A stretch of DNA of 64,000 nucleotides from Gemmatimonadota bacterium. Its GTDB lineage: Bacteria; Gemmatimonadota; Gemmatimonadetes; Longimicrobiales; Gaopeijiaceae. The notes beneath the pieces are model-generated. The model worked only from the letters and a program-made list of their open reading frames with translations. It made no database searches and was not told the DNA's origin. The DNA is taken from positions 248,001 to 312,000 of the forward strand of contig JAUIEJ010000001.1 in assembly GCA_030428885.1 (NCBI GenBank), read 5' to 3'. Of this stretch, positions 1 to 64,000 are shown one piece after another. Each line of letters starts with the position of its first letter. The stretch's first letter is position 1. A program made the translations under genes and the position numbers.

Positions 1-626
1 AGTTCCTCAAGGGCCGCGTCGTAGTCCACCTGGGGACGCCGAATGGGTTCGTCGGGGTCGACCCGCAGATCGAAGTCGCCCATCTCCCGGGCCGCTTCGG
101 CGCGGGCGTCGGTGTCGCCGATCCTCTCGGCCATGCGGTCGAGTTCGGCGAACAGGTCGTCAGCCTCGCCCAGGGACGACCGCGCATCGGTGCGCCCGGC
201 CTGAGCCGCCAGGGCGTCCCGACGGTCCCGGGCCTCCTTCACCTTGGCCATCATCTCGGCCACCTCGCCCTGGCGGAGCACGACCTCTTCGGCCAGCGCC
301 TCGGCCTTCCGATCCAGGACCTCCTTCCGCCGACGATGCCGGTCGCCGTACTCCGTGGCGACCCGGGCGGTTTCCTCGTCGTCGATCTCCCGGGCCATGG
401 CCGCTCTGCGATCGCAGGTCGCGATCTCCCGGGCCTCCCGGGCCGACTCCTCCCGGGTGCGTTCGAGCTGACTCTCCAACTCCTTGAGGCGCGCCTTGGC
501 CTCGGTCACCTCGTCGACCATGCCGGAGAGGAGGCGATCCACCGACCCCGGGATGCGGTCCCGGTTCAGTTCCTGCTGGAAGTTGTCCAGGGCTTCACGG
601 AAGGCCCTGCGTAGGTCCTCGAACAC
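1..626 (-). CDS. PspA/IM30-like coiled-coil protein, C-terminus beyond left edge
   Basis: The reverse frame is open from a GTG at 626 to the window edge (about 208 codons). The translation starts VFEDLRRAFREALDNF and is almost entirely charged heptad-like helix rich in Glu, Arg and Ala, with no membrane segment. The pattern of a short amphipathic start followed by long coiled coils (for example KEVLDRKAEALAEEVVL near residue 98) resembles the PspA/IM30 membrane-stress family. That call rests on pattern only. The gene starts 28 nt after the stop of the ECF sigma gene, so the two are probably co-transcribed. It could instead be a generic coiled-coil protein. Confidence 0.5.
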   Translation of the reverse strand, partial: MFEDLRRAFREALDNFQQELNRDRIPGSVDRLLSGMVDEVTEAKARLKELESQLERTREESAREAREIATCDRRAAMAREIDDEETARVATEYGDRHRRRKEVLDRKAEALAEEVVLRQGEVAEMMAKVKEARDRRDALAAQAGRTDARSSLGEADDLFAELDRMAERIGDTDARAEAAREMGDFDLRVDPDEPIRRPQVDYDAALEE

Positions 627-654
627 GATTCGGGATGCGCTCGCGGCGGAAGGG

Positions 655-1323
655 TCAGTTCAGGAACGGCTCGATGCGCTGGGCGAAGGAGTTACGGGCG
701 CGATGCAGCCGACTCTTCACCGTACCGAGATTCACCCCCGTGATCTCGGCGATCTCTTCGTAGCTCTTTCCCTCGAGTTCCCGGAGCCGGAAGACGAGCT
801 GATGGTGCTCGGGCAACTCCGACACCGTCTCCTCCACGAGCTGGCGCAGGTGCCGCTTGTGAAAGAGGTCGTCGGGCCGGAACGAGAAGTCCTCGAACTG
901 GAGAGGACGGTGATCGTCGTCCCAGTTGTTGGTCAACTTCTGGAAGAGCACCAGCGGACTGCGCGAACGGTTTCTGAGCTCGTTCTTCGAGAGGTTGCTG
1001 GCGATGGTGTAGACCCACGTGGAGAACTTCTTGGTCGTGTCGAAGCGATGGAGGTGCCGCGTCACCCGAATGAACGCTTCCTGCACGAGATCCTGGGCCC
1101 GATCTCCATCCCCCGTCTTCCGGGTGATGAAGTGGACGAGGCGATCCCGATAGCGACCGTACAGGGCGTGGAATGCTCCCGGACGACCCTCGAGGTGGGC
1201 CGTGACGAGTTCTTCGTCGGACAGCTCGGCCAGGGGGACCTCGTGCAACCGGGGGCTCTGCTCGACGGTGGGGAGCATGGGGTATCCTGGAATGGGGATG
1301 CTATCTGGAATCATTCTCGACAT
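655..1323 (-). CDS. ECF-type RNA polymerase sigma factor
   Basis: Region 2 is clear: a GAFHALYGRYRDRLVHFI stretch, then the -10 recognition helix DLVQEAFIRVTRHLHRFD and FSTWVYTIASNLSKNELR. Region 4 carries LPEHHQLVFRLRELEGKSYE and the helix-turn-helix around GVNLGTVKSRLHRARN. The protein is about 222 residues. It would direct RNA polymerase to a stress or envelope regulon. Start choice is uncertain: ATG at 1323 is used here, and ATG at 1278, which has AGGA six bases upstream, would give a 207-residue protein without the short N-terminal tail. No anti-sigma gene is adjacent; the downstream neighbour is a coiled-coil protein. Confidence 0.9.
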   Translation of the reverse strand: MSRMIPDSIPIPGYPMLPTVEQSPRLHEVPLAELSDEELVTAHLEGRPGAFHALYGRYRDRLVHFITRKTGDGDRAQDLVQEAFIRVTRHLHRFDTTKKFSTWVYTIASNLSKNELRNRSRSPLVLFQKLTNNWDDDHRPLQFEDFSFRPDDLFHKRHLRQLVEETVSELPEHHQLVFRLRELEGKSYEEIAEITGVNLGTVKSRLHRARNSFAQRIEPFLN

Positions 1324-1383
1324 GCCCGAAGAGTATCGCGAATTCCGGACCGATGCGCAACCCCACACGTTGACCGAAAGCGC

Positions 1384-2511
1384 TCATGTGTGCCCCGTTG
1401 GTCGTTTTTGCAGGCCGATCAACGGTCCACCTTCGGTAAATCCGACATATTCGGCCAATTCGGGCGAAGGCGAACGATTCCGGGAGAGGAGCGCCTCGTC
1501 GGCGGCCCGGTCCATTTCGGCCGTGACGTCCGCTTCGATTTCCTCCAGGATGGGCGTGGGAACGCCCTCCTCCAGGAGATACGCCTCGAAGAGTCCCACC
1601 GGATCCCGCCGTCCCCAGGTGGTGAAGAGTTCGTCGGGAAAGGTCTCCCGGGCCTCGCGCTCGTCGTGGGTGGCGTGGCCTCCCATGCGGAACGTCCGGG
1701 CCACCACCATGCCGGGGCCTTCGCCCCGCCGGCATCGATCCACGGCCAGCCGGGTGGCGGCGTAGGTGTCCAGGACGTGATTCCCGTCGGCGGTCCACGA
1801 CGCGATCCCGTAGGCCTCGGCCAGATCGCCGGGGTCGCCCCCCCCGTGCTGTTCGCGGCGGGTGCCCAGGGCCACCTGGTTGTCCTGGATGACGAAGACC
1901 ACGGGGAGTCCCAGGACCGCCGCCATGTTGGCGCCCTCGTGGAAGGCCGCCGTGCGGGTGGCCCCGTCGCCGATGAAGGTGAGGGCGACCCTCGGCTCCT
2001 CCCGACAGGAGAAGGCGAGGGCGACCCCGGCCATGACCTGGGCGTTGGTCCCCATGTGGCTGATGGGCTGAAGCACGTTGCGCCTCAGGTCGCCGATGTG
2101 GAGGTCCCGGCCCCGGGAGAGGGAATCGGAGGTGGCCAGGTACCCCCGGAAGAGATCGGCCAGGGGCACGCCCATCATGTGGAGAGCCCCGGCGTTGCGG
2201 ATCATGGGACAGACCACGTCCCGCAGGGGATCCAGGGCCGCCACGCTTCCCACGGTCACGGCCTCCTCTCCGGTGCCCAGCCACGCCTTGGAGATGACGC
2301 CGGTCTTCACCCAGCGCTTCAGTCCGATGTCGTGGAGGCGGGTGCGCAGGAGGTCGCGGTAGAGGTCCAGCAGGTCGGCCCGGCTGAGGGCCACGGCCAG
2401 GGCCAGGCGCTGGGGCTCTTCCTGGACCCGCCGCCGATACTGCCGGACCAGCTCCGGGTCGGGAGTCCAGTCCAGGTATTCGGGCGGGTCGAAAGCGGGG
2501 TAGCGGCGCAT
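1384..2511 (-). CDS. 2-oxoacid dehydrogenase E1 component, alpha subunit
   Basis: This 375-residue protein has the thiamine-diphosphate motif of E1-alpha: FIGDGATRTAAFHEGANMAA followed by VFVIQDN. It also has ISKAWLGTGEEAVTVGS and the phosphorylation-loop-like MGGHATHDE. It decarboxylates a 2-oxoacid (pyruvate or branched-chain) and hands the acyl group to an E2 lipoyl domain. No E1-beta, E2 or E3 gene lies beside it, so the partner subunits must be encoded elsewhere and the substrate cannot be fixed. ATG 2511 is chosen because the open frame upstream to 2628 is Pro/Arg-rich and unlike the family. Confidence 0.85.
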   Translation of the reverse strand: MRRYPAFDPPEYLDWTPDPELVRQYRRRVQEEPQRLALAVALSRADLLDLYRDLLRTRLHDIGLKRWVKTGVISKAWLGTGEEAVTVGSVAALDPLRDVVCPMIRNAGALHMMGVPLADLFRGYLATSDSLSRGRDLHIGDLRRNVLQPISHMGTNAQVMAGVALAFSCREEPRVALTFIGDGATRTAAFHEGANMAAVLGLPVVFVIQDNQVALGTRREQHGGGDPGDLAEAYGIASWTADGNHVLDTYAATRLAVDRCRRGEGPGMVVARTFRMGGHATHDEREARETFPDELFTTWGRRDPVGLFEAYLLEEGVPTPILEEIEADVTAEMDRAADEALLSRNRSPSPELAEYVGFTEGGPLIGLQKRPTGHT

Positions 2512-2728
2512 GCCGAAAGGTCGGCGCCCATCCCGCCCCGGGCAACGCCGGGGGGCGGACGTGCGAAGGGGCGGTGGAAGGACCGGCTGATCCAGGTGCC
2601 AACCAGCCCCCCCGGGTTGGCGACACAAGGTGCCTGACGTCTTTCACACCGCCCCTTTCCTGCAGACTACCTCCGTAGATAGCCCCGCTTCACGCTGCTG
2701 TCAGGCTCAAATCGGTACGTTTTGAAAA

Positions 2729-3475
2729 ATGGGGACTCCGGGGCGACATTACGGTCCCTTTCCCCGACTTCCACCTACGGTTCCCTTGAGCGCACCGGAC
2801 TCGTCCCGCCGCCGCGTCGCCGCGGTCTTCGGCCTCACCCTCCTGGAGGTGATTCGGGCCCAGGACCTGCCCGCGGAGATCCTCAAGGACGAGGATCCGT
2901 CGGTGACGATGCCCCGACGGCTGGGGTTGAGCGACGTGGTGGATCGACAGATCCGTCAGTACCGGGAAGCGGTGAAGAAGCGCCGGCGCATGACCGACAC
3001 CGAGGTCATGGACCTCATGCGTCTCGTCCTCCGGCGCCCCGACTCCGAGGAAGTGTTCCTCCGGGCCGGAGAGTCCCTCGCCGGCACCGACGGCCAGGGT
3101 CCCGGACGCCTGGCTCGGGCATTGCCGCCCGGCGTGTCGTTCGGTCTCGCCCGCCGCCGGACCCGGCGGCGGCTGAGGCAGCTCTTCGGCCGTCGGGTCG
3201 GAGGGTTCGCCCAGGGCCCGTTCGCCCTGGAGGGCCGCTCCCTCATCTTCTACCAGAGCGACCCCGGGGGCGACGCCTGCCACTTCGTGACCGGCCTCTG
3301 CCGGTCCATCGTCACGGCCGCGGTGGGAGACGACGCCCAGGTCGTCCACGCCCAGTGTCAGTCCCGGGGCGACGCCGCCTGCCGGTGGACTGCGACTGCA
3401 GAGGTGCGGGCGCGGGATCGGGAGCGGGACAACGTCGGAGAACTTCTCATGGGCCCCGAATTCGAAGCAGGATGA
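2729..3475 (+). CDS. V4R-like (4-vinyl reductase fold) domain protein
   Basis: The gene encodes about 248 residues. The C-terminal part (from about residue 150) has the shape of V4R sensor domains: a long helix, GGDACHFVTGLCRSIVTAA, and the terminal paired-Cys strand VVHAQCQSRGDAACRW. V4R domains bind small hydrophobic ligands or metals and usually act as sensors. The N-terminal half is helical and unrecognised. ATG 2729 has no clear ribosome site; TTG 2786 is an alternative start. It overlaps nothing and is followed 5 nt later by the peroxiredoxin gene, which suggests co-transcription. Confidence 0.5.
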   Translation: MGTPGRHYGPFPRLPPTVPLSAPDSSRRRVAAVFGLTLLEVIRAQDLPAEILKDEDPSVTMPRRLGLSDVVDRQIRQYREAVKKRRRMTDTEVMDLMRLVLRRPDSEEVFLRAGESLAGTDGQGPGRLARALPPGVSFGLARRRTRRRLRQLFGRRVGGFAQGPFALEGRSLIFYQSDPGGDACHFVTGLCRSIVTAAVGDDAQVVHAQCQSRGDAACRWTATAEVRARDRERDNVGELLMGPEFEAG

Positions 3476-3480
3476 CCAGA

Positions 3481-3933
3481 ATGATCGCCACCGGAGACCC
3501 GGCTCCCGACTTCAGCCTTTCCGCCGACGACGGCACCACGCGCTCGCTGGGAGACTTCGCGGGACGTCGGCTCGTGGTCTACTTCTACCCGAAGGACGAC
3601 ACCTCGGGCTGCACCGCCCAGGCGTGCGAACTCCGAGACGACCTCCCGGCCTTCTCGGCCCTGGGCGTGGACGTGGTGGGGGTGTCTCCCGACTCCGTGG
3701 AGTCCCACGTGAAGTTCAAGGAGAAGTACGACCTGAACTTCCCCCTCCTGGCCGACGTGGACCGGACCATGGCCGAAGCCTACGGCGTGTGGCAGGAGAA
3801 GACGCCGTACGTCCGCAGCACCTTTCTCATCGACGGCGACGGCGTGATCGAGAAGGCGTGGCGGAACGTGAAGGCCCGGGGCCACGCCGCCATGCTCCAG
3901 GCCTATCTCGGGGGCGACGCGGCGTCGGACTGA
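3481..3933 (+). CDS. bcp: BCP-type thiol peroxidase (peroxiredoxin Q)
   Basis: This is a 150-residue AhpC/TSA-fold protein, a normal size for BCP. The peroxidatic Cys44 lies in YPKDDTSGCTAQACELRD, and Cys49 five residues later is the usual resolving Cys of the atypical 2-Cys subclass. It reduces hydrogen peroxide and organic hydroperoxides with thioredoxin. ATG 3481 has AGGA eight bases upstream; ATG 3472, overlapping the previous stop, would add three residues. The 3' end runs 31 nt into the end of the convergent CoA-binding gene. Confidence 0.93.
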   Translation: MIATGDPAPDFSLSADDGTTRSLGDFAGRRLVVYFYPKDDTSGCTAQACELRDDLPAFSALGVDVVGVSPDSVESHVKFKEKYDLNFPLLADVDRTMAEAYGVWQEKTPYVRSTFLIDGDGVIEKAWRNVKARGHAAMLQAYLGGDAASD

Positions 3934-4442
3934 CCGCCGGGCTGCCGCTCTCCCGCGCGGCGGAGAGTGTCCCCGAAGGCCCGATGCACTTTGTAGATGC
4001 ACAGATCCTGGACGACGGTGAGGCCCCGCTCCCGGGCCTCCCGGGCCGCCTCGTCGTTCCGGATCCCCTCCTGGAGCCAGATGTAGGGCCGTTCCGGGCG
4101 GGTCATGGCGGCTCGTACGACGGCTCCCGCCTCGTCCGAAGGCCGGAAGACGAGCACCATGTCCACGGCCTCGTCGACGTCGGCGAGGGTTTTCCGGGCC
4201 GTCTTGCCCAGGATCCGGTCGGCGGAGGGGTTGACCGGAATGATCTCGGCGCCCTTGGCGGCCAGGTACGACGGGATCCGGCGCGCCGGCTTCGACGGAT
4301 CCCGGGAGATGCCGACCACGGCGATGCGGAGGGTGTCGCGGACGATCCGGTGCACGGTGTCGAGGTCCGGATTGTCCGGATCGGAGCTGGCGGAGATCAC
4401 GGCTTCCAGGGCCGCGCGGTCGAAGATCTCGTTGGAATCCAT
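3903..4442 (-). CDS. CoA-binding (Rossmann) domain protein, YccU type
   Basis: This 179-residue protein has a single CoA-binding domain. IAVVGISRDPSKPARRIPSY is the nucleotide-binding turn, followed by GAEIIPVNPSADRILG, VDMVLVFRPSDEAGAVV and YIWLQEGIRNDEAAREARE. It resembles the stand-alone YccU family, whose role is unknown, rather than a complete ADP-forming acyl-CoA synthetase. The last ten codons overlap the convergent bcp gene on the other strand. An N-terminal extension of the open frame upstream of ATG 4442 does not resemble the family. Confidence 0.85.
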   Translation of the reverse strand: MDSNEIFDRAALEAVISASSDPDNPDLDTVHRIVRDTLRIAVVGISRDPSKPARRIPSYLAAKGAEIIPVNPSADRILGKTARKTLADVDEAVDMVLVFRPSDEAGAVVRAAMTRPERPYIWLQEGIRNDEAAREARERGLTVVQDLCIYKVHRAFGDTLRRAGERQPGGQSDAASPPR

Positions 4443-4608
4443 GGCCGGTGGGGTTCGGCACGTCGCCGGAGCGCTTCTCCGGCGGGGGTCGTGGAGCCAC
4501 AACGTATTGCACGACCGCCGCCGCGTCATCAAGATCCGTTGCCCGGGCCCCGGCGGTCGTTGGAACCGACCGCCCTCGGCCCCGCACCCACGCCATTCGT
4601 GAGGCTTC

Positions 4609-5460
4609 ATGACCGTCCCGGTGTTCGTCGCCGTCCTGCTGGCTATCGTGGCGCTCGGTCTCGGCTGGTTCCTGGGGTCGCGACGGGAGGCGCCCGTGCC
4701 GCCGCCCCCGCCCGACCCCTACGCGCCGGCGCTGGACCGCCTGTCCACCTCCCTGCGCCGGGGTGAGATCGGGACCGGCGCGGTGGGGGAACCGGCGCCG
4801 GTGTCGGCGCTGCGCCGGGCCATGGAGACGGGGTGGATTCCGGCGGATCAGTCCCGGGAGGAAGCGCTGCGGCAGGCCCTCGGCCGCATCGCGGCGTTCC
4901 TTTCGGGCGCCGTGGAGGAACCCCTCACCCAGGTGCGGGACGGCGACGCCGAGCTCCTCCGGGAGGGAGTGGACCGGGCGCTGGGTGGGCTCAAGGACCT
5001 GGAGTTCTTTCTCCGGGACCCCCTGACGCCCGACGAAACCCACAATCTGGTGCCCCTGCTCCAGCAGGTGACCCGGGAGTTCATCTCGGACTGGGAAACG
5101 GGGGTGCGATTCGCCGCGCCGGCCTTTCCGGTCCGCGCCCACATCCACAAGGGCACCTTCCTCGACGCCGTCTACCTCCTGCTCCACAACGCCGGCCATT
5201 TCGGGGACGGGGAGACGGTGGACGTCACGGTGGAGTCCGAGGGCGCCGACGCCCGGGTCACCATCCGCGACCGTGGCGCCGGGTTCACCGACGAGGCGCT
5301 GGAGCGCGCGCGGGACCTCTTCTACACCACCCGGCCGGGGGCCCTGGGTCTGGGACTCCCCTTCGCCCGGAAGATCGCCGAGAGCTTCGGCGGGCATCTC
5401 GAGCTGAAGAACCACCCCGAGGGAGGGGCGGTGGTCACGATGGTGTTGCCCGGGGCCTGA
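4609..5460 (+). CDS. Membrane-anchored HATPase (histidine-kinase-like) protein
   Basis: The gene encodes 283 residues with one N-terminal transmembrane helix (residues 3-23), a proline linker, a helical region, and a GHKL ATPase domain from about residue 180. N-box YLLLHNAGHFG, G1 box IRDRGAGFTDE, F-box FYTTRPG and G2 box LGLGLPFARKIAESFGG are visible. I do not see a canonical DHp H-box with a phosphoaccepting His, so it may be a kinase with an unusual dimerisation domain or act in trans. No response regulator is adjacent. Its end overlaps the convergent EamA gene by 26 nt. Confidence 0.75.
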   Translation: MTVPVFVAVLLAIVALGLGWFLGSRREAPVPPPPPDPYAPALDRLSTSLRRGEIGTGAVGEPAPVSALRRAMETGWIPADQSREEALRQALGRIAAFLSGAVEEPLTQVRDGDAELLREGVDRALGGLKDLEFFLRDPLTPDETHNLVPLLQQVTREFISDWETGVRFAAPAFPVRAHIHKGTFLDAVYLLLHNAGHFGDGETVDVTVESEGADARVTIRDRGAGFTDEALERARDLFYTTRPGALGLGLPFARKIAESFGGHLELKNHPEGGAVVTMVLPGA

Positions 5461-6373
5461 TCCGGGCCCCACCCAGGGAGGCTCCGGCGACACCGGCCAC
5501 CACGAGGCACAGGCCGGCCCACCCCAGCGGCGTGAGGTGCTGGTTCAGGACCAGGCCGGCCAGGGTCGCCGCCACCACGGGCTCGATGGTGGCCGTCACC
5601 GATGCCCGTGCCGCCGGAATGCGTCGCAGCGCGTCGTAGAAGATCACCACGGCCAGGGCCACGGTGAGCAGCCCGTAGGCCACCACGAGGCCCCAGGAGC
5701 CGGGGTCGGCGGGCCAGGCCACCGGTCCCCATCCCGCCGGCAGCACCACCGCCAGGACCAGGGTCGCTCCCACGTAGGAGTGGAGCACCGTGGTGAGGGG
5801 CGGCCAGCGTCGTCCCCCCCATCGACCGAAGAGGGTGTAGCCGGCGTACCCTGCCGCCGTGGTGAGGCCCCAGGCCAGCCCGCCGGCGGTGATGGATACG
5901 TCGGCCCCACGGGCCCCGCCCACCACGGCCCAGACCCCGGTCATGGCCACCACGCCCCAGCCGACCTGACGGAGGGTGGGGGATTCTCCCAGGATGGGTC
6001 GGCCGGCGATCATGACCAGGAGGGGGGCCATGTAGAGCATGCCCACGGTGGCCGGTACGCCCACGGCCTCGGTGGACATCTGGTAGGCGAGCTGGAAGAG
6101 GGCCGTGACCCCGCCTCCGATCCCCCACAGCACCAGGGCGTCGCGGCCCCCGGGCCAGAGGGCGCCCCGGTCCCGGACCACGGCCCAGAGCAGGAGGAAC
6201 GCCGTGGCCGCCAAGGGTCGGAGGAGGGCCACGTCCAGGGGGCCCACACCCCGGCGGAAGAGCAGCACCGAGAAGATCCCCGACGTCCCCCACAGGGCGG
6301 CGGCGCCCAGGACCTCGGCCGTACCGATCAGATCGTCCCGACCCGGCGACCCGTCGACGGCCGGCCCGGTCAC
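5435..6373 (-). CDS. EamA/DMT-family transporter
   Basis: This 312-residue integral membrane protein has about ten hydrophobic helices in two EamA repeats. The first starts LGAAALWGTSGIFSVLLF and the second begins near GLAWGLTTAAGYAGYTLFG; the end of the second repeat carries the typical SVTATIEPVVAATLAGLVL. The family exports metabolites or amino acids; the substrate is unknown. The GTG start at 6373 overlaps the DUF420 stop in a GTGA junction, so it is the last gene of a ctaA-DUF420-eamA transcript. Confidence 0.88.
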   Translation of the reverse strand: MTGPAVDGSPGRDDLIGTAEVLGAAALWGTSGIFSVLLFRRGVGPLDVALLRPLAATAFLLLWAVVRDRGALWPGGRDALVLWGIGGGVTALFQLAYQMSTEAVGVPATVGMLYMAPLLVMIAGRPILGESPTLRQVGWGVVAMTGVWAVVGGARGADVSITAGGLAWGLTTAAGYAGYTLFGRWGGRRWPPLTTVLHSYVGATLVLAVVLPAGWGPVAWPADPGSWGLVVAYGLLTVALAVVIFYDALRRIPAARASVTATIEPVVAATLAGLVLNQHLTPLGWAGLCLVVAGVAGASLGGARIRPRATPS

Positions 6374-6807
6374 CGGTAGCCGTACACGTGGTAGAGCAGC
6401 ACGTAGACCACGATCCCGGTGACGGACACGTAGAGCCAGACCGGATACGCCCACCGGGCGAGGCGGCGGTGTTCGGCGAATCGTTCCCGGGAGGCCAGGA
6501 AGAGGAGACGCAGCACCAGGGGCACCACCACCACCGCCAGCACCATGTGGGTGAGGAGGATGGTGAGGTACACGGTGCGGGCGAGACCCTCGCCGGCGAA
6601 CTCGTGGGACCCGGTGAGCCCGAACCGGATCAGGTAGAACACCAGGAAGAGGGCCGACGCCGTGACGGCCCCCACCATGGCCTTGCGGTGGGCGTCGATG
6701 CGCCGGGCCCGGATGAAGGCGAACCCCGCCAGGAGGAAGAGGGTGCTGGTGGCGTTCAGGGTGGCGTTCACCGGCGCCAGGGCGTCGCCCAGGGCCTGGG
6801 CGTCCAT
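6370..6807 (-). CDS. DUF420 (CtaM/YozB-like) membrane protein
   Basis: This 145-residue protein has four membrane helices. It begins MDAQALGDALAPVNATLNAT and carries HRKAMVGAVTASALFLVFYL and THMVLAVVVVPLVLRLLF. The positions of the helix histidines (HRKAM, SHEF, THM, HRRLARWAYPVW) match DUF420. Members such as CtaM are needed for maturation of haem-A-containing oxidases. Its start codon overlaps the ctaA stop by one base, which agrees with a joint role in haem A/oxidase assembly. Confidence 0.85.
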   Translation of the reverse strand: MDAQALGDALAPVNATLNATSTLFLLAGFAFIRARRIDAHRKAMVGAVTASALFLVFYLIRFGLTGSHEFAGEGLARTVYLTILLTHMVLAVVVVPLVLRLLFLASRERFAEHRRLARWAYPVWLYVSVTGIVVYVLLYHVYGYR

Positions 6808-7757
6808 CAGGCCACCCCGGCCACGTGGGGTCCGGCGGCGGTCCGACCGGGTCCGCCTGGAGCGTCGGCTCGGGTGAGGTGCCCCCGAGCCGCGAGGTGC
6901 ACCAGGAGCGCCAGGAGAGCGGCGGCGCCCAGGGTGTGGAGGGAGACGGGGAGCACGTCCAGGATGCTCAGCACCGAGACGACGCCCAGGGTGAACTGGG
7001 CCGCCACCAGGGCCACGGCTCCCGCCGCCCACCGACGCAGGCCCGGGCCGGCGCCGGCCCGCACCAGCGCCACCGCCAGGCCCACCACGGCCAGGGTGGC
7101 CAGGACGCCCACGACCCGGTGGGTGAAGTGGATGGCCACGAAGTGGGTGTCCATGGGGGGCACCCACTGCCCCAGGCAGGTGGGGAAGTCGGGGCAGCCC
7201 ATGCCCGAGTCGGTGTGGCGGACCACCGCCCCCAGCACGCTCTGGACGAAGACCAGTGCCGCCGCTCCCCCGCCCCACTGTCGGAGCACCCGGGCGACCT
7301 GCGGGGAGGGTGCGGGCTCGGTGGTTCTCCGGGGCGAGGCGGCGGTGGCCAGCACCACCGCCAGGGCCAGGAAGCCGAACGCCAGGGCCAGGTGGGTGGT
7401 GGAGACGGCGTCGGGCAGGCGGTAGATCACCGTCAGCCCCCCGAAGACCGCCTGGACCAGGAGCAGGACCACCCCGGCCACCGACGCCCGGGTCATCCAG
7501 CGCCGGTCCCCGGCCTCCCGGAACGCCAGCCAGGTGGCTCCGGCGAAGATCAGGATCAGCCCTCCGGCCACCAGACGGTGCAGGTGTTCCCAGAACACGC
7601 CGCCCACCATCTCGGGCATCATGGTGCCGAAGCAGGTGGGCCAGTCGGGACAGGCGAGAGACGACTCGGTGGCGTGGACCACGCTGCCCAGGAACAGCAG
7701 CGCGAGGGTCCAGGCCACGACGACGGCGAGAGCGCGGAAGAGATGGGGGCGGGGCAT
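6807..7757 (-). CDS. ctaA: Haem A synthase (COX15/CtaA)
   Basis: This is a 316-residue, eight-helix membrane protein that oxidises haem O to haem A for cytochrome c oxidases. The family's axial histidines are present in both halves (HRLVAGG and HLALAF; FTHRVVG and HTLGAAALL). Each half also has a periplasmic Cys pair, CPDWPTC (C36/C42) and CPDFPTC, as in Bacillus-type CtaA. It is the first gene of a three-gene minus-strand unit. It is divergent from the ABC exporter gene across 67 bp that must hold both promoters. Confidence 0.94.
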   Translation of the reverse strand: MPRPHLFRALAVVVAWTLALLFLGSVVHATESSLACPDWPTCFGTMMPEMVGGVFWEHLHRLVAGGLILIFAGATWLAFREAGDRRWMTRASVAGVVLLLVQAVFGGLTVIYRLPDAVSTTHLALAFGFLALAVVLATAASPRRTTEPAPSPQVARVLRQWGGGAAALVFVQSVLGAVVRHTDSGMGCPDFPTCLGQWVPPMDTHFVAIHFTHRVVGVLATLAVVGLAVALVRAGAGPGLRRWAAGAVALVAAQFTLGVVSVLSILDVLPVSLHTLGAAALLALLVHLAARGHLTRADAPGGPGRTAAGPHVAGVA

Positions 7758-7824
7758 GGCTCGTTCGGTGGATGGGAGAGCCGTATGTTACTCCCCGTCG
7801 CACCCCACGTTTCAACCCCCGGCC

Positions 7825-9623
<1,799 letters not shown>

Positions 9624-9627
<4 letters not shown>

Positions 9628-10742
9628 GTCCGCTCAACCCACTGGACCCCCTCCATCCGTTCAAGACCCTGAAGGTCGTGGGTCGGTTCGTCCGTCGGCA
9701 GGTGAAGCGGTCGGGGTCGGCGCCCGGTACGCTGGTCCACACGGGCGAGAAGAAGATGGAAGCGACCCGGATCCGCTTCCTGGACTACGACGACGAGGCG
9801 CTCCGGGAAGAGGAGGTGCCCGACCTGTCGACGGTCCTGCCTCTGCGGGACTCGGCCACGGTGAGCTGGATCAACTTCGACGGCCTCCACGATCTGGACC
9901 TCATCGGGTCGGTGGGGGAGCACTTCGGGCTCCACCCCCTGGTCCTGGAAGACCTGGTCCACGTGGGACAGCGGCCCAAGGAGGAGGAATACGAGGGGTA
10001 CGACTACGTGGTGCTCCCCATGCTCACCTGGGACGAGGAGGGGGGCATGGTCCGGGACGAGCAGCTCTCCCTGATCCTGGGTCCCCGGTGGATTCTCACC
10101 TTCCAGGAGCGGGTGGGCGACGTCTTCGAGCCGGTGCGGGAGCGGCTCCGGGCCGCCAAGGGACGCATCCGGAGCCGGGGCACGGACTACCTGGCCTACG
10201 CCCTCATGGACGCGGTGGTGGATCGGTACTTCGAGGTGCTGGAGCGGGTGGGCGACCGCACCGAGGAACTGGAACTCGAGGTCCTGGACGACCCCACGCC
10301 CGACTCCATGGCGAAGCTCCACCACCTGAAGCGGGAGCTCGTGGTGCTCCGGCGCTCGGTGTGGCCGGTGCGCGACGTGTTGAACGGTCTGCTCCGGGCC
10401 GAGTCGGCCATGATCCAGGACGAGACGCGGGTGTTTCTCCGGGACGTCTACGACCACACCGTCCAGATCATCGAGACCGTGGAGGCGCTCCGGGACGTGG
10501 TGTCCGGCGCCATCGACCTCTACCTCTCCAACGTGTCGAACCGCACCAACGAGGTGATGAAGGTGCTCACCATCATGGCGAGCATCTTCATTCCCCTGAC
10601 GTTCATGGCCGGAATCTACGGCATGAACTTCACCCACATGCCCGAGCTTGCCGTGCCGTGGGCGTATCCGGCCCTGTGGGTGGCCATGCTCCTGGTGGCC
10701 GGGAGCATGGTGGCCTGGTTCCGCCGCAAGGGGTGGCTGTAG
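9624..10742 (+). CDS. corA: CorA-type magnesium/cobalt channel
   Basis: This 372-residue protein has a long acidic cytoplasmic funnel and two C-terminal helices (from about residue 312). The selectivity motif YGMNF sits just after the first helix (IMASIFIPLTFMAGIYGMNF). It forms a pentameric Mg2+ channel in the inner membrane. The first 44 residues (LNPLDPLHPFKTLKVVG...) are an extension before the conserved domain. GTG 9624 overlaps the upstream TGA (GTGA), and there is no spacer to the convergent acyl-CoA dehydrogenase stop at 10744. Confidence 0.93.
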
Positions 10743-10743
10743 C

Positions 10744-12687
10744 TCAGTCGGCTCCGGCGGGCTCGGGCTCGGGGACGGGCGCCGGGGCGGTCTCCGGCGT
10801 GGCCGGGCGCGGTGCCCCGGTGCGCCCGTAGGCCTCCTCCATGGTCACCACGCCCTGTTCCAGCCAGGTGAAGCGCCCCTCCATGGTCTGACGGGCCACG
10901 TCGTACGTGGCCGTGTCGTCGTTGTCGAAGAGGTAGAAGAAGTGATCGTCGACGCGGCGGCGGGCCTGGCGGCAGAAGAGGTCGGCCAGGGTGACCGGCG
11001 AGGTGTCCGACGGGTCGTCGGTGACGAGCTTCTGCGCCCGGACGCACGACGCGGTCATGACGAAGAGCTCCGCCCCCACGTCCACGATGCGTCCCAGGAC
11101 GGCCTGCCGCTTCTCCAGCGCCGGACCGAAGCGGATCATGGCGTAGAACGTGGATCGGGCCAGGCGCCGAGCGGTGCGGTCGACGAAGCGGAGGTGGGTC
11201 GCCAGGGCCCCGAACTCCCGGAAACGCGGCCAGCGCCCCCACCCCAGGAAGCGGGTCGGGAACCACCACGCGTAGTGCAGGCCCGCCCGGAACAGGGCGG
11301 CGATGCGGCGCCCCATGGGGGCCCGGGGATCGATCATGTCGCCGGCGACCTTCAGGTGGTCGTCCACCGCCTCCCGGGCGATGAAGAGGCGCATGATCTC
11401 CGACGATCCCTCGAAGATCAGGTTGATGCGCAGGTCCCGGACCATGCGCTCCACCGGGAGGGGAGTCTCGCCCCGGCTCTTCAGCGAATCGTGGGTCTCG
11501 TAGCCGCGTCCGCCTCGGATCTGAAGGGCGTCGTTGGCCGTCTCCCACGCCCGCTCGGTGTTCCACATCTTGGCGAAGGCGGCCTCGAGGCGGATGTCGA
11601 ACTGGTGGGTGTCGGCCATGGACGACGTGAGGGAGACCACCGAGTCCATGGCGAAGGTGTCGGCCGCCATGGTGCCGAGCTTCTGGGCGATGGCGTCGTG
11701 TTTGCCGATGGGTTGGCCCCACTGCACCCGCTCCGAGGCCCAGTCCCGGCACATCTCCAGCGACGCCTTGCCCGCGGTGGCGCAGAAGGCCGGAAGGGAG
11801 AGGCGCCCCACGTTCAGCGTGATGAGGGCGAGCTTCAGTCCCCGGCCCTCGCCCCAGAGGAGGTTTTCGGCGGGCACCTTCACGTCGTCGAAGCGGAGCA
11901 CGCCGTTGGACAGGCCCTTGAGGCCCATGAAGGAGCACTCGTGCTCCACGCTCACGCCCGGGGCGTCGGTCTCCACGATGAAGGCCGTCACGGGCCGCCG
12001 GCCCCGCACGCCCTCCCGGGGAGGGGTCCGGGCCATGACCACGATGATGTCGGCCCGGGGGCCGTTGGTGCACCACAACTTCTCGCCGTTCAGGATCCAG
12101 TGGGATCCGTCGTCCGAGGGCACCGCCGACGTGGCCAGGTTGGCCGGGTCGGATCCGGCATCGGGTTCGGTGAGGGCGAAAGCCGAGAGGGCGCCCCCGG
12201 CGAGGCGGGGCAGGAAGCGCTGCTTCTGTTCGTCGGTGCCGAACATGAGGAGCGGCCCCGGCACCCCGATGGACTGGTGGGCCGACAGGAAGGCCCCGGT
12301 GGCTCCGCAGCGGGACGCCACGATGGACAGCGCCCGGTTGTAGCTCACCTGGGACAGGCCCAGACCGCCGTATTCCCGGGGGATCTTGATGCCGAACGCG
12401 CCCAGCTCGGCGAGCCCCTGGAGCACCTCGTCGGGCACCCAGCCGTCTCGATCGATGGCGTCGCCGTCGATGTGGTCCCGGGCGAAGGCGTGGAGGGCCT
12501 CCAGAAACGGCTCGGCCCGAGCCTGTTCCTCCGGGTCCCCGGCGGGATGGGGATGGATGAGGTCCAGGGCCAGACGGCCGTTGAAGAGGCGCTTCGAGAA
12601 CGAGCGCCGCTCCCACTCCTCCTCCCGTGCGGCTTCGGCGACCTCTCGTGCTTCGAGTTCGGTGGCGAGGGCGGCCTTCTTCGACAT
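10744..12687 (-). CDS. Acyl-CoA dehydrogenase with C-terminal extension
   Basis: At 647 residues this is longer than the usual 380-400 of a mitochondrial-type enzyme. The catalytic core covers about residues 40-440. FAD/substrate motifs are AFALTEPDAGSDPANL, WILNGEKLWCTNG, the arginine-containing ERVQWGQPIGKHDAIAQKL and IRGGRGYETHD; LIFEGSSEIMRLFIARE precedes a helical C-terminal domain of about 200 residues, as in very-long-chain-type dehydrogenases. It oxidises acyl-CoA to 2-enoyl-CoA. ATG 12687 has a GGAGGA site, and the frame upstream to 12747 is rejected. Confidence 0.9.
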   Translation of the reverse strand: MSKKAALATELEAREVAEAAREEEWERRSFSKRLFNGRLALDLIHPHPAGDPEEQARAEPFLEALHAFARDHIDGDAIDRDGWVPDEVLQGLAELGAFGIKIPREYGGLGLSQVSYNRALSIVASRCGATGAFLSAHQSIGVPGPLLMFGTDEQKQRFLPRLAGGALSAFALTEPDAGSDPANLATSAVPSDDGSHWILNGEKLWCTNGPRADIIVVMARTPPREGVRGRRPVTAFIVETDAPGVSVEHECSFMGLKGLSNGVLRFDDVKVPAENLLWGEGRGLKLALITLNVGRLSLPAFCATAGKASLEMCRDWASERVQWGQPIGKHDAIAQKLGTMAADTFAMDSVVSLTSSMADTHQFDIRLEAAFAKMWNTERAWETANDALQIRGGRGYETHDSLKSRGETPLPVERMVRDLRINLIFEGSSEIMRLFIAREAVDDHLKVAGDMIDPRAPMGRRIAALFRAGLHYAWWFPTRFLGWGRWPRFREFGALATHLRFVDRTARRLARSTFYAMIRFGPALEKRQAVLGRIVDVGAELFVMTASCVRAQKLVTDDPSDTSPVTLADLFCRQARRRVDDHFFYLFDNDDTATYDVARQTMEGRFTWLEQGVVTMEEAYGRTGAPRPATPETAPAPVPEPEPAGAD

Positions 12688-12774
12688 GGGGTCCTCCGGG
12701 TGCGGTGATCGTTCTTCAAGATCGAACCCCACGCCGTGGCTGTCCAACCCGGAGCCGCGGCGTCGCTCCCGCCG

Positions 12775-13977
12775 TCAGTCGTCGTCGGCCAAGAACGCCT
12801 CGATCTCGTCGGATCGCATCTCGGCGTCCCGCTCGCCCGTTTCCATGAGGGCCCGGAGGTAGTCGGGCTGGAAGAGAATGAGGGAGAGGAAGTCGGGACT
12901 TTCGGTGGCCCGGGTGCCCAGCCCCCGGGTCAGGAAGCGGAACACCTTGGGCAACCGCGGCTCGTAGCGCCCGGCCATGCGGCCCAGGTCCACCGACGGC
13001 CGCAGCACCATGAGCTTGACGGGGCGCAGTCCCATGCGCTCGTCGGGCTTCAGGCGCTCCAGCAGGCTGTTGAGCCGCTCCAGTCGCAGGGCGTCCTGGT
13101 CCATGAGGTCCAGGAAGATGGCGTTCATGAGCACGCCGATGATCTGGGCCGGGGGCGGGTAGCCGTGGACCGCGGGGCGGTCGGCCTCCTCCACCGAGGC
13201 GGCGTAGCGGGTGGAGATGGCCAGGATCCGCCGGGCGCCCAGGTGGAGCACGGGCGACAGGGGGGCGGTGAGTCGGATCCCGCCGTCGCCGTACCAGCCG
13301 TCGTACAGGCGCACCGCGGGAAAAAAGAGGGGGAGGGCCGTGGACGCCATGACGTGCTCCACGGTGAGCACCACGTTGCGGGACCGGCGCACCGGCCGCT
13401 CCCACTCCGAAATGCCCTTGCCCTGGACCCAGGTGACCGACTGCCCGGTGGTGTACGACGAGGTGCTCAGGGCCAGGGCCTTCAGGCGTCCCCGGGCCAG
13501 ATTGTAGTTCACCCCCGTGATCTCGCCCCCCACCGTGTGCAGGGCCTCGCTCAGGAAGTCCCGGAGCGGCGAGGTGTCGACCAGACCCCGGAGGCGATCG
13601 GGTTCCACGTGCCCCCCCGAAGCCAGGCCGCGGAGGGTGCCCACCACCTGGCGTCCCAGGGACATGCTGTCGGTGCGGAAGACGTTCTCGACGTTGAGGT
13701 CACCCCAGAGCCGGGTGAGCTCCTCCACCGCCTGGAGGAAGGTGCCGTGGTGGGCCCCGAGATGGGCGGCGTTGATGGCGCCGGCCGACACCCCGGTGAC
13801 GTACGGGATCTCCAGGTTGGGAAATCGGCGGGCCACGGCCCGGAGAAATCCCACCTGGTAGGCGGCCCGGGCGCCCCCGCCCCCCATGACCAGTCCAAGG
13901 TCCGGAGGGCCCGTCCCGGCGGAGGCGCCGGTGAAGGGGGTGATGCGGGGATCGAAGCTGTCGTGGTCGGCGTCCAT
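12775..13977 (-). CDS. Patatin-like phospholipase
   Basis: This 400-residue patatin-fold hydrolase has the oxyanion glycines GGGGAR at residues 32-37, the nucleophile Ser64 in GVSAG, and the Asp of the dyad in the later GDGGIRLTAPL. The N-terminal 25 residues are Asp/Pro-rich and there is no signal peptide, so it is probably cytoplasmic or peripheral. It is expected to cleave acyl chains from phospholipids. ATG 13977 has GGAGA upstream. It is divergent from the DUF5916 gene with 132 bp between the starts. Confidence 0.9.
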   Translation of the reverse strand: MDADHDSFDPRITPFTGASAGTGPPDLGLVMGGGGARAAYQVGFLRAVARRFPNLEIPYVTGVSAGAINAAHLGAHHGTFLQAVEELTRLWGDLNVENVFRTDSMSLGRQVVGTLRGLASGGHVEPDRLRGLVDTSPLRDFLSEALHTVGGEITGVNYNLARGRLKALALSTSSYTTGQSVTWVQGKGISEWERPVRRSRNVVLTVEHVMASTALPLFFPAVRLYDGWYGDGGIRLTAPLSPVLHLGARRILAISTRYAASVEEADRPAVHGYPPPAQIIGVLMNAIFLDLMDQDALRLERLNSLLERLKPDERMGLRPVKLMVLRPSVDLGRMAGRYEPRLPKVFRFLTRGLGTRATESPDFLSLILFQPDYLRALMETGERDAEMRSDEIEAFLADDD

Positions 13978-14109
13978 GAACACATTCTCCGGGCGCCGGG
14001 GGGCGGCGTCAAACCCCGGTTTCCCCCGGGCGTCGGGAACCGTATCCTGCCCCCTCGCCGAACCCGCGGGCGCCCCCTGCCCGTTCCTCCGACGCGGTCG
14101 TCCCCCGCC

Positions 14110-16362
14110 GTGCATCCACGCCCCGATCTCCGCGCCCCCACACCGCTGATCCTGGCCGTCGTCCTGGCCTCCTTTCCGGTGCTCCCGGCCCGGGTCCGGG
14201 GCCAGCAGAACGAGCGAGACGCGATCCGGCACCCCGAGCCCGTGGACGTGGAGGCCGTGCCCCGGCCCGAGGGGTGGGCCGCCCGCGTCCAGTCGCCGGT
14301 CCGGATCGACGGCGTGCTGGACGACGACGCCTGGGCCGGCGCCCAGGTGCTGGGCGACTTCCTCCAGTCCCAGCCCGATCGGGGTCTGCCGGCCACCCAG
14401 GCGACCCGGGTGCGGGTGGTCTACGACGACGAGCGCCTCTACATCGGCGCCGAGATGGACGAATCAGAGCCCGACGCCTACGTGGTGCAGAGCCTCGAGC
14501 AGGACTTTCCGAGCCTCTCCACCCGGGACGCCGACGTCCTGGGCATCACCCTGGACACGTTCCTGGACCGCCGGAACTCGTACATCTTCCTCGTCAATCC
14601 GTGGGGAGCCTACCGGGACGGCCAGACCTTCGACGACTCCCGGAGCACCGACTTCGGGTGGGACGGCGTGGTGAACCTCCGCACGCGGCGCCACGAGCGG
14701 GGGTGGACGCTGGAGATGGCCATTCCCTGGAGCACCCTCCGCTTCGCCCCCGGGGACGGGGAGCAGGCCTGGGGACTGAATCTCCTGCGCCGTGTGCGGC
14801 GACTGAACGAGGACTCGTACTGGGCCCCTCTGGACCGGCGGGACCCCATCCATCGCATGTCCCGGGCCGGGACGTTGAGGGGGTTCGAGGGGCTCCGGTC
14901 GGGACGACCCGTCCAGGTGAAGCCCTACGTGCTGGGCGACGACCGGGGCGGGAGCGCGTGGGCCGGGGAGTCGGGTTCGCTGGACGCGGGGGTGGACCTC
15001 AAGGTGGGGCTCACCTCCACCCTCACCCTCGACGGCACGGTCAACACCGATTTCTCCCAGGTGGAGGTTGATCGGGAGCGGGTGAACCTCACCCGGTTCC
15101 CCCTCTTCTTCCCGGAACAGCGGGAGTTCTTCGTGGAGAACTCCGGGTCCTTCGCCTTTGGCGACGTGGCCGAGCGGGGTATCCGCATGGGCACGTCACT
15201 CCGGGACTTCACCCTCTTCCACTCCCGGCGCATCGGGCTCACCGACGGGGCCCCGGTGCCCATCCACGGCGGGGGGCGCCTCAGCGGCAGCGTCGGGGCC
15301 TTCGAAGTGGGACTCCTGGACCTGCGCACCGGCGGTCAGGACGGGCGTCCCGGCGAAAACTTCGCCGTGGCCCGTCTTCGTCGCGAGCTCGGCGACGCCG
15401 CCGACGTGGGGGTGATGCTCCTGGACCGGCGATCGGCGGGCGGGGATTCGGACGGGGCCTGGAACCGGTCGTGGGGGGTGGACGCCAACGGGCGGTTGGG
15501 GGCGTGGCTCCTGAACAGCTACGTGGCCGGGTCCGACGGCTCCGGCGCCGCGGCCGACGACCGGTGGGCTGGCCGACTCTCCGTGGCCTATCGGGACCGC
15601 ATCGTCGACGGCTCGGTGCAGGTGCGTCACATGGGGGCCGGCTTCGATCCCGCCATGGGCTTCGTGCGCCGGGAGGCGGTGGAGCAGGCCTACGGTACCG
15701 TGGGACTGCATCTGCCCGGGGGCGCCGCCGTCCAGGAGTGGGCGCCGTGGGTCGACCTGGACCACGTGACCGACCTGGACGGGCTCCTGCTCAGCCGGTC
15801 CGGGGGCGCCGGATTGGGCGTGGACCTGGCCGACGGAAGTCGGCTCGACGTCTCCCTCGCCCGGCGCCGGGAGCGGCTGGTGGAGCCCTTCGGCGTCCGG
15901 GACGCGGTGGTGCCCGTGGGGGCCTACGAGTTCGACGAGTGGCAGGTCTCGTACGGCTCGTCGGCGGCCCGGGCCCTGTCGGGGACGGTGCGGGGCGGAT
16001 GGGGCGGCTACTTCGACGGCACCCGTCGCAGCCTGGGACTGGACGGGCGTTGGCTGGCGTCGGCCCGGGTCGCCGTGGACGTCACCGCCGACTACAACCG
16101 CCTCACCCTTCCCGGATTCGACGCCTTCAACTCCAGCGCCTACGGGGGCCGCATCAAGGTGGGCTTCACCACGCGGCTATTCGCCAGCGCCTACGTCCAG
16201 TACAACGAGACGGCGGATCAGGTGGTGTCCAACGTCCGCCTGAACTGGATCCACGCCCCCCTGAGCAACGTCTTCCTGGTCCTCACGGAGCGGCGGGTCG
16301 GAGGCGAGGGCGTCCTGGAGCGCACCGTCACGCTCAAGGCGACCCGACTCCTGGCGTTCTGA
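14110..16362 (+). CDS. DUF5916 outer-membrane protein with CBM9-like N-terminal domain
   Basis: The gene encodes 750 residues from GTG 14110. An N-terminal signal peptide (LILAVVLASFPVLPARVRG, ending about residue 31) precedes a carbohydrate-binding-family-9-like domain: RIDGVLDDDAWAGAQVL, VVYDDERLYIGAEM and GWTLEMAIPWSTLRF. A long beta-rich domain ending in a short aromatic strand looks like an outer-membrane barrel. The turn LFFPEQREFFVENSGSFAFG is characteristic of DUF5916. Such proteins are abundant in Gemmatimonadota and Bacteroidota; their ligand is unknown. The open frame upstream of 14110 runs antisense to the patatin gene and is rejected. Confidence 0.85.
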   Translation: MHPRPDLRAPTPLILAVVLASFPVLPARVRGQQNERDAIRHPEPVDVEAVPRPEGWAARVQSPVRIDGVLDDDAWAGAQVLGDFLQSQPDRGLPATQATRVRVVYDDERLYIGAEMDESEPDAYVVQSLEQDFPSLSTRDADVLGITLDTFLDRRNSYIFLVNPWGAYRDGQTFDDSRSTDFGWDGVVNLRTRRHERGWTLEMAIPWSTLRFAPGDGEQAWGLNLLRRVRRLNEDSYWAPLDRRDPIHRMSRAGTLRGFEGLRSGRPVQVKPYVLGDDRGGSAWAGESGSLDAGVDLKVGLTSTLTLDGTVNTDFSQVEVDRERVNLTRFPLFFPEQREFFVENSGSFAFGDVAERGIRMGTSLRDFTLFHSRRIGLTDGAPVPIHGGGRLSGSVGAFEVGLLDLRTGGQDGRPGENFAVARLRRELGDAADVGVMLLDRRSAGGDSDGAWNRSWGVDANGRLGAWLLNSYVAGSDGSGAAADDRWAGRLSVAYRDRIVDGSVQVRHMGAGFDPAMGFVRREAVEQAYGTVGLHLPGGAAVQEWAPWVDLDHVTDLDGLLLSRSGGAGLGVDLADGSRLDVSLARRRERLVEPFGVRDAVVPVGAYEFDEWQVSYGSSAARALSGTVRGGWGGYFDGTRRSLGLDGRWLASARVAVDVTADYNRLTLPGFDAFNSSAYGGRIKVGFTTRLFASAYVQYNETADQVVSNVRLNWIHAPLSNVFLVLTERRVGGEGVLERTVTLKATRLLAF

Positions 16363-16435
16363 CCCGCCCCACTGGCCCCGGGCCCGGGTGGAGTCCCATG
16401 ATGACCCCCGACGGACCTCACGACACGGAGGAGAC

Positions 16436-16813
16436 ATGGATCGACCGGCGTGGGCCCTGGTCGCCGGGCTCCTGGCCGCTTCGGCGTGTGCGCCCACCTC
16501 TCCCTTCGATCGCCCCGACCCCGTGGTGGAAGAGGCGCGGCGAACGGGCATGTGCTCCGTCCGGGTGGAGAACGGGACCAGCTACGTGCTGAGGATCAGC
16601 TACCAGGCCGACGTCCATCGAGGCACGCTGGACGAACTGGCGCCGGACCAGTCGGCCACCTTCGGCGTCCGGTGCGAAGCCGAGAGCCTCGTGGTGACCG
16701 GGGTGGGTCCCGTGGCCGTGGGCCAGGGCCGTCTGGTGTTCCGCCGCCGCACCGCCCCGTCCGAGCAGGGCGAGACCCGGGTGCGGCTGACGTCGGCGGA
16801 TCGCTCCCGCTGA
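16436..16813 (+). CDS. Small predicted lipoprotein, unknown function
   Basis: This 125-residue protein starts MDRPAWALVAGLLAASACAP, a short signal with a lipobox-like LAASAC and lipidation Cys18. The mature part is a beta-rich domain (CSVRVENGTSYVLRISY, ATFGVRC, RVRLTS) of a kind seen in secreted Gemmatimonadota proteins. I do not recognise a family with a known role. ATG 16436 has a strong GGAGGAG site. It lies 73 bp after the DUF5916 gene on the same strand and may be read with it. Confidence 0.65.
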   Translation: MDRPAWALVAGLLAASACAPTSPFDRPDPVVEEARRTGMCSVRVENGTSYVLRISYQADVHRGTLDELAPDQSATFGVRCEAESLVVTGVGPVAVGQGRLVFRRRTAPSEQGETRVRLTSADRSR

Positions 16814-16826
16814 GCGACCGGCGGGC

Positions 16827-17228
16827 CTACAGTCGGGAGCCGAAGACGCTCGCTCCGGGAATGGCCAGGATGCCGACGACCACCAGGGCCAGGGCCACCA
16901 CCACGCTCACGGCGTGGGGCATGAAGGTGCGTTCCTCCATGGGCCGGCGGCGCATGACCGACGGGACGATCTGAGCCACCACCGCGGCCCCGATCATGAA
17001 GAGCACGTGCATGCCGAGCTGGGGATAGAAGCCCCGGTTGGTGAAGAGCAGGGCCACGCCGGCCAGGACGTTGATCTGCAGCGTCACCGAGAAGAACCCG
17101 GCGAGCTTCCGCATGCGCTCGTCGTAGGGGCGCCCCGTGGCCACCCCGTAGAGGGCGTACGCCAGTGCCGCGACGCCCAGGAGGAGGGCGAGGTAGCGGA
17201 TTCCGGAATGGGTGTGGTAGACGAACAT
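16827..17228 (-). CDS. Four-helix membrane protein, unknown function
   Basis: This 133-residue hydrophobic protein has four predicted helices: [50 protein letters not shown] and [17 protein letters not shown]. The N-terminus [16 protein letters not shown] recalls small cytochrome-like or DUF membrane proteins found in many Bacteroidota and Gemmatimonadota. Its ATG overlaps the sufE stop by one base, so it is translationally coupled to sufE. No function is inferred. Confidence 0.7.
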
Positions 17229-17671
17229 CAGTCCTCTGCGACGGGATCGACCTGCTCACGGACCTGGCGTTGGAGCCGCGCCAGGATCGCCCCCATGCCC
17301 CTCAGGCGCAACGGAGAGACCACCGACTCCAGCCCCATGCCCGCGTAGAAGTCCGGGGGGACGTCCAGCACGGCCTGCCACGGCTGCCCCTCGAGTCCCT
17401 CGCGCAGGATGCCCGCGAATCCCCGGACCGTGGGGCTCTCCTGGGGTGCGTCGAAATGGAGATGGACCCGGCCGTCGCCGTCCACTTCCGTGGCCAGGAA
17501 GAACGGGGTCTGGCATTCGTGGACCCGCTCCAGCGCCGACCGGTCGTCGGCGAACCGGTCCGGGAGGGGAGGCACACGCTTCGCATACTGGAGCAGGGCC
17601 TGGACCCGGAGGTCCTTGGGGGCGACCCGGAAACGGTCGACCGCCTTGGCCAGGGGGGCGGGAAGGGACAT
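17228..17671 (-). CDS. sufE: SufE-family sulfur acceptor
   Basis: This 147-residue protein has Cys53 in [15 protein letters not shown], which is the persulfide-accepting Cys of Suf[21 protein letters not shown] and the terminal [19 protein letters not shown] match the family. It takes sulfane sulfur from a cysteine desulfurase and passes it on for Fe-S assembly. No sufS or sufBCD gene is adjacent. The divergent neighbour is a sulfurtransferase, another enzyme of sulfane-sulfur handling, 114 bp away. Confidence 0.92.
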
Positions 17672-17785
17672 GGACGAGGCTACCGCCGGGGCCGGTGGGG
17701 GTTCCGTGGCGTCGGGGCCGAACCGACCACCGATCTTCCGGGTATCGGGGGCATCGCCGCGACGCCCCCGCTCTTCGGAGAACCC

Positions 17786-18661
17786 ATGTCCGCCTCTCAG
17801 GACGCCCACGACCGGTTCCAGCAGTACGCCCACCCCCAGACCCTCGTGTCCACCGACTGGCTCGCCGAGCACCTCGACGACCCCACGGTGGTGGTGGTGG
17901 AGTCCGACGAAGACGTGCTGCTGTACGATACGGGGCACATTCCCGGGGCGGTGAAGGTCGACTGGCACATGGATCTCAACGATCCCGTGACCCGGGACTA
18001 TCTTGAGGGCGAGGCCTTCGCCCGACTCATGGCCGACAAGGGGATCGCCCGGGACTCCACCGTGGTGTTCTACGGCGACAACTTCAACTGGTGGGCGGCC
18101 TACGCGCTCTGGGTGTTCACCCTGTTCGGCCATCCCGACGTCCGGCTCCTGGACGGGGGCCGGAAGAAGTGGATCGCCGAGGGCCGGCCCCTCACCACCG
18201 ACGCCCCGGAGCGGCCCCGCACCGAGTACCCGGTGGTGGGCCGATCCGACGCCTCCATCCGGGCGTTCCGGGACGAGGTCATGGATCACGTGGAGGGGGG
18301 CGGAGCCCTGGTGGACGTGCGCTCGCCCCAGGAATACTCGGGAGAGCTCCTCCACATGCCCGACTACCCCCAGGAGGGGAGCCTCCGGGGCGGTCACATT
18401 CCGGGGGCGCGGAACGTACCATGGAAGCGGGCCGCGAACGAAGACGGTACATTCCGATCGGTGGACGAGCTCCGGGCCATCTACATGGACGAACAGGGGC
18501 TCTCTCCCGACGATGCGGTGGTGGCCTACTGCCGCATCGGTGAGCGGTCGAGCCACACCTGGTTCGTGCTCCACCACCTCCTCGGGTTCGACCGCGTCCG
18601 GAACTACGACGGGTCGTGGACCGAGTGGGGCAATCTGGTGAGGGCCCCCATCGAACGCTGA
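17786..18661 (+). CDS. Thiosulfate/3-mercaptopyruvate sulfurtransferase (two rhodanese domains)
   Basis: This 291-residue protein has tandem rhodanese domains. The N-terminal one ([16 protein letters not shown]) is inactive; the C-terminal one has [14 protein letters not shown] and the catalytic loop [15 protein letters not shown]. The CRIGERS loop is the form found in SseA/CysA-like thiosulfate sulfurtransferases, so thiosulfate is a likelier donor than mercaptopyruvate (CG[S/T]GVT). It transfers sulfur to cyanide or a protein thiol. ATG 17786 has CGGAG upstream. Confidence 0.9.
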
Positions 18662-18677
18662 CCTCGGCGCGGGTCCG

Positions 18678-21590
18678 TCAGTTCATCCCCACCGCCGCCC
18701 GGATCGCCTCCACCGTGGCCCGCTGGTCGGCCGTGGGCGGATGGATGGTCCCCGGGCGCACCCCGCCGCCGTTCATGGCGTTGAAGACCCCGAAGAGGGA
18801 GCGCTGCATGCGGGTGGCGCTCTGGGGAGCCATGCCCGGCACCCCGGCGTTCAGGCGCGCCATCAGGCTCCGGACCTCCAGGAGGAACGACTCCCGGTCC
18901 AGGTAGTCGTCCAGGGTCAGGGTGGGCACCAGGGGATCGGGCCGCACCCGCACCGAGCGGCTGCTCGTGGCGCCCCGGGCCTCCAGGGTCACCGTGTAGG
19001 TGCCCGGCGCCACGAAAAATCCCCGCTGCCCCGTGGGTCGAGCCAGGCGGGGCTCGTCGTGGGGTTCCCACGGGTCGGGCCCGTCGTCCATGGCCCAGCG
19101 CAGGTCCCAGTTCACCCGGTGCGTGCCGGGGCTCGCCGGCACTCCCATGCGCCGGACCACCGTTCCGTCGGGCCGGGTCACCGTGAGGGTGGCCGGGCCG
19201 CTGCCGGCGCCGAGGCGGTAGGTGATCTCGGTGCCGTCCCGGGGGTTGGCGCCGGCGTATTCGGCGTCGGCCCGGTACGACGTGTCCTTCCAGTAGACGA
19301 AGATCGTCCCGTCGGGAACGGAGAAGAGGTGTGCGTCGGCCGCCGCGGCGTCGGCCGTCCATTCGGCCAGGGGCTCGGTGTCGTCCCAGATCCAGATGCC
19401 CCGGCCGTGGGTTCCCAGCACCAGGTCCTTCTCCCGGGGGTGGACCAGGATGTCGTCGTAGGCCGTGGTGGGAAGGTTGGGCATCTTCGCCCAGGCCCCT
19501 CCGGCATCGGTCGACACGAAGAGGGCGTGCTCCGTGCCCAGGAAGAGCACGTCGGGGTTGTCGGGGTGCTCGGCCATGCTCAGCACGGATCCCGTAGGGA
19601 GTCCCATGTGCAGGGGACTCCAGGTGGCGCCGAAGTCGTCGGTGCGGAAGACGTAGGGCGCGAAGTCGCCGTCGCGATGGGCGTCGAAGGCGGCGTAGGC
19701 CACGCCGGCACCCCGACGGGACGGGACGACCCGGCTCACGTAGGTGCCGTCGGCCACTCCGTCGACGTTGCCGCTCACTTCGGTGAAGGTCCGGCCCCCG
19801 TCGCGGGTGACCTGGAGGTTGCCGTCGTCGAAGCCCACCCAGATCACCCCGGCGTCCACCGGCGATTCGGCCAACGCCACGGCCTCGCCGAAGCTCCCGG
19901 TGCCGTCGTTGCGGGAGATGGTGGTGTTGCCCCCCGTGACCCCCATGATGGCCATGGTGTCGCGGTCGATGCGCCGGGTCAGGTCGTCGGTCCGGGCCCA
20001 GCTCGAGCCCCGGTTGCGGGAGATGAAGAGCCGGTTGCCGGCGGCGTAGACGGTGTTGGGATCGTGGACCGAGGCGATGATGGGCGAGGTCCAGTCGAAG
20101 CGGTACTCCCCCTCGCCCTCGGGCGCTTCGGGCGAGATGTCCACCATGTCGCCGGTGCGGGTGTGGAGCCGGAAGTAGCTGCCGTCGTTGGACGTGCCGT
20201 AGGCCACGTCCGGGTCCTCGGCGATGGGCGCCCAGAACATGCCGTCGCCGAAGCCCACCTGCTGCCAGTCGTCGTTGACGATGCCGGCCCAGCGGCGGGT
20301 CTCCGACGGCCCGGCGAAGGAGTGGTTGTCCTGGAGTCCCCCGTAGATGCGGTAGGGCTCGTTCATGTCCACGCCGATGGCGTAGAACTGGCTGATGGGA
20401 AAGTTGTTGATCTTCCGCCACGTGGTGCCGTAGTCGTACGACTCGTGGAGTCCCGCGTCGCCGCCCATGTAGAGGTGGGCCGGGTCGGTGGGGTCGATCC
20501 ACAGGGCGTGCTGGTCGGCGTGGACCCCCACGTCGTAGGTGGGGCGAACGGCGATCTCGGTGAAGGTGCGGCCCCCGTCCTCGCTCCGGTGCGACGAGGT
20601 GGCCATGGTGTAGACCCGGTCCGGATTCGTGGGGTCGAGGAAGATCTCCGAGTAGTACATGGGCCGGATGTTCAGTTCGTTCACCCGGCGCCAGGTGGCT
20701 CCGCCGTCTTCCGACCGGTAGGTGCCCGTGGTCTCGTCGTCGGCGGTTTCGACGAGGGCGTTCAGGACCCGGGGATCGGAGTGGGCCAGGGCCAGGCCGA
20801 TCCGGCCCTTGTCGCCGTCGGGGATCCCGTTGGTCAACTCGGTCCAGCTCTCCCCGCCGTCGGTGGTCTTGTGGATGCCGCTGCCGGGACCGCCTCCGTT
20901 GAAGCCCCATGCCCGCCGCTGCCGCTGGTAGGTGGCGGCGTAGAGCACGTCCGGATTCGACGGGTCCATGACGAGGTCCACGGCCCCCGTGCTCTCGTCG
21001 ACGAAGAGCACCCGGTCCCAGGTCGCCCCGCCGTCCCGGGTGCGGTAGACGCCGCGCTCCGGGTTCGGGGCCCACAGATTCCCGAGGGCCGCCACGTAGG
21101 CCACGTCGGGGTCGGTGGGGTGGATCTCGATCTTGCCGACGTGGCGCGTCTCCTCGAGCCCCAGGTGCCGCCAGCTGGCGCCCCCGTCGTCGGAGCGGTA
21201 CACGCCGTTGCCCCACGAGGTGGACTGCCGGTTGTTCTGCTCGCCCGTGCCGGCGTAGACGACGTCGGCGTCGGAAGGCGCCAGGGCCACGTCGCCGAAG
21301 GTGCTCACGGGCCAGTCGTCGGTGAGGTTGGTCCAGGTCTGGCCCCGGGTCGTGCTCTTCCACAGACCGCCCGAGGCCGACGCCACGTACATCACCGACG
21401 GGTTCGACGGGTCGGCGGCGATGTCGTGGACCCGACCGCCGGTCACCGCCGGGCCGATGGCTCGGGGCTGGAAGGCGGCCAGGTCGTCGGCACGGATCGA
21501 CGCCTGCTGGGCGAGGGCCGACGCGGGCACCAGGAGGGCGACGGCCAGGGCCGGGCCGCCGATCCGTCGGAGAGCGGAGAAAGCGAACAT
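18678..21590 (-). CDS. Secreted sortilin/VPS10-type BNR beta-propeller protein
   Basis: The gene encodes 970 residues with an N-terminal signal peptide (ALAVALLVPASALAQQ). A very long beta-propeller region carries repeated Asp-box turns such as SDDGGASWRHLG, TRDGGATWDRVL, SEDGGATWRRV and TRDGGRTFTEV. A C-terminal immunoglobulin-like strand region follows (VNWDLRWAMDDGPDP, GTYTVTLEARG). These proteins are often named glycosyl hydrolase or WD40/YVTN proteins in databases without proof of catalysis. It is probably exported to the periplasm or cell surface. The substrate is unknown, and the stop lies 16 nt from the convergent sulfurtransferase stop. Confidence 0.87.
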   Translation of the reverse strand: MFAFSALRRIGGPALAVALLVPASALAQQASIRADDLAAFQPRAIGPAVTGGRVHDIAADPSNPSVMYVASASGGLWKSTTRGQTWTNLTDDWPVSTFGDVALAPSDADVVYAGTGEQNNRQSTSWGNGVYRSDDGGASWRHLGLEETRHVGKIEIHPTDPDVAYVAALGNLWAPNPERGVYRTRDGGATWDRVLFVDESTGAVDLVMDPSNPDVLYAATYQRQRRAWGFNGGGPGSGIHKTTDGGESWTELTNGIPDGDKGRIGLALAHSDPRVLNALVETADDETTGTYRSEDGGATWRRVNELNIRPMYYSEIFLDPTNPDRVYTMATSSHRSEDGGRTFTEIAVRPTYDVGVHADQHALWIDPTDPAHLYMGGDAGLHESYDYGTTWRKINNFPISQFYAIGVDMNEPYRIYGGLQDNHSFAGPSETRRWAGIVNDDWQQVGFGDGMFWAPIAEDPDVAYGTSNDGSYFRLHTRTGDMVDISPEAPEGEGEYRFDWTSPIIASVHDPNTVYAAGNRLFISRNRGSSWARTDDLTRRIDRDTMAIMGVTGGNTTISRNDGTGSFGEAVALAESPVDAGVIWVGFDDGNLQVTRDGGRTFTEVSGNVDGVADGTYVSRVVPSRRGAGVAYAAFDAHRDGDFAPYVFRTDDFGATWSPLHMGLPTGSVLSMAEHPDNPDVLFLGTEHALFVSTDAGGAWAKMPNLPTTAYDDILVHPREKDLVLGTHGRGIWIWDDTEPLAEWTADAAAADAHLFSVPDGTIFVYWKDTSYRADAEYAGANPRDGTEITYRLGAGSGPATLTVTRPDGTVVRRMGVPASPGTHRVNWDLRWAMDDGPDPWEPHDEPRLARPTGQRGFFVAPGTYTVTLEARGATSSRSVRVRPDPLVPTLTLDDYLDRESFLLEVRSLMARLNAGVPGMAPQSATRMQRSLFGVFNAMNGGGVRPGTIHPPTADQRATVEAIRAAVGMN

Positions 21591-21672
21591 GACGCGGGCG
21601 GGGCGAAGGGGGCGATGGGCAGGATGGGCGTACCGTAGGATCCCCCTCGCCGGGGGGCAAGCGAGATTCGGG

Positions 21673-22506
21673 TCAGTCGCCCACCGACTCCAGAGCGCTC
21701 CGCACCACCGCCACCACCTCCGGATCCATGTCGTCGGCGCCGAGCATCCACGTGAGGTAATCGGTTTCCTCCCGGGCCACCTCCTCCAGGGCGCGTCCCC
21801 GGTGCTTTCCCCGGCGGAAGATGAGGCCCTCTCCCGTGTCTTCGAACCACCGGTCCACGGCGGTGAGGAACGGCGCGAACTCGTCGCAGTAGGCCTGGAG
21901 ACCGTCCAGGTCCCGGGGCAGGTGGTCGTACCGGGCGAGCTGGGCCGAGAGCACGGCGGCCGACGTGCGGATGTCCCCCAGGGCCGTGTGGGCCTCCTGG
22001 TGTTCCCGGTCCAGGTAGAACCGGGCCGCCGCCGACAGGTCCCGGCGCTCCTCCCGGTGGAAGATCGTCTGCATGTCGATCATGAGGCGGCCCCCGACGT
22101 CGAAGGCCACGCCCGCCCGCTGGAACTCGGCCAGGAGCATGGGCACGTCGAAGCGGCGGATGTTGAAGCCCGCCAGGTCGGCGTCGTCCAGGAGGGCGGC
22201 CAGGGCCCGGGCGCGACGGCCGAACGGTTCCTCGTGGGCCACGTCGGCGTCGGTGATCCCGTGGACCTCGGTGGCCTCGGGGGGGATGGGGATCCCGGGG
22301 TTGAACCGCCGGACCTTCTCCACCACGTCGCCGCTGGGATGCACCTTGATGAGGGCGAGTTCGATGATGCGATCGCGCTGGATCGAGAGCCCGGTGGTTT
22401 CCAGGTCGAAGAACGCCAGGGGGCGCTTCAGGGCGAACGGCAGATCCACGGGCACCTCGGCCGGCGACGGAAGGGGATTTGAAGTCCAGGACCCGACGCG
22501 CCACAC
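21673..22506 (-). CDS. DnaQ-like 3'-5' exonuclease domain protein
   Basis: This protein of up to 277 residues has a DEDDh exonuclease domain: ExoI LAFFDLETTGLS, ExoII LAGFNIRRFDVPML, and ExoIII with HTALGDIRTSAAVL supplying the His and last Asp. The C-terminal piece (GLIFRRGKHRGRALEEVA, YLTWML) is the small domain often fused to these exonucleases. It may be involved in DNA repair or RNA turnover; there is no polymerase subunit nearby. The start is uncertain among GTG 22506, 22455 and 22449. Confidence 0.88.
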   Translation of the reverse strand: MWRVGSWTSNPLPSPAEVPVDLPFALKRPLAFFDLETTGLSIQRDRIIELALIKVHPSGDVVEKVRRFNPGIPIPPEATEVHGITDADVAHEEPFGRRARALAALLDDADLAGFNIRRFDVPMLLAEFQRAGVAFDVGGRLMIDMQTIFHREERRDLSAAARFYLDREHQEAHTALGDIRTSAAVLSAQLARYDHLPRDLDGLQAYCDEFAPFLTAVDRWFEDTGEGLIFRRGKHRGRALEEVAREETDYLTWMLGADDMDPEVVAVVRSALESVGD

Positions 22507-22568
22507 TGTTCCCCCACGAGGTCGGGACGCGTCTCGACCAAACGTAGGCCAATGCCAGGACGACGGAC

Positions 22569-23567
22569 ATGGCCCAGGGGGCGATGAGAGCCGTGGTGAT
22601 CCGGGAACCGGGCCCCCCCCAGGTGCTGGAGGTTCGGGAGGTTCCCCGTCCCGAGCCGGGGCCGGGGGAGATCCGGGTGCAGGTGGCGGGGAGCGGGATC
22701 AACCGCGCCGACCTGCTCCAGCGTCGAGGGGCGTATCCGGCGCCGCCGGGGTGGCCCCAGGACATCCCGGGGCTCGAGTACTCGGGGGTGGTGGAGGCCG
22801 TGGGACCGGGGGTCTCCCTCTGGCGACCGGGCGACGCCGTCATGGGACTCGTGGGAGGCGGCGGATACGCCGAGGCCGTGGTGGTGGACGAACGGGAGGC
22901 GCTGGCCGTGCCCCGGGGCATGGATCCCGTCGAGGCCGCGGCGTTTCCCGAAGCGTGGCTCACGGCATGGGACGCCATGGTGGTGCAGATGGGGCTGTCG
23001 GCGGGGGAGACGGTGCTGATCCACGCGGTGGGAAGTGGCGTGGGGACGGCGGCGCTCCAGATCGCCCGGGCCCTGGGCGCCCGGACGCTGGGGACCTCCC
23101 GGACCCCGGCGAAGCTCCGAAAGGCCGAGGATCTGGGGCTGGACGTGGCCCTGGACGGCGGCGACGCACCGTGGCCCGACGCGGTCCGGGACGCCACCGA
23201 CGGACGGGGCGTCGACGTCGTGGTGGACCTCGTGGGCGGACCCTACGTTCCGGGCAACCTGGCCAGCGTCGCCGAGCGGGGCCGCATCGTGGTGGTGGGG
23301 GTGCCCGGGGGCACCCGAGCCGACGTCGACCTCCGGGCCCTCATGCGTCGCCGGGCGTCCCTCACGGGCACGGTGCTCCGGGCTCGCCCCCGGGAAGAGA
23401 AGATCGCTCTGGCCCGGGACGCCGCCCGGCGCCTGGTGCCCCTGGTGGAGCGGGCGGGTCTGCGCCCCGTCACCGATCGGGTGTTCCCCCCGGAGCAGGC
23501 ACCGGACGCCCACGAGGTCATGGAAGCCAACCTCAACTTCGGTACCTTGTCGATTGTCTGGACCTAA
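22569..23567 (+). CDS. NAD(P)H:quinone oxidoreductase, PIG3 type
   Basis: This 332-residue zinc-free medium-chain dehydrogenase has GHES-like substrate-domain motifs INRADLLQRRGAYPAPPG, IPGLEYSGVVEAVGPGV and GGGYAEAVVV, then the Rossmann motif VGSGVGTAALQIARALGA. ALMRRRASLTGTVLRARP and ANLNFGTLSIVW are typical of the PIG3/TP53I3 subfamily that reduces quinones with NADPH. It is divergent from the exonuclease gene across 62 bp. Confidence 0.9.
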   Translation: MAQGAMRAVVIREPGPPQVLEVREVPRPEPGPGEIRVQVAGSGINRADLLQRRGAYPAPPGWPQDIPGLEYSGVVEAVGPGVSLWRPGDAVMGLVGGGGYAEAVVVDEREALAVPRGMDPVEAAAFPEAWLTAWDAMVVQMGLSAGETVLIHAVGSGVGTAALQIARALGARTLGTSRTPAKLRKAEDLGLDVALDGGDAPWPDAVRDATDGRGVDVVVDLVGGPYVPGNLASVAERGRIVVVGVPGGTRADVDLRALMRRRASLTGTVLRARPREEKIALARDAARRLVPLVERAGLRPVTDRVFPPEQAPDAHEVMEANLNFGTLSIVWT

Positions 23568-23603
23568 GTCCCCCCCTTCGCCCCGCCCCTCAGGAGGTTC
23601 GTC

Positions 23604-24986
23604 GTGACGAGCACCGTCGTCCGTTCCCTCGCCCCCATCGCCTTCGTTCTGGGGGTCGTCGCGCTTCCCCTCGCCGCCGGCGCCCAGACCGCCGATGCGC
23701 CGGCCACGGATCTGCGCATCTACGACATCATCGGCGGGGCGTCGCCGGCCCGGGTCGAGGCCGACATCCGCACTCTGGCCGGATTCGGCACCCGCAACAC
23801 CATGTCCGACACCCTTTCCGCCACCCGGGGCATCGGGGCCGCCCGGCGGTGGATCAAGGCCGAGTTCGATCGCATCTCGGCGGAATGCGGCGGGTGTCTC
23901 GAGGTGTTCTACCAGCGCAATCTGGTGGAGGGCCGGGGCCGGATCCCCGACGACACCTGGGTGGTGAACGTGGTGGCGATTCTCCGGGGCGCCGTCGAGC
24001 CGAACCGCTACGTCGTCATGTCGGGCGACATCGACTCCCGGGCGTCCAACGGATCCGACGGCGAGGTCGACGCCCCCGGTGCCAACGACAACGCGTCGGG
24101 CATGGCCGGCGTCATGGAGGCCGCGCGTCTTCTCACGGCCCAGGGGCCCTTCGCCGCCAGCGTGGTCTTCGCCGGCCTGTCGGGCGAGGAGCAGGGCCTG
24201 TGGGGCGGCCAGCACATGGCCGCCGTGGCCCGGGAGGAGGGGTGGGAGATCACCGGCGTGCTCAACAACGACATGATCGGCAACATCGAGGGCATCGACG
24301 GCGTCATCGACAACACGGTGTTCCGGGTCTTCTCGGAGCCGACGCCCCAGCCCGACTACCAGCCCGAGGGCTGGAACTACCGGGTCTACGGCGGCGAGGT
24401 CGACGGCCCGTCCCGCCAACTGGCCCGCTACGTGGACCGGATCACCGACACGTACTTCACCAATCTCGACGCCAAGATGATCTATCGGTTGGATCGCTTC
24501 GGTCGGGGCGGGCACCACCGGCCCTTCAACGACGCCGGCTTCCCCGGCGTGCGCATCATGGAGGCCCACGAGCACTACGACCGGCAGCACCAGAACATCC
24601 GGGTGGAGGACGGTCGGGCCTACGGCGACGTCCTGGACGGGGTCGACTTCGCCTTCGCGGCCCGCATGACGGCGGTCAACGCCGCGGTCATGGCGGCCCT
24701 GGCCTGGGCTCCCCCGGCGCCGACGAACGTGCGCATCGGAGGGGCCGTGCGCCCCTCCACCACCCTGGCGTGGGACGCCGTGGCGCATCCCGACCGGGTG
24801 GGATACCGGATATATTGGAGGGACACCACGTCACCCCAGTGGGAGCACTCCCGGTTCGTGGGCGACGTGAACGAGTTCACCCTCGAGGGACTCGTCATCG
24901 ACAACTACCTCTTCGGAGTCGCCGCCGTGGGGCGCACCGGCACCGAAAGCGTGGTGGCGTTTCCCACGGCCCAGATCCGGCGCTGA
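23604..24986 (+). CDS. Secreted M28-family aminopeptidase-like protein with FN3-like C-terminus
   Basis: This 460-residue protein from GTG 23604 (site CAGGAGG) has a signal peptide cleaved near AGAQT. The M28 domain has the zinc ligands Asp162 (APGANDNASG), Glu195/Glu196 (LSGEEQG) and Asp223 (NNDMIGN), and a later HEHYD. At the first ligand position, where most M28 enzymes have His-x-Asp, it reads SGDIDS, so His is replaced by Asp142. The C-terminal 80 residues (PTNVRIGG..., ISW-like strands) look like a fibronectin-III domain. It is probably a periplasmic or secreted peptidase. Confidence 0.88.
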   Translation: MTSTVVRSLAPIAFVLGVVALPLAAGAQTADAPATDLRIYDIIGGASPARVEADIRTLAGFGTRNTMSDTLSATRGIGAARRWIKAEFDRISAECGGCLEVFYQRNLVEGRGRIPDDTWVVNVVAILRGAVEPNRYVVMSGDIDSRASNGSDGEVDAPGANDNASGMAGVMEAARLLTAQGPFAASVVFAGLSGEEQGLWGGQHMAAVAREEGWEITGVLNNDMIGNIEGIDGVIDNTVFRVFSEPTPQPDYQPEGWNYRVYGGEVDGPSRQLARYVDRITDTYFTNLDAKMIYRLDRFGRGGHHRPFNDAGFPGVRIMEAHEHYDRQHQNIRVEDGRAYGDVLDGVDFAFAARMTAVNAAVMAALAWAPPAPTNVRIGGAVRPSTTLAWDAVAHPDRVGYRIYWRDTTSPQWEHSRFVGDVNEFTLEGLVIDNYLFGVAAVGRTGTESVVAFPTAQIRR

Positions 24987-25052
24987 GTTTACGTTTCCCC
25001 TGCGCCGGGCATCCCAGACGATGACGGTGGTCCCCCAACCCATGATCCAGCC

Positions 25053-25517
25053 ATGAAGAAGCCCGTGACGAAGGCGGCCATCGCGGTGGCCGTGCTCCTG
25101 GTGGTCCTGCAGTTCGTGCCCGTGGACCGGTCCAATCCCCCGGTCACCGCGGCCCTCACTCCCGGCGGCGAGGTGGAAGACGTGCTCCGGGCCGCGTGTA
25201 TGGATTGCCACAGCAACGAGACCGTCTGGCCGTGGTACTCCCGGGTGGCCCCGGTGTCGATCTGGGTGGCGCGCCACGTGGAGGAAGGGCGGGAGCACTT
25301 CAACCTCTCCACCTACGGCGCGGCCGAGGCCCGCCGGCAGGACCACATGATGGAAGAGGTGATCGAGGTGCTGGAGAGCGGCGAGATGCCCCTCCGCTCC
25401 TACACCCTGGGGCACCCCGAGGCTCGTCTCACCGACGTCCAGCGGGAACTCCTCATGGAGTGGGCCCGGGGCGAGCGCCTGCGGCTCCAGGCCGAGGGCG
25501 CCGTCGGCGGCGACTGA
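25053..25517 (+). CDS. Haem-binding domain protein (single c-type haem)
   Basis: This 154-residue protein has an N-terminal anchor helix (residues 6-24) and one CxxCH site, CMDCH at residues 49-53. Family-typical SNETVWPWYSRVAPVSIW and HVEEGREHFNLS follow, with MPLRSYTLGHPEARLTDVQR near the end. This matches the membrane-anchored haem-binding domain family, whose members are periplasmic and may report on redox state or carry electrons. The stop is only 6 nt from the convergent sucA stop. Confidence 0.88.
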   Translation: MKKPVTKAAIAVAVLLVVLQFVPVDRSNPPVTAALTPGGEVEDVLRAACMDCHSNETVWPWYSRVAPVSIWVARHVEEGREHFNLSTYGAAEARRQDHMMEEVIEVLESGEMPLRSYTLGHPEARLTDVQRELLMEWARGERLRLQAEGAVGGD

Positions 25518-25523
25518 ACGTCC

Positions 25524-28358
25524 TCAGTCCCCCGCCGGGAGATCCAGCGACTCGAGGACGATGCGCTCCTGTTCCCGCACGTGGTCGGAGTGTTTCCCCT
25601 CGGCGGGGCTCGCCCGTTCGGGCCGGGCCACGTAACGGAGGGGCACCTCCCGAGGCACCACCGTCCGGAGCCGGGGGCCCACGAAGGTGAGGGCCCCCAT
25701 GTTCCGAGGCTCCTCCTGGGCCCACACCACCTCGTCGAGGTTCGGGTAACTCCGGACCAACTCCTCCAGCCGGGCGGCGGGGAAGGGGTAGAGTTCCTCG
25801 ATGCGAGCCGCGGCCACGCCCCGGGCCTCGTCGCGGCGCTTATGCCCCTGGATGTCGTAGTAGACCTTGCCGGTGCAGAGCACCAGGCGCCGGATCGCGC
25901 CCCGGTCTTCCACCCCGGGATCGTCCAGCACCGCCTGGAACGACCCCTCGGTGAGCTCGCTCACCGATGAGCTGGCCGCGGGAAGCCGCAACAGGCTCTT
26001 GGGGGTCATGACGATGAGCGGACGGGACGGCCGCCAGAGCGCCTGACGTCGGAGCATGTGGAAGTACTGGCCCGGGGTCGTGGGGTACACGACCCGCATG
26101 TTGTCTTCGGCGCAGAGCTGGAGGAACCGCTCGAGACGGGCCGAGGAGTGCTCCGGGCCCTGCCCTTCATAGCCATGGGGTAGCAGGAGGGTGAGGTTGG
26201 AGATCTGGCCCCACTTCTCCCGTCCCGACGAGATGAACTGGTCGATGGCCACCTGGGCCACGTTCACGAAGTCTCCGAACTGGCCCTCCCACAGCACCAG
26301 GTCGCGGGTGCTGGCCACCGAGTATCCGTACTCGAAGCCCAGGACGCCGGACTCGGTCAGGGGGGAGTTGTAGACCTCCAGCCGCCCGGGTCCCAAGGCG
26401 GCCAGGGGCGTGTGCACGTCTCCCGTCTCCACGTCGTGGAGCACCAGGTGGCGATGGCTGAAGGTGCCTCGCTGGGCATCCTGGCCCGTGAGGCGCACCA
26501 CCAGTCCCTCGGTGAGGAGGGTGCCCAGGGCCAGCGCTTCGCCGTAGGCCCAGTCCAGGCGGGTCTCGTCGGAGAGCCCGTCGTGGCGGCGCTTGAGCTG
26601 GCGCTGAAGCTTGGGGTGCACCGTGAAGCCGTCGGGCACGGCGATGGAGGCGTCGTTCACCCGGGTCAGGACCTCGAAGGAGACCCGGGTCTCGGGCTCC
26701 TGGGGATCGGGCTCGCCCGAGGGCCCCTCGTCGGCCGATCCGGAATCGTCGCCCCTCTCGTTCTTCACGGCGTCCTGGGCCTCCCGGAGCCGGGTGGCGA
26801 CCTGGTCGTCGATGGCGGCCACCTCTTCCTCGCTCACCACCGCCTCGTCCACCAGGCGGCGGGCCCACCGGGTCCGCACCGTGGGGTGGTCGGAGATCCG
26901 ATCGTAGAGGCGGGGCTGGGTGTAGGCGGGCTCGTCGCCCTCGTTGTGCCCGTGGCGGCGGTACCCGATGAGGTCGATGACCACGTCGTCGTGGTACTCG
27001 TCCCGATAGGCCATGGCCAGACGCACCGCCGCCAGACAGGCTTCGGGCTCGTCGGCGTTGACGTGGAGGATGGGGATGTCGAACCCCTTCGCCAGGTCGC
27101 TGGAGTACCGGGTGGAGCGCGCGTCCGAGGGGGAGGTGGTGAAGCCGATCTGGTTGTTGGCGATGATGTGGATCGTGCCGCCCACGTCGTAGCCGTGGAG
27201 CCCCGACATGTTCAGCGTCTCGGCCACCACGCCCTCGGCGGCGAAGGCCGCGTCGCCGTGGATCAGCACCGGCACCACCCGGTCCGGATCCCGGAGGTGG
27301 GACGCCTCGTCCTCGAACTGCCAGGCCCGGGCCATCCCCGCCACCACCGGGTTCACGAACTCCAGGTGGCTGGGGTTGGGCGCCAGGACCACGTCCAGCA
27401 CCGTGCCGTCGCGGGTTTCGTAGCGTCCCCGGGCGCCGTGGTGGTACTTCACGTCACCCGTACCGGCCACGTGGAGCGCTCCTCGGCCCTTGAGTCCCTC
27501 GAACTCCCGAAGCAGATCCTCGTACGGCACCTTGAGGATGTGGGTCAGGACGTTGAGTCGGCCTCGATGGGCCATGCCCAGGACCACGGTCCGACCGTTG
27601 CGGGCCGCCGCCTCGTCCATGGCCAGATCCAGCATGGGCACCATCATGTCGGTGCCCTCGATGGAGAAGCGCTTCTGTCCGAGATACGCCCGGTGGAGGA
27701 ACTGTTCGAATCCCTCCACCTGGGTGAGCCGGTGCAGGAGACGCGTGCGCTCCTGGCCGGCGAGGGGGGCGGTGTGCCGGCCCGATTCCACCTGGGACCA
27801 GAGCCACCGCACCCGGTCCGGGTCCTCGATGTGTTCGAATTCGAACCCGATGTGCCCCGTGTAGGCCGCTTCCAGCCGGTGCAGGGCGGCGGCCACGGAC
27901 TCGCCTTCCCGGGCGCCCTCCATGATGAGGGTGGCCGGGAGCTGATCCAGCTCCTCCATGGAGGTGCCGAAGAACGACGGGTCGAGCTGGGGGTGGGCGG
28001 GCTGGCGGATTCCCAGGGGGTTGATCTCGGCCTGGGTGTGGCCGTGGTCCCGGAAGGCCTGGACGAAGGCGGTGGCCCGAGCCACCAGGGGGAGGAGCGA
28101 TCGCAGGTGGGCGATCTCCGCGTGGGCCTCCGGCGAGGCCACGCCCCCGCCCACGGCCGGGCGGGCCGGGGCCCCGTTCGTCCCGGGAGTCGGGGCGAGG
28201 CTCTCGGGGACCAGGAGTCCCGCGGCCCGGGTGGCCTCGGGTCCCCGGGCGAAGAAGTCCCGCCACTCCGACGAAACGGCTTCGGGATTGCGGGCGAACT
28301 CCTCGTAGAGGAGCTGTGCGTAGGCGGCGTTCTGACTATCGAACGGAATGTCGCTCAT
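25524..28358 (-). CDS. sucA: 2-oxoglutarate dehydrogenase E1 component
   Basis: The 944-residue length is normal for SucA. In order: the N-terminal E2-binding helix (NAAYAQLLYEEFARNPEAV), VLGMAHRGRLNVLTHIL, GDAAFAAEGVVAETLNM and IIANNQIGFTTSP of the thiamine-diphosphate site, HGHNEGDEPAYTQP, and the pyrimidine-domain segment HGYEGQGPEHSSARLERFL. It decarboxylates 2-oxoglutarate in the TCA cycle and succinylates the E2 lipoyl domain. No sucB or lpd lies next to it. ATG 28358 gives the conserved N-terminus. Confidence 0.96.
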   Translation of the reverse strand: MSDIPFDSQNAAYAQLLYEEFARNPEAVSSEWRDFFARGPEATRAAGLLVPESLAPTPGTNGAPARPAVGGGVASPEAHAEIAHLRSLLPLVARATAFVQAFRDHGHTQAEINPLGIRQPAHPQLDPSFFGTSMEELDQLPATLIMEGAREGESVAAALHRLEAAYTGHIGFEFEHIEDPDRVRWLWSQVESGRHTAPLAGQERTRLLHRLTQVEGFEQFLHRAYLGQKRFSIEGTDMMVPMLDLAMDEAAARNGRTVVLGMAHRGRLNVLTHILKVPYEDLLREFEGLKGRGALHVAGTGDVKYHHGARGRYETRDGTVLDVVLAPNPSHLEFVNPVVAGMARAWQFEDEASHLRDPDRVVPVLIHGDAAFAAEGVVAETLNMSGLHGYDVGGTIHIIANNQIGFTTSPSDARSTRYSSDLAKGFDIPILHVNADEPEACLAAVRLAMAYRDEYHDDVVIDLIGYRRHGHNEGDEPAYTQPRLYDRISDHPTVRTRWARRLVDEAVVSEEEVAAIDDQVATRLREAQDAVKNERGDDSGSADEGPSGEPDPQEPETRVSFEVLTRVNDASIAVPDGFTVHPKLQRQLKRRHDGLSDETRLDWAYGEALALGTLLTEGLVVRLTGQDAQRGTFSHRHLVLHDVETGDVHTPLAALGPGRLEVYNSPLTESGVLGFEYGYSVASTRDLVLWEGQFGDFVNVAQVAIDQFISSGREKWGQISNLTLLLPHGYEGQGPEHSSARLERFLQLCAEDNMRVVYPTTPGQYFHMLRRQALWRPSRPLIVMTPKSLLRLPAASSSVSELTEGSFQAVLDDPGVEDRGAIRRLVLCTGKVYYDIQGHKRRDEARGVAAARIEELYPFPAARLEELVRSYPNLDEVVWAQEEPRNMGALTFVGPRLRTVVPREVPLRYVARPERASPAEGKHSDHVREQERIVLESLDLPAGD

Positions 28359-28542
28359 CGACCCGGCGTCGTGCGCGCGAACGTGCACCCGCCCGGAGCC
28401 GGCGAGGCGTCGGGCGGAGGAGGTTCCTGAACATATGGATTTTCGGGGTGGCGGCGAGGCCCGCTGCCGACACGGGCCGGTTGCACGGTTCGTGCCGACG
28501 GGGCTTCCCCCCTCGGACGCAACGGCGATAGCGTGAAGGGTC

Positions 28543-29313
28543 ATGGACCCCCTTCCGTCGGCCCGCATCGTCGCGGACGTCGCCCTCCCCGGGCCGGTTC
28601 CCCTCTGGACCCATCCCGAGTGGGCCCGTCGCCACCCGTGGCTCGCCCAGGGCATCACGGGTCGGGGGCCGGACGCACCGCCGTTCGATCTGTCCCTCTT
28701 CGGCGACGGCCGGGCCCGGCCGGCCCTGGATCGATGGGATGCCCTTCTGAACGGGGTGGGGGCGGCCTCGGGGGTCCACGCCCGCCAGGTCCATGGAGCC
28801 GCGGTGCGTCATCACGGCCCGGTCCCGCCGGGCCTCTTCGTGGCCGAACCCTGCGACGGACACCTGACTCGGGCCGTGGGACTCCTCCTGGGCGTGACCG
28901 TGGCGGACTGCGTGCCCGTCACCCTGGTCGACCCCGGGACCCGGGCCGCGTCGGTGCTCCACGCCGGGTGGCGGGGGACCGCCGCCGGCATGGTGGCGGC
29001 GGGGGTGGACGCCTTCCGGGATCGGCTCGGCGTGGCGCCGCGCGGGCTGGAGGCTCACCTGGGTCCCGCCATCTGCGGCGCGTGCTACGAGGTCGGGCCC
29101 GAGGTTCACGGGGCGCTGGGTCTCGACGAGCCCTCGGGCCCGACGCCGGTGGACCTGCGGCGGGTGCTGGTGCGGGACCTGGTGCGGTGCGGGGTGGATG
29201 TGGACCGGATCACCGTCTCGTCCTGGTGCACCCGCTGCGGCGATTCGCCGTTCTTCTCCCACCGGGGCGGCGACCCCGAGCGCCAGGTGGCGTGGGCCGC
29301 CCGCCTCCGATGA
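28543..29313 (+). CDS. pgeF: Multicopper polyphenol oxidase/laccase-domain purine nucleosidase (PgeF/YfiH)
   Basis: This 256-residue protein has the family signature residues: HARQVHGAAV, VTVADCVPVTLVDP, VLHAGWRGTAAGMV, GPAICGACYEVGPEV and SSWCTRCGDSPFFSHR. The His and Cys residues form the single zinc/copper site. Family members are described as peptidoglycan-editing factors and as purine nucleoside phosphorylase/adenosine deaminase enzymes. Its TGA overlaps the ATG of the small Cys-rich gene downstream (ATGA). Confidence 0.9.
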   Translation: MDPLPSARIVADVALPGPVPLWTHPEWARRHPWLAQGITGRGPDAPPFDLSLFGDGRARPALDRWDALLNGVGAASGVHARQVHGAAVRHHGPVPPGLFVAEPCDGHLTRAVGLLLGVTVADCVPVTLVDPGTRAASVLHAGWRGTAAGMVAAGVDAFRDRLGVAPRGLEAHLGPAICGACYEVGPEVHGALGLDEPSGPTPVDLRRVLVRDLVRCGVDVDRITVSSWCTRCGDSPFFSHRGGDPERQVAWAARLR

Positions 29314-29528
29314 CGGATCGCTTCGCGGGTCTGTGCGCCGGGTGCCGCCACGTTCGAATCACCGGCAACCGCCGGGGCTCCCGGTTCTACCTCTGCGAAC
29401 GGTCCGTGGACGATCCCGGCTTCCGCCGGTATCCGGTGCTGCCCGTCCTGCGGTGCTCGGGATTCGAGTCCGACAGGAACTCCGACAACACCCGCACCGA
29501 GTCCCCGGGTCGCTCTTCCACCACCTGA
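29310..29528 (+). CDS. Small four-Cys protein (zinc-ribbon-like)
   Basis: This 72-residue protein has Cys9 and Cys12 (CAGC), Cys29 (FYLCE) and Cys49 (LRCSGFE), spaced to form a zinc ribbon. The YPVLPVLRCSGFE block looks conserved among short proteins of Gemmatimonadota and Actinobacteria that I have seen annotated only as hypothetical. ATG 29310 overlaps the pgeF TGA, so it is coupled to pgeF. Its last 142 nt, including the third and fourth Cys, lie antisense to the end of the alpha/beta hydrolase gene. Confidence 0.65.
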   Translation: MTDRFAGLCAGCRHVRITGNRRGSRFYLCERSVDDPGFRRYPVLPVLRCSGFESDRNSDNTRTESPGRSSTT

Positions 29529-30286
29529 TGCCCGCAGGACTCCAGGACCGCCAGGCGGCCCTGGGGGAGTTCCCGGGCCAGGCGGTGGCCCACCGAGAGG
29601 GGGATGACCGGATCCTGACGGCCCCAGAGGCAGAGGGCCGGCACGTCGATCTCCGGGATCCGGGCCACCAGCCGGTCCAGGTCGTCGGGCACGATGGTGC
29701 GGGCGCAGGCGAGAATGGCCCGGCGCCGGTGGCGGTCCCGCATGGGTCGGGCGTAGGCCGCGACCCGTTCCTCCGTGACCGCGTCCTTCTGCACCACGAT
29801 GGCGCTCATGGCCGTCCGGATGAGCCACCGTTTGGGGAGCAGGGTGAACCCCAGGTCGGCCATCCAGCCCAGGCGGGCCAGGTGGACGAAGGGAGGTTCC
29901 CGTTGGGGGTAGGCCGCGCCGGCCACGCTCACGAGGCGAGCCAGTCGCGGGGCCTCGCCCCGTCGGGCCCGATCCAACAGGTCCAGCGCGGCCACGATGG
30001 CCACGCCGCCCCCCAGGGAGTGCCCCACCAGCGTCACGTCGTGGAGGTCCAGATGGAGGATCGTCTCCACCACCGCCGCCGCCAGGCCGCCGGGGGAGTA
30101 GTCTCCGTCCCGGGGTGCGGGAGCCGACCCGAACCCCGGCATGTCGATGCACACGCACGTGTAGTCGGCCGTCAGGTGGGGAAGCCAGGGTCGCCAGTGC
30201 CCGCTGTGGGCCCCGTAGCCGTGGAGGAACACCAGGGGCGGCCCGCTCCCCTCCACCGTCCACGTGGTGGGTGGGCTCGGCGTCAC
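29387..30286 (-). CDS. Alpha/beta hydrolase
   Basis: The gene encodes 299 residues. LVFLHGYGAHSGHWRPWLPH is the oxyanion loop, Ser90 in VGHSLGGG is the nucleophile, the acid is in WGRQDPVIP, and the His is in ESCGHQVVEERP. The substrate is unknown. The GTG start at 30286 overlaps the stop of the ATPase gene (GTGA), so it is the third gene of a YhaO-YhaN-hydrolase unit. About 25 residues beyond the normal fold end (SNPEHRRTG...) are read antisense to the small Cys-rich gene. Confidence 0.87.
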   Translation of the reverse strand: MTPSPPTTWTVEGSGPPLVFLHGYGAHSGHWRPWLPHLTADYTCVCIDMPGFGSAPAPRDGDYSPGGLAAAVVETILHLDLHDVTLVGHSLGGGVAIVAALDLLDRARRGEAPRLARLVSVAGAAYPQREPPFVHLARLGWMADLGFTLLPKRWLIRTAMSAIVVQKDAVTEERVAAYARPMRDRHRRRAILACARTIVPDDLDRLVARIPEIDVPALCLWGRQDPVIPLSVGHRLARELPQGRLAVLESCGHQVVEERPGDSVRVLSEFLSDSNPEHRRTGSTGYRRKPGSSTDRSQR

Positions 30287-32955
30287 GGGCCCTCCAACCG
30301 CCAACGGCTGGCGCCCCGGGCCGCCACCTCGTCGGCCAGGTCGGGGTGACAGGTGAAGAGAAAGACCTGCCGCTCCGCCGCGGTGCGCTCCAGGAGGTCC
30401 AGGCCCCGCCGCCGGCGCTCCGGATCCCAGTTCACCAGCACCTCGTCGAGAAAGAGGGGCAGGCGCGGCCCCCCTTCGTCCAGGTGCCGAACGAGGGCGA
30501 GTCGGAGTGCCAGATAGATCTGCTCGCAGGTCCCGGTGGAGAGGGGCGGACCCACCTCCATGCCCGGGCCTGCAGCGGGCCCGGAGACCCTGAGGGCCCG
30601 GTGCCGCTCCCCGGCGACCTCCAGGCGGTCGTAGCGCCCGCCGGTGAGGATGGCGAGGTGTTCCCCGGCCCGGCGCAGGATGTCGGGCTGATGCAGTTCC
30701 CGGACCTCCTGGTCGGCCTCGTCCACCAGCCGGGCGAGAATCCAGAGACGATCGTGCTCCCGCCGGGCCCGGGCCCGTTCGTTCCGTAGACGGCGGAGTT
30801 CCCCTTCCAGGTCGTCCAGGGACTCCTCTCCGGGGTGCACCGCCGTGGCCGCCTCCAACTCCTTCTCCCGGGCCACCCACCCTTCGATGTCGGCGGTGCG
30901 GGTCTCCACGGCCGTCCGCAGTGCGGCGACGGGATCGGGCTCCGTGAGCCACGGGGCCTCGTCGTCCTCGGCCCGGGCCAGTTCGGCCATCCGACGATCC
31001 AGGTCGGGATGGTCGGCTCGGAGCCGAGCCTCCCGGGCGTCCGCCTCACGGGCCGCTTCCAAACGGCGGGCGGCGGCTTCCGCCCCGGCCCCGGGATCGG
31101 ACGCGTCGAACGTGGCCAGACGATCCAGGAGCGTCCGGAGCTCGGCCTCGGCCCGGGCGAGGCGGCGGGCGGCTTCGTCCATGGACTCCTCCATGCGGGC
31201 CAGACGGGCCCGGGCCCGACGGGCCGCCGCGCCCCGATCCCGGGCCTCCTTGAGCCGCTCCTGGAGGAGCGCCGCATCGGCGGCCGGGCCCGCCCCGCTG
31301 GATCCCAGCGGCTCCAGAGCCCGGGCCTCCGCCTCCACCTCCTCCAGGGCCCGGCGCAGTTCGGTGGCCTCGAGGGCGAGGTCGTCCCGATCCCGGAGCC
31401 AGTGCCGGCACCGCTCCACCCGGGCCGGAAGGTCCGGGTCGTGCTCCTCCGGCAGGCGAACGCCGGCGGACGCCAGGAGCGTCTCCACCCGTTTCCGGGA
31501 TTCCGATTCCGCCGCCACCCCCCGGGCCTCGGCGTCGCGGCGGGCCGTGTCGTCCCGGCGCGCCGAGGCCCGCAGCACCCCGCCCACCCCCGCCATGACC
31601 GCGCCCAGCCCCGCCGCCACCAGCGCCGTGGCCGGCGCCACGCCGTCCAGCGGGGGCACCCCCACGAGGGCCAGGAGGGCGGCGGCCACCACCAGAAGCG
31701 CCAGGCCCAGGAGCACCGCCGCGGCCCGCCCCGCGGTGGGAGGGGTGGGGCCCACGGCGCCGGGTCCGGGCCCCCGGGCCCGGGCGTCGGTCCAGTGGGC
31801 CCACGCCTCGGCCAGGGCCGCCGCGGGCAGGTCCCTCAAGGCCCCGGGGTCGGCGCCCTCCGCCCAGGCGAGTCGTTCGCTCTCCTCTTCGATGCGGCGG
31901 TCCAGGGCCCGGAGGTCCCGGTCCACGCCGGCGAGGCGGGTCCGGGTGTGCTCGGCGCCGGCGACCCGGCCCCGGAAGCCGTCGATTTCGGCCTCCCGCG
32001 CCACCAGGGCCCGGTCGCGGTCGCCGTAGGCGTCCCGGTCCACCGCCAGGACCGCCGCCTCGTCCCGGGCGGCTGCCACCTCCCGACCGAGATCCTCCAC
32101 CCGCTCCCGCCGGCGGCGGAGTTCGGCCACGGGATCGGCGGGGAGGGCGGCCAGGTGCTCCCGAGGGCCGGCCTCGCGCCGGAGCGTGTCCAGGTGGGCC
32201 AGCTCGCGACGGAGCGGCACCAGCACCCTCAGCCGCTCCAACCGCTGCTGGTCCGCCGCCCGGGCCTCTCGAGCCGAGTCCAGCACGCGCCGGAGCTCCG
32301 ACAGCTCGTCCGCGGCCCTCCGCCGGGCTTCGGTGCGTTCCCGCACGTCCGGGCGTCGGCCCGAGACCTCCCGGATGGCTTCGTCGAGCATCCGGACTCG
32401 GGGGCTGCCCCGGCGATCGGGCCGCCAGAGGCTGCGGGCGGCCTCCTCCAGCTCCGCCACCACCTCCCGGGCCGGCCGGAGATCGGTGGCCCCCAGGCGT
32501 CCCAGGATCCGATCCTCCACCGCCGCCCACCCCTCCTCCTTCAGTCCGGCCAGCTCCTGCAGGCCGAGGGCGTACACCTGACGGAAGACCTTCTCGGGGA
32601 CGTGCTGGACGAAGGTGAGGTCCTCGTTGCGGATCGCTTCGGCGTGGCCGTTCCGGGCCAGCGTGCCCGAGGGCGCCGACAGGAGCCGCCGGGTCACCCG
32701 TACCTCGTCGTCGCCCCCCACGCCGATCCACGCGGTACCGCCCAGTTCGGCGCCGGACCAGGGCGCGAAGGGGTGTCGATCCGCCGAGGTGGGGTAGATG
32801 CCGTAGAGCACCGAGCAGAGGAACTCGAAGATGGAGCTCTTCCCGGCCTCGTTCCGACCCTCCACCACCACCAGGCCCCCCAGGGGGTCGGGACCCGAGG
32901 AGTGGTCCTCCAGTCGTCCGAAGGCGGCGATCTCCACCCGGCGGATGCGCATCAT
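30283..32955 (-). CDS. SMC/SbcC-like AAA ATPase (YhaN type)
   Basis: This is an 890-residue ATPase. Walker A is GRNEAGKS at residues 33-40, followed by long Arg/Glu/Ala coiled coils and two hydrophobic helices in the middle (near AAVLLGLALLVVAAALLALVG and TALVAAGLGAVMAGVGGVL). The C-terminal signature is LSTGTCEQIYLALRLALV and Walker B LPLFLDEVLVNWD. This layout, with membrane helices inside the coiled coil, is that of Bacillus YhaN rather than SbcC. With the nuclease-like partner upstream it probably forms a DNA-end-processing complex at the membrane. The ATG overlaps the partner's stop (ATGA). Confidence 0.85.
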   Translation of the reverse strand: MMRIRRVEIAAFGRLEDHSSGPDPLGGLVVVEGRNEAGKSSIFEFLCSVLYGIYPTSADRHPFAPWSGAELGGTAWIGVGGDDEVRVTRRLLSAPSGTLARNGHAEAIRNEDLTFVQHVPEKVFRQVYALGLQELAGLKEEGWAAVEDRILGRLGATDLRPAREVVAELEEAARSLWRPDRRGSPRVRMLDEAIREVSGRRPDVRERTEARRRAADELSELRRVLDSAREARAADQQRLERLRVLVPLRRELAHLDTLRREAGPREHLAALPADPVAELRRRRERVEDLGREVAAARDEAAVLAVDRDAYGDRDRALVAREAEIDGFRGRVAGAEHTRTRLAGVDRDLRALDRRIEEESERLAWAEGADPGALRDLPAAALAEAWAHWTDARARGPGPGAVGPTPPTAGRAAAVLLGLALLVVAAALLALVGVPPLDGVAPATALVAAGLGAVMAGVGGVLRASARRDDTARRDAEARGVAAESESRKRVETLLASAGVRLPEEHDPDLPARVERCRHWLRDRDDLALEATELRRALEEVEAEARALEPLGSSGAGPAADAALLQERLKEARDRGAAARRARARLARMEESMDEAARRLARAEAELRTLLDRLATFDASDPGAGAEAAARRLEAAREADAREARLRADHPDLDRRMAELARAEDDEAPWLTEPDPVAALRTAVETRTADIEGWVAREKELEAATAVHPGEESLDDLEGELRRLRNERARARREHDRLWILARLVDEADQEVRELHQPDILRRAGEHLAILTGGRYDRLEVAGERHRALRVSGPAAGPGMEVGPPLSTGTCEQIYLALRLALVRHLDEGGPRLPLFLDEVLVNWDPERRRRGLDLLERTAAERQVFLFTCHPDLADEVAARGASRWRLEGP

Positions 32956-34190
32956 TCGGGGCGGACCATGCGGGAGACGAGCTCGGCGTCGGCGCCGGCC
33001 AGCAGTTCTTCGAGATACGCCCGGAGGTCGGTGGACCGGGAGTCCCACCCCTGGAGGATCGACTCCAGGTCGCCGGCGTCCCCCTCGCCCCGGCGGAGCG
33101 CCTCCAAACGCTGCAGGGCCAGCCCCAGGGCGTCGTCCCGGTCCCGGTGGAGGTCCACGTCCAGCGGCGCGTGGACGTTGGGAGCCTCCACCACCACGTC
33201 CAGGGCCTGGAGCTCGGCCCCGAGCTCTTCCTCGACGACGCGGCGTTCCTCCGGGTCCCGGAGGGCTCGCCAGAGGGGCGTCCCCCCGGTGAGGCGCACC
33301 CGGATCATCCACTCGGCGCGCACACCCGGCTCGTCGTCGAGGCGGTCGCGCCAGCGCCGAGCCACCGCTCGCACCAGACCGTCGAGGGACGCGATCTCCT
33401 CCAGGCCGCCCACGTCCAGGGTCTCCCACCGCACCGGGCCGAGAGATCGGAATTCCACCCGGGCGGGACGCCCGCCGTCCAACTCCACCACCAGGGCCCC
33501 TCGGGCGCCCGATTCCGCCGGCGTCCGTCCCTGCACGTTCCCCGGATAGTGGATCGCCGGTTCCGCCGACAGCTCCTGGCGTCGGTGGACGTGACCCAGG
33601 GCCCAGTAGTCGAACCCCCGGGAGCGGAGGGCATCCACCGTGGTGGGCGCGTAGCGTTCGTGGTCCTCGGCGCCGTGGGACGATCGAACCTGGGCGTGGA
33701 GGACCGCCACCTCGGGCAGCATGCCGGCGGGTCGGGGAAAGCGTCTGGACAGGTCCGCCGATTCCCGGGACGTGGCGTGTCCCACGGCGGTGATCCACCC
33801 GGCCATGCGGCCCTGACGGTCGTGGACCTGCACCCGGACGGGTTCGGGTCCGTGGGCCACGTGCACCCCCTCGGGCCAGGCGATGCTCCCACGCCGTCCC
33901 GGATCTCGCCCGGGATCGTGGTTGCCCGTGGCGTAGACCACCGTGACCCGCCCCTCCACGAGCCGTCGAAGCTGGTCGACGAGGAACCGCTCCGTCTCGA
34001 ACGACAGGGTGTCACCGTCGAAGAGATCGCCGGCCACCACCACCGCGTCCACCGCCTCGGCCAGGGCCAGATCCACCGCGCCCCGGAACGCGTCCCGCAC
34101 GGCCTCTCGCAGGCGTCGCCGCACCCGAGGCGCACGCCCGGCGAAGGGTGTGTCCAGATGGACGTCGGCGAGGTGGAGGAAACGCATCAT
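32952..34190 (-). CDS. SbcD/YhaO-like metallophosphoesterase
   Basis: This 412-residue protein has the five calcineurin-like phosphoesterase motifs: MRFLHLADVHLDTPF, VVVAGDLFDGD, VYATGNHDPGRDP, AVLHAQ and DYWALGHVHRRQ. A C-terminal helical cap region is present. It pairs with the downstream YhaN-like ATPase as Mre11 pairs with Rad50, so a DNA nuclease role is expected. Start codons at 34190 and 34187 are adjacent. The gene is divergent from the glutamate dehydrogenase gene. Confidence 0.88.
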   Translation of the reverse strand: MMRFLHLADVHLDTPFAGRAPRVRRRLREAVRDAFRGAVDLALAEAVDAVVVAGDLFDGDTLSFETERFLVDQLRRLVEGRVTVVYATGNHDPGRDPGRRGSIAWPEGVHVAHGPEPVRVQVHDRQGRMAGWITAVGHATSRESADLSRRFPRPAGMLPEVAVLHAQVRSSHGAEDHERYAPTTVDALRSRGFDYWALGHVHRRQELSAEPAIHYPGNVQGRTPAESGARGALVVELDGGRPARVEFRSLGPVRWETLDVGGLEEIASLDGLVRAVARRWRDRLDDEPGVRAEWMIRVRLTGGTPLWRALRDPEERRVVEEELGAELQALDVVVEAPNVHAPLDVDLHRDRDDALGLALQRLEALRRGEGDAGDLESILQGWDSRSTDLRAYLEELLAGADAELVSRMVRPE

Positions 34191-34352
34191 GCAACGAAGC
34201 TACCGAACCCCGGGAACGAGGCCAGTGCGGAGCCGTCGGACACGTTTCAGCCGGACTCGAAGTTGCCTATCTTGGTGGGATCCATCCCAAGGGCGGGTCG
34301 GACGCGAGCCACTGCGGGTTCCCCGATGCCGTCGAGGACCGGGCCCTTCCCC

Positions 34353-37300
34353 ATGAGCGACACCACCGAAGCGGCGGTCAAGCGCATCCGCAAGGACTCT
34401 CCCACCGTCGACGCCGTCTGTCGGCAGCTCGAACGGGAGGTCGACCCCGCAGAGGCTCCCCTTCTCGTGGCCTTCGCCGAGATCTTCTTCTCCAAGGCCA
34501 CGCCCGACTTCCTCCACGAACGGAGCACCGACGCCCTGGCCCATCTGGCCCTGGGCGCGTACCGCTTCCTGGAGGCCAGCCGACCCGAGCGGGTCGACGT
34601 CGCGGTGTTCAACCCCGACGTGGATAACGAAGGGTGGTACGCCCCGGTCACGGTGATCCGGACCGACATCTCCGAGCGCCCGTTCGTGGTGGACACCATC
34701 CGGGAGTATCTCCACTCCCAGGACCTCCCCATCGAGCACAACGTCTATCCCGTGCTCCACGTGGAGCGCACCGCCGACGGTGCCATCGCCGCCATCCGGC
34801 CGTCGTCCGAGGGGGGAGCGCGGGAGTCCCTGGTGCACTGCGAGGTGACCCGTGTGGCCGACGAGGCCACCATGGCGTCCCTGAAGGAAGGGCTCGAGCG
34901 CCGTCTCCGGGACGTGCAGCGGGCCACCGACGACTTCCGTCCCATGATCGGTGCCATCGACGCCACGCTCCGGGAGCTGGGGGAGCGGGAGGATGCCGTC
35001 GGCTCGCGACGAGACGAACTCCTGGAGGTCCAGTCGTTCCTGGAATGGCTGAAGGACGAGGCCTTCGTGTTCCTCGGGTACCGGGGATACGACCTGGTGG
35101 AGCGGGACGGGGCGCTGTGCGTGCAGGTGGAGTCGGGTTCGGGACTGGGGATCCTCCGGGACGAGGAGGCGTCGGCGTATGCGGCCCCCGTTCCCCTGGA
35201 GCGGATGGCCGAGGGCATGCAGGAGCTGGTTCTGGAAGGACCCCTCCTCATCATCAGCAAGACCAACGCCGAGGCCACGGTCCATCGCAGGGCCCGGATG
35301 GACTACATCGGCGTGAAGAAGATCGGCCCCGACGGACGCATCGTGGGGGAGCGCCGGTTCGTGGGACTCTTCACCTCCCGGGCGTTCGGCGAGCAGGCCG
35401 AGCGGATCCCCATCCTGCGGGAGAAGCTCCAGACCATCCTCGACCGGGCGGCGGTGGCCGAGGGGTCCCACGACTACAAGGAGATCAACACGATCTTCAA
35501 CTCCATGCCGAAGGAGGAGCTCTTCCTCACCTCGGCAGAGGAGATCGGGCGGGACATCCAGACGGTCCTCACGACCTACCACTCGGAGGGCGTCCGGGTC
35601 ACCCTCCGCAACGACCCGCTCCGGCGGGGCGTGTCGGTCATGGTCATCCTCCCCAAGGAGCGCTTCAGCGCCGAGGCGCGGCGGCGCATCGCCGAGGCCC
35701 TGACCGAAACCTTCCAGGGCGAGGTCCTCAACTATCACCTCGCCCTGGGCGCGGGCGATCAGGCGCGGCTCCACTTCTACGTGGCCGGGACCGCCGACCG
35801 CATCGCCACGGCCGACCCCACGTCTCTCGAAGCCCGGATCCGGGAGCTCATCCGCACGTGGACCGACCGGGTGCGGGAGGGGCTGGAGCGGGTGAGGCCC
35901 GCCGACGAGGCCCGCCGTCTCGCTCGACGATACGGTGAAGCCTTCAGCCCCGAGTACCAGGCGTCGTCCACGCCGGGCACCGCGGTTCGGGACATCCTCG
36001 AACTCGAGGCCATGCGGGCCGACGAGCGGCAGGTGGCGGTGGCGTTCAGCAACCCCGTCAGCGCCGTGGAGGCGGCGGGCGACGAGCCCGTCACCGAGTT
36101 GAAGCTGTACCTTCGGGGGCCGCGTCTGGTGCTCTCCGACTTCATGCCCATCCTGGAGGACTGCGGGCTCCGGGTGGTGGCGGTGAGCCCCTTCGAGGTC
36201 GAGGGCCCCGAGGTCCAGCGGGCGCTCCTGTACACCTTCGCCCTCCAGGACGCCGAGGGCCGCCCCCTGGACGTGGAGGCCGTGGGCACGCTCCTGGGCC
36301 AGACGATCCTGGCGGTTCGGGCGGGGGACGTCACCACCGACACCCTCAACGCCCTCGTGGTGAAGGCCGAGCTGCACTGGCGGGACGTGGACGTCCTGCG
36401 CACCTACGCCGGCTACGCCTTCCAGGCGAGCGCCGTACCGTCCCGGACCTCGGTTCCCGCCGCGCTGGTGAAGTATCCCGATATCGCGTCCCTCCTGGTG
36501 TCGTGGTTCCAGGCGAAGTTCGATCCGGGCGTGGGCTCGGGAATGGACGAACGGGCCTCCCTGGTGTCGGGCCTCCGGGATCGGTTCAACGCGGCCCTCC
36601 GTTCCGTGGAACTGCTGGCCGACGACCGGGCCCTCCGGCGCATCGGGACCCTCATCGACGCCACGGTCCGGACGAACTACTACCGGTGCGGCGGGCGCGT
36701 GCCCACCCGGCGGTCGGGCGGAGTCCCCTACACCTCGCTGAAGTTCTCGTCCGCCGCCCTGGAGTCGATCCAGCGCACCCGGCTGAAGTACGAGGTCTAC
36801 GTTCGGTCGTCTCGCATGGAAGGGGTCCACCTCCGGGGCGCCACCGTGGCCCGGGGCGGAATCCGCTGGAGCGACCGGCCCGACGATTTCCGCACCGAGG
36901 TCCTGGGCCTCGTGAAGACCCAGATGGTGAAGAACGCGGTCATCGTGCCCGGCGGATCCAAGGGGGGCTTCGTGCCCACCCGTCTTCCGGCCGACCCCGA
37001 GGCCCGGGCCGAGGAAGCCAAGGAACAGTACCGGACCCTGATCCGGGGGCTTCTGGACGTGACCGACAACCTCGATTCCGAGGGGGGCAACATTCCCCCG
37101 GAGCACGTGCTGTCCTGGGATGATCCCGATCCGTACCTGGTGGTGGCCGCCGACAAGGGGACGGCGAAGTTCTCCGACGTGGCCAACGCCGTGGCCGGGG
37201 AATACGGGTTCTGGCTCGGAGACGCCTTCGCCTCGGGAGGGTCCCACGGGTACGACCACAAGATCGTGGGCATCACGGCCCGAGGGGGCTGGGAGTGCGT

Positions 37301-39314
37301 GAAACGCCACTTCCGGGAGATGGGCAAGGACATCCAGTCCGAGCCCTTCACCGTGGTGGGCATCGGCGACATGAGCGGCGACGTGTTCGGCAACGGCATG
37401 CTGCTCTCGGAGCAGATCCGTCTGGTGGCGGCGTTCGACCACCGTCACATCTTCATCGACCCCGATCCGGACCCCGCCCCGACCTTCGCGGAGCGCACCC
37501 GCATGTTCGCCCTGGGCCGGTCGTCGTGGGCGGACTACGACGAGAGCCTGCTTTCCGAGGGCGGGATGATCGTGCCCCGTGCGTCGAAGGAGGTCGTGCT
37601 CACGCCCCAGGCGAGGGAGGCGCTGGGACTCCCGGACGACGTGGGTCCCCTGGAAGGCGAGGCCCTCATCCGGGCCGTCCTTCGCGCACCGGTGGAGCTG
37701 CTCTGGAACGGGGGCATCGGCACGTATGTGAAAGCCTCGTTCGAGACCCACGCCGATGCCGGCGACGCGTCCAACGACGCGGTGCGGGTCGACGCCGACG
37801 AACTGCGCTGCGGCGTGGTGGGCGAGGGCGGCAACCTGGGGCTGACCCAGGCCGCCCGCATCGAGTACGCGCTGGGCGGAGGCCGCATCAACACCGACGC
37901 CCTGGACAACTCGGGTGGTGTGGCGCTGTCGGACCGGGAGGTCAACCTCAAGATCCTCCTGGGGCCGTCGGTACGGAACGGCTCCCTGGCGTCGGACGAG
38001 CGCAACACGCTTCTCGAGGCCCTCACCGACGACGTGGCCGACCGCGTGCTGCAGGACAACTGGTCCCAGAGCCTGGCCGTGTCACTCGACGAACTGCGTC
38101 AGGCGGATCAGCTCGACGAGTTCCGCGATCTCATGACCAGCCTCGAGCGGAACGGACTCCTGGACCGCACCGCCGAGGGGCTTCCCTCGCTGGAGGTCCT
38201 GGTGGAACGGGCCGAGAGCGGCAGCGGGCTCACCCGCCCCGAACTGTGCGTCCTCCTGGCCTATGCCAAGCTCTCGGTGAAGGGCGCCGTGGTGCGGAGC
38301 GACCTCCCCGACGAATCGTCGGTGGAGCGCTACCTCACGGGGTACTTCCCCAACGAGGCGATCCGTCGGGCCGGACGGGCCCAACTCGGCCAGCATCCCC
38401 TGCGTCGCGAGATCATCACCAGCCAGGTGACCAACGATCTGGTGGACATCATGGGGGCGACCTTCGTGCACCGGGTCACCCGCGACACGGGGCGGTCGGC
38501 CGACGAGGTCGTTCGCGCGTGGGTCGTGGCGTCTCGCCTCGCCGACCACCGGCGCCATCTGGGCGAACTGTCCCAGGGAGCCGGGCGCAACCTCCGCACC
38601 GCCGATGCCTATCGCTGGGTTCTGGGCCTCTCCCGGGTCCTGGAGCGCACGACCCGGTGGGCCCTCCAGAACGTGCCCTTCGAGGCCGACACCGAAGACG
38701 TCATCGCCGATCACGAGCCAGGGCTGGAGGTTCTCCGCGCCCACTTCGGCGATCTGGTGGCGGGCGAGGATCGCTCGCTCTTCGACCGGTTGGTTTCCGA
38801 TGTCCGGGGCCTGGGGGCCGAGGAGACCTTCGCGAAGGAGCTGATCACCCTTCGCTTCCTCGATCAGATGCTGGAGATCGTGCGGGTGGCCCGGGAGACC
38901 GGCGGGGATCCCATCGACACGGCCCGCGCATTCTATCGGGTGTCCGAACTCCTGTGGGTGCCGTGGCTCCGGGAAGCCATCTTCGCCAGCGCCGACGACG
39001 ACCGTTGGGAACAGCGCGCCGCCCAGGCCCTCGCCGACGACCTCACCCGCGCCCACCACCGCATGGTCTCGCAGGTCATGCGGGAGCGGGTCGCAGGTGT
39101 GGACGTCGGCGACGCGGCTCAGCGACTCCTGGAGGAGCGCCGCAGGGACGTGGAGCGATTCCGTCGACTGTTGGACGAGATCCGAATGGAAAACGAAATC
39201 TCTCTATCCGGACTCTCGGTGGCGGTCCGGGAGATCACCGTCCTGTCGGAGCGGGTGAACCTCCCGGGAACGCCCCGTCAGGATCCGGCGGCGTCGATGA
39301 CCTCGTCCACGTAG
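34353..39314 (+). CDS. gdh: NAD-specific glutamate dehydrogenase, large (about 180 kDa) type
   Basis: The 1653-residue length is typical of the L_180 class. N-terminal regulatory segments are [34 protein letters not shown] and [15 protein letters not shown]. The catalytic domain carries [35 protein letters not shown], the NAD-domain turn [17 protein letters not shown] and [18 protein letters not shown]. It interconverts glutamate and 2-oxoglutarate plus ammonia, feeding the TCA enzyme sucA found 6 kb away. ATG 34353 fits the domain; ATG 34326 would add nine residues. Its last 37 nt overlap the convergent basic protein. Confidence 0.95.
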   Translation: [1653 protein letters not shown]

Positions 39315-39745
39315 CGGTCCACGCCGGCCAGCACCTTCACCACATCGGCCTTGGCCTCCACCGAGGCCAGTTCGGTGGCGAACCGCATGAGCGCGCCCCG
39401 CACCGCTTCCCGGGTGTTGCGAGGCGCCGGGGGAGCCGGCGTGCGCTTCCGGGAACGCCGGGTGGCGGTCTTCTTCGGCGCCGACTTCTTTGCGCTGCGC
39501 TTCCGGGGAGCGGCCTTCGTCGACGACTTCTTCTTCGAAGCGGAACGCTTCTTCGACCCGGCCGCGGCGCCCTTCCGACGCTTCACCTGCAGGGGGTAGC
39601 GAGCGTGGAACTGTCGCACCGACAGATCCGCCACCGATGCGTGCTTCGCTTTGACTTTCTCGAAGAGATCGCTGGAGCCGAGGTCCGGGTTCTTCTCGAG
39701 TTCCCGCTCGACCATGGCCATCGCCTTCGCGTCGACATTCGCCAT
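39278..39745 (-). CDS. Lys/Arg-rich DNA-binding-like protein
   Basis: This 155-residue protein has three parts. The N-terminal 55 residues form a small helical domain (DAKAMAMVERELEKNPDLGS, DLFEKVKAKHASVADLSVRQ, FHARYPLQVKRRK). A 45-residue low-complexity stretch of Lys, Ala, Ser and Arg follows, then a C-terminal helix (TREAVRGALMRFATELASVE). The layout suggests a nucleoid-associated protein: a helical domain plus a histone-H1-like tail. ATG 39745 has AGGAGA upstream. It overlaps the convergent gdh stop by 37 nt. Confidence 0.65.
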   Translation of the reverse strand: MANVDAKAMAMVERELEKNPDLGSSDLFEKVKAKHASVADLSVRQFHARYPLQVKRRKGAAAGSKKRSASKKKSSTKAAPRKRSAKKSAPKKTATRRSRKRTPAPPAPRNTREAVRGALMRFATELASVEAKADVVKVLAGVDRYVDEVIDAAGS

Positions 39746-39869
39746 CTCGTTCTCCTGCCTGGTCCACGACTGTGAACCGGTGTGGGGGGGCTTGACTATC
39801 GCCCCAATGTATCAGTGACGAGTGGCATAATACAGGACGGCATGGCGACTATGTCGCGCCATGTGACGA

Positions 39870-40466
39870 CTACCCGCCCAGACGCAGGAATAGCGCACCC
39901 CGGAAGCCGTTGAGACTCTCGGGGCCCACGAGGAGGAGCGAGTCGGCGCCATGGATCCACCGGAACCCGGCCATGCCTCCCAGGGCCACGGGCCCGGCCA
40001 CCCGCACCGTCCCCACGAGCCCCGGCTCCACCACGACGAACGTCTCGGTGTCGTACCGCGTCCCCACCGCTACGGTGCGAAGGGTCGCGGCCCCGCCCCC
40101 GATGAGGAGTCGTGCCGACAGGGGCAGGGCTCCGAGAGCCATCTCGGCGAAGCCCCCCCCGTACCCGAGTCCGAGAGCGAGCCCCGAGTCCTCCATGACG
40201 GGCCCTTCGTCGATGCGACGGAGGATGCTCCAGGCCGCGCCCCCGATGCGTAGCCCGCCTCCCAGGTCGATGCTCGCTCCGAACCCCGCCTCTCCGGCCG
40301 CCACCTGGGCGAGTTCGGTGACGCCCAGATAGAGATCCACGGCCCCGGGGAGGGCTCCGTCGGAATCGTCGGCCTGGGCCCGGACGGGGCGGGACAGTGC
40401 CCCGAGGCAGAGCACCAGCGCGACGAGGGCGCGGGCGGTGGGGGCGGCGAAAGGGCGGGGCGGCAT
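39870..40466 (-). CDS. Exported Gly-rich beta-barrel-like protein, unknown function
   Basis: This 198-residue protein has a signal peptide (ALVALVLCLGALSRPVRAQ). The mature part alternates Gly/aromatic residues in strand-like stretches (LRIGGAAWSIL, ALGLGYGGGFAEMALG, ARLLIGGGAATLRTV, GALFLRLGG), with a terminal hydrophobic strand, which suggests a small outer-membrane barrel. No known family is recognised. It begins 6 nt after the DUF1905-like gene's stop on the same strand and is probably in the same transcript. Confidence 0.65.
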   Translation of the reverse strand: MPPRPFAAPTARALVALVLCLGALSRPVRAQADDSDGALPGAVDLYLGVTELAQVAAGEAGFGASIDLGGGLRIGGAAWSILRRIDEGPVMEDSGLALGLGYGGGFAEMALGALPLSARLLIGGGAATLRTVAVGTRYDTETFVVVEPGLVGTVRVAGPVALGGMAGFRWIHGADSLLLVGPESLNGFRGALFLRLGG

Positions 40467-40472
40467 CCCGTA

Positions 40473-40958
40473 TTATAGGGGTTCTCGGACGGAATGCGTG
40501 GTCTTGGCGTCGTCTTCCGATTCGCCCGGTCCCAGGAGGAGGCGACGGGCCCGGCGAGCGCGGGTCTCGGGCCGTCGGGCTGCCCGCACCGTTTCGGCCG
40601 CTTGTCTGCGTCGGCCCGGGGGCCAGCCGTCCCAGGCGGCCCGGGCCCGGGCGCTCCCGTCCAGGACGGCCAGGAGTTCGGCCGGGAGTCCCTCGTCGGC
40701 CCTGCGCAGCCGGAGTTCGACCTCGTCTCCGACGTCGACGCCCGCCGCCCGGCACTGGGGTGCGGTCAGGTCCACGAACCAGACGTCACGCTCGGGGCCC
40801 CAGCGCTTCAGGGCGCGCCGGCCGATCTCCACGCCGGCCAGGGCGACCTCCACCATGGTGGTCCCCTCCAGCGCCCACGCCTCCAGGGCGTCGGCGGAGA
40901 TGACGACGAAGCGCGGAAGGGACGGGTGCTTCCGCTCGATGACGGCGCGAAGGATCAT
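40473..40958 (-). CDS. DUF1905/YdeI-OmpD-associated-like protein
   Basis: This 161-residue protein begins MILRAVIERKHPSLPRFVVI. The beta domain contains VDVGDEVELRLRRADEGLPA, and the C-terminal helix reads AWDGWPPGRRRQAAETVRAA with PETRARRARRLL after it. This matches proteins with a DUF1905 barrel followed by the bacteriocin-protection YdeI/OmpD-associated helix. Function is unknown. ATG 40958 is only 10 nt downstream (on this strand) of a duplicated terminator hairpin, so the promoter position is unclear. Confidence 0.7.
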   Translation of the reverse strand: MILRAVIERKHPSLPRFVVISADALEAWALEGTTMVEVALAGVEIGRRALKRWGPERDVWFVDLTAPQCRAAGVDVGDEVELRLRRADEGLPAELLAVLDGSARARAAWDGWPPGRRRQAAETVRAARRPETRARRARRLLLGPGESEDDAKTTHSVREPL

Positions 40959-40967
40959 GATGGCCTC

Positions 40968-41025
40968 GAAAACCAAAGCGGCCCCACAACCGAAATCGTG
41001 GGACCCCTGATCGGGACGGCCGGAT
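40968..41025. repeat. Direct repeat copy 1 (tRNA-Pro 3' end plus terminator)
   Basis: This 58-nt copy matches 41202-41259 at 56 of 58 positions by eye. It holds the last 14 or so nt of the tRNA-Pro gene and its terminator hairpin, but not the rest of a tRNA. The spacing between copies is 234 nt. Confidence 0.9.
40969..41008 (-). terminator. Duplicated terminator hairpin
   Basis: On the minus strand, AGGGGTCCCAC and GTGGGGCCGCT form a stem with one mismatch, followed by TTTGGTTTT. It is the copy of the tRNA-Pro terminator and sits just before the DUF1905-like start codon. Confidence 0.6.
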
Positions 41026-41201
41026 GGAGCTCCGGGGCGGCTGCGCCGCTCCTCGCTCACCTCGCGGAGACCGATCGGGCCCGACTCGGGGTTGGGCCCG
41101 GGGGCCGCTCGGGTCGAACCTACGGCTCCGGTCCGCGGCTGTCGCCGCGTCCCACGTCCTCGCCTGCAGCGAGTCCGTGAATCCGTCCGTCCCCATCAGC
41201 G

Positions 41202-41259
41202 GAAAACCAAAGCGGCCCCACAACCGAAGTCGTGGGACCGCTGATCGGGACGGCCGGAT
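41202..41259. repeat. Direct repeat copy 2 (intact tRNA-Pro side)
   Basis: This is the partner of 40968-41025. It overlaps the 3' end of the complete tRNA-Pro gene and its terminator. Confidence 0.9.
41203..41242 (-). terminator. Intrinsic terminator of tRNA-Pro(GGG)
   Basis: On the minus strand, AGCGGTCCCAC pairs with GTGGGGCCGCT (one G-U) around a TTCG-containing loop, followed by TTTGGTTTT. It lies 2 nt after the tRNA. Confidence 0.75.
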
Positions 41260-41318
41260 TCGAACCGGCGACCCCCTGAACCCCATTCAGGTGCGCTACC
41301 GGGCTGCGCCACGTCCCG
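41245..41318 (-). tRNA. tRNA-Pro(GGG)
   Basis: The seven-base acceptor stem CGGGACG/CGTCCCG closes a full cloverleaf with loop ATGGGGT, anticodon GGG. TTCGAAT is in the T loop. CCA is not encoded. It has an intrinsic terminator of its own and is the only tRNA of the window on the minus strand. Confidence 0.95.
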
Positions 41319-41391
41319 TGGAAGGCAGCAAGTATAACCGGGTGCCCCGGTCCGACTCAACCCGCCCCGCGTCCCCGTGGGGATCGGAGGT

Positions 41392-42207
41392 TCAGGCCGA
41401 GACCGGCTCCACGGCGAAGGACTCGGCCCGGAGTCGGTAGCCCACTCCCCGGACCGTGGCGATGAGGTCTTCGTCGTGGAGTTCGTCGAGCTTGCGGCGG
41501 AGTCGGTGGACCGTGGCGTCGAGCACCGCCTCCGAACCCTGGTCGGTGCCCCAGATGTCCTCGATCAACTGGGCCCGGGACACCACGTCGCCCCGGGCCT
41601 CCATCAGACGCACGAGCAGTTCGAACTCCCGACCGCTCAGGGTCAACGGATCGGCGCCGTCCAGCACCTGGCGGGTGGTGAGGTCGACGGTGAGGGAGCC
41701 CAGCACGACCCTCCGCTTGAGGACCGCCGCTCTGGATTCGAGCCGACCCTCCGCAGCGCGGAGCAGCACGCGGCGCCGCAGGAGCACGGCCTGGGCCGAG
41801 TGGGGAGGGGCCACGACGTCGTGGGCGCCGGCGGCCAGGGCTCGATCCACGCCCACTCCCGACACGGCGTCGAGCAGGGCCAGCACCGCCACCGTCCCGG
41901 AACGCCGGGCGGCGGAGAGGAGGGCCGCCGCGGGTTCGATCCCTTCATCGAACCCCACCACCACCGTGTCGGGCTGGAGGCGGTGCAGCTCCCGCAGCGC
42001 CGAAGTGACCCGTCCGAACACACGCACGACGTGATCCGTGCGCGCCAGGGCCTCGGCCATGCCGGGCCCCCTGCGCCCCAGCCCGGCGGCCAGGATGACG
42101 CCGCCGCCCACCGCCGTAGGGGAGGCTCCGTTCCCGCCTACGTGCGGGTGGAACACCTCTTCGGCAGGCTCGAGTTGTGTCGAATCCAACGGAACGGCGT
42201 AGAACAT
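41392..42207 (-). CDS. OmpR-family winged-helix regulator with degenerate receiver-like domain
   Basis: This 271-residue protein ends in a clear trans-reg-C domain: LTLSGREFELLVRLMEARGD, VVSRAQLIEDIWG, LDATVHRLRRKLDE and TVRGVGYRL. The preceding 120 residues have a receiver-like alternation (VVRVFGRVTSALRELHRL, DTVVVGFDEGIEPAAALL, AVLALLDAVSGVGVD), but I do not see the usual acidic triad and phospho-Asp context. It may therefore work without phosphorylation. ATG 42207 has a strong GGAGGAGG-like site. No kinase is adjacent, and it is divergent from the tRNA array. Confidence 0.83.
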   Translation of the reverse strand: MFYAVPLDSTQLEPAEEVFHPHVGGNGASPTAVGGGVILAAGLGRRGPGMAEALARTDHVVRVFGRVTSALRELHRLQPDTVVVGFDEGIEPAAALLSAARRSGTVAVLALLDAVSGVGVDRALAAGAHDVVAPPHSAQAVLLRRRVLLRAAEGRLESRAAVLKRRVVLGSLTVDLTTRQVLDGADPLTLSGREFELLVRLMEARGDVVSRAQLIEDIWGTDQGSEAVLDATVHRLRRKLDELHDEDLIATVRGVGYRLRAESFAVEPVSA

Positions 42208-42401
42208 GGAACTCCCCTCCTCCCGGATTTCTGGGCATCGGCCCGTGGACCCCACCCCCGTTGGCGGGCGCCCGTGAAACGTCGACTCCATCGCACCCTT
42301 CCCCCTGGAAGCAAGCGCGATCGAGGTGGTATATGACTTGGACGCACGAGGCGCCCGAAACGTTGACTCGGGGCCCGTGGCGCCTCGCCCGGCGTGGGAG
42401 G

Positions 42402-42431
42402 TTGACACCCCCCGGAGCGCTTGGGTATAAT
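42402..42431 (+). promoter_or_regulatory. Consensus sigma-70 promoter for initiator tRNA
   Basis: TTGACA at 42402-42407 and TATAAT at 42426-42431 are exact consensus hexamers, 18 nt apart and 12 nt before the tRNA gene. This is the best promoter match I found in the window. Confidence 0.85.
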
Positions 42432-42442
42432 GGGGACCCTGT

Positions 42443-42516
<74 letters not shown>

Positions 42517-42519
42517 TTC

Positions 42520-42546
42520 GAAACGCCGCCTCGCGGGCGGCGTTTC
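42520..42546 (+). terminator. Hairpin terminator after tRNA-fMet
   Basis: GAAACGCCGCC and GGCGGCGTTTC form a perfect 11-bp stem with a 5-nt loop, 3 nt after the tRNA. No long T tract follows. Confidence 0.65.
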
Positions 42547-42751
42547 CTACGTGAAAGCACGTGGCCGCCTCGCGGCGGAACGCGAACGGAGTGCGCGAAT
42601 GGTGAACGTCCCGAGTACGTGGTTCGCCGGTCGGGTCCGAACGGACGCGATGCTGGCTCGGGGCTTCACCACGGCCGATACGTGGTCTAGCGCGCGCGCC
42701 CGGGCGGGAGGCAGGTGACGAGTCGACCGACGTCGACTTCCGACCCGCGCC

Positions 42752-42782
42752 CGCCCGAGCCTGAAGAAGGCCGGGCGTTTTT
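42752..42782 (+). terminator. Terminator-like hairpin directly before tRNA-Phe
   Basis: CGCCCG ... CGGGCG is followed by TTTTT. It ends 7 nt before tRNA-Phe, so it may end an upstream transcript or act as an attenuator or processing signal for the array. Confidence 0.55.
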
Positions 42783-42789
42783 CGTTTGC

Positions 42790-42862
42790 GGCCAGGTAGC
42801 TCAGTTGGTAGAGCACACGACTGAAAATCGTGGTGTCGGCGGTTCGATTCCGTCCCTGGCCA
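42790..42862 (+). tRNA. tRNA-Phe(GAA)
   Basis: Acceptor GGCCAGG/CCTGGCC, anticodon loop CTGAAAA, T loop TTCGATT. No CCA is encoded. Confidence 0.96.
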
Positions 42863-42896
42863 TGGTGGAGGAAGGTCGAGGCGCCACGGCGCCCAG

Positions 42897-42969
42897 AGGT
42901 CCGTAGCTCAATTGGTAGAGCACCGGTCTCCAAAACCGGCGGTTGGGGGTTCGAGTCCCTCCGGGCCTG
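42897..42969 (+). tRNA. tRNA-Trp(CCA)
   Basis: Acceptor AGGTCCG/CGGGCCT with one T-G pair; anticodon arm CCGGTCTCCAAAACCGG. No 3' CCA is encoded. Confidence 0.96.
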
Positions 42970-42980
42970 TTGGATGTTCG

Positions 42981-43052
42981 GCCCCCATCGTCTAACGGCT
43001 AGGACACCACTCTTTCAAGGTGGCGATCGGGGTTCGATTCCCCGTGGGGGCA
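42981..43052 (+). tRNA. tRNA-Glu(TTC)
   Basis: Acceptor GCCCCCA/TGGGGGC, loop CTTTCAA, D arm TCGTCTAACGGCTAGGACA typical of tRNA-Glu. No CCA is encoded. Confidence 0.96.
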
Positions 43053-43083
43053 CTGGCAGGATGCAGGATGCAGGACATAGCGA

Positions 43084-43157
43084 GGGGCTGTAGCTCAGTC
43101 GGTTAGAGTGCCGGTCTGTCACACCGGAGGCCGCGGGTTCGAGTCCCGTCAGCCCCG
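43084..43157 (+). tRNA. tRNA-Asp(GTC)
   Basis: Acceptor GGGGCTG/CAGCCCC, anticodon arm CCGGTCTGTCACACCGG, discriminator G as usual for Asp. No CCA is encoded. Confidence 0.96.
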
Positions 43158-43252
43158 CTCGAGAAGGTCGATGTTTGACATGGGTTCGGAGAGACGGTTC
43201 GCCGCGGCACCCCCGCGCGCGACTCCGAATCTGCAGGTCGTCGGAACGTGTC

Positions 43253-43325
<73 letters not shown>

Positions 43326-43360
43326 CTGGACCGCGAGATCGGTGAGATCTCGCCTTCCGG

Positions 43361-43444
43361 GCTCGGGTGGCGGAATTGGTAGACGCGCAGGATTCAGGAT
43401 CCTGTGGGGGCAACCCCGTGAGGGTTCGAGTCCCTCCCCGAGCA
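43361..43444 (+). tRNA. tRNA-Leu(CAG)
   Basis: Class II tRNA of 84 nt with a long variable arm; acceptor GCTCGGG/CCCGAGC; loop TTCAGGA gives anticodon CAG. Confidence 0.95.
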
Positions 43445-43486
43445 TTGTGATCCCGGATCGATGAGTCCGGACCGGAACGATGGTGC

Positions 43487-43570
43487 GCCCACGTGCTGGA
43501 ATTGGTAGACAGGCTGGTTTGAGGGACCAGTGCCGGAAACGGCGTACAGGTTCGAGTCCTGTCGTGGGCA
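43487..43570 (+). tRNA. tRNA-Leu(GAG)
   Basis: Class II tRNA; acceptor GCCCACG/CGTGGGC; anticodon arm CTGGTTTGAGGGACCAG; long variable arm around GCCGGAAACGGC. Confidence 0.95.
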
Positions 43571-43591
43571 TGGAGGTTCACCGGATAACGT

Positions 43592-43665
43592 GCGCCCGTA
43601 GCTCAATTGGATAGAGCGTTTGACTACGGATCAAAAGGTTGGGGGTTCGAGTCCTCCCGGGCGCA
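43592..43665 (+). tRNA. tRNA-Arg(ACG)
   Basis: Acceptor GCGCCCG/CGGGCGC; anticodon loop CTACGGA. A34 is expected to be deaminated to inosine to read CGN codons, which needs TadA. Confidence 0.96.
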
Positions 43666-43701
43666 TTGGAGCGGGTCGGCGCGACGCTTCGCAGCAGGTT
43701 C

Positions 43702-43775
<74 letters not shown>

Positions 43776-43789
43776 TGTTCCCGGGAATC

Positions 43790-43862
43790 GGGGCCGTAGC
43801 TCAGTTGGGAGAGCGCTTGAATCGCACTCAAGAGGTCAGGGGTTCGACTCCCCTCGGCTCCA
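43790..43862 (+). tRNA. tRNA-Ala(CGC)
   Basis: It differs from Ala(GGC) at 43253 at a handful of positions; loop ATCGCAC gives anticodon CGC. The G3-T70 identity pair is kept. The two genes look like a duplication with anticodon change. Confidence 0.95.
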
Positions 43863-43877
43863 CTGCCCACAGCACAC

Positions 43878-43950
43878 GCCACCATAGCTCAGCTGGTAGA
43901 GCACGTCACTCGTAATGACGGGGTCGTCGGTTCAAGTCCGACTGGTGGCT
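43878..43950 (+). tRNA. tRNA-Thr(CGT)
   Basis: Acceptor GCCACCA/TGGTGGC; anticodon arm CGTCACTCGTAATGACG; discriminator T. Confidence 0.95.
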
Positions 43951-43985
43951 CTGCCGGACCGCGCCACCGGTGCGGTCGGCTCCAT

Positions 43986-44058
43986 TGCCCCGTGGTGTAA
44001 TTGGCAACACGCCGGATTCTGGCTCCGGAGAGTCTAGGTTCGAGCCCTAGCGGGGCAA
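43986..44058 (+). tRNA. tRNA-Gln(CTG)
   Basis: Acceptor TGCCCCG/CGGGGCA with the weak first pair typical of Gln; anticodon arm CCGGATTCTGGCTCCGG. Confidence 0.95.
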
Positions 44059-44092
44059 CTTGGCGCGACGGTGTTCGTATCGTCGCGGGTCG

Positions 44093-44176
44093 GGAGGGAT
44101 GGCCGAGTGGCTTAAGGCGGCGCCCTGCTAAGGCGTTGGGCGAAAGCCCGCGTGGGTTCGAATCCCACTCCCTCCG
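44093..44176 (+). tRNA. tRNA-Ser(GCT)
   Basis: Class II; acceptor GGAGGGA/TCCCTCC; anticodon loop CTGCTAA; long variable arm TTGGGCGAAAGCCCGC; discriminator G. Confidence 0.95.
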
Positions 44177-44184
44177 TGTTTCAG

Positions 44185-44268
44185 GGACGGGTGGCCGAGC
44201 GGCTTAAGGCGCACGATTGGAAATCGTGTGGGCGAAAGCCCACGTGGGTTCGAATCCCACCCCGTCCG
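44185..44268 (+). tRNA. tRNA-Ser(GGA)
   Basis: Class II; acceptor GGACGGG/CCCGTCC; anticodon arm CACGATTGGAAATCGTG; variable arm close to that of Ser(GCT), 8 nt upstream. Confidence 0.95.
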
Positions 44269-44296
44269 TATGGGTTGTGTGCATACCCGGTTGTCT

Positions 44297-44370
44297 CGGG
44301 GCGTGGCTCAGTCCGGTAGAGCGCTGCGTTCGGGTCGCAGAGGTCCCCGGTTCGAATCCGGGCGCCCCGA
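44297..44370 (+). tRNA. tRNA-Pro(CGG)
   Basis: Acceptor CGGGGCG/CGCCCCG; anticodon arm CTGCGTTCGGGTCGCAG. With Pro(GGG) at 41245 this is the second proline tRNA of the window. Confidence 0.95.
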
Positions 44371-44405
44371 TGGTAGGTCCCGGGGTTCGAGTCCCGGAAA
44401 GTAGT
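44371..44405 (+). other. Orphan T-arm-like remnant between tRNA-Pro and tRNA-Ser
   Basis: The stretch has AGGTCCCGGGGTTCGAGT then CCCGGA, which looks like the variable loop and T arm of a tRNA, but it has no acceptor, D or anticodon arm. It is probably a decayed tRNA or a recombination scar. Confidence 0.5.
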
Positions 44406-44408
44406 TCA

Positions 44409-44494
44409 GGAGGGGTGCCGGAGATGGTCGAACGGGCCCGCCTCGAAAGCGGTGCGTGGGAAACCACACGGGGGTTCGAATCCCTCCCCCTCCG
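44409..44494 (+). tRNA. tRNA-Ser(CGA)
   Basis: Class II tRNA of 86 nt; acceptor GGAGGGG/CCCCTCC; anticodon arm CCCGCCTCGAAAGCGGT; variable arm GCGTGGGAAACCACAC. It is the last tRNA of the array. Confidence 0.95.
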
Positions 44495-44530
44495 CTCCTG
44501 GTTCAGTTCCGACGACGCTGACCCTCGACA

Positions 44531-44561
44531 CGCCCTCGCGGTCCTCACGACCGCGGGGGCG
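44531..44561. terminator. Bidirectional hairpin between tRNA-Ser and the response-regulator gene
   Basis: CGCCCTCGCGGTC pairs with GACCGCGGGGGCG (one mismatch). It lies between two convergent transcripts and can end either. Confidence 0.65.
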
Positions 44562-44569
44562 TCGTGCGT

Positions 44570-44944
44570 TCAGGCCGGGGCGGGAAGGGCGCGAGCCACC
44601 GCTTCCCGAACCCCGTCCAGGGTGAGGGGCTTGGAAAGGGTCGTGGTGGCGCCGATGAGGCTGGCGTCCTTCAGCACGAACTCCTTGGGGGCGTAGCCCC
44701 CGCCCGAGATGGCGATGACGGGGGTGTCGGGGTGGAGGTCCCGGAACCGGATCACGAACTCGATGCCGTCCATCTCGGGCATGTAGATGTCGGTGATCAC
44801 CAGGTCGAGCTGCCGATCGGCGAGCCCCTCCAACGCCACCGAACCGTTGCCGGCCTCCTCGACTGCGTGCCCGTCCAACTCCAGGATCCGCCGCAGGCTG
44901 CGGCGGATCGAGGCGTCGTCGTCGACGACCAGGATGGTGGCCAT
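44570..44944 (-). CDS. Single-domain response regulator (CheY-like)
   Basis: The 124-residue protein is one complete receiver domain. The acidic pair is in ILVVDDDASIRRSLR, phospho-Asp52 in LVITDIYMPEMDGIEF, the Ser/Thr switch in VIAISGGG, and Lys in TTTLSKPLTLDG. There is no output domain, so it must pass phosphate or act by protein contact. The hybrid kinase gene is divergent, 116 bp away, and is the obvious partner. Confidence 0.93.
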   Translation of the reverse strand: MATILVVDDDASIRRSLRRILELDGHAVEEAGNGSVALEGLADRQLDLVITDIYMPEMDGIEFVIRFRDLHPDTPVIAISGGGYAPKEFVLKDASLIGATTTLSKPLTLDGVREAVARALPAPA

Positions 44945-45060
44945 GGAGCCCCCGTGGGGAGGGTGGCACGCGGGTCGCGCGAACCCATCGCTGAGTTCAT
45001 TATAGGTGATCGGGTTGCCCGTAGCATGTTTCCCCTGCACGCCTGTCCGGAGTCCCCTAC

Positions 45061-46980
45061 GTGAGTGGCGACGTCGCGCCCGCCCCCGGCGCTCCTTCAG
45101 TGGCCCTCGTGGGCGAGGTCACCGCCCATCCGGCCCTCCTGGACGGCGTGGCCCGGGCGGGCCTGCGCCCGGTGGCGTTCGCCACACTTCCCGATCTGAC
45201 CCGCCTGCCCGGCGTCGCCCTCGTGGTCCTGGACGGCGATGCCGAGGTGCTGGGCGGATTCCGTTCCCTGGCGGCGATCCACCAGGGCGCGGGGGGCGGC
45301 CCGCCCCTCCCGGTCCTGCTGGTCTTCCGGCGGCCCCCTCCCGACACCCTGCCCCCGGATCCCGGCGGTGGAATCGGTGCACTGGAGCCCCATGACTCCG
45401 CCCCCGCGGCGGCCCACCGGATTCGCGCCCTTCTCCAGGGTGGGGACCCGGGGGAGAGCGCCAAGCCGACGTCGTCGCCGCCCCGGGCGGAACTGCTGGA
45501 CTCCATGGTGCGGGCGCTCCCCATCGGCCTCGCCGTGGTGTCGTCCGGAGGCGAGGTCCGGTTCGCCAACCCCGCCTTCGAGACCATGCTGGGCGTCGAG
45601 AGCGGGACTCCATGGCTGGACCGATTCGGGGCGCTGCGCGCCGTGGGATCGCCGGATCGCCCGCTCCTGGAGCGGGTGCCTTCCGACGGGCGGGCGTGGG
45701 AAGGCGACGTGCGCATGCCCGGCTCCGACGGGGAACGGGAGTTCACGGCCACCCTGCGGCGGCTTCCCGACCACGGCGACCCGTCCCACGTCCTCATGGT
45801 GCTGCGGGACGTGACCCGCATGCGCATGCTGGAGCGGCGCCTCGCCGACGCCCAGCGGATGGAGGCCGTGGGCCAACTCGCCGGCGGCGTGGCCCACGAC
45901 TTCAACAACATCCTCTCCGTCATCACCACCCTCTCCGATCTCCTGATCCGTCTCAAGCCCGACGACGACCCGGATCGGGAGGATCTGGAGGAGATCCTCC
46001 GATCGGCGCGTCGGGGGTCGGAGATCACCCGGCAGCTCTCGGCGTTCAGCCGGACCGGGATGGGGGAGCCCGACGAACTGGATCTGGACACCCTGCTGCG
46101 CAGCAACGAGAAGATGTTCAGGCGCTTCCTGCCCGAGGACGTGGAAGTGATCTGGGATCTCCAGGGCGACCTCCCGGTGGTGCGCGCCGACCCGGTGCAG
46201 ATCGATCAGATGATCCTCAACCTCTCATTGAACGCCCGGGACGCCATGCCCGACGGGGGCACCCTGCGGATCGCCACGGAGCGCCGGGAGCTGGAGCGAC
46301 CCCACGACGTCGACGGTTCCCAGCTTCCCGCCGGCACCTACGCCGTCCTCGACGTTCAGGACTCGGGCGAGGGCATGGACGAGGGGACGCGCCGTCGGAT
46401 CTTCGAGCCGTTCTTCACCACCCGGGGGTGGGGACGCCGCAGCGGGTTGGGGCTGTCGGTGGTGTACGGGACGGTCCACGCGGCGGGCGGGGGGATCGAG
46501 GTGGAGAGCGCGCCCGGCGAGGGGACCCGGTTCCGGATCTACCTCCCGGCCCACCGTTCGCCGGCCTCGCCGGGGCCCGACGCCGAACTCCCCCGGGGCG
46601 AGGAAACCGTGCTCGTGGTGGAGGATCACATCGAACTGCGGAAGGGCGTGCGGCGATTCCTGACCGAGCTGGGATACCGGGTCATGGACGCGGCCGACGG
46701 AGCCGAGGCCCTGGCCCTGGTGAAGGACGGGGGACTGCGCCCCCACCTCATCGCCACCGACGTGGTCATGCCCGCCCTCTCCGGTTCGGAGCTCGAGGCG
46801 GAGGTGCGGGCCATGGGCCTGTCGGTCCCGGTGCTCTTCTTCTCGGGCTACACCGACCATCCGGAGGTGGATCGCCTGCGCCGCGCCGGCATCCGGGTGT
46901 TTCCCAAGCCCGTGGACATGGAGCATCTCGCCCGGGAGGTCCGGGCGGTCATCGACCGCAGCGCCGCCCTTCCGCCGTGA
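45061..46980 (+). CDS. Hybrid histidine kinase (PAS-HisKA-HATPase-REC)
   Basis: This 639-residue protein has no transmembrane helix, so it is cytoplasmic. The N-terminal 120 residues look like a degenerate receiver. A PAS domain (about 145-255, LPIGLAVVSSGGEVRFANPA), the H-box VGQLAGGVAHDFNNILSVI, N-box NLSLNARDAMPDGG, G1 DSGEGMDEG, F-box EPFFTTRG and G2 SGLGLSVVYG follow. The C-terminal receiver has LVVEDHIELRKGVRRFL and phospho-Asp in ATDVVMPALSG. It starts with GTG 45061. The next response regulator gene overlaps its stop. Confidence 0.93.
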   Translation: MSGDVAPAPGAPSVALVGEVTAHPALLDGVARAGLRPVAFATLPDLTRLPGVALVVLDGDAEVLGGFRSLAAIHQGAGGGPPLPVLLVFRRPPPDTLPPDPGGGIGALEPHDSAPAAAHRIRALLQGGDPGESAKPTSSPPRAELLDSMVRALPIGLAVVSSGGEVRFANPAFETMLGVESGTPWLDRFGALRAVGSPDRPLLERVPSDGRAWEGDVRMPGSDGEREFTATLRRLPDHGDPSHVLMVLRDVTRMRMLERRLADAQRMEAVGQLAGGVAHDFNNILSVITTLSDLLIRLKPDDDPDREDLEEILRSARRGSEITRQLSAFSRTGMGEPDELDLDTLLRSNEKMFRRFLPEDVEVIWDLQGDLPVVRADPVQIDQMILNLSLNARDAMPDGGTLRIATERRELERPHDVDGSQLPAGTYAVLDVQDSGEGMDEGTRRRIFEPFFTTRGWGRRSGLGLSVVYGTVHAAGGGIEVESAPGEGTRFRIYLPAHRSPASPGPDAELPRGEETVLVVEDHIELRKGVRRFLTELGYRVMDAADGAEALALVKDGGLRPHLIATDVVMPALSGSELEAEVRAMGLSVPVLFFSGYTDHPEVDRLRRAGIRVFPKPVDMEHLAREVRAVIDRSAALPP

Positions 46981-47429
46981 GCGCGACGTGGGGCTGGGCC
47001 GAACTGGCCCGCGTGGAGATGCGGGGGGCGCGGATCCTGGTGGTGGAAGACGAGGACGCGCCCCGGGAGGCCCTGGTGCGACTCCTGGAGGGCCAGGGAT
47101 ACGACGTCCGCGCGGCGGGCTCGGCCGAGCACGCCGACCATTGGCTCTCGGCCAGCGCCTTCGACCTCGCGCTCCTGGACATCCAGTTGCCGGGGCGGGA
47201 CGGGGTGGAGTTCCTCCGGTGGGCCCTGCGCCGGGACCCCCACATGGCCGTCCTCATGACCACCGGCGTGGACCGGATCGAGGTGGCCCTGGAGTGCCTG
47301 AAAGGTGGGGCGCGGGCCTATCTGGTGAAGCCCATCGACCCCCTCTTCCTCCTGGAGGCCGTGCGGGACGCCCTGGTCATGCGCCGGCTTCTGCGCTCCG
47401 CCCCGGACGACGTGGTGGACCGGGGCTGA
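46977..47429 (+). CDS. Response regulator (receiver domain, no output domain)
   Basis: The 150-residue protein has ILVVEDEDAPREALVRLL, phospho-Asp68 in LALLDIQLPGRDGVEF, LMTTGVD and Lys in AYLVKPIDPLFLL. After the receiver only about 20 residues remain, so there is no DNA-binding domain. GTG 46977 overlaps the kinase TGA in a GTGA junction; ATG 47019 would remove 14 residues. With the hybrid kinase and the CheY-like gene it forms a small phosphorelay. Confidence 0.87.
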   Translation: MSATWGWAELARVEMRGARILVVEDEDAPREALVRLLEGQGYDVRAAGSAEHADHWLSASAFDLALLDIQLPGRDGVEFLRWALRRDPHMAVLMTTGVDRIEVALECLKGGARAYLVKPIDPLFLLEAVRDALVMRRLLRSAPDDVVDRG

Positions 47430-47443
47430 GTCGCCGGTTCGGA

Positions 47444-48160
47444 TCAGGGAATCATCGCGCCGCCGGACGACGCCGCCACGGCGGTGAAGACCCCCAGGAA
47501 GAGCGCCACCCCCAGCACCAGCGCGGCGATGAAGACCGCGTACGACGCCCGCAGCAGGCGGAACTTCCGGTCCAGCACCCGACCCAGGGAGTAGAGATCC
47601 CGGACCATGTTCACGTAGAGCTGGTCGGTGTGGGTCATGAGTTCCTTCATGCCCTCCACGAACTCCCCCTCGGGCATGTTCACGAAGTTGCCGAAGAAGA
47701 GGATGTTGGCGCCCTCCTCCCTCAGGCTCTCGAGGCTGACCTCCCGGCTGCTGACCCGGGGACGCGCCGCCAGCACGGCGTAGGTCAGGGAGGCGACGCA
47801 CCCCACCAGGAGCACCGCCGTGGGGACCAGGAGCCACGGGTTGGCGTCGATCTTCGGCGAGATGGACGCCAGCAGGATGGAGATGATGATCCCGTTGATG
47901 GAGATCATGATGTTGGCCTTGTTGTCGGCCAGGTTGCTCAGGTCGCTGTGGGTGCGGTACGACGTCCGGAACATGGTCTCGATGCCCCGGGACGAGCCCA
48001 GGGATCCGCCGCCCCCCTTCTTCTCGGCCTTCTTCCGCTTCTTCCGTTCCTTCCGGACCTGGGCCCGGAGGACTTCCGCCTCGGCGAGGGCGGCCGAGAG
48101 TTCGGGACTCCCGGTCGGTGGGTCCGGGGGCGCCGAAGGTGGGGTGGAGTCGACGCTCAT
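47444..48160 (-). CDS. Pycsar-effector-type (DUF5706/PycTM) membrane protein
   Basis: This 238-residue protein has a charged N-terminal coil (31-48). The family core is LADNKANIMISINGIIISIL with helix 1 (83-101), helix 2 (109-131), the hallmark NILFFGNFVNMPEGEF, then LYVNMVRDLYSLGRVLDRKF and helix 3 (206-228). DUF5706 proteins include the PycTM effectors that disrupt the membrane when cCMP or cUMP is made in phage defence; stand-alone or HD-fused relatives have no proven role. This one lacks an HD domain. The ATG overlaps the ppk1 stop (ATGA), so it is translationally coupled to ppk1. Confidence 0.8.
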   Translation of the reverse strand: MSVDSTPPSAPPDPPTGSPELSAALAEAEVLRAQVRKERKKRKKAEKKGGGGSLGSSRGIETMFRTSYRTHSDLSNLADNKANIMISINGIIISILLASISPKIDANPWLLVPTAVLLVGCVASLTYAVLAARPRVSSREVSLESLREEGANILFFGNFVNMPEGEFVEGMKELMTHTDQLYVNMVRDLYSLGRVLDRKFRLLRASYAVFIAALVLGVALFLGVFTAVAASSGGAMIP

Positions 48161-50238
48161 GGGTCCGTGGAAGGAGAAAGGCGGGCCAGGTAGTTCCGGA
48201 CCGCGGCCTGGGAACCGAAGCCGGGTTCGGCTGCTCCAGCGTACACGTTCCGTCCCGATCCGTCGAGGACCCGGCCCTTGCGACCGTCGGCGAGCTGGAG
48301 CTCCAGGACGTCCAGCACCTCGTCCCGGAGCCTCGGATCCAGGACCGGAAACGCCACCTCCACCCGGCGCGACAGGTTGCGGTGCATCCAGTCCGCCGAC
48401 GCGAGGAAGACCTCGGGGGCGCCGTCGGTTCCGTGGAAGGCGTAGATGCGGCCGTGTTCCAGCCAGCGGTCCACCACCGATCGGAGTCGCACCGAGGCGT
48501 CCGGGGGAGGAACCATTCGGCAGATGCCCCGCACCAGTCCCCGGATGGGCACGCCGGCCCGGGCCGCGTCGTGGAGCTCCCGGATCATGGCTTCGTCTTC
48601 CAGGGCGTTCAGCTTGAGGGTGATCCCCGAGAGCCGGCCCTCCCGGGCCCGACGAGCCTCCCGGCGGATCCGGTCGACCAGGGCGGCGCGGAGGGTGTGG
48701 GGGGCGACCAGCAGGTGGTCGAAGGTCCGGGGGACGTCCCGCCCCTCGAGCATGTGGAACACCCGCTCGATCTCTCCCGCCAGGCGGTCGTCGGCGGTGA
48801 GGAGGGCGAAGTCGGTGTAGAACCGCGCCGTGTCTTCGTTGAAGTTGCCCGTGCCGAGGTAGGCGAACCGGCGACGTTCACCCGAGGACTCCCGGCGGAC
48901 CACCAGGGCGATCTTGGCGTGAACCTTCAGTTCGGCGTCGGAGAACGACGTCACCACGCCCGCGTCCCGGAGCCGATCGGCCCACTCCACGTTGGACGCC
49001 TCGTCGAACCGGGCCTTCACCTCCAGGAAGACGTGGACCGTCTTGCCTCGCTCCCGGGCCTCCAGGAGGGCCGCCAGCACCTGGGAGCGGCGACTGACCC
49101 GGTAGACCGTGAGCCAGATCTCCTCGACCCGGGGATCGGCCGACGCCTCGGTGAGGAACCGCACCACGTGGTCGTAGGACTGGTACGGGAAGTGGAGGAG
49201 CTGATCGGCCGCGGCCACCGCGTCCAGCACCGAAGGCGCGGCGTCGAGGTCGGGGTGGGGAAGGGCCGGGGCCGGCGGGTAGACGTGGCCGTCGACGCCG
49301 TCCCGGGGAAAGCCCCGGAGATCGTGGAGGTTGTGATAGCGGCCGCCCACGACCATGTCCTCGGCCTCCAGGCCCAGAGCGTCGTGGAGCAGGCGCACCA
49401 CCGACCAGGGTGTGCGCATGTCGTACAGGAAGCGCGCCGGCACGCCCGTCTCCCGCTTCGCCAGACTCTTGCGGATGGCCTCCACCACGTCGCCTTCGAA
49501 CTCGTCCTCCAGGTGGAGTTCGGCGTCGCGGGAGAGCTTCACGGCCCAGGCGCCCCCCACGTCCCGATCCGGGAAGAGATCGGGGAGGGCCACCCGGAGG
49601 GCGTCGTCCAGGAAGACCACCGTCCTCACGCCGGCGTGGTCGGGCGCCAGGGTCAGGAAGCGGGGGAAGGGGGGGGACGGCACCGGAACCAGGACGTACT
49701 CCGGGGGAGGGAGAGGGGCGGTTCCCCGGGTCCACAATTCCACCACCAGATGGAGAGAGCGGTCCGGAAGGAAGGGCGACGGACCCTCGCTCTCCAGGGG
49801 GACGGGGGTGAGGGTGGGGAGCACCTCGTCCACCATGCGGGCGCGGACGGCCGCCCGCTCCGGCTCGGTGAGCTGGGTGTCGGAGCGGAGCCGGAGTCCC
49901 ACGTCTTCGAGACGGGGGATCAGGTCGCGGAAGAGGAACCCGAAGGTCTCCTGCTGCCGATGCACCACCCGGTGGATCTCCCGGAGCAGCCGCCTGGGGT
50001 CCAGGGGCAGGCGCTTCACCTTCTTCTTCTTGAGGCGAAGGAGACTCCGGAGAGAGGCGACCCGCACCCGGAAGAACTCGTCGAGATTGGACGAATAGAT
50101 GCTCAGAAACGCGAGGCGCTCGAAGAGGGGGACGTCGGGATCGGCGGCCTCCTGCAGGACCCGTCCGTTGAAGGCCAGCCAGGACAGTTCCCGGTCCTCC
50201 ATGGGCGGCGGCGGATCGACGTCGACGTCCTCCGTCAC
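48157..50238 (-). CDS. ppk1: Polyphosphate kinase 1
   Basis: The 693-residue length is normal for PPK1. The N-terminal domain starts RELSWLAFNGRVLQEAADPD and LAFLSIYSSNLDEFFRVRVA. The catalytic domains contain ARFLYDMRTPWSVVRLL, HFPYQSYDHVVRFLTEA, VHVFLEVKARFDEASNVEWA, the phospho-His in LKVHAKIALVVRRE, LGTGNFNEDTARFYTDFALL and SADWMHRNLSRRVEVAFPV. It polymerises ATP terminal phosphate into polyphosphate reversibly. It is coupled by 4-nt overlaps to sixA upstream and to the Pycsar-effector-type gene downstream. Confidence 0.95.
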   Translation of the reverse strand: MTEDVDVDPPPPMEDRELSWLAFNGRVLQEAADPDVPLFERLAFLSIYSSNLDEFFRVRVASLRSLLRLKKKKVKRLPLDPRRLLREIHRVVHRQQETFGFLFRDLIPRLEDVGLRLRSDTQLTEPERAAVRARMVDEVLPTLTPVPLESEGPSPFLPDRSLHLVVELWTRGTAPLPPPEYVLVPVPSPPFPRFLTLAPDHAGVRTVVFLDDALRVALPDLFPDRDVGGAWAVKLSRDAELHLEDEFEGDVVEAIRKSLAKRETGVPARFLYDMRTPWSVVRLLHDALGLEAEDMVVGGRYHNLHDLRGFPRDGVDGHVYPPAPALPHPDLDAAPSVLDAVAAADQLLHFPYQSYDHVVRFLTEASADPRVEEIWLTVYRVSRRSQVLAALLEARERGKTVHVFLEVKARFDEASNVEWADRLRDAGVVTSFSDAELKVHAKIALVVRRESSGERRRFAYLGTGNFNEDTARFYTDFALLTADDRLAGEIERVFHMLEGRDVPRTFDHLLVAPHTLRAALVDRIRREARRAREGRLSGITLKLNALEDEAMIRELHDAARAGVPIRGLVRGICRMVPPPDASVRLRSVVDRWLEHGRIYAFHGTDGAPEVFLASADWMHRNLSRRVEVAFPVLDPRLRDEVLDVLELQLADGRKGRVLDGSGRNVYAGAAEPGFGSQAAVRNYLARLSPSTDP

Positions 50239-50783
50239 AGCCGCTGCTCCTTCGCCTCGGGGAGGTCCTTGGGGCGCATGAACGCCACGAGACGCCCTTC
50301 GCTCACGGCGAGGTGGTTCCAACGATCGGTGGAGAACTCCAGGATCGCCGCCGCCGCCGTGGGAAACTTCCGGTCCAGCCGCTGCTGGATTTTCGTCGAT
50401 CCGGGCACCACGAGGGTCCGGGCCAGGTCGTGGAGTCCCGGATTGTGGCCCACCACCAGGACCGTGGTGGCATCCTCCCCCTCCTGGGCCAGCACCCCGA
50501 GGATGCGCCGGGGCGAGGCGAGGTAGAGACCCGGTCGGAAGCCCACCTCGGGGAGGGGGATGGACCGGGTGCTCCACGTCTCGGACACCAGATCCCACGT
50601 CTGTCGGGTCCGGGTGGCGTCGGACGAGAGGACCCGGTCCGGAAGCCAGCCCTCGTCGGCGAGCCATCGGGCCATGGCCGGGGCGGCGCGGACGCCCCGG
50701 TCGGAGAGGGGCCGGGCGTGATCGTCGAGGCTCGAATCCGTCCAACTGGACTTGGCGTGGCGGAGCAGGATGAGGCGTTTCAC
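50235..50783 (-). CDS. sixA: SixA-type histidine phosphatase
   Basis: The 182-residue protein has the RHG-variant start VKRLILLRHAKSSW (catalytic His9), LSSDATRTRQTWDLV and the second His in VVGHNPGLHDLARTL. This is the SixA branch of the phosphoglycerate-mutase superfamily, which removes phosphate from phosphohistidines. SixA-like genes are often found beside ppk1, which itself is a phospho-His enzyme. GTG start and stop both lie in GTGA overlaps with the flanking genes. Confidence 0.9.
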   Translation of the reverse strand: MKRLILLRHAKSSWTDSSLDDHARPLSDRGVRAAPAMARWLADEGWLPDRVLSSDATRTRQTWDLVSETWSTRSIPLPEVGFRPGLYLASPRRILGVLAQEGEDATTVLVVGHNPGLHDLARTLVVPGSTKIQQRLDRKFPTAAAAILEFSTDRWNHLAVSEGRLVAFMRPKDLPEAKEQRL

Positions 50784-51637
50784 GGCGGTGTGGTGTCGGG
50801 GCGGGTGTAGCGGGTGATCCGGGCTCGGCCGTTGCCCCCCTCGTCGACGAGGGTGAGGACGTGGGAGCCCTCGAGGGCGATTCCCTCGGCCTGGGGGTGG
50901 CCCGACGGAAGCTCGGCGTGATCCACCACGGCACCGTCGTCGGAGAGGTGGATCAGCACGCCCTCCCGGGCGGCCACCACCCACCACCCCCGTCCGTCGG
51001 GGGATCGGGTCAGGCCCGAGGGCGAAAGGTCGTCGTCCAGCCCCGCGGCTTCCAGGGTCGAGGGAGCCACCACCAGACGGGGGCGGACGGGGAGAGGGGG
51101 ACGGTCCAGGTCGTCGTCGTCGTCCGGGAGGGCGACGTCGAGGATCACCAGGTGTCCCCGCCATCGGTCGTCGTAGACGGTCTTGCACGCCATGACCAGC
51201 CCCCGTCCGTCGGGAGCGGTGGCGAGCCCCTCCACCTCGCACAGGGGGTCGGCATCGGTGCGGCGCGCGCTCCATCGGTGAACCGATTCGTCGGAGCCGG
51301 GCTCGAACGAGACCAGGGTGCCCGTGCTCGTCACCAGGTGGAAGCGGCGGCCGTCCCAGGCCAGTCCCTCGAAGTCGCCGGTGACGGGGTCGGGACCCAG
51401 GACGCGGCGCTCGGCGATGTCGCCCGAGCCGTCCTCGAGGCGGGCGATGATTCCCCGCTCGTCGTCGTGCACCCAGAGCCTCCCCTGGTCGTCCAGGGCG
51501 AGCCCCGACGCCTCGGTGAGGGACGACGGGAGCCGATCCCGGTCTCGCTCCCCGTCGAACCACCCCTCCAGCGACCCCACCGCCGCCGCGGTCAAGAGCC
51601 CCAGGGCCCCGAACGCCCGGGCGAGGCGGGGAATCAC
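50780..51637 (-). CDS. Exported beta-propeller protein (SdiA-regulated/phytase-like)
   Basis: This 285-residue protein has an N-terminal hydrophobic helix (ARAFGALGLLTAAAVGSLEG) and repeated propeller blades: LTEASGLALDDQGRLWVHDD, DFEGLAWDGRRFHLVTSTG, VEGLATAPDGRGLVMACKT, LTRSPDGRGWWVVAAREG and AEGIALEGSHVLTLVDEGG. This resembles SdiA-regulated/esterase-like phytase propellers, which bind or hydrolyse phosphate esters. I see no definite catalytic residues. It is anchored or periplasmic. It is coupled to the cyclase upstream and sixA downstream. Confidence 0.7.
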   Translation of the reverse strand: MIPRLARAFGALGLLTAAAVGSLEGWFDGERDRDRLPSSLTEASGLALDDQGRLWVHDDERGIIARLEDGSGDIAERRVLGPDPVTGDFEGLAWDGRRFHLVTSTGTLVSFEPGSDESVHRWSARRTDADPLCEVEGLATAPDGRGLVMACKTVYDDRWRGHLVILDVALPDDDDDLDRPPLPVRPRLVVAPSTLEAAGLDDDLSPSGLTRSPDGRGWWVVAAREGVLIHLSDDGAVVDHAELPSGHPQAEGIALEGSHVLTLVDEGGNGRARITRYTRPDTTPP

Positions 51638-53685
51638 GACGCGCTCGAGACGGCGGGCAGGCCGATGCGCTCCACCACGGCGGCGAAGCGCGGGTCGGTC
51701 CGGAGGTCGGCCCAATTCGGGCTCGTGCCCAGGAAGATGACCGTGCCCAGCCGCTCGTCCACCGCCCGATTGAAACAGGCGAACACCCCGTCCAGGTCGT
51801 CCAGGCCCCAGTGGTAGAGGGCTCGGTCCATGGCCAGATTCACCCGAGGCTCGTCGGCGGCGCGGCGCTCCAGGAGGTCGCCCATGGCCCGGGCCTCGTC
51901 CGTGCGCCCCAGGCGACCGTAGGCCAGGGCCCGGTGGCCGGCGCCGGCGGCGGGGTGATCGGCCAGTCCCGGGAGCCGCTCGAACTGCTCCAGGGCGCCC
52001 TCCACATCGCCGCGGCGGAGGAGGAGCCATCCCCGGGTCTCCACCGACGACCGGAAGGCGGGATCCAGGGAGAGGATGCGGTCGAGGCGGGCGTCGGCCT
52101 CGTCCAGCCGCCCTGCGGCGTGGAGGGCCACGGCCAGCGTCTGGTTGTAGGGCAGGGACAGGGGGTCCATTCCCACCGCCGTCTCCATGTGGGCCACGGC
52201 CTCGTCGAAGCGTCCCATGGCCTTCAGGAAGAGGGAGTACAGATGGTGGACCTCGGCGGCCCCCGGCGTCAGGGCCAGCGCCTCTTCGAAGCGCTCGCGG
52301 GCCCCCTCGAAGTCCCAATCGTAGAACATCTTCACCGTGGCCAGGGCGAGATGGCTCTCACCGGCGTCGTCTTCCAGTTCCAGGGCGTGGCGTGCGTAGG
52401 CCGCGGCCCGGGGGTAGGCGTCGTCGGCGGGGAGCTGGCCCAGGCTCGCCAGGAACGTGTACGCTGTGGCGAGACCGGTGAAGGGAAGGGCGCACGTGGG
52501 GTCCATCTCGGCGGCCCGCTCCATGTACTGGATGGCCAGGCGTGCGTCTCCGGGGGTCCACTTGTTCCAGTGGAATCGCCCCCGGAGGTACTCGGTGTAC
52601 GCCTCGGTGTCGTGGGTGTGGGCCCGGACCAGGAGGGACCCGGAGGCTCCGTACGCGTGGTGGTGGACCGGGGGTTCGGGCGCCAGATGGACCTGCAACC
52701 GATCGACGATGGTGCGGGCCAGTTCGTCCTGGGTCTCGAAGATGTCGTCGAGCCCCCGGTCGTAGACCTCGGAGAAGAGATGGTATCCGCTGCGGGCGTC
52801 GATGAGCTGGGCCGCGATGCGGACGCGGCCTCCCGCACGGCGCACCGACCCCTCCAGGATCGTCTCCACGCCCAGTTGGGACGCGATCTCCCGAACGTCC
52901 TGGTTGCGCCCCTTGAAGGCAAACGACGACGTGCGGGCCGTGACCCGGAGTCCCTGGACCCGGGTGAGGGCGTTGATGATCTCCTCGCTCACGCCGTCGG
53001 AGAAGAACTCGTTCTGGGGGTCGGCGCTCATGTTCACGAAGGGGAGCACCGCCACGCTCCGAGGTTCCCGTTCCCGGGCGGGGGCCAGGGCCACCTCGTC
53101 GGGGCGGCGAAGGCCTTCGCCCGCTACGGCGTGGACCTGGAGAGGGTCCCGGACGTTCTTCAGCCGGAAGCTGCCCAGGGGAAGGGTCTCGATGTCCGGC
53201 TGGTTCTTCAGCTCGTCGTGGACCTTCCCGGAGATGAGCACGGCCCCGGGGGTGGCGAGTCCCTGGATCCGAGCCGCCACGTTGACGCCGTCCCCCACCA
53301 CGCCGTTGCGATCGAAGACCACGTCGCCGGTGTGAAGCCCGATCCGGAGGGGCACCCGGGGTTCGGTGTCCAGGTCGCGCTGGATGTCCACCGCCGCCCG
53401 GACCGCTTCGATGGCGCTGGGGAACACCGAGAGGGTGCCGTCGCCGTAGAACTGGAGCACCCGGCCGCCGTGGGCCGCGATGGCGGCCTCCAGCACGGTT
53501 CGCTGGCGGTCGCGCTGGGCCCGGGCCCGGGTCTCGTCCTCCTGCATCAGGGCAGTGTAGCCCACCATGTCGGTGAACATGATGGCCGAGAGCTGACGCA
53601 CGCTCCCCACCGGGCCCGCGGGGCCCGGAGTCGGCGCACCGTCGGACGGTGCCGCGCCATGCGGAGGGGTGTCTCGTTCGATCAT
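51634..53685 (-). CDS. Class III nucleotide cyclase with TolB-like and TPR domains
   Basis: This 683-residue protein has a class III catalytic domain (about 35-190): metal-binding Asp residues in MFTDMVGYTALMQ and FYGDGTLSVF, then LRIGLHTGDVV and GDGVNVAARIQGLATPG with the transition-state Asn/Arg. The position that is Lys in many adenylate cyclases reads Gln (LQFYGDG); I have seen this in related TPR-cyclases. A TolB-N-like segment (SVAVLPFVNMSADPQNEFFS) and about eight TPR-like repeats follow. The product nucleotide cannot be told from sequence alone. ATG 53685 is used; the frame continues from a TTG at 53709. It is the first gene of the five-gene unit. Confidence 0.87.
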   Translation of the reverse strand: MIERDTPPHGAAPSDGAPTPGPAGPVGSVRQLSAIMFTDMVGYTALMQEDETRARAQRDRQRTVLEAAIAAHGGRVLQFYGDGTLSVFPSAIEAVRAAVDIQRDLDTEPRVPLRIGLHTGDVVFDRNGVVGDGVNVAARIQGLATPGAVLISGKVHDELKNQPDIETLPLGSFRLKNVRDPLQVHAVAGEGLRRPDEVALAPAREREPRSVAVLPFVNMSADPQNEFFSDGVSEEIINALTRVQGLRVTARTSSFAFKGRNQDVREIASQLGVETILEGSVRRAGGRVRIAAQLIDARSGYHLFSEVYDRGLDDIFETQDELARTIVDRLQVHLAPEPPVHHHAYGASGSLLVRAHTHDTEAYTEYLRGRFHWNKWTPGDARLAIQYMERAAEMDPTCALPFTGLATAYTFLASLGQLPADDAYPRAAAYARHALELEDDAGESHLALATVKMFYDWDFEGARERFEEALALTPGAAEVHHLYSLFLKAMGRFDEAVAHMETAVGMDPLSLPYNQTLAVALHAAGRLDEADARLDRILSLDPAFRSSVETRGWLLLRRGDVEGALEQFERLPGLADHPAAGAGHRALAYGRLGRTDEARAMGDLLERRAADEPRVNLAMDRALYHWGLDDLDGVFACFNRAVDERLGTVIFLGTSPNWADLRTDPRFAAVVERIGLPAVSSAS

Positions 53686-53923
53686 GGATCCTGGAGGAAG
53701 AACCCTCAACCCCGTCTGCGGGATTCCGTGCCGTCGAATATAGAAGGAATCGGGCCGGTGCGATGCCGCAACACCTTGCTGCGTGCCGACGACAACGGAC
53801 CGGGAATTCGGGGGCTCCCCGGGGGCGCCGATCGCCGGTCGTGGGGCGGGGGAAAGGTGCCCGCAACGGCATGGTTGTGCGGGGAACGTGTGTTTATTAA
53901 CATTTCTTCATGGATGAGGCACG

Positions 53924-53945
53924 GGCTTTGCCCCTTCGGGGAGCC
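53924..53945 (+). other. Hairpin in the presumed 5' leader of the lasso precursor
   Basis: GGCT-TTG-CCCC then TTC then GGGG-AGCC forms an eight-pair interrupted stem just downstream of the AT-rich stretch. Confidence 0.45.
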
Positions 53946-53995
53946 GAGTCGCGGATCGTGGCTCATCGGACGTTCGCCTGCGAAGGCGCGTCCAC

Positions 53996-54012
53996 TTCGC
54001 CGCAGTGGCGAA
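53996..54012 (+). other. Second 5'-leader hairpin
   Basis: TTCGCC-GCAGT-GGCGAA, 36 nt before the precursor ribosome site. A related CGCCTGCGAAGGCG palindrome lies about 15 nt upstream. Confidence 0.45.
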
Positions 54013-54061
54013 GGCTGCGCGGACCATACTGTTCGCACGTTTCGTTTCAGGAGGTGGCGTG

Positions 54062-54214
54062 ATGTACCAGAAGCCTCGACTCGAGCGCTTCGGCACGCTC
54101 CGGGAGTTGACCCTCATCGGCCTTGGTGCCGACGGAGATGGCGGTATCATGGGTTTCGGCCGCATCATCGCGTCGGTCACCGACGGCTGCGACATCGGCT
54201 GCAACCGGTCGTGA
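54062..54214 (+). CDS. Lasso peptide precursor (A)
   Basis: This is a 50-residue peptide. The leader has the RRE-recognition pattern YxxPxLxxxG (Tyr2, Pro5, Leu7, Gly11), then Leu13 and Thr17, the usual -2 Thr. With Thr17 at -2 the core would start at Ile19 and Asp26 would be position 8, giving an eight-residue ring. A start at Gly20 would put Asp26 at 7. The core (about 31-32 residues) is long; it has Gly-rich GLGADGDGG, hydrophobic GFGRIIASV, Cys43 and Cys47 in DGCDIGC, and ends in Ser50. ATG 54062 has AGGAGG 7 nt upstream; an in-frame extension to 54005 lacks leader features. B1, B2 and C follow. Confidence 0.87.
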   Translation: MYQKPRLERFGTLRELTLIGLGADGDGGIMGFGRIIASVTDGCDIGCNRS

Positions 54215-54222
54215 GGCGTCCG

Positions 54223-54248
54223 CCGGGCGGCGCTTCGGCGCCGCCCGG
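54223..54248 (+). other. Strong UUCG hairpin after the precursor gene
   Basis: CCGGGCGGCGC-TTCG-GCGCCGCCCGG is a perfect 11-bp stem 8 nt after the precursor stop. With no T tract it is more likely an mRNA stabiliser than a terminator. Confidence 0.7.
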
Positions 54249-54263
54249 CCCCTCGCTCCTCTC

Positions 54264-54297
54264 GGGTCCGCTGGCCCCCGGGCCGCGGACCCGTTTT
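54264..54297 (+). terminator. Partial terminator/attenuator between precursor and biosynthetic genes
   Basis: GGGTCCGC and GCGGACCC enclose an inner GGCCC/GGGCC stem, followed by GTTTTCTT. Partial read-through here would give more precursor than enzyme message. Confidence 0.7.
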
Positions 54298-54339
54298 CTT
54301 GTCCGGGAAGGGTCCTTCCCGCCTGCCCCGAGGGTGCGC

Positions 54340-54609
54340 ATGCTCCCCGTTCCCCATCCGTCCGTCCTCTTCCGCCCCACCTCCGAGGGCGCGGTCCTGC
54401 TCCACGGCGACGACGAGATCTACTTCGGACTCGATCCCGTGGGCACCCGGATCTGGGAACTGCTGCCCCCCCGTTCATCGGATCTGGATGCACTGGTGGA
54501 CGGCCTCCGGGAGACGTACCCCGAGGTGGATCCAGAGACCCTCCGGGGCGACGCCCAGGAGCTGCTGGATCAGTTGCGGGAAGCCGGGCTGGTAACCGAC
54601 CCCGCCTGA
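54340..54609 (+). CDS. Lasso biosynthesis B1 protein (PqqD-like RiPP recognition element)
   Basis: This 89-residue protein is the size of a stand-alone PqqD-like RRE. Typical features are HPSVLFRPTSEGAVLLHGDD at the beta wing, LDPVGTRIWELLPP, and a C-terminal helix DAQELLDQLREAGLV. RRE proteins bind the precursor leader (Tyr2/Pro5 region here) and bring it to the B2 protease. ATG 54340 has GAGGG 5 nt upstream. B2 starts 5 nt after its stop. Confidence 0.92.
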   Translation: MLPVPHPSVLFRPTSEGAVLLHGDDEIYFGLDPVGTRIWELLPPRSSDLDALVDGLRETYPEVDPETLRGDAQELLDQLREAGLVTDPA

Positions 54610-54614
54610 GCGCC

Positions 54615-55076
54615 ATGCGTCTCATCTCGCCGGTCCGCCTCGCTCGCAAGGCCACGCGGCTGGGATGGCGGGGGGCGGTGGACATGGTGATCGCCCAGCG
54701 CGCCCTCCTCCGGGCTCGCCGGGCCGTGCGCACCCGGCCTCGGGGCGGGTTGCTTCGCCCCGCGTCGGCATCGCCCGGCTCCGGGTCCACGCCCCCGGCC
54801 GTGGTGGAGGCCCTGGAGCGCCGGGCCGTGGCCGTGCGGCGGGCGTCGGACTACGGCCTGTTCGCCCCGACCTGTCTGGTCCGGGCCCTGGCCCTGGAGG
54901 AATTCGCGCGCCGCGAAGGCGCTCCGGACGCCGTGGTGCGCGTGGGGGTGCGCCACGCCGGCGGCGTCTTCGAGGCCCACGCCTGGCTGGAACTCGGCGA
55001 CCGGGTCCTGGGCGACACCCGGGAGAACGTCGACCGCTTCACCGTGCTCGAGGACTTCTCGGGCCTGCCCGCGTGA
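54615..55076 (+). CDS. Lasso biosynthesis B2 leader peptidase (transglutaminase-like fold)
   Basis: This 153-residue protein has the catalytic Cys87 in LFAPTCLVRALALEEF, His122 in FEAHAWLELGDRVLGD, and Asp134 as the probable third member. This is the Cys-His-Asp arrangement of lasso B2 cysteine proteases, which cut the leader and release the core N-terminus for ring closure. The first 70 residues are basic and helical. It lies between B1 (5 nt) and C (7 nt) in one transcript. Confidence 0.9.
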   Translation: MRLISPVRLARKATRLGWRGAVDMVIAQRALLRARRAVRTRPRGGLLRPASASPGSGSTPPAVVEALERRAVAVRRASDYGLFAPTCLVRALALEEFARREGAPDAVVRVGVRHAGGVFEAHAWLELGDRVLGDTRENVDRFTVLEDFSGLPA

Positions 55077-55083
55077 GCTCGAA

Positions 55084-56958
55084 GTGAGCGGCCTTCTGGT
55101 GGCCGTGGGCACGGCGGCGCCCGACCCCGGGGTCGGGGCGGCATGGGACCGCACCCGAGGGTTCGGCGGCGAGGTCGCCGAGCTTCGCCCCGTGGGCGAG
55201 GCGGTGATGGGTGTGGCCCGACGGGACTGGCAGGCGGCGCCGGATCTGGCCGGGCGCTCCCTCCTGGTGGACGACGGGGAGATCGTGGTGGCGGCCGACG
55301 CCACCCTCTACGGGCACGACGCCCTGGCCGACGCCCTGAATGCCCGGGGCGAGGCGCCTCGCGGACCCGACCCGGGCCACTGGATCGCCGCGGCGTGGCG
55401 GGCCTGGGGCCCCGGCCTGGTGGACCACCTCCTGGGCGACTACGCCTTCGTGCTCCTGGAGCGGCCCACGGGACGACTCCTGGCGGCCCGGGATCCCATG
55501 GGCAACCGCCCCCTCTTCCACGCCCGCCGGGGCTCGGCGCTGGCCCTGGGGTCGTCCAGCCGCGCCCTGGCGCTGTGGCGCGGGACGCCCGGCGAACTGG
55601 ACGTGGCGACTCTGGGCGCCCAGGTGGCCGGCACCCTGTTGTCCATGGGTACGTCGACGGTCTACGCCGGCGTGGAGGCGCTCCGCCCCGGGTTCCTCCT
55701 GGAGCGGGACGGGGCGCGAGTCTCGGTGCGTCGGTTCTGGGCGCCCCCCGCCGACCCCGACCCCCGGCCCCTCCCCCTGGACGAGGCCGCCGAGGCCTTC
55801 CGCGAGGTGCTCTCCCGGGCCGTGGGCGATCGCCTGGGCCACGGCGCGACCTCGGTCTGGATGAGCGGGGGATGGGACTCCACGGCGGTCTTCGGTACCG
55901 GTCGAGCTCTGGGCGCCGACCTTCGACCCGTGTCGATCCGGTACCCCCCCGACGACCCGGGCCACGAGGATCCGTGGATCGAAGCCACGGCGGGGCGATG
56001 GGACACGCCGGTGGAGTGGATCGACAGCGGCGACATTCCCCTCCTGGACGGATTGGAGCGCCGGGCCGCCGACGCCGACGAGCCGCCGGCCCACCTGTAC
56101 GAACTGTGGAACGCCGCCCTGGCCCGGGGCAGTCGACGGGTGGGGGCCCGGATCGCCCTGGACGGATGCGGCGGCGACAATCTCTTCCAGGTCTCCGACG
56201 TGGTCCTGGCCGACGCGCTCCGAAGCGGGCGGCTCCCCACGGCCGCGCGGCTGGCACGGGCGCGCCGGTCTCTGGGGTGGCGGTACCTGGCGCGCCACGC
56301 CCTCATTCCCCTGGCTCCCCCGTCCCTCCTCCGAGCCGTGGAGCAGGCCACCGGGCGAAACGTGCCCCGGCATCACATGGAGCTGGCGCGCACTCCCTGG
56401 GTGTCGGAGGGGTTCGTGCGGCGGCACGGCCTCCGGGAGCGGGACCTGACGGTGCTCCGGGAATTGTCGGCGGGATCCCACGCCCAGGCCGAAAACATGC
56501 TCTTCGTCTCCCTCCCGGCCCTGGCGTGGGGGGGCGCCTACATGCGCGGCGTCCTCCTGCGGGAAGGAGTGGAGGCTCGCTCCCCCCTCCTGGACCGACG
56601 GGTCGTGGACTTCGCCCTCCGCCGGCCGGTGAGCGACCGGGTGGCGGCCGCCGAGACCAAGATGCTTCTGCGGAAAGCGGTGGAGGGGTGGGTGCCCGAC
56701 GAAGTCCTGGCTCCCCGGAGCCATCGCACGGGGGTCACCGCCGGGTATTCGGTCCGCCGCTTTCGGGACGAACTGCCGATCCTCCTGGAGGCCGTGGAGG
56801 CCGCGCCCCTGCGGGTGGCGGAGCTCGGGATCGTGGATGCCGTCGGGTTCGGCGAAGCCGTGGAGCGGTGGCGCTCGGGCGCCGGGGATCATCTGCGCAG
56901 CGACCTGTTCGCCACCCTCCGCGTGGAGTTCTGGTTGCGAGGGCAGGACGGCGCGTGA
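55084..56958 (+). CDS. Lasso cyclase (asparagine-synthetase homologue, C protein)
   Basis: This 624-residue protein from GTG 55084 has an N-terminal Ntn-like glutaminase fold (GDYAFVLLERPTG 118-130, AARDPMGNRPLF 135-146). Residue 2 is Ser, so the Cys2 nucleophile of true asparagine synthetases is absent, as in lasso cyclases. The ATP-pyrophosphatase domain has the P-loop SGGWDS (261-266) and DGCGGDNLFQ. It adenylates the side chain of Asp in the core and closes the macrolactam with the new N-terminus. GTG has only a weak ribosome site. Confidence 0.92.
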   Translation: MSGLLVAVGTAAPDPGVGAAWDRTRGFGGEVAELRPVGEAVMGVARRDWQAAPDLAGRSLLVDDGEIVVAADATLYGHDALADALNARGEAPRGPDPGHWIAAAWRAWGPGLVDHLLGDYAFVLLERPTGRLLAARDPMGNRPLFHARRGSALALGSSSRALALWRGTPGELDVATLGAQVAGTLLSMGTSTVYAGVEALRPGFLLERDGARVSVRRFWAPPADPDPRPLPLDEAAEAFREVLSRAVGDRLGHGATSVWMSGGWDSTAVFGTGRALGADLRPVSIRYPPDDPGHEDPWIEATAGRWDTPVEWIDSGDIPLLDGLERRAADADEPPAHLYELWNAALARGSRRVGARIALDGCGGDNLFQVSDVVLADALRSGRLPTAARLARARRSLGWRYLARHALIPLAPPSLLRAVEQATGRNVPRHHMELARTPWVSEGFVRRHGLRERDLTVLRELSAGSHAQAENMLFVSLPALAWGGAYMRGVLLREGVEARSPLLDRRVVDFALRRPVSDRVAAAETKMLLRKAVEGWVPDEVLAPRSHRTGVTAGYSVRRFRDELPILLEAVEAAPLRVAELGIVDAVGFGEAVERWRSGAGDHLRSDLFATLRVEFWLRGQDGA

Positions 56959-56986
56959 TCTTCAGATGACCGCATCCGGGAGAACG

Positions 56987-57940
56987 ATGTACCGATACGA
57001 GATCTTCGGGGGCACCTTCGCCTCGGCCGTTCCCTTTCCCGAACTCGAGGGCCGTTCGGGAGACGGGGTCCCGGAGTGGACCCTGGAACGGGTGGAGTCC
57101 CTCCCCGACGACGGGGACTGGGCGAGCTGCGGGTCGTCTCCCGTGGAGGACGGGGTGGGGTCGGTGCTGCTCCGGGCTCCCGACGGCACCCTGCGGCTCG
57201 TCTACGACGACACGGGCACGTTCGAGATCTCCTCCGACGGGAGCCGCATCCGCTGGTGCGCGCCGGCCGGCGTCGACGAGATCCGGGCCCGTAAGGACGT
57301 CCTGGGTCGAGTGTTCGCCCTGGCCTTCCACTGCCGGGGCGTTCTCACGCTGCACGGAAGCGCCGTGGAGCGGCACGGCGTGGGCCTGTGTTTCCTGGCG
57401 CCGAAGTACCACGGCAAGTCCACCACCGCGGCGGCCCTGGTGGACGCCGGAGCGACCCTCCTGGCCGACGACCTGGTGGTGGTGGAGCCCCACGAGGGGG
57501 GCTTCGTCCTCCGCCCCACCTTCTCGACGCTCCACCTGTGGCCCGACGCGGCGGAGCGGGTGGGCCGGAGGGCTGCGCCCCTGGGAGACGATCCGGAGGC
57601 GGTGAAGGTCCAGGTGGTCTACGACGACGAGGCCGCGCCCCGCCACCCCGCCGGCGTGCCCCTGGACGGCATCTACCTGCTGGTGCCCACCGAGGGCGAC
57701 GATGCGGAGGTGCGGCGCTCCCCGCTGGAGTCCACGCCCGCCGCCATGGCGGTGCTGGGGCAGCTCAAGGTGGGCGACCTCCTGGGCCCCGCCGCGGTCC
57801 TGGATCTCCTGCCCACCGCGGCGGCGCTGGCGGAGCGGGTGGGGGTGCATCGCCTGGAGGTGCCCCGGGATCTGGAGCGCCTTCCGACGCTGGTCCACCG
57901 GTTGGAGGCCTGGCACCCGCCCCGAGGGTCGCAGCGGTGA
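56987..57940 (+). CDS. HPr-kinase-like kinase of the lasso cluster
   Basis: This protein of 317 residues (324 if ATG 56966 is used; ATG 56987 has the better GGGAGA site) shows TLHGSAVERHGVGLCFL, the usual lead-in of HprK-like kinases. A P-loop LAPKYHGKSTTAAALV (137-152) and Walker-B-like LLADDLVVVE with Asp161/Asp162 follow. The first Gly of the P-loop is Ala138. In paeninodin-type clusters a kinase of this family phosphorylates the C-terminal Ser of the precursor; Ser50 of this precursor is a fitting target. The ABC ATPase GTG overlaps its stop. Confidence 0.85.
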   Translation: MYRYEIFGGTFASAVPFPELEGRSGDGVPEWTLERVESLPDDGDWASCGSSPVEDGVGSVLLRAPDGTLRLVYDDTGTFEISSDGSRIRWCAPAGVDEIRARKDVLGRVFALAFHCRGVLTLHGSAVERHGVGLCFLAPKYHGKSTTAAALVDAGATLLADDLVVVEPHEGGFVLRPTFSTLHLWPDAAERVGRRAAPLGDDPEAVKVQVVYDDEAAPRHPAGVPLDGIYLLVPTEGDDAEVRRSPLESTPAAMAVLGQLKVGDLLGPAAVLDLLPTAAALAERVGVHRLEVPRDLERLPTLVHRLEAWHPPRGSQR

Positions 57941-58965
57941 CCGTGTCCGCGGCGGCGGCCCCCGCGGTGCGGGTCGAAGGCGTCACCAAACGCTTTCCCC
58001 GGCGCCGGCCCCTCTCCGAGATCGTCCGGGCTCCCTTCGCTCGGCCGAAACAGGACGTGCTCCGGGGCGTGTCGCTGGAAGTACGGGAGGGGGAGTTCTT
58101 CGGGTTGCTGGGCCCGAACGGGGCCGGAAAGACCACGCTGTTCAAGATCCTGGCGACCCTGGTCCTGGCCGACGCCGGCGAGGTGCGGGTCGACGGCATC
58201 GATCCCGGTCGGGACCCCGACGGAGTGAAGGCCCGTCTGACCCCGGTGATCGCCGACGAACGCAGCCTCTACTGGCGCCTCACCGGCCGGGAGAACCTGC
58301 GCCTCTACGCGGCCCTGTACGGGCTCCGGGGCACGGAGCGGGACGACGCGGTGGCTCGGATGCTGGCCGCGGTGGAACTGGAGGAGGCCGCCGACCGCAT
58401 GGCCGGCACCTACTCGTCGGGAATGAAGCAGCGACTCCTCATCGCCCGCGCGCTCCTGTCCCGACCCAAGGTGCTGCTCCTGGACGAGCCCACCCGGAGC
58501 CTGGACCCGGTGGGGGCCCGGGCGTTCCGGCGGTTCCTGCGCTCGGAGCTGGTGGACCGACAGGGGTGCACCGTGCTCCTGGCGACCCACGACGCCGACG
58601 AGGCCTTCGAGCTCTGCGACCGCCTCGCCGTCCTGGATCGGGGTAGGGTGGTGGCCGAGGGCACGGCCCGGGACCTGGCGGCTCTGGTGGACGAACACCG
58701 TGTGCGCATCGTGGTGGCCGACCACCACGCCGCCGACGCCCGTCGGTTCCTCGACGGACGGGGACTGGAGGCCCGGGTGGAGGACGTGCGTCCCGAGGAG
58801 GGCTGGACGGCCCTGCGCACCTCGGTGGAGGGCGGGGCGGCGGCGGGGGCCGCGCTCCTGGCCGATCTCGTGGGGGCCGGAATCACCGTGGGGGAACTGG
58901 CCCCCGTGGCGGTGCCCCTGGCCGACATCATCGAGACCCTGACCGAGGGGGGGCGCCGTGGGTGA
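57937..58965 (+). CDS. ABC transporter ATP-binding protein (ABC-2 exporter)
   Basis: This 342-residue protein from GTG 57937 (GTGA with the kinase stop) has Walker A GPNGAGKT (59-66), a Q-loop region VIADERSLYWRLTGRENL, signature YSSGMKQRLLIARALL, Walker B VLLLDEPTRSLDPVGARA and H-loop ATHDADEAFELCDRL. A C-terminal domain of about 100 residues is as in NodI/drug-resistance ATPases. It powers export of the mature lasso peptide with the permease that follows, and gives producer immunity. This split system replaces the one-piece McjD-type exporter. Confidence 0.9.
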   Translation: MTVSAAAAPAVRVEGVTKRFPRRRPLSEIVRAPFARPKQDVLRGVSLEVREGEFFGLLGPNGAGKTTLFKILATLVLADAGEVRVDGIDPGRDPDGVKARLTPVIADERSLYWRLTGRENLRLYAALYGLRGTERDDAVARMLAAVELEEAADRMAGTYSSGMKQRLLIARALLSRPKVLLLDEPTRSLDPVGARAFRRFLRSELVDRQGCTVLLATHDADEAFELCDRLAVLDRGRVVAEGTARDLAALVDEHRVRIVVADHHAADARRFLDGRGLEARVEDVRPEEGWTALRTSVEGGAAAGAALLADLVGAGITVGELAPVAVPLADIIETLTEGGRRG

Positions 58966-59758
58966 GATCCTGGCCCTCACCTGGGCCCAGTGGCGCACCA
59001 ACCTCTCGTACCGGGTGCGCATGGTCTACACGCTGGTGGGCGTCGTGGTCTCGGTGGTGCCCCTCTTCTTCGTGGCGGGGGCGGTGCAGCCCGTCATGGC
59101 CGACGCCATCGCGGCCGAGGGCGGACAGGCGTTCGGGTTCCTCCTGGTGGGGTTGGCGGCCGTGGGCATGGTGACGGTGGCCGTGGCCACCCTGCCCCGG
59201 GCCATCGGCGGTGGCGTGGGAACCGGCGTGTTGGAGGCGCTCCTCGCCACCCCCGCGAGCCTTCCCCGGCTTCTGGCCGGGCTCAGTACGTTCGACATGG
59301 CCTTCGCCCTGGTCCGGACGGTGGTGACCCTGGGGATCGGGTGGGCCCTCGGGGCGAATCTCCAGGTCGGGGGCGTCGTCCCCGGGCTCCTGATCCTGAT
59401 CCTCATCACCCTGGCCCACGTGCCCTTCGCCCTCATGGCGTCGGCTCTGGTCCTGGCGTTCCGCACCACGGGGCCCCTGCCCCAGGGCGTCCTCCTCATC
59501 TCCACCCTCCTGGGGGGGGCCTACTACCCCACCCACGTGATCCCGTCCTGGCTGGAATCCGTATCGACGTTCGTGCCCCTGACCTACGGCCTCCGGGCGC
59601 TGCGGCACGTGCTCCTGGAGGGCCTCCCCCTGTCGGCGGTCTTTCCCGATCTCCTGGCGTTGGTGGGGTCGGGACTGGGACTCCTCATCGCCGGCAGCGC
59701 CTGCATGGCCCTGGCGCTCCGCTACGCCCGGCGCAACGGGACCCTCGCCCAGTACTGA
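58958..59758 (+). CDS. ABC-2 type permease
   Basis: This 266-residue protein has six hydrophobic segments, including VYTLVGVVVSVVPLFFVAGA, FLLVGLAAVGMVTVAVATL and VVPGLLILILITLAHVPFAL. The region ISTLLGGAYYPTHVIPSWLE, followed by PLTYGLRALRHVLLEGLPLS, is typical of ABC-2 permeases such as NodJ. The GTG start 58958 overlaps the ATPase gene by 8 nt. It is the membrane partner of the upstream ATPase. Confidence 0.9.
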   Translation: MGEILALTWAQWRTNLSYRVRMVYTLVGVVVSVVPLFFVAGAVQPVMADAIAAEGGQAFGFLLVGLAAVGMVTVAVATLPRAIGGGVGTGVLEALLATPASLPRLLAGLSTFDMAFALVRTVVTLGIGWALGANLQVGGVVPGLLILILITLAHVPFALMASALVLAFRTTGPLPQGVLLISTLLGGAYYPTHVIPSWLESVSTFVPLTYGLRALRHVLLEGLPLSAVFPDLLALVGSGLGLLIAGSACMALALRYARRNGTLAQY

Positions 59759-59760
59759 CG

Positions 59761-60951
59761 GTGATCCTCCATCGACTTCCCCCGGAGGCCCGGCTCCTCT
59801 TCGCCGCCACCCGGGAGCCCACCTGGGATCCGTCCGAGGTCCGTCGACTCGCGTCGCCCGGCTTGAATTGGGCCGGAGTGCGGGCCCTGGCGACCCAGGA
59901 GCGCCTCCTCACGGTGCTGTGGCCGCGGCTTCGGGAGGCGGGAGTCGAGGTGCCCGAACCCCACGGGCAGGGCTTCCACATGCAGTCCTCCGTCGCCGAG
60001 TTCCGGCTCGGGTTCGCCGAACTCGTGCTTCGGCAGATCGCCGCCGAAGCGCACCGGCTCGACGTGGAGTTGCTCCTTCTCAAGGGCGCCGCCCTGGCCC
60101 TCACCGTGTACGGGGCCTTTCGGGATCGTCCCATGGGCGACCTCGACATCCTGGTCCGGCCCCGGCAGGCCCGCCGTCTGTGGGATCGGCTGCGGGAGGA
60201 CGGATGGGGCCTGGAGTACGAGTCGGGGGAGGAGTTCTACCGGGAGCACCACCACCTCCCGCCCCTGGTCCGAGGAGGGGGATCGGGCGTCGTGTTGGAG
60301 ATCCACCGGGCGCTGCTCCCCCCCCGGGGGCCCTTCCCGGAGGAGGCCGACGTCTCGTGGGAGCACGCCCGCCGCCTGGAACTGGACGAGGGCTCCGTGC
60401 GGGTCATGGCTCCCGAGGATCAGTTGATCCACCTGGCCATCCACTTCGCCTGGTCCCACGGCATGGTCCGGGGGCTGTCCCGGACGGTGCGGGACGTGGC
60501 CGCCGTGTGCGCCTCGACGCCGCCCGATTGGGACGTCTTCTTCCGGCGGGTGCGGGAGCACCGGGCCGGAACCTGCGCCTACTGGACCCTCCGCCTGGCT
60601 CGAAACCTGGGGGACGCGGCCGTGCCCGACCGGGTCCTGGAGGCGCTGGCTCCGTCCCGGCCCCGGTGGATCCTGGACCGCCTGGAGCGGGCGTACGTGG
60701 AAGCGGGTCTGTTCCGGTCCTGTCCGTCCCGGCGACTGCTTCGCGGCCTGTGGAGCCTGGGGGTGGCGCCCCGGGCCTCGGGACACGGCGACCATCGACC
60801 GTGGGAGGCCGACGACGAGTTCATCGACGACGTGGAACTCGCCCACCGGGAACGCACGGGGTGGGTCGACCGCCTGGGGCGGGTGCCGGCCAGCGTAGGC
60901 TTCCTGGGGCGAAGCGTGACCGGGGCCCTGGGGCGGGAACGCGGGGGGTGA
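59761..60951 (+). CDS. Nucleotidyltransferase-family protein of the lasso cluster
   Basis: This 396-residue protein from GTG 59761 (2 nt after the permease stop) has LLLLKGAALALTVYG (104-118) and the metal-binding GDLDILVRP with Asp127/Asp129. ALLPPRGPFPEEADVSWEHA and VRVMAPEDQLIHLAIHFAWS follow. This is the uncharacterised nucleotidyltransferase (NTP_transf_5) family, recurrent in RiPP clusters, including lasso clusters with kinases. It may add a nucleotide or further phosphate to the peptide, or act in immunity; no activity can be fixed from sequence. Confidence 0.85.
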   Translation: MILHRLPPEARLLFAATREPTWDPSEVRRLASPGLNWAGVRALATQERLLTVLWPRLREAGVEVPEPHGQGFHMQSSVAEFRLGFAELVLRQIAAEAHRLDVELLLLKGAALALTVYGAFRDRPMGDLDILVRPRQARRLWDRLREDGWGLEYESGEEFYREHHHLPPLVRGGGSGVVLEIHRALLPPRGPFPEEADVSWEHARRLELDEGSVRVMAPEDQLIHLAIHFAWSHGMVRGLSRTVRDVAAVCASTPPDWDVFFRRVREHRAGTCAYWTLRLARNLGDAAVPDRVLEALAPSRPRWILDRLERAYVEAGLFRSCPSRRLLRGLWSLGVAPRASGHGDHRPWEADDEFIDDVELAHRERTGWVDRLGRVPASVGFLGRSVTGALGRERGG

Positions 60952-60953
60952 GC

Positions 60954-60979
60954 GGGGGGCCGGCGGTCGCCGACCCCCC
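60954..60979. terminator. Bidirectional hairpin ending the lasso operon
   Basis: GGGGGG ... GGCG-GT-CGCC ... CCCCCC lies between the stops of the convergent nucleotidyltransferase and H1-like genes. Confidence 0.6.
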
Positions 60980-60984
60980 TCGCC

Positions 60985-61464
60985 TCACTTGCGGGCGGCC
61001 TTCTTCGCCGGAGCCTTCTTCACGGCCTTCTTCACGGCCTTCTTGGCCGGGGCCTTTTTCGCGGCCTTCTTGGCCGGAGCCTTCTTCTTCGCAGCCTTCT
61101 TCGGCGCGGCCTTCCGAGCCGTGGCCTTCTTCACGGTCGTCTTGCGGGCGGCCTTCTTCGCCGTGGCCTTCTTCGCCGGAGCCTTCTTGGCGGTGGCCTT
61201 CTTCGCCGGGGCCTTCTTCTTGGCGGCAGCCTTCTTCACGGTCTTCTTGGCGGTCGCCTTCTTGGCCGCGGCCTTCTTCACGGTCTTCTTGGCGGTCGCC
61301 TTCTTGGCGGCGGCTTTCTTCACGGTCTTCCTGGCCGGGGCCTTCCGGGCGGTGGCCTTCTTCACGGTCTTCTTCGCCGGGGCCTTCTTCTTGGCGGCGG
61401 CTTTTTTGGCCGGGGCCTTTTTCTTGGCGGCGGCCTTCTTCGCCGCCGGCTTCTTCGCTGCCAT
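60985..61464 (-). CDS. Histone-H1-like Lys/Ala-rich protein
   Basis: This 159-residue protein consists almost entirely of Lys, Ala, Pro, Thr, Val and Arg in repeats of the type [12 protein letters not shown] and KTVKKA, with no acidic residue and no globular domain. This is the composition of bacterial histone-H1-like (AlgP/Hc1-tail) nucleoid proteins, which coat and compact DNA. ATG 61464 has GGAGGA upstream; the frame upstream of it lacks this composition and is not coding. The DNA is a degenerate tandem repeat because of the protein composition. Confidence 0.85.
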
Positions 61465-61535
61465 CGTACCGTTCCTCCGGAGGGGGTTGGGGCGGGAACC
61501 CGCATGTCGACGCCGAAAGATACGATGGCAGGGCC

Positions 61536-61551
61536 ACCGTTGCGCAACGGT
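61536..61551. promoter_or_regulatory. Perfect 16-nt palindrome, operator candidate
   Basis: ACCGTTGCGCAACGGT is a perfect palindrome overlapping the possible -35 of the H1-like gene. It is a candidate repressor site. Confidence 0.5.
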
Positions 61552-61570
61552 TTCGTGCAACACGGCCCCG

Positions 61571-61606
61571 CATGTCGTGGGGTCGGGGGCCCTATACCAC
61601 GACATG
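61571..61606. repeat. Inverted repeat CATGTCGTGG / CCACGACATG
   Basis: This is a perfect 10-bp inverted repeat with a 16-nt spacer. It could be a dimeric regulator site or a hairpin. Confidence 0.6.
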
Positions 61607-61776
61607 TCGGGGAGGATTCGCCTCGTTCCCCGGGCCCGTCGGGGGGGTGCTGGAGAGTGGTGGGCCCGGGAGGCCGCCGGTGCTATCGTGAAGGGCGTAC
61701 CGGTGCCGGACGCCCCCGGGCATCCGGTGCCAAATGGTGCTCCTGCAATGCATTGGAACGTTCTGCCCACCCGGCC

Positions 61777-62556
61777 ATGGCCCGCGAACGGACCGCCGAC
61801 GAGATCCTCGACCTCCTCCGCGACGAAGGCGCCCGGCGCCTCCGTCGGGTCGTGCTCCGGGACAACCGGAGCACCATCTGGTCGCTCACGCAGGGCGGCA
61901 CCGTGCTCAACCTCCATTCGGCCTACCGATTGGCGCCGCCGTCGATCCTCCGTGCGTTTGCGCGTCTCGTGCGGGAGGCCCGCCGACGTTCCCCGGCCTA
62001 CCGGGAGGCCCGACAGGAGGTGGCCGACTGGCCCGGACTGGCCCCGGAGCTGAACCGGCTGCAGCGGCGGCACCGGCGGGTTCGGGCGCCCCATCGGCGG
62101 GGACCCGGGGTGGGTCCGTGCTGCGCCACGCCGGCTCAACGGGTCTACCTCCGACGTCTCTACCGGTACCTGAACGCCACCCGCTTCGGAGGGCGCCTAC
62201 CCCGCACGATTCCCGTGCGCCTGTCCAATCGGTTCTCGACCCGGTTGGGCCAGATGGTGCCGGGGGTGGTGGACGGTCGCCCGGCCGTGCTGGAGATCGC
62301 CCTCAACGTCGATCTTCTCTTGAAAGGCAACGGGCGGCAGCGCCTGGATACGCTTCTCCACGAGATGGCCCACGCGGCGGACTATCTGTTCGACGGCGCG
62401 GTGGGACACGGGGAGAGCTGGCGCCGCTGGGCCCGCAGGGTGGGGTGCGACGTGCGAGCGACCTGCGACGCGCCCATCCGGCGGCGGCGACGGGGCGCCC
62501 GGACCGTGTTCCGGGTGCCGCCACTGCCCCGGGGGTGGCGAGCCCGGGCGGCGTGA
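61777..62556 (+). CDS. SprT-like zinc metalloprotein
   Basis: The 259-residue protein has the zinc site HEMAH at residues 195-199 and a third ligand His211 in [15 protein letters not shown], in the order seen in SprT-like domains. [20 protein letters not shown] (from about 128) is the typical start of that domain. The first 110 residues are very basic (Arg-rich). SprT-like domains act on DNA-protein crosslinks in eukaryotes; the bacterial role is unclear. ATG 61777 is preferred because upstream codons look non-coding. Confidence 0.83.
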
Positions 62557-62575
62557 GCCGGACCCGGGCGAGGGC

Positions 62576-64000
62576 TCAGGCTCGGCCCCGGAGCCGAAGC
62601 ACGGCGCCCACGGCGGCTTCGGCGGTGATGCCGAAGCGACGATAGAGCTCGTCGTAGGGCGCCGACGCGCCGAAGTGGTCGATCCCCACCGAGACGCCCT
62701 CCGCGCCCACCCAGCGGGCCCATCCCCCGGTGGCGCCGGCTTCCAGCGAAACCCGCACCGACACCGACGGCGGGAGTACCTGGTTGCGGTAGGCGCCGTC
62801 CTGCCGCTGGAAGAGGAACCACGACGGGAGGCTCACGACCCGGGTGGGCACGCCCTGCTTCTGCAGCCGTCCCCGGGCCTCCAGGGCCAGCGCCACCTCG
62901 GATCCGCTGGCCAGCAGGATCGCTTCGGGCTCGCCGCCGTCGGCTTCGGCCAGGACGTAGCCTCCCCGCTCCAGCCCCCGGGCCGAGGCGAGGGTGGATC
63001 GATCGAGGGCCGGCACCTTCTGCCGCGTGAGCGCCAGGAACGCCGGACCGTCGGTGCGCTTCACCGCCATGCGCCACGCCACGGCCACCTCTTCGGGGTC
63101 GGCGGGCCGGAGGTCCATGAGGTTGGGAATCAGGCGGAGCGCCATGAGCTGCTCCACCGGCTGGTGGGTGGGACCGTCTTCGCCCAGGCCGATGGAGTCG
63201 TGGGTGAAGACGTAGGTCACCGGCTGTTCCATGAGGGCCGCTAGCCGAATGGCGGGCCGCATGTAGTCGGAGAAGATCAGGAAGGTGCCGCCGAAGGGGC
63301 GAACGCCCCCGTGGAGGGCCATCCCGTTGAGGATCCCCCCCATGGCGTGTTCCCGGATCCCGAAGTGGACGACCCGGCCGTCGGGGCGCCCCGCCAGGAG
63401 GCTCCCGCCGTCGGCGATGTCGGTCTTGTTCGACCCGCCCAGGTCGGCCGATCCGCCCACGAGCTCGGGAATGCGTCGGGCCAGCCCGTTCAGCACCTTG
63501 CCCGAGCTGCTCCGGGTGGCGTCGTCCTTCCCCGCCAGGTCCGGGATCTCGGCGTCCCAGTCGTCGGGGAGGGCCCGGCGCACCACCGACCGCTCGAACT
63601 CGGCGGCCAGTTCGGGATGAGCCTCCCGGTACGCGGCGAAGCGGGTGGTCCATTCCGCCCGGAGGGCGCCGCCCCGCTCCCCGGCCACCTGCCAGCCGGC
63701 CCGGGCCTCGTCGGGCACGTGGAAGGGCTCCAGCGACGGGTAGCCCAGGTTCCGCTTCGTGGCCTCCACCTCGTCGGCGCCCAGGGGCGATCCGTGGGCG
63801 CCCGACGTGTCGGCCTTGTTGGGGCTGCCCCAGGCGATGACGGTCTTGAGGACGATGAGGGTGGGGCGTCCGGTCTCGGCCTTCGCCGCGTCCATGGCCC
63901 CATCGAACGCCGCCAGGTCGTTTCCGTCGTCCACCTCGAGCACGTGCCAGCCGTACGCGGCGAAGCGTGCGCCCTGGTCGGTGCTCGAGGCCAGATCGGT
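62576..64000 (-). CDS. tkt: Transketolase, N-terminal part beyond right edge
   Basis: About 475 C-terminal residues are present. The frame is open to the window edge. Visible motifs are [20 protein letters not shown] and [20 protein letters not shown] from the end of the thiamine domain. The pyrimidine domain has [40 protein letters not shown] and [19 protein letters not shown], and the C-terminal domain has [20 protein letters not shown]-like spacing. It transfers two-carbon units in the pentose phosphate pathway. Its stop is 19 nt from the convergent SprT-like stop. Confidence 0.95.

What the first reader, a model, noticed from the sequence alone, without database searches (positions are those of the whole stretch)
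54062..60951. Lasso peptide cluster with kinase, nucleotidyltransferase and split exporter
Eight plus-strand genes read A-B1-B2-C-kinase-ATPase-permease-nucleotidyltransferase. After the gap that follows A, spacers are at most 28 nt or the genes overlap. The A/B1/B2/C assignment rests on the YxxPxLxxxG leader, PqqD-like RRE, Cys-His protease and a Ser2, SGGWDS Asn-synthetase homologue. Known lasso tailoring by HPr-kinase-like enzymes (paeninodin type) was described mainly in Firmicutes and Proteobacteria. The combination with a nucleotidyltransferase and an ABC-2 exporter in a probable gemmatimonadote would be a new member, and a doubly tailored product is possible.
Basis: partly seen in the sequence, partly recalled or inferred. 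Interest (0 to 1): 0.87.

Follow-up and report, generated by a model that had tools for sequence, protein, structure and literature searches.

The report
Phospho-lasso peptide cluster in Gemmatimonadota
A Gemmatimonadota bacterium carries a complete gene set for a knotted 'lasso' peptide whose last serine is probably phosphorylated and then capped by a second enzyme; this recipe is already known from Bacillus, but here it is widespread in another phylum and predicts unusually long peptides.

Summary
Window 54062-60951 is a complete lasso peptide cluster: precursor A, RRE B1, protease B2, cyclase C, HprK-like kinase, DrrA/DrrB-type exporter and PF14907 nucleotidyltransferase. Genus relatives keep all eight genes in the same order, and all eight are under purifying selection (dN/dS 0.10-0.40). 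The likely product is a 32-residue lasso, Ile1-Asp8 ring, with two tail Cys and a C-terminal Ser that the kinase phosphorylates and the nucleotidyltransferase modifies further. Terminal Ser occurs in 21 of 24 precursors of kinase-plus-exporter clusters and in 0 of 19 from kinase-less clusters. The kinase-plus-nucleotidyltransferase pair is not new: pseudomycoidin (Bacillus) and Butyrivibrio clusters have it. In Gemmatimonadota it is common. The product is unproven.

The parts
53986..54039 (+). two tandem hairpins in the 5' leader of gene A: cttcgccg-CAG-tggcgaag and gcggac-CATACT-gttcgc, the second ending about 25 nt before the ATG (start coordinate of the element approximate)
   Evidence: tandem hairpins at this spacing upstream of 19 of 23 kinase-plus-exporter precursors, against 4.3% of random positions and 10% of SD-preceded starts; stem sequences differ, position is kept
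54062..54214 (+). A, lasso precursor, 50 aa: leader MYQKPRLERFGTLRELTL, predicted core IGLGADGDGGIMGFGRIIASVTDGCDIGCNRS
   Evidence: NF033521 24.8 bits; homologues in about 20 clusters; dN/dS 0.14-0.18
54222..54249 (+). 12-bp GC-rich hairpin with TTCG loop directly after the A stop codon
   Evidence: z -2.9 for the 85-nt stretch; such a hairpin after A in 18 of 23 relatives against 0.5% of random positions
54340..54609 (+). B1, RiPP recognition element (PqqD-like)
   Evidence: PF05402 66.3 bits; TbiB1 structure E 2.6e-6
54615..55076 (+). B2, leader peptidase, transglutaminase-like, Cys and His conserved (CLVRA, EAHAW)
   Evidence: NF033537 64.9 bits, cut-off 33; alignment
55084..56958 (+). C, macrolactam synthetase (Asn-synthetase homologue; GTG start, Ser2, SGGWDS)
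   Evidence: PF00733 95 bits, PF13537 59.6 bits; 64-69% identical in genus relatives
56966..57940 (+). K, HprK-like kinase; H130, K151, D168, D169 invariant
57937..58965 (+). exporter ATPase, DrrA-like
   Evidence: TIGR01188 225 bits (below its cut-off), PF00005 106 bits
58958..59758 (+). exporter permease, ABC-2 / DrrB-like
   Evidence: PF01061 61 bits
59761..60951 (+). NT, nucleotidyltransferase PF14907; K108, G109, R123, D127, D129, H182 and H228 invariant
   Evidence: PF14907 138.8 bits; model pLDDT 87; MenT1 Z 13.4, ANT(2'')-Ia Z 11.9

Best explanation
It is a phosphorylated lasso peptide cluster of the paeninodin/pseudomycoidin type. A is translated in excess from a short mRNA flanked by hairpins (inferred). 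[quoted passage not shown] B1 binds the YxxPxL leader and B2 cuts one residue after the conserved Thr, between L18 and I19 (inferred from the Thr at -2 rule). C joins the Ile1 amine of the core to the Asp8 side chain, giving an 8-residue ring threaded by a 24-residue loop and tail (inferred). Cys25 and Cys29 of the core may form a small disulfide ring in the tail. The nucleotidyltransferase acts on the phosphorylated Ser, adding a nucleotidyl group or, as reported for PsmN, a sugar. The DrrAB-like pair exports the product. Shown here: the genes, their homology, conservation, selection and intact catalytic residues. All chemical steps are inferred from relatives.
For: All core lasso proteins by profile. 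Gene content and order kept in genus relatives L038 and L004 and, with rearrangements, across about 20 clusters. All genes under purifying selection. With the Thr at -2, Asp falls at core position 8 (in a few at 9) in nearly all relatives. Terminal Ser in 21 of 24 precursors of kinase-plus-exporter clusters although core length varies from 24 to 44 and core sequences barely align; 0 of 19 in kinase-less clusters. H-K-D-D of HprK invariant and aligned with an HprK structure. Kinase and nucleotidyltransferase co-occur: 52 of 59 kinase loci against 2 of 34 kinase-less loci. The DrrB-type permease never occurs without the kinase (21 of 21). The nucleotidyltransferase model has the fold of known nucleotidyltransferases with intact DxD.
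Against: No product has been seen. The kinases of kinase-plus-exporter clusters form essentially one lineage, so the Ser association is one lineage contrast rather than many independent events; the Fisher values ignore this. Three of the 24 precursors end SR or SP. The kinase is far below family cut-offs (35 of 200 bits). Precursors in the survey were chosen partly by having D/E at core 7-9, so the ring statistic is partly circular. Which group the nucleotidyltransferase adds is not determined by any computation here.
Confidence: 0.85

Rival explanations
1. The nucleotidyltransferase transfers a nucleotide (for example AMP) to the phospho-Ser or to another residue, and no sugar is involved. 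This is a rival only for the last step.
For: The predicted fold is closest to MenT1, ANT(2'')-Ia and LnuA, which transfer nucleotides, with intact K-G, DxD and E180. For pseudomycoidin the review says that nucleotidylation followed by a host glycosyltransferase is not excluded (PMC9266682).
Against: The only studied enzyme of this annotation, PsmN, gave hexose masses in vivo (PMC9266682, PMC8498205). Fold does not fix the donor.
Confidence: 0.45
2. Kinase and nucleotidyltransferase act as self-protection or export tags on the peptide rather than as parts of the active product.
For: Lasso acetylation is a self-resistance mechanism in triculamin and lariocidin (PMC13352647); no other immunity gene is seen in the cluster; the DrrB-type exporter was found only in kinase-bearing clusters.
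Against: No direct evidence; no target or activity is known for either form, so active and inactive forms cannot be told apart.
Confidence: 0.2
3. The product is a linear or otherwise processed phosphopeptide (LPP-like) and the cyclase is not productive.
For: LPP clusters share RRE, HprK kinase and NTP transferase without a cyclase (PMC13381572); cyclase-less relatives exist here (L111).
Against: C is intact and under purifying selection (dN/dS 0.24-0.26), and Asp8 is conserved in relatives with C, while L111, which lacks C, also lacks the acceptor.
Confidence: 0.05
4. Chance or decayed cluster without function.
For: None beyond lack of expression data.
Against: dN/dS 0.10-0.40 in all eight genes and conserved synteny.
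Confidence: 0.01

Closest known systems
Pseudomycoidin (psm, Bacillus pseudomycoides DSM 12442)
   Same: Lasso genes plus HprK-like kinase plus nucleotidyltransferase; Ser at the C terminus (PMC9266682, PMC8498205).
   Different: Other phylum; separate DrrA/DrrB-type ATPase and permease here; core 32 aa with a tail Cys pair; no product shown.
Paeninodin (Paenibacillus dendritiformis) and ThcoK/SyanK systems
   Same: H-K-D-D kinase and C-terminal Ser as the phosphate acceptor (PMC9266682).
   Different: No nucleotidyltransferase described for paeninodin itself; shorter core without a Cys pair (from memory).
Pandonodin (Pandoraea), class IV lasso
   Same: Very long core (33 aa) with a disulfide within the tail (PMC13352647).
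   Different: No kinase or nucleotidyltransferase: known class IV clusters carry no such tailoring genes (PMC9266682); here class IV is only predicted.
LPP family (linear polyphosphorylated peptides, Bacillota)
   Same: RRE, HprK kinase, NTP transferase and a YxxP leader (PMC13381572).
   Different: LPPs use an SpI peptidase and lack a cyclase; this cluster has B2 and C.
Butyrivibrio fibrisolvens lasso clusters
   Same: Nucleotidyltransferase and HPr kinase inside lasso clusters (PMC7533575).
   Different: Firmicutes; accompanied by glycosyltransferase and sensor/regulator genes absent here.

Membership tests
Lasso peptide biosynthetic cluster | Precursor with YxxPxL leader and Thr at -2 | tested here: met
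   NF033521 above cut-off; Thr followed by one residue in homologues
Lasso peptide biosynthetic cluster | RRE (B1) and transglutaminase-like peptidase (B2) | tested here: met
   PF05402, TbiB1 match, NF033537 above cut-off
Lasso peptide biosynthetic cluster | Asn-synthetase-like macrolactam synthetase (C) | tested here: met
   PF00733 and PF13537 above cut-off; no lasso-cyclase cut-off of NCBIfam is reached
Lasso peptide biosynthetic cluster | Asp or Glu at core position 7-9 | tested here: met
   Asp8 in window and sisters
Lasso peptide biosynthetic cluster | Threaded macrolactam product | not testable with these tools
   needs expression and mass spectrometry or NMR
Paeninodin-type phosphorylated lasso peptides | HprK-like kinase with H-K-D-D | tested here: met
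   H130, K151, D168, D169 invariant in 30 homologues
Paeninodin-type phosphorylated lasso peptides | C-terminal Ser in the precursor | tested here: met
   Ser50; 21 of 24 in the group
Pseudomycoidin-type (kinase plus nucleotidyltransferase) | Nucleotidyltransferase gene in the cluster | tested here: met
   PF14907 138.8 bits; catalytic DxD intact. Sequence homology to PsmN itself was not tested
Pseudomycoidin-type (kinase plus nucleotidyltransferase) | Hexose on the phospho-Ser | not testable with these tools
   needs mass spectrometry
Class IV lasso peptide | Disulfide within the tail | not testable with these tools
   two tail Cys at core 25 and 29, conserved in sisters; bond not shown
LPP family | SpI-type leader peptidase and no cyclase | tested here: not met
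   B2 and C are present and no SpI lies among the eight genes

The most novel reading that the evidence does not exclude
Gemmatimonadota hold a distinct lasso lineage (kinase and DrrAB-type exporter together, mostly with the nucleotidyltransferase) that makes the longest lasso peptides known, 24-44 residues, many with tail disulfides, and with a phosphate-linked nucleotidyl or glycosyl cap on the last Ser, expressed from an mRNA in which the precursor gene is bracketed by hairpins conserved in position and structure.
Probability: 0.3. Interest if true: 0.6.

Novelty: new member of a known kind. Interest (0 to 1): 0.38.

Why it matters
It extends C-terminally phosphorylated, nucleotidyltransferase-tailored lasso peptides to Gemmatimonadota, where lasso protease genes occur in 119 of 395 sampled genomes. 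The conserved terminal Ser, the long cores and the kinase-nucleotidyltransferase coupling give a defined set of substrates for settling what PF14907 enzymes add, which the pseudomycoidin work left open.

Tried and rejected
Rfam on 53500-61200: nothing above gathering; one sub-threshold snoRNA match, taken as chance. Sigma-70 promoter scan: none found. MAFFT alignment of the 5' hairpin regions was too gappy for covariation counts, so I used background hairpin rates instead; counting covariation on stems that were found because they pair would have been circular. My first hairpin scan rejected stems with two G-U pairs and missed L104/L107; corrected. Sequence search of the nucleotidyltransferase against solved structures gave only meaningless weak hits; the fold search was needed. 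Three primary papers (Zyubko 2019, Zhu 2016, Tietz 2017) are not held, so pseudomycoidin and paeninodin facts come from reviews. Searches for prior work on lasso peptides in Gemmatimonadota found no dedicated study. LPP membership rejected because B2 and C are present.

Full report
Observation. A is 54062-54214 (50 aa), B1 54340-54609, B2 54615-55076, C 55084-56958 (GTG start, Ser2), kinase 56966-57940, ATPase 57937-58965, permease 58958-59758, nucleotidyltransferase 59761-60951. After the 125-nt gap behind A, spacers are 7 nt or less, or the genes overlap. B1's best solved relative is the lasso RRE TbiB1. The kinase is weak by profile but aligns with HPr kinase structures across the catalytic core.

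Host. The window lies in G000:C2. A same-genus genome (G003, whose 10,197-bp contig corresponds to L004) is titled Longimicrobiales bacterium, so the host is a gemmatimonadote.

Conservation. It is conserved: 84-85% identical over the aligned part in the two sister genomes, with dN/dS 0.14-0.18, and dN/dS is 0.10-0.40 for all eight genes. Same-genus L038 and L004 carry all eight genes in the same order. More distant Gemmatimonadota, and one Pirellulaceae contig that ends inside the kinase gene (L006), carry recognisable versions with some rearrangement.

Survey. The lasso B2 family is found in 119 of 395 Gemmatimonadota genomes sampled. I fetched 80 neighbourhoods, annotated them with profiles built here and listed precursors. 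Three kinds appear: clusters with kinase plus DrrB-type permease (the window's kind), clusters with kinase but no such permease, and clusters without kinase. Kinase and nucleotidyltransferase go together (52 of 59 kinase loci against 2 of 34 others), and the DrrB-type permease was never seen without the kinase (21 of 21). So the window's combination is a common architecture in this phylum rather than an oddity.

Core and tailoring site. With the Thr at -2 rule, the core is IGLGADGDGGIMGFGRIIASVTDGCDIGCNRS (32 aa) with Asp8 as ring acceptor; Asp at 8 (or 9) recurs in the relatives. Precursors of the window's kind end in Ser in 21 of 24 cases, and the exceptions end SR or SP; none of 19 precursors from kinase-less clusters does. 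Since the cores vary from 24 to 44 residues and are otherwise dissimilar, a fixed last residue points to a constraint at the C terminus. Caveat: the kinases of this kind form essentially one lineage (100/95 support), so the contrast is not many independent events. Paeninodin-type kinases phosphorylate exactly this residue, on the precursor rather than on the threaded peptide (PMC9266682). The H-K-D-D residues are invariant here (H130, K151, D168, D169).

Nucleotidyltransferase. Twenty-six homologues share invariant K108, G109, R123, D127, D129, H182 and H228, and all match PF14907. The AlphaFold2 model (pLDDT 87) matches MenT1 (Z 13.4), ANT(2'')-Ia (Z 11.9) and LnuA (Z 10.5), so the enzyme has a true nucleotidyltransferase fold with an intact DxD. 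The donor and acceptor cannot be read from this. PsmN, the studied enzyme with the same annotation, led to hexose on the phospho-Ser, with nucleotidylation not excluded (PMC9266682). I did not compare the PsmN sequence itself.

Flanking hairpins. Two tandem hairpins lie just upstream of A, the second ending about 25 nt before the ATG. The same arrangement, with different stem sequences, precedes 19 of 23 precursors of this kind, against 4% of random positions and 10% of SD-preceded starts. A strong hairpin follows the A stop in 18 of 23 against 0.5% of random positions. I infer that they protect or delimit a short abundant A mRNA, which would give the precursor excess that a lasso pathway needs. 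This is inference; a DNA-binding site is less likely because sequence is not kept.

Comparison. The works-like question and the membership question have the same answer: paeninodin/pseudomycoidin-type lasso cluster. Differences are the phylum, the split DrrAB-like exporter (related Bacillota LPP clusters use an MsbA-like pump, PMC13381572), and long cores with tail Cys pairs that resemble class IV pandonodin (33 aa, the longest tail known according to PMC13352647). Several relatives would exceed that length: 41 aa in L113 and L118, 44 aa in L119. No product has been seen, so these lengths are predictions.

Verdict. Confirmed observation, mostly correct interpretation, but the novelty claim (kinase plus nucleotidyltransferase) is already known. 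New member of a known kind, with testable additions.

Noticed in passing
L123 6615-10096, L106 4922-9976, L122, L125, L127, L128: Cyclase-less cassettes kinase-B1-B2-nucleotidyltransferase. In four of them (L106, L122, L123, L125) short precursors with a lasso-like leader were found (for example MRKTFVAPRLVEEATLTRLTL + LPQTSRLIT; several tandem copies in L123); short cores, most without a ring acceptor. Possibly a linear phospho-RiPP class related to LPP but with the B2 protease.
   Followed up: partly
L111 3594-6768: A-B1-B2-kinase-nucleotidyltransferase without cyclase; precursor MYQKPKLERYGSFRDLTR + NGFQTSLSCYSCS keeps the C-terminal Ser but has no Asp/Glu acceptor: a natural contrast to the window.
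   Followed up: partly
L047, L050, L060, L082, L092, L094, L105, L108: Second type of kinase-bearing lasso cluster (no DrrB-type permease). Precursors often end in K/R-T followed by S, R, A or G, or in T, so the phosphate acceptor may differ.
   Followed up: no
L118 15176 and 15698; L039 6109 and 12559: Clusters with two precursors each; the L118 cores (41 aa) end in SR and carry a Cys in the ring and one in the tail.
   Followed up: no
L006: A Pirellulaceae (Planctomycetota) contig carries a B1-B2-C-A-kinase cluster with an IGMGADGDGG core start nearly identical to the window's; transfer or mis-binning not resolved.
   Followed up: no
window 60985-62139, minus strand: Lysine/alanine-rich repeat ORF ([12 protein letters not shown], histone H1-like) directly downstream of the cluster.
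   Followed up: no
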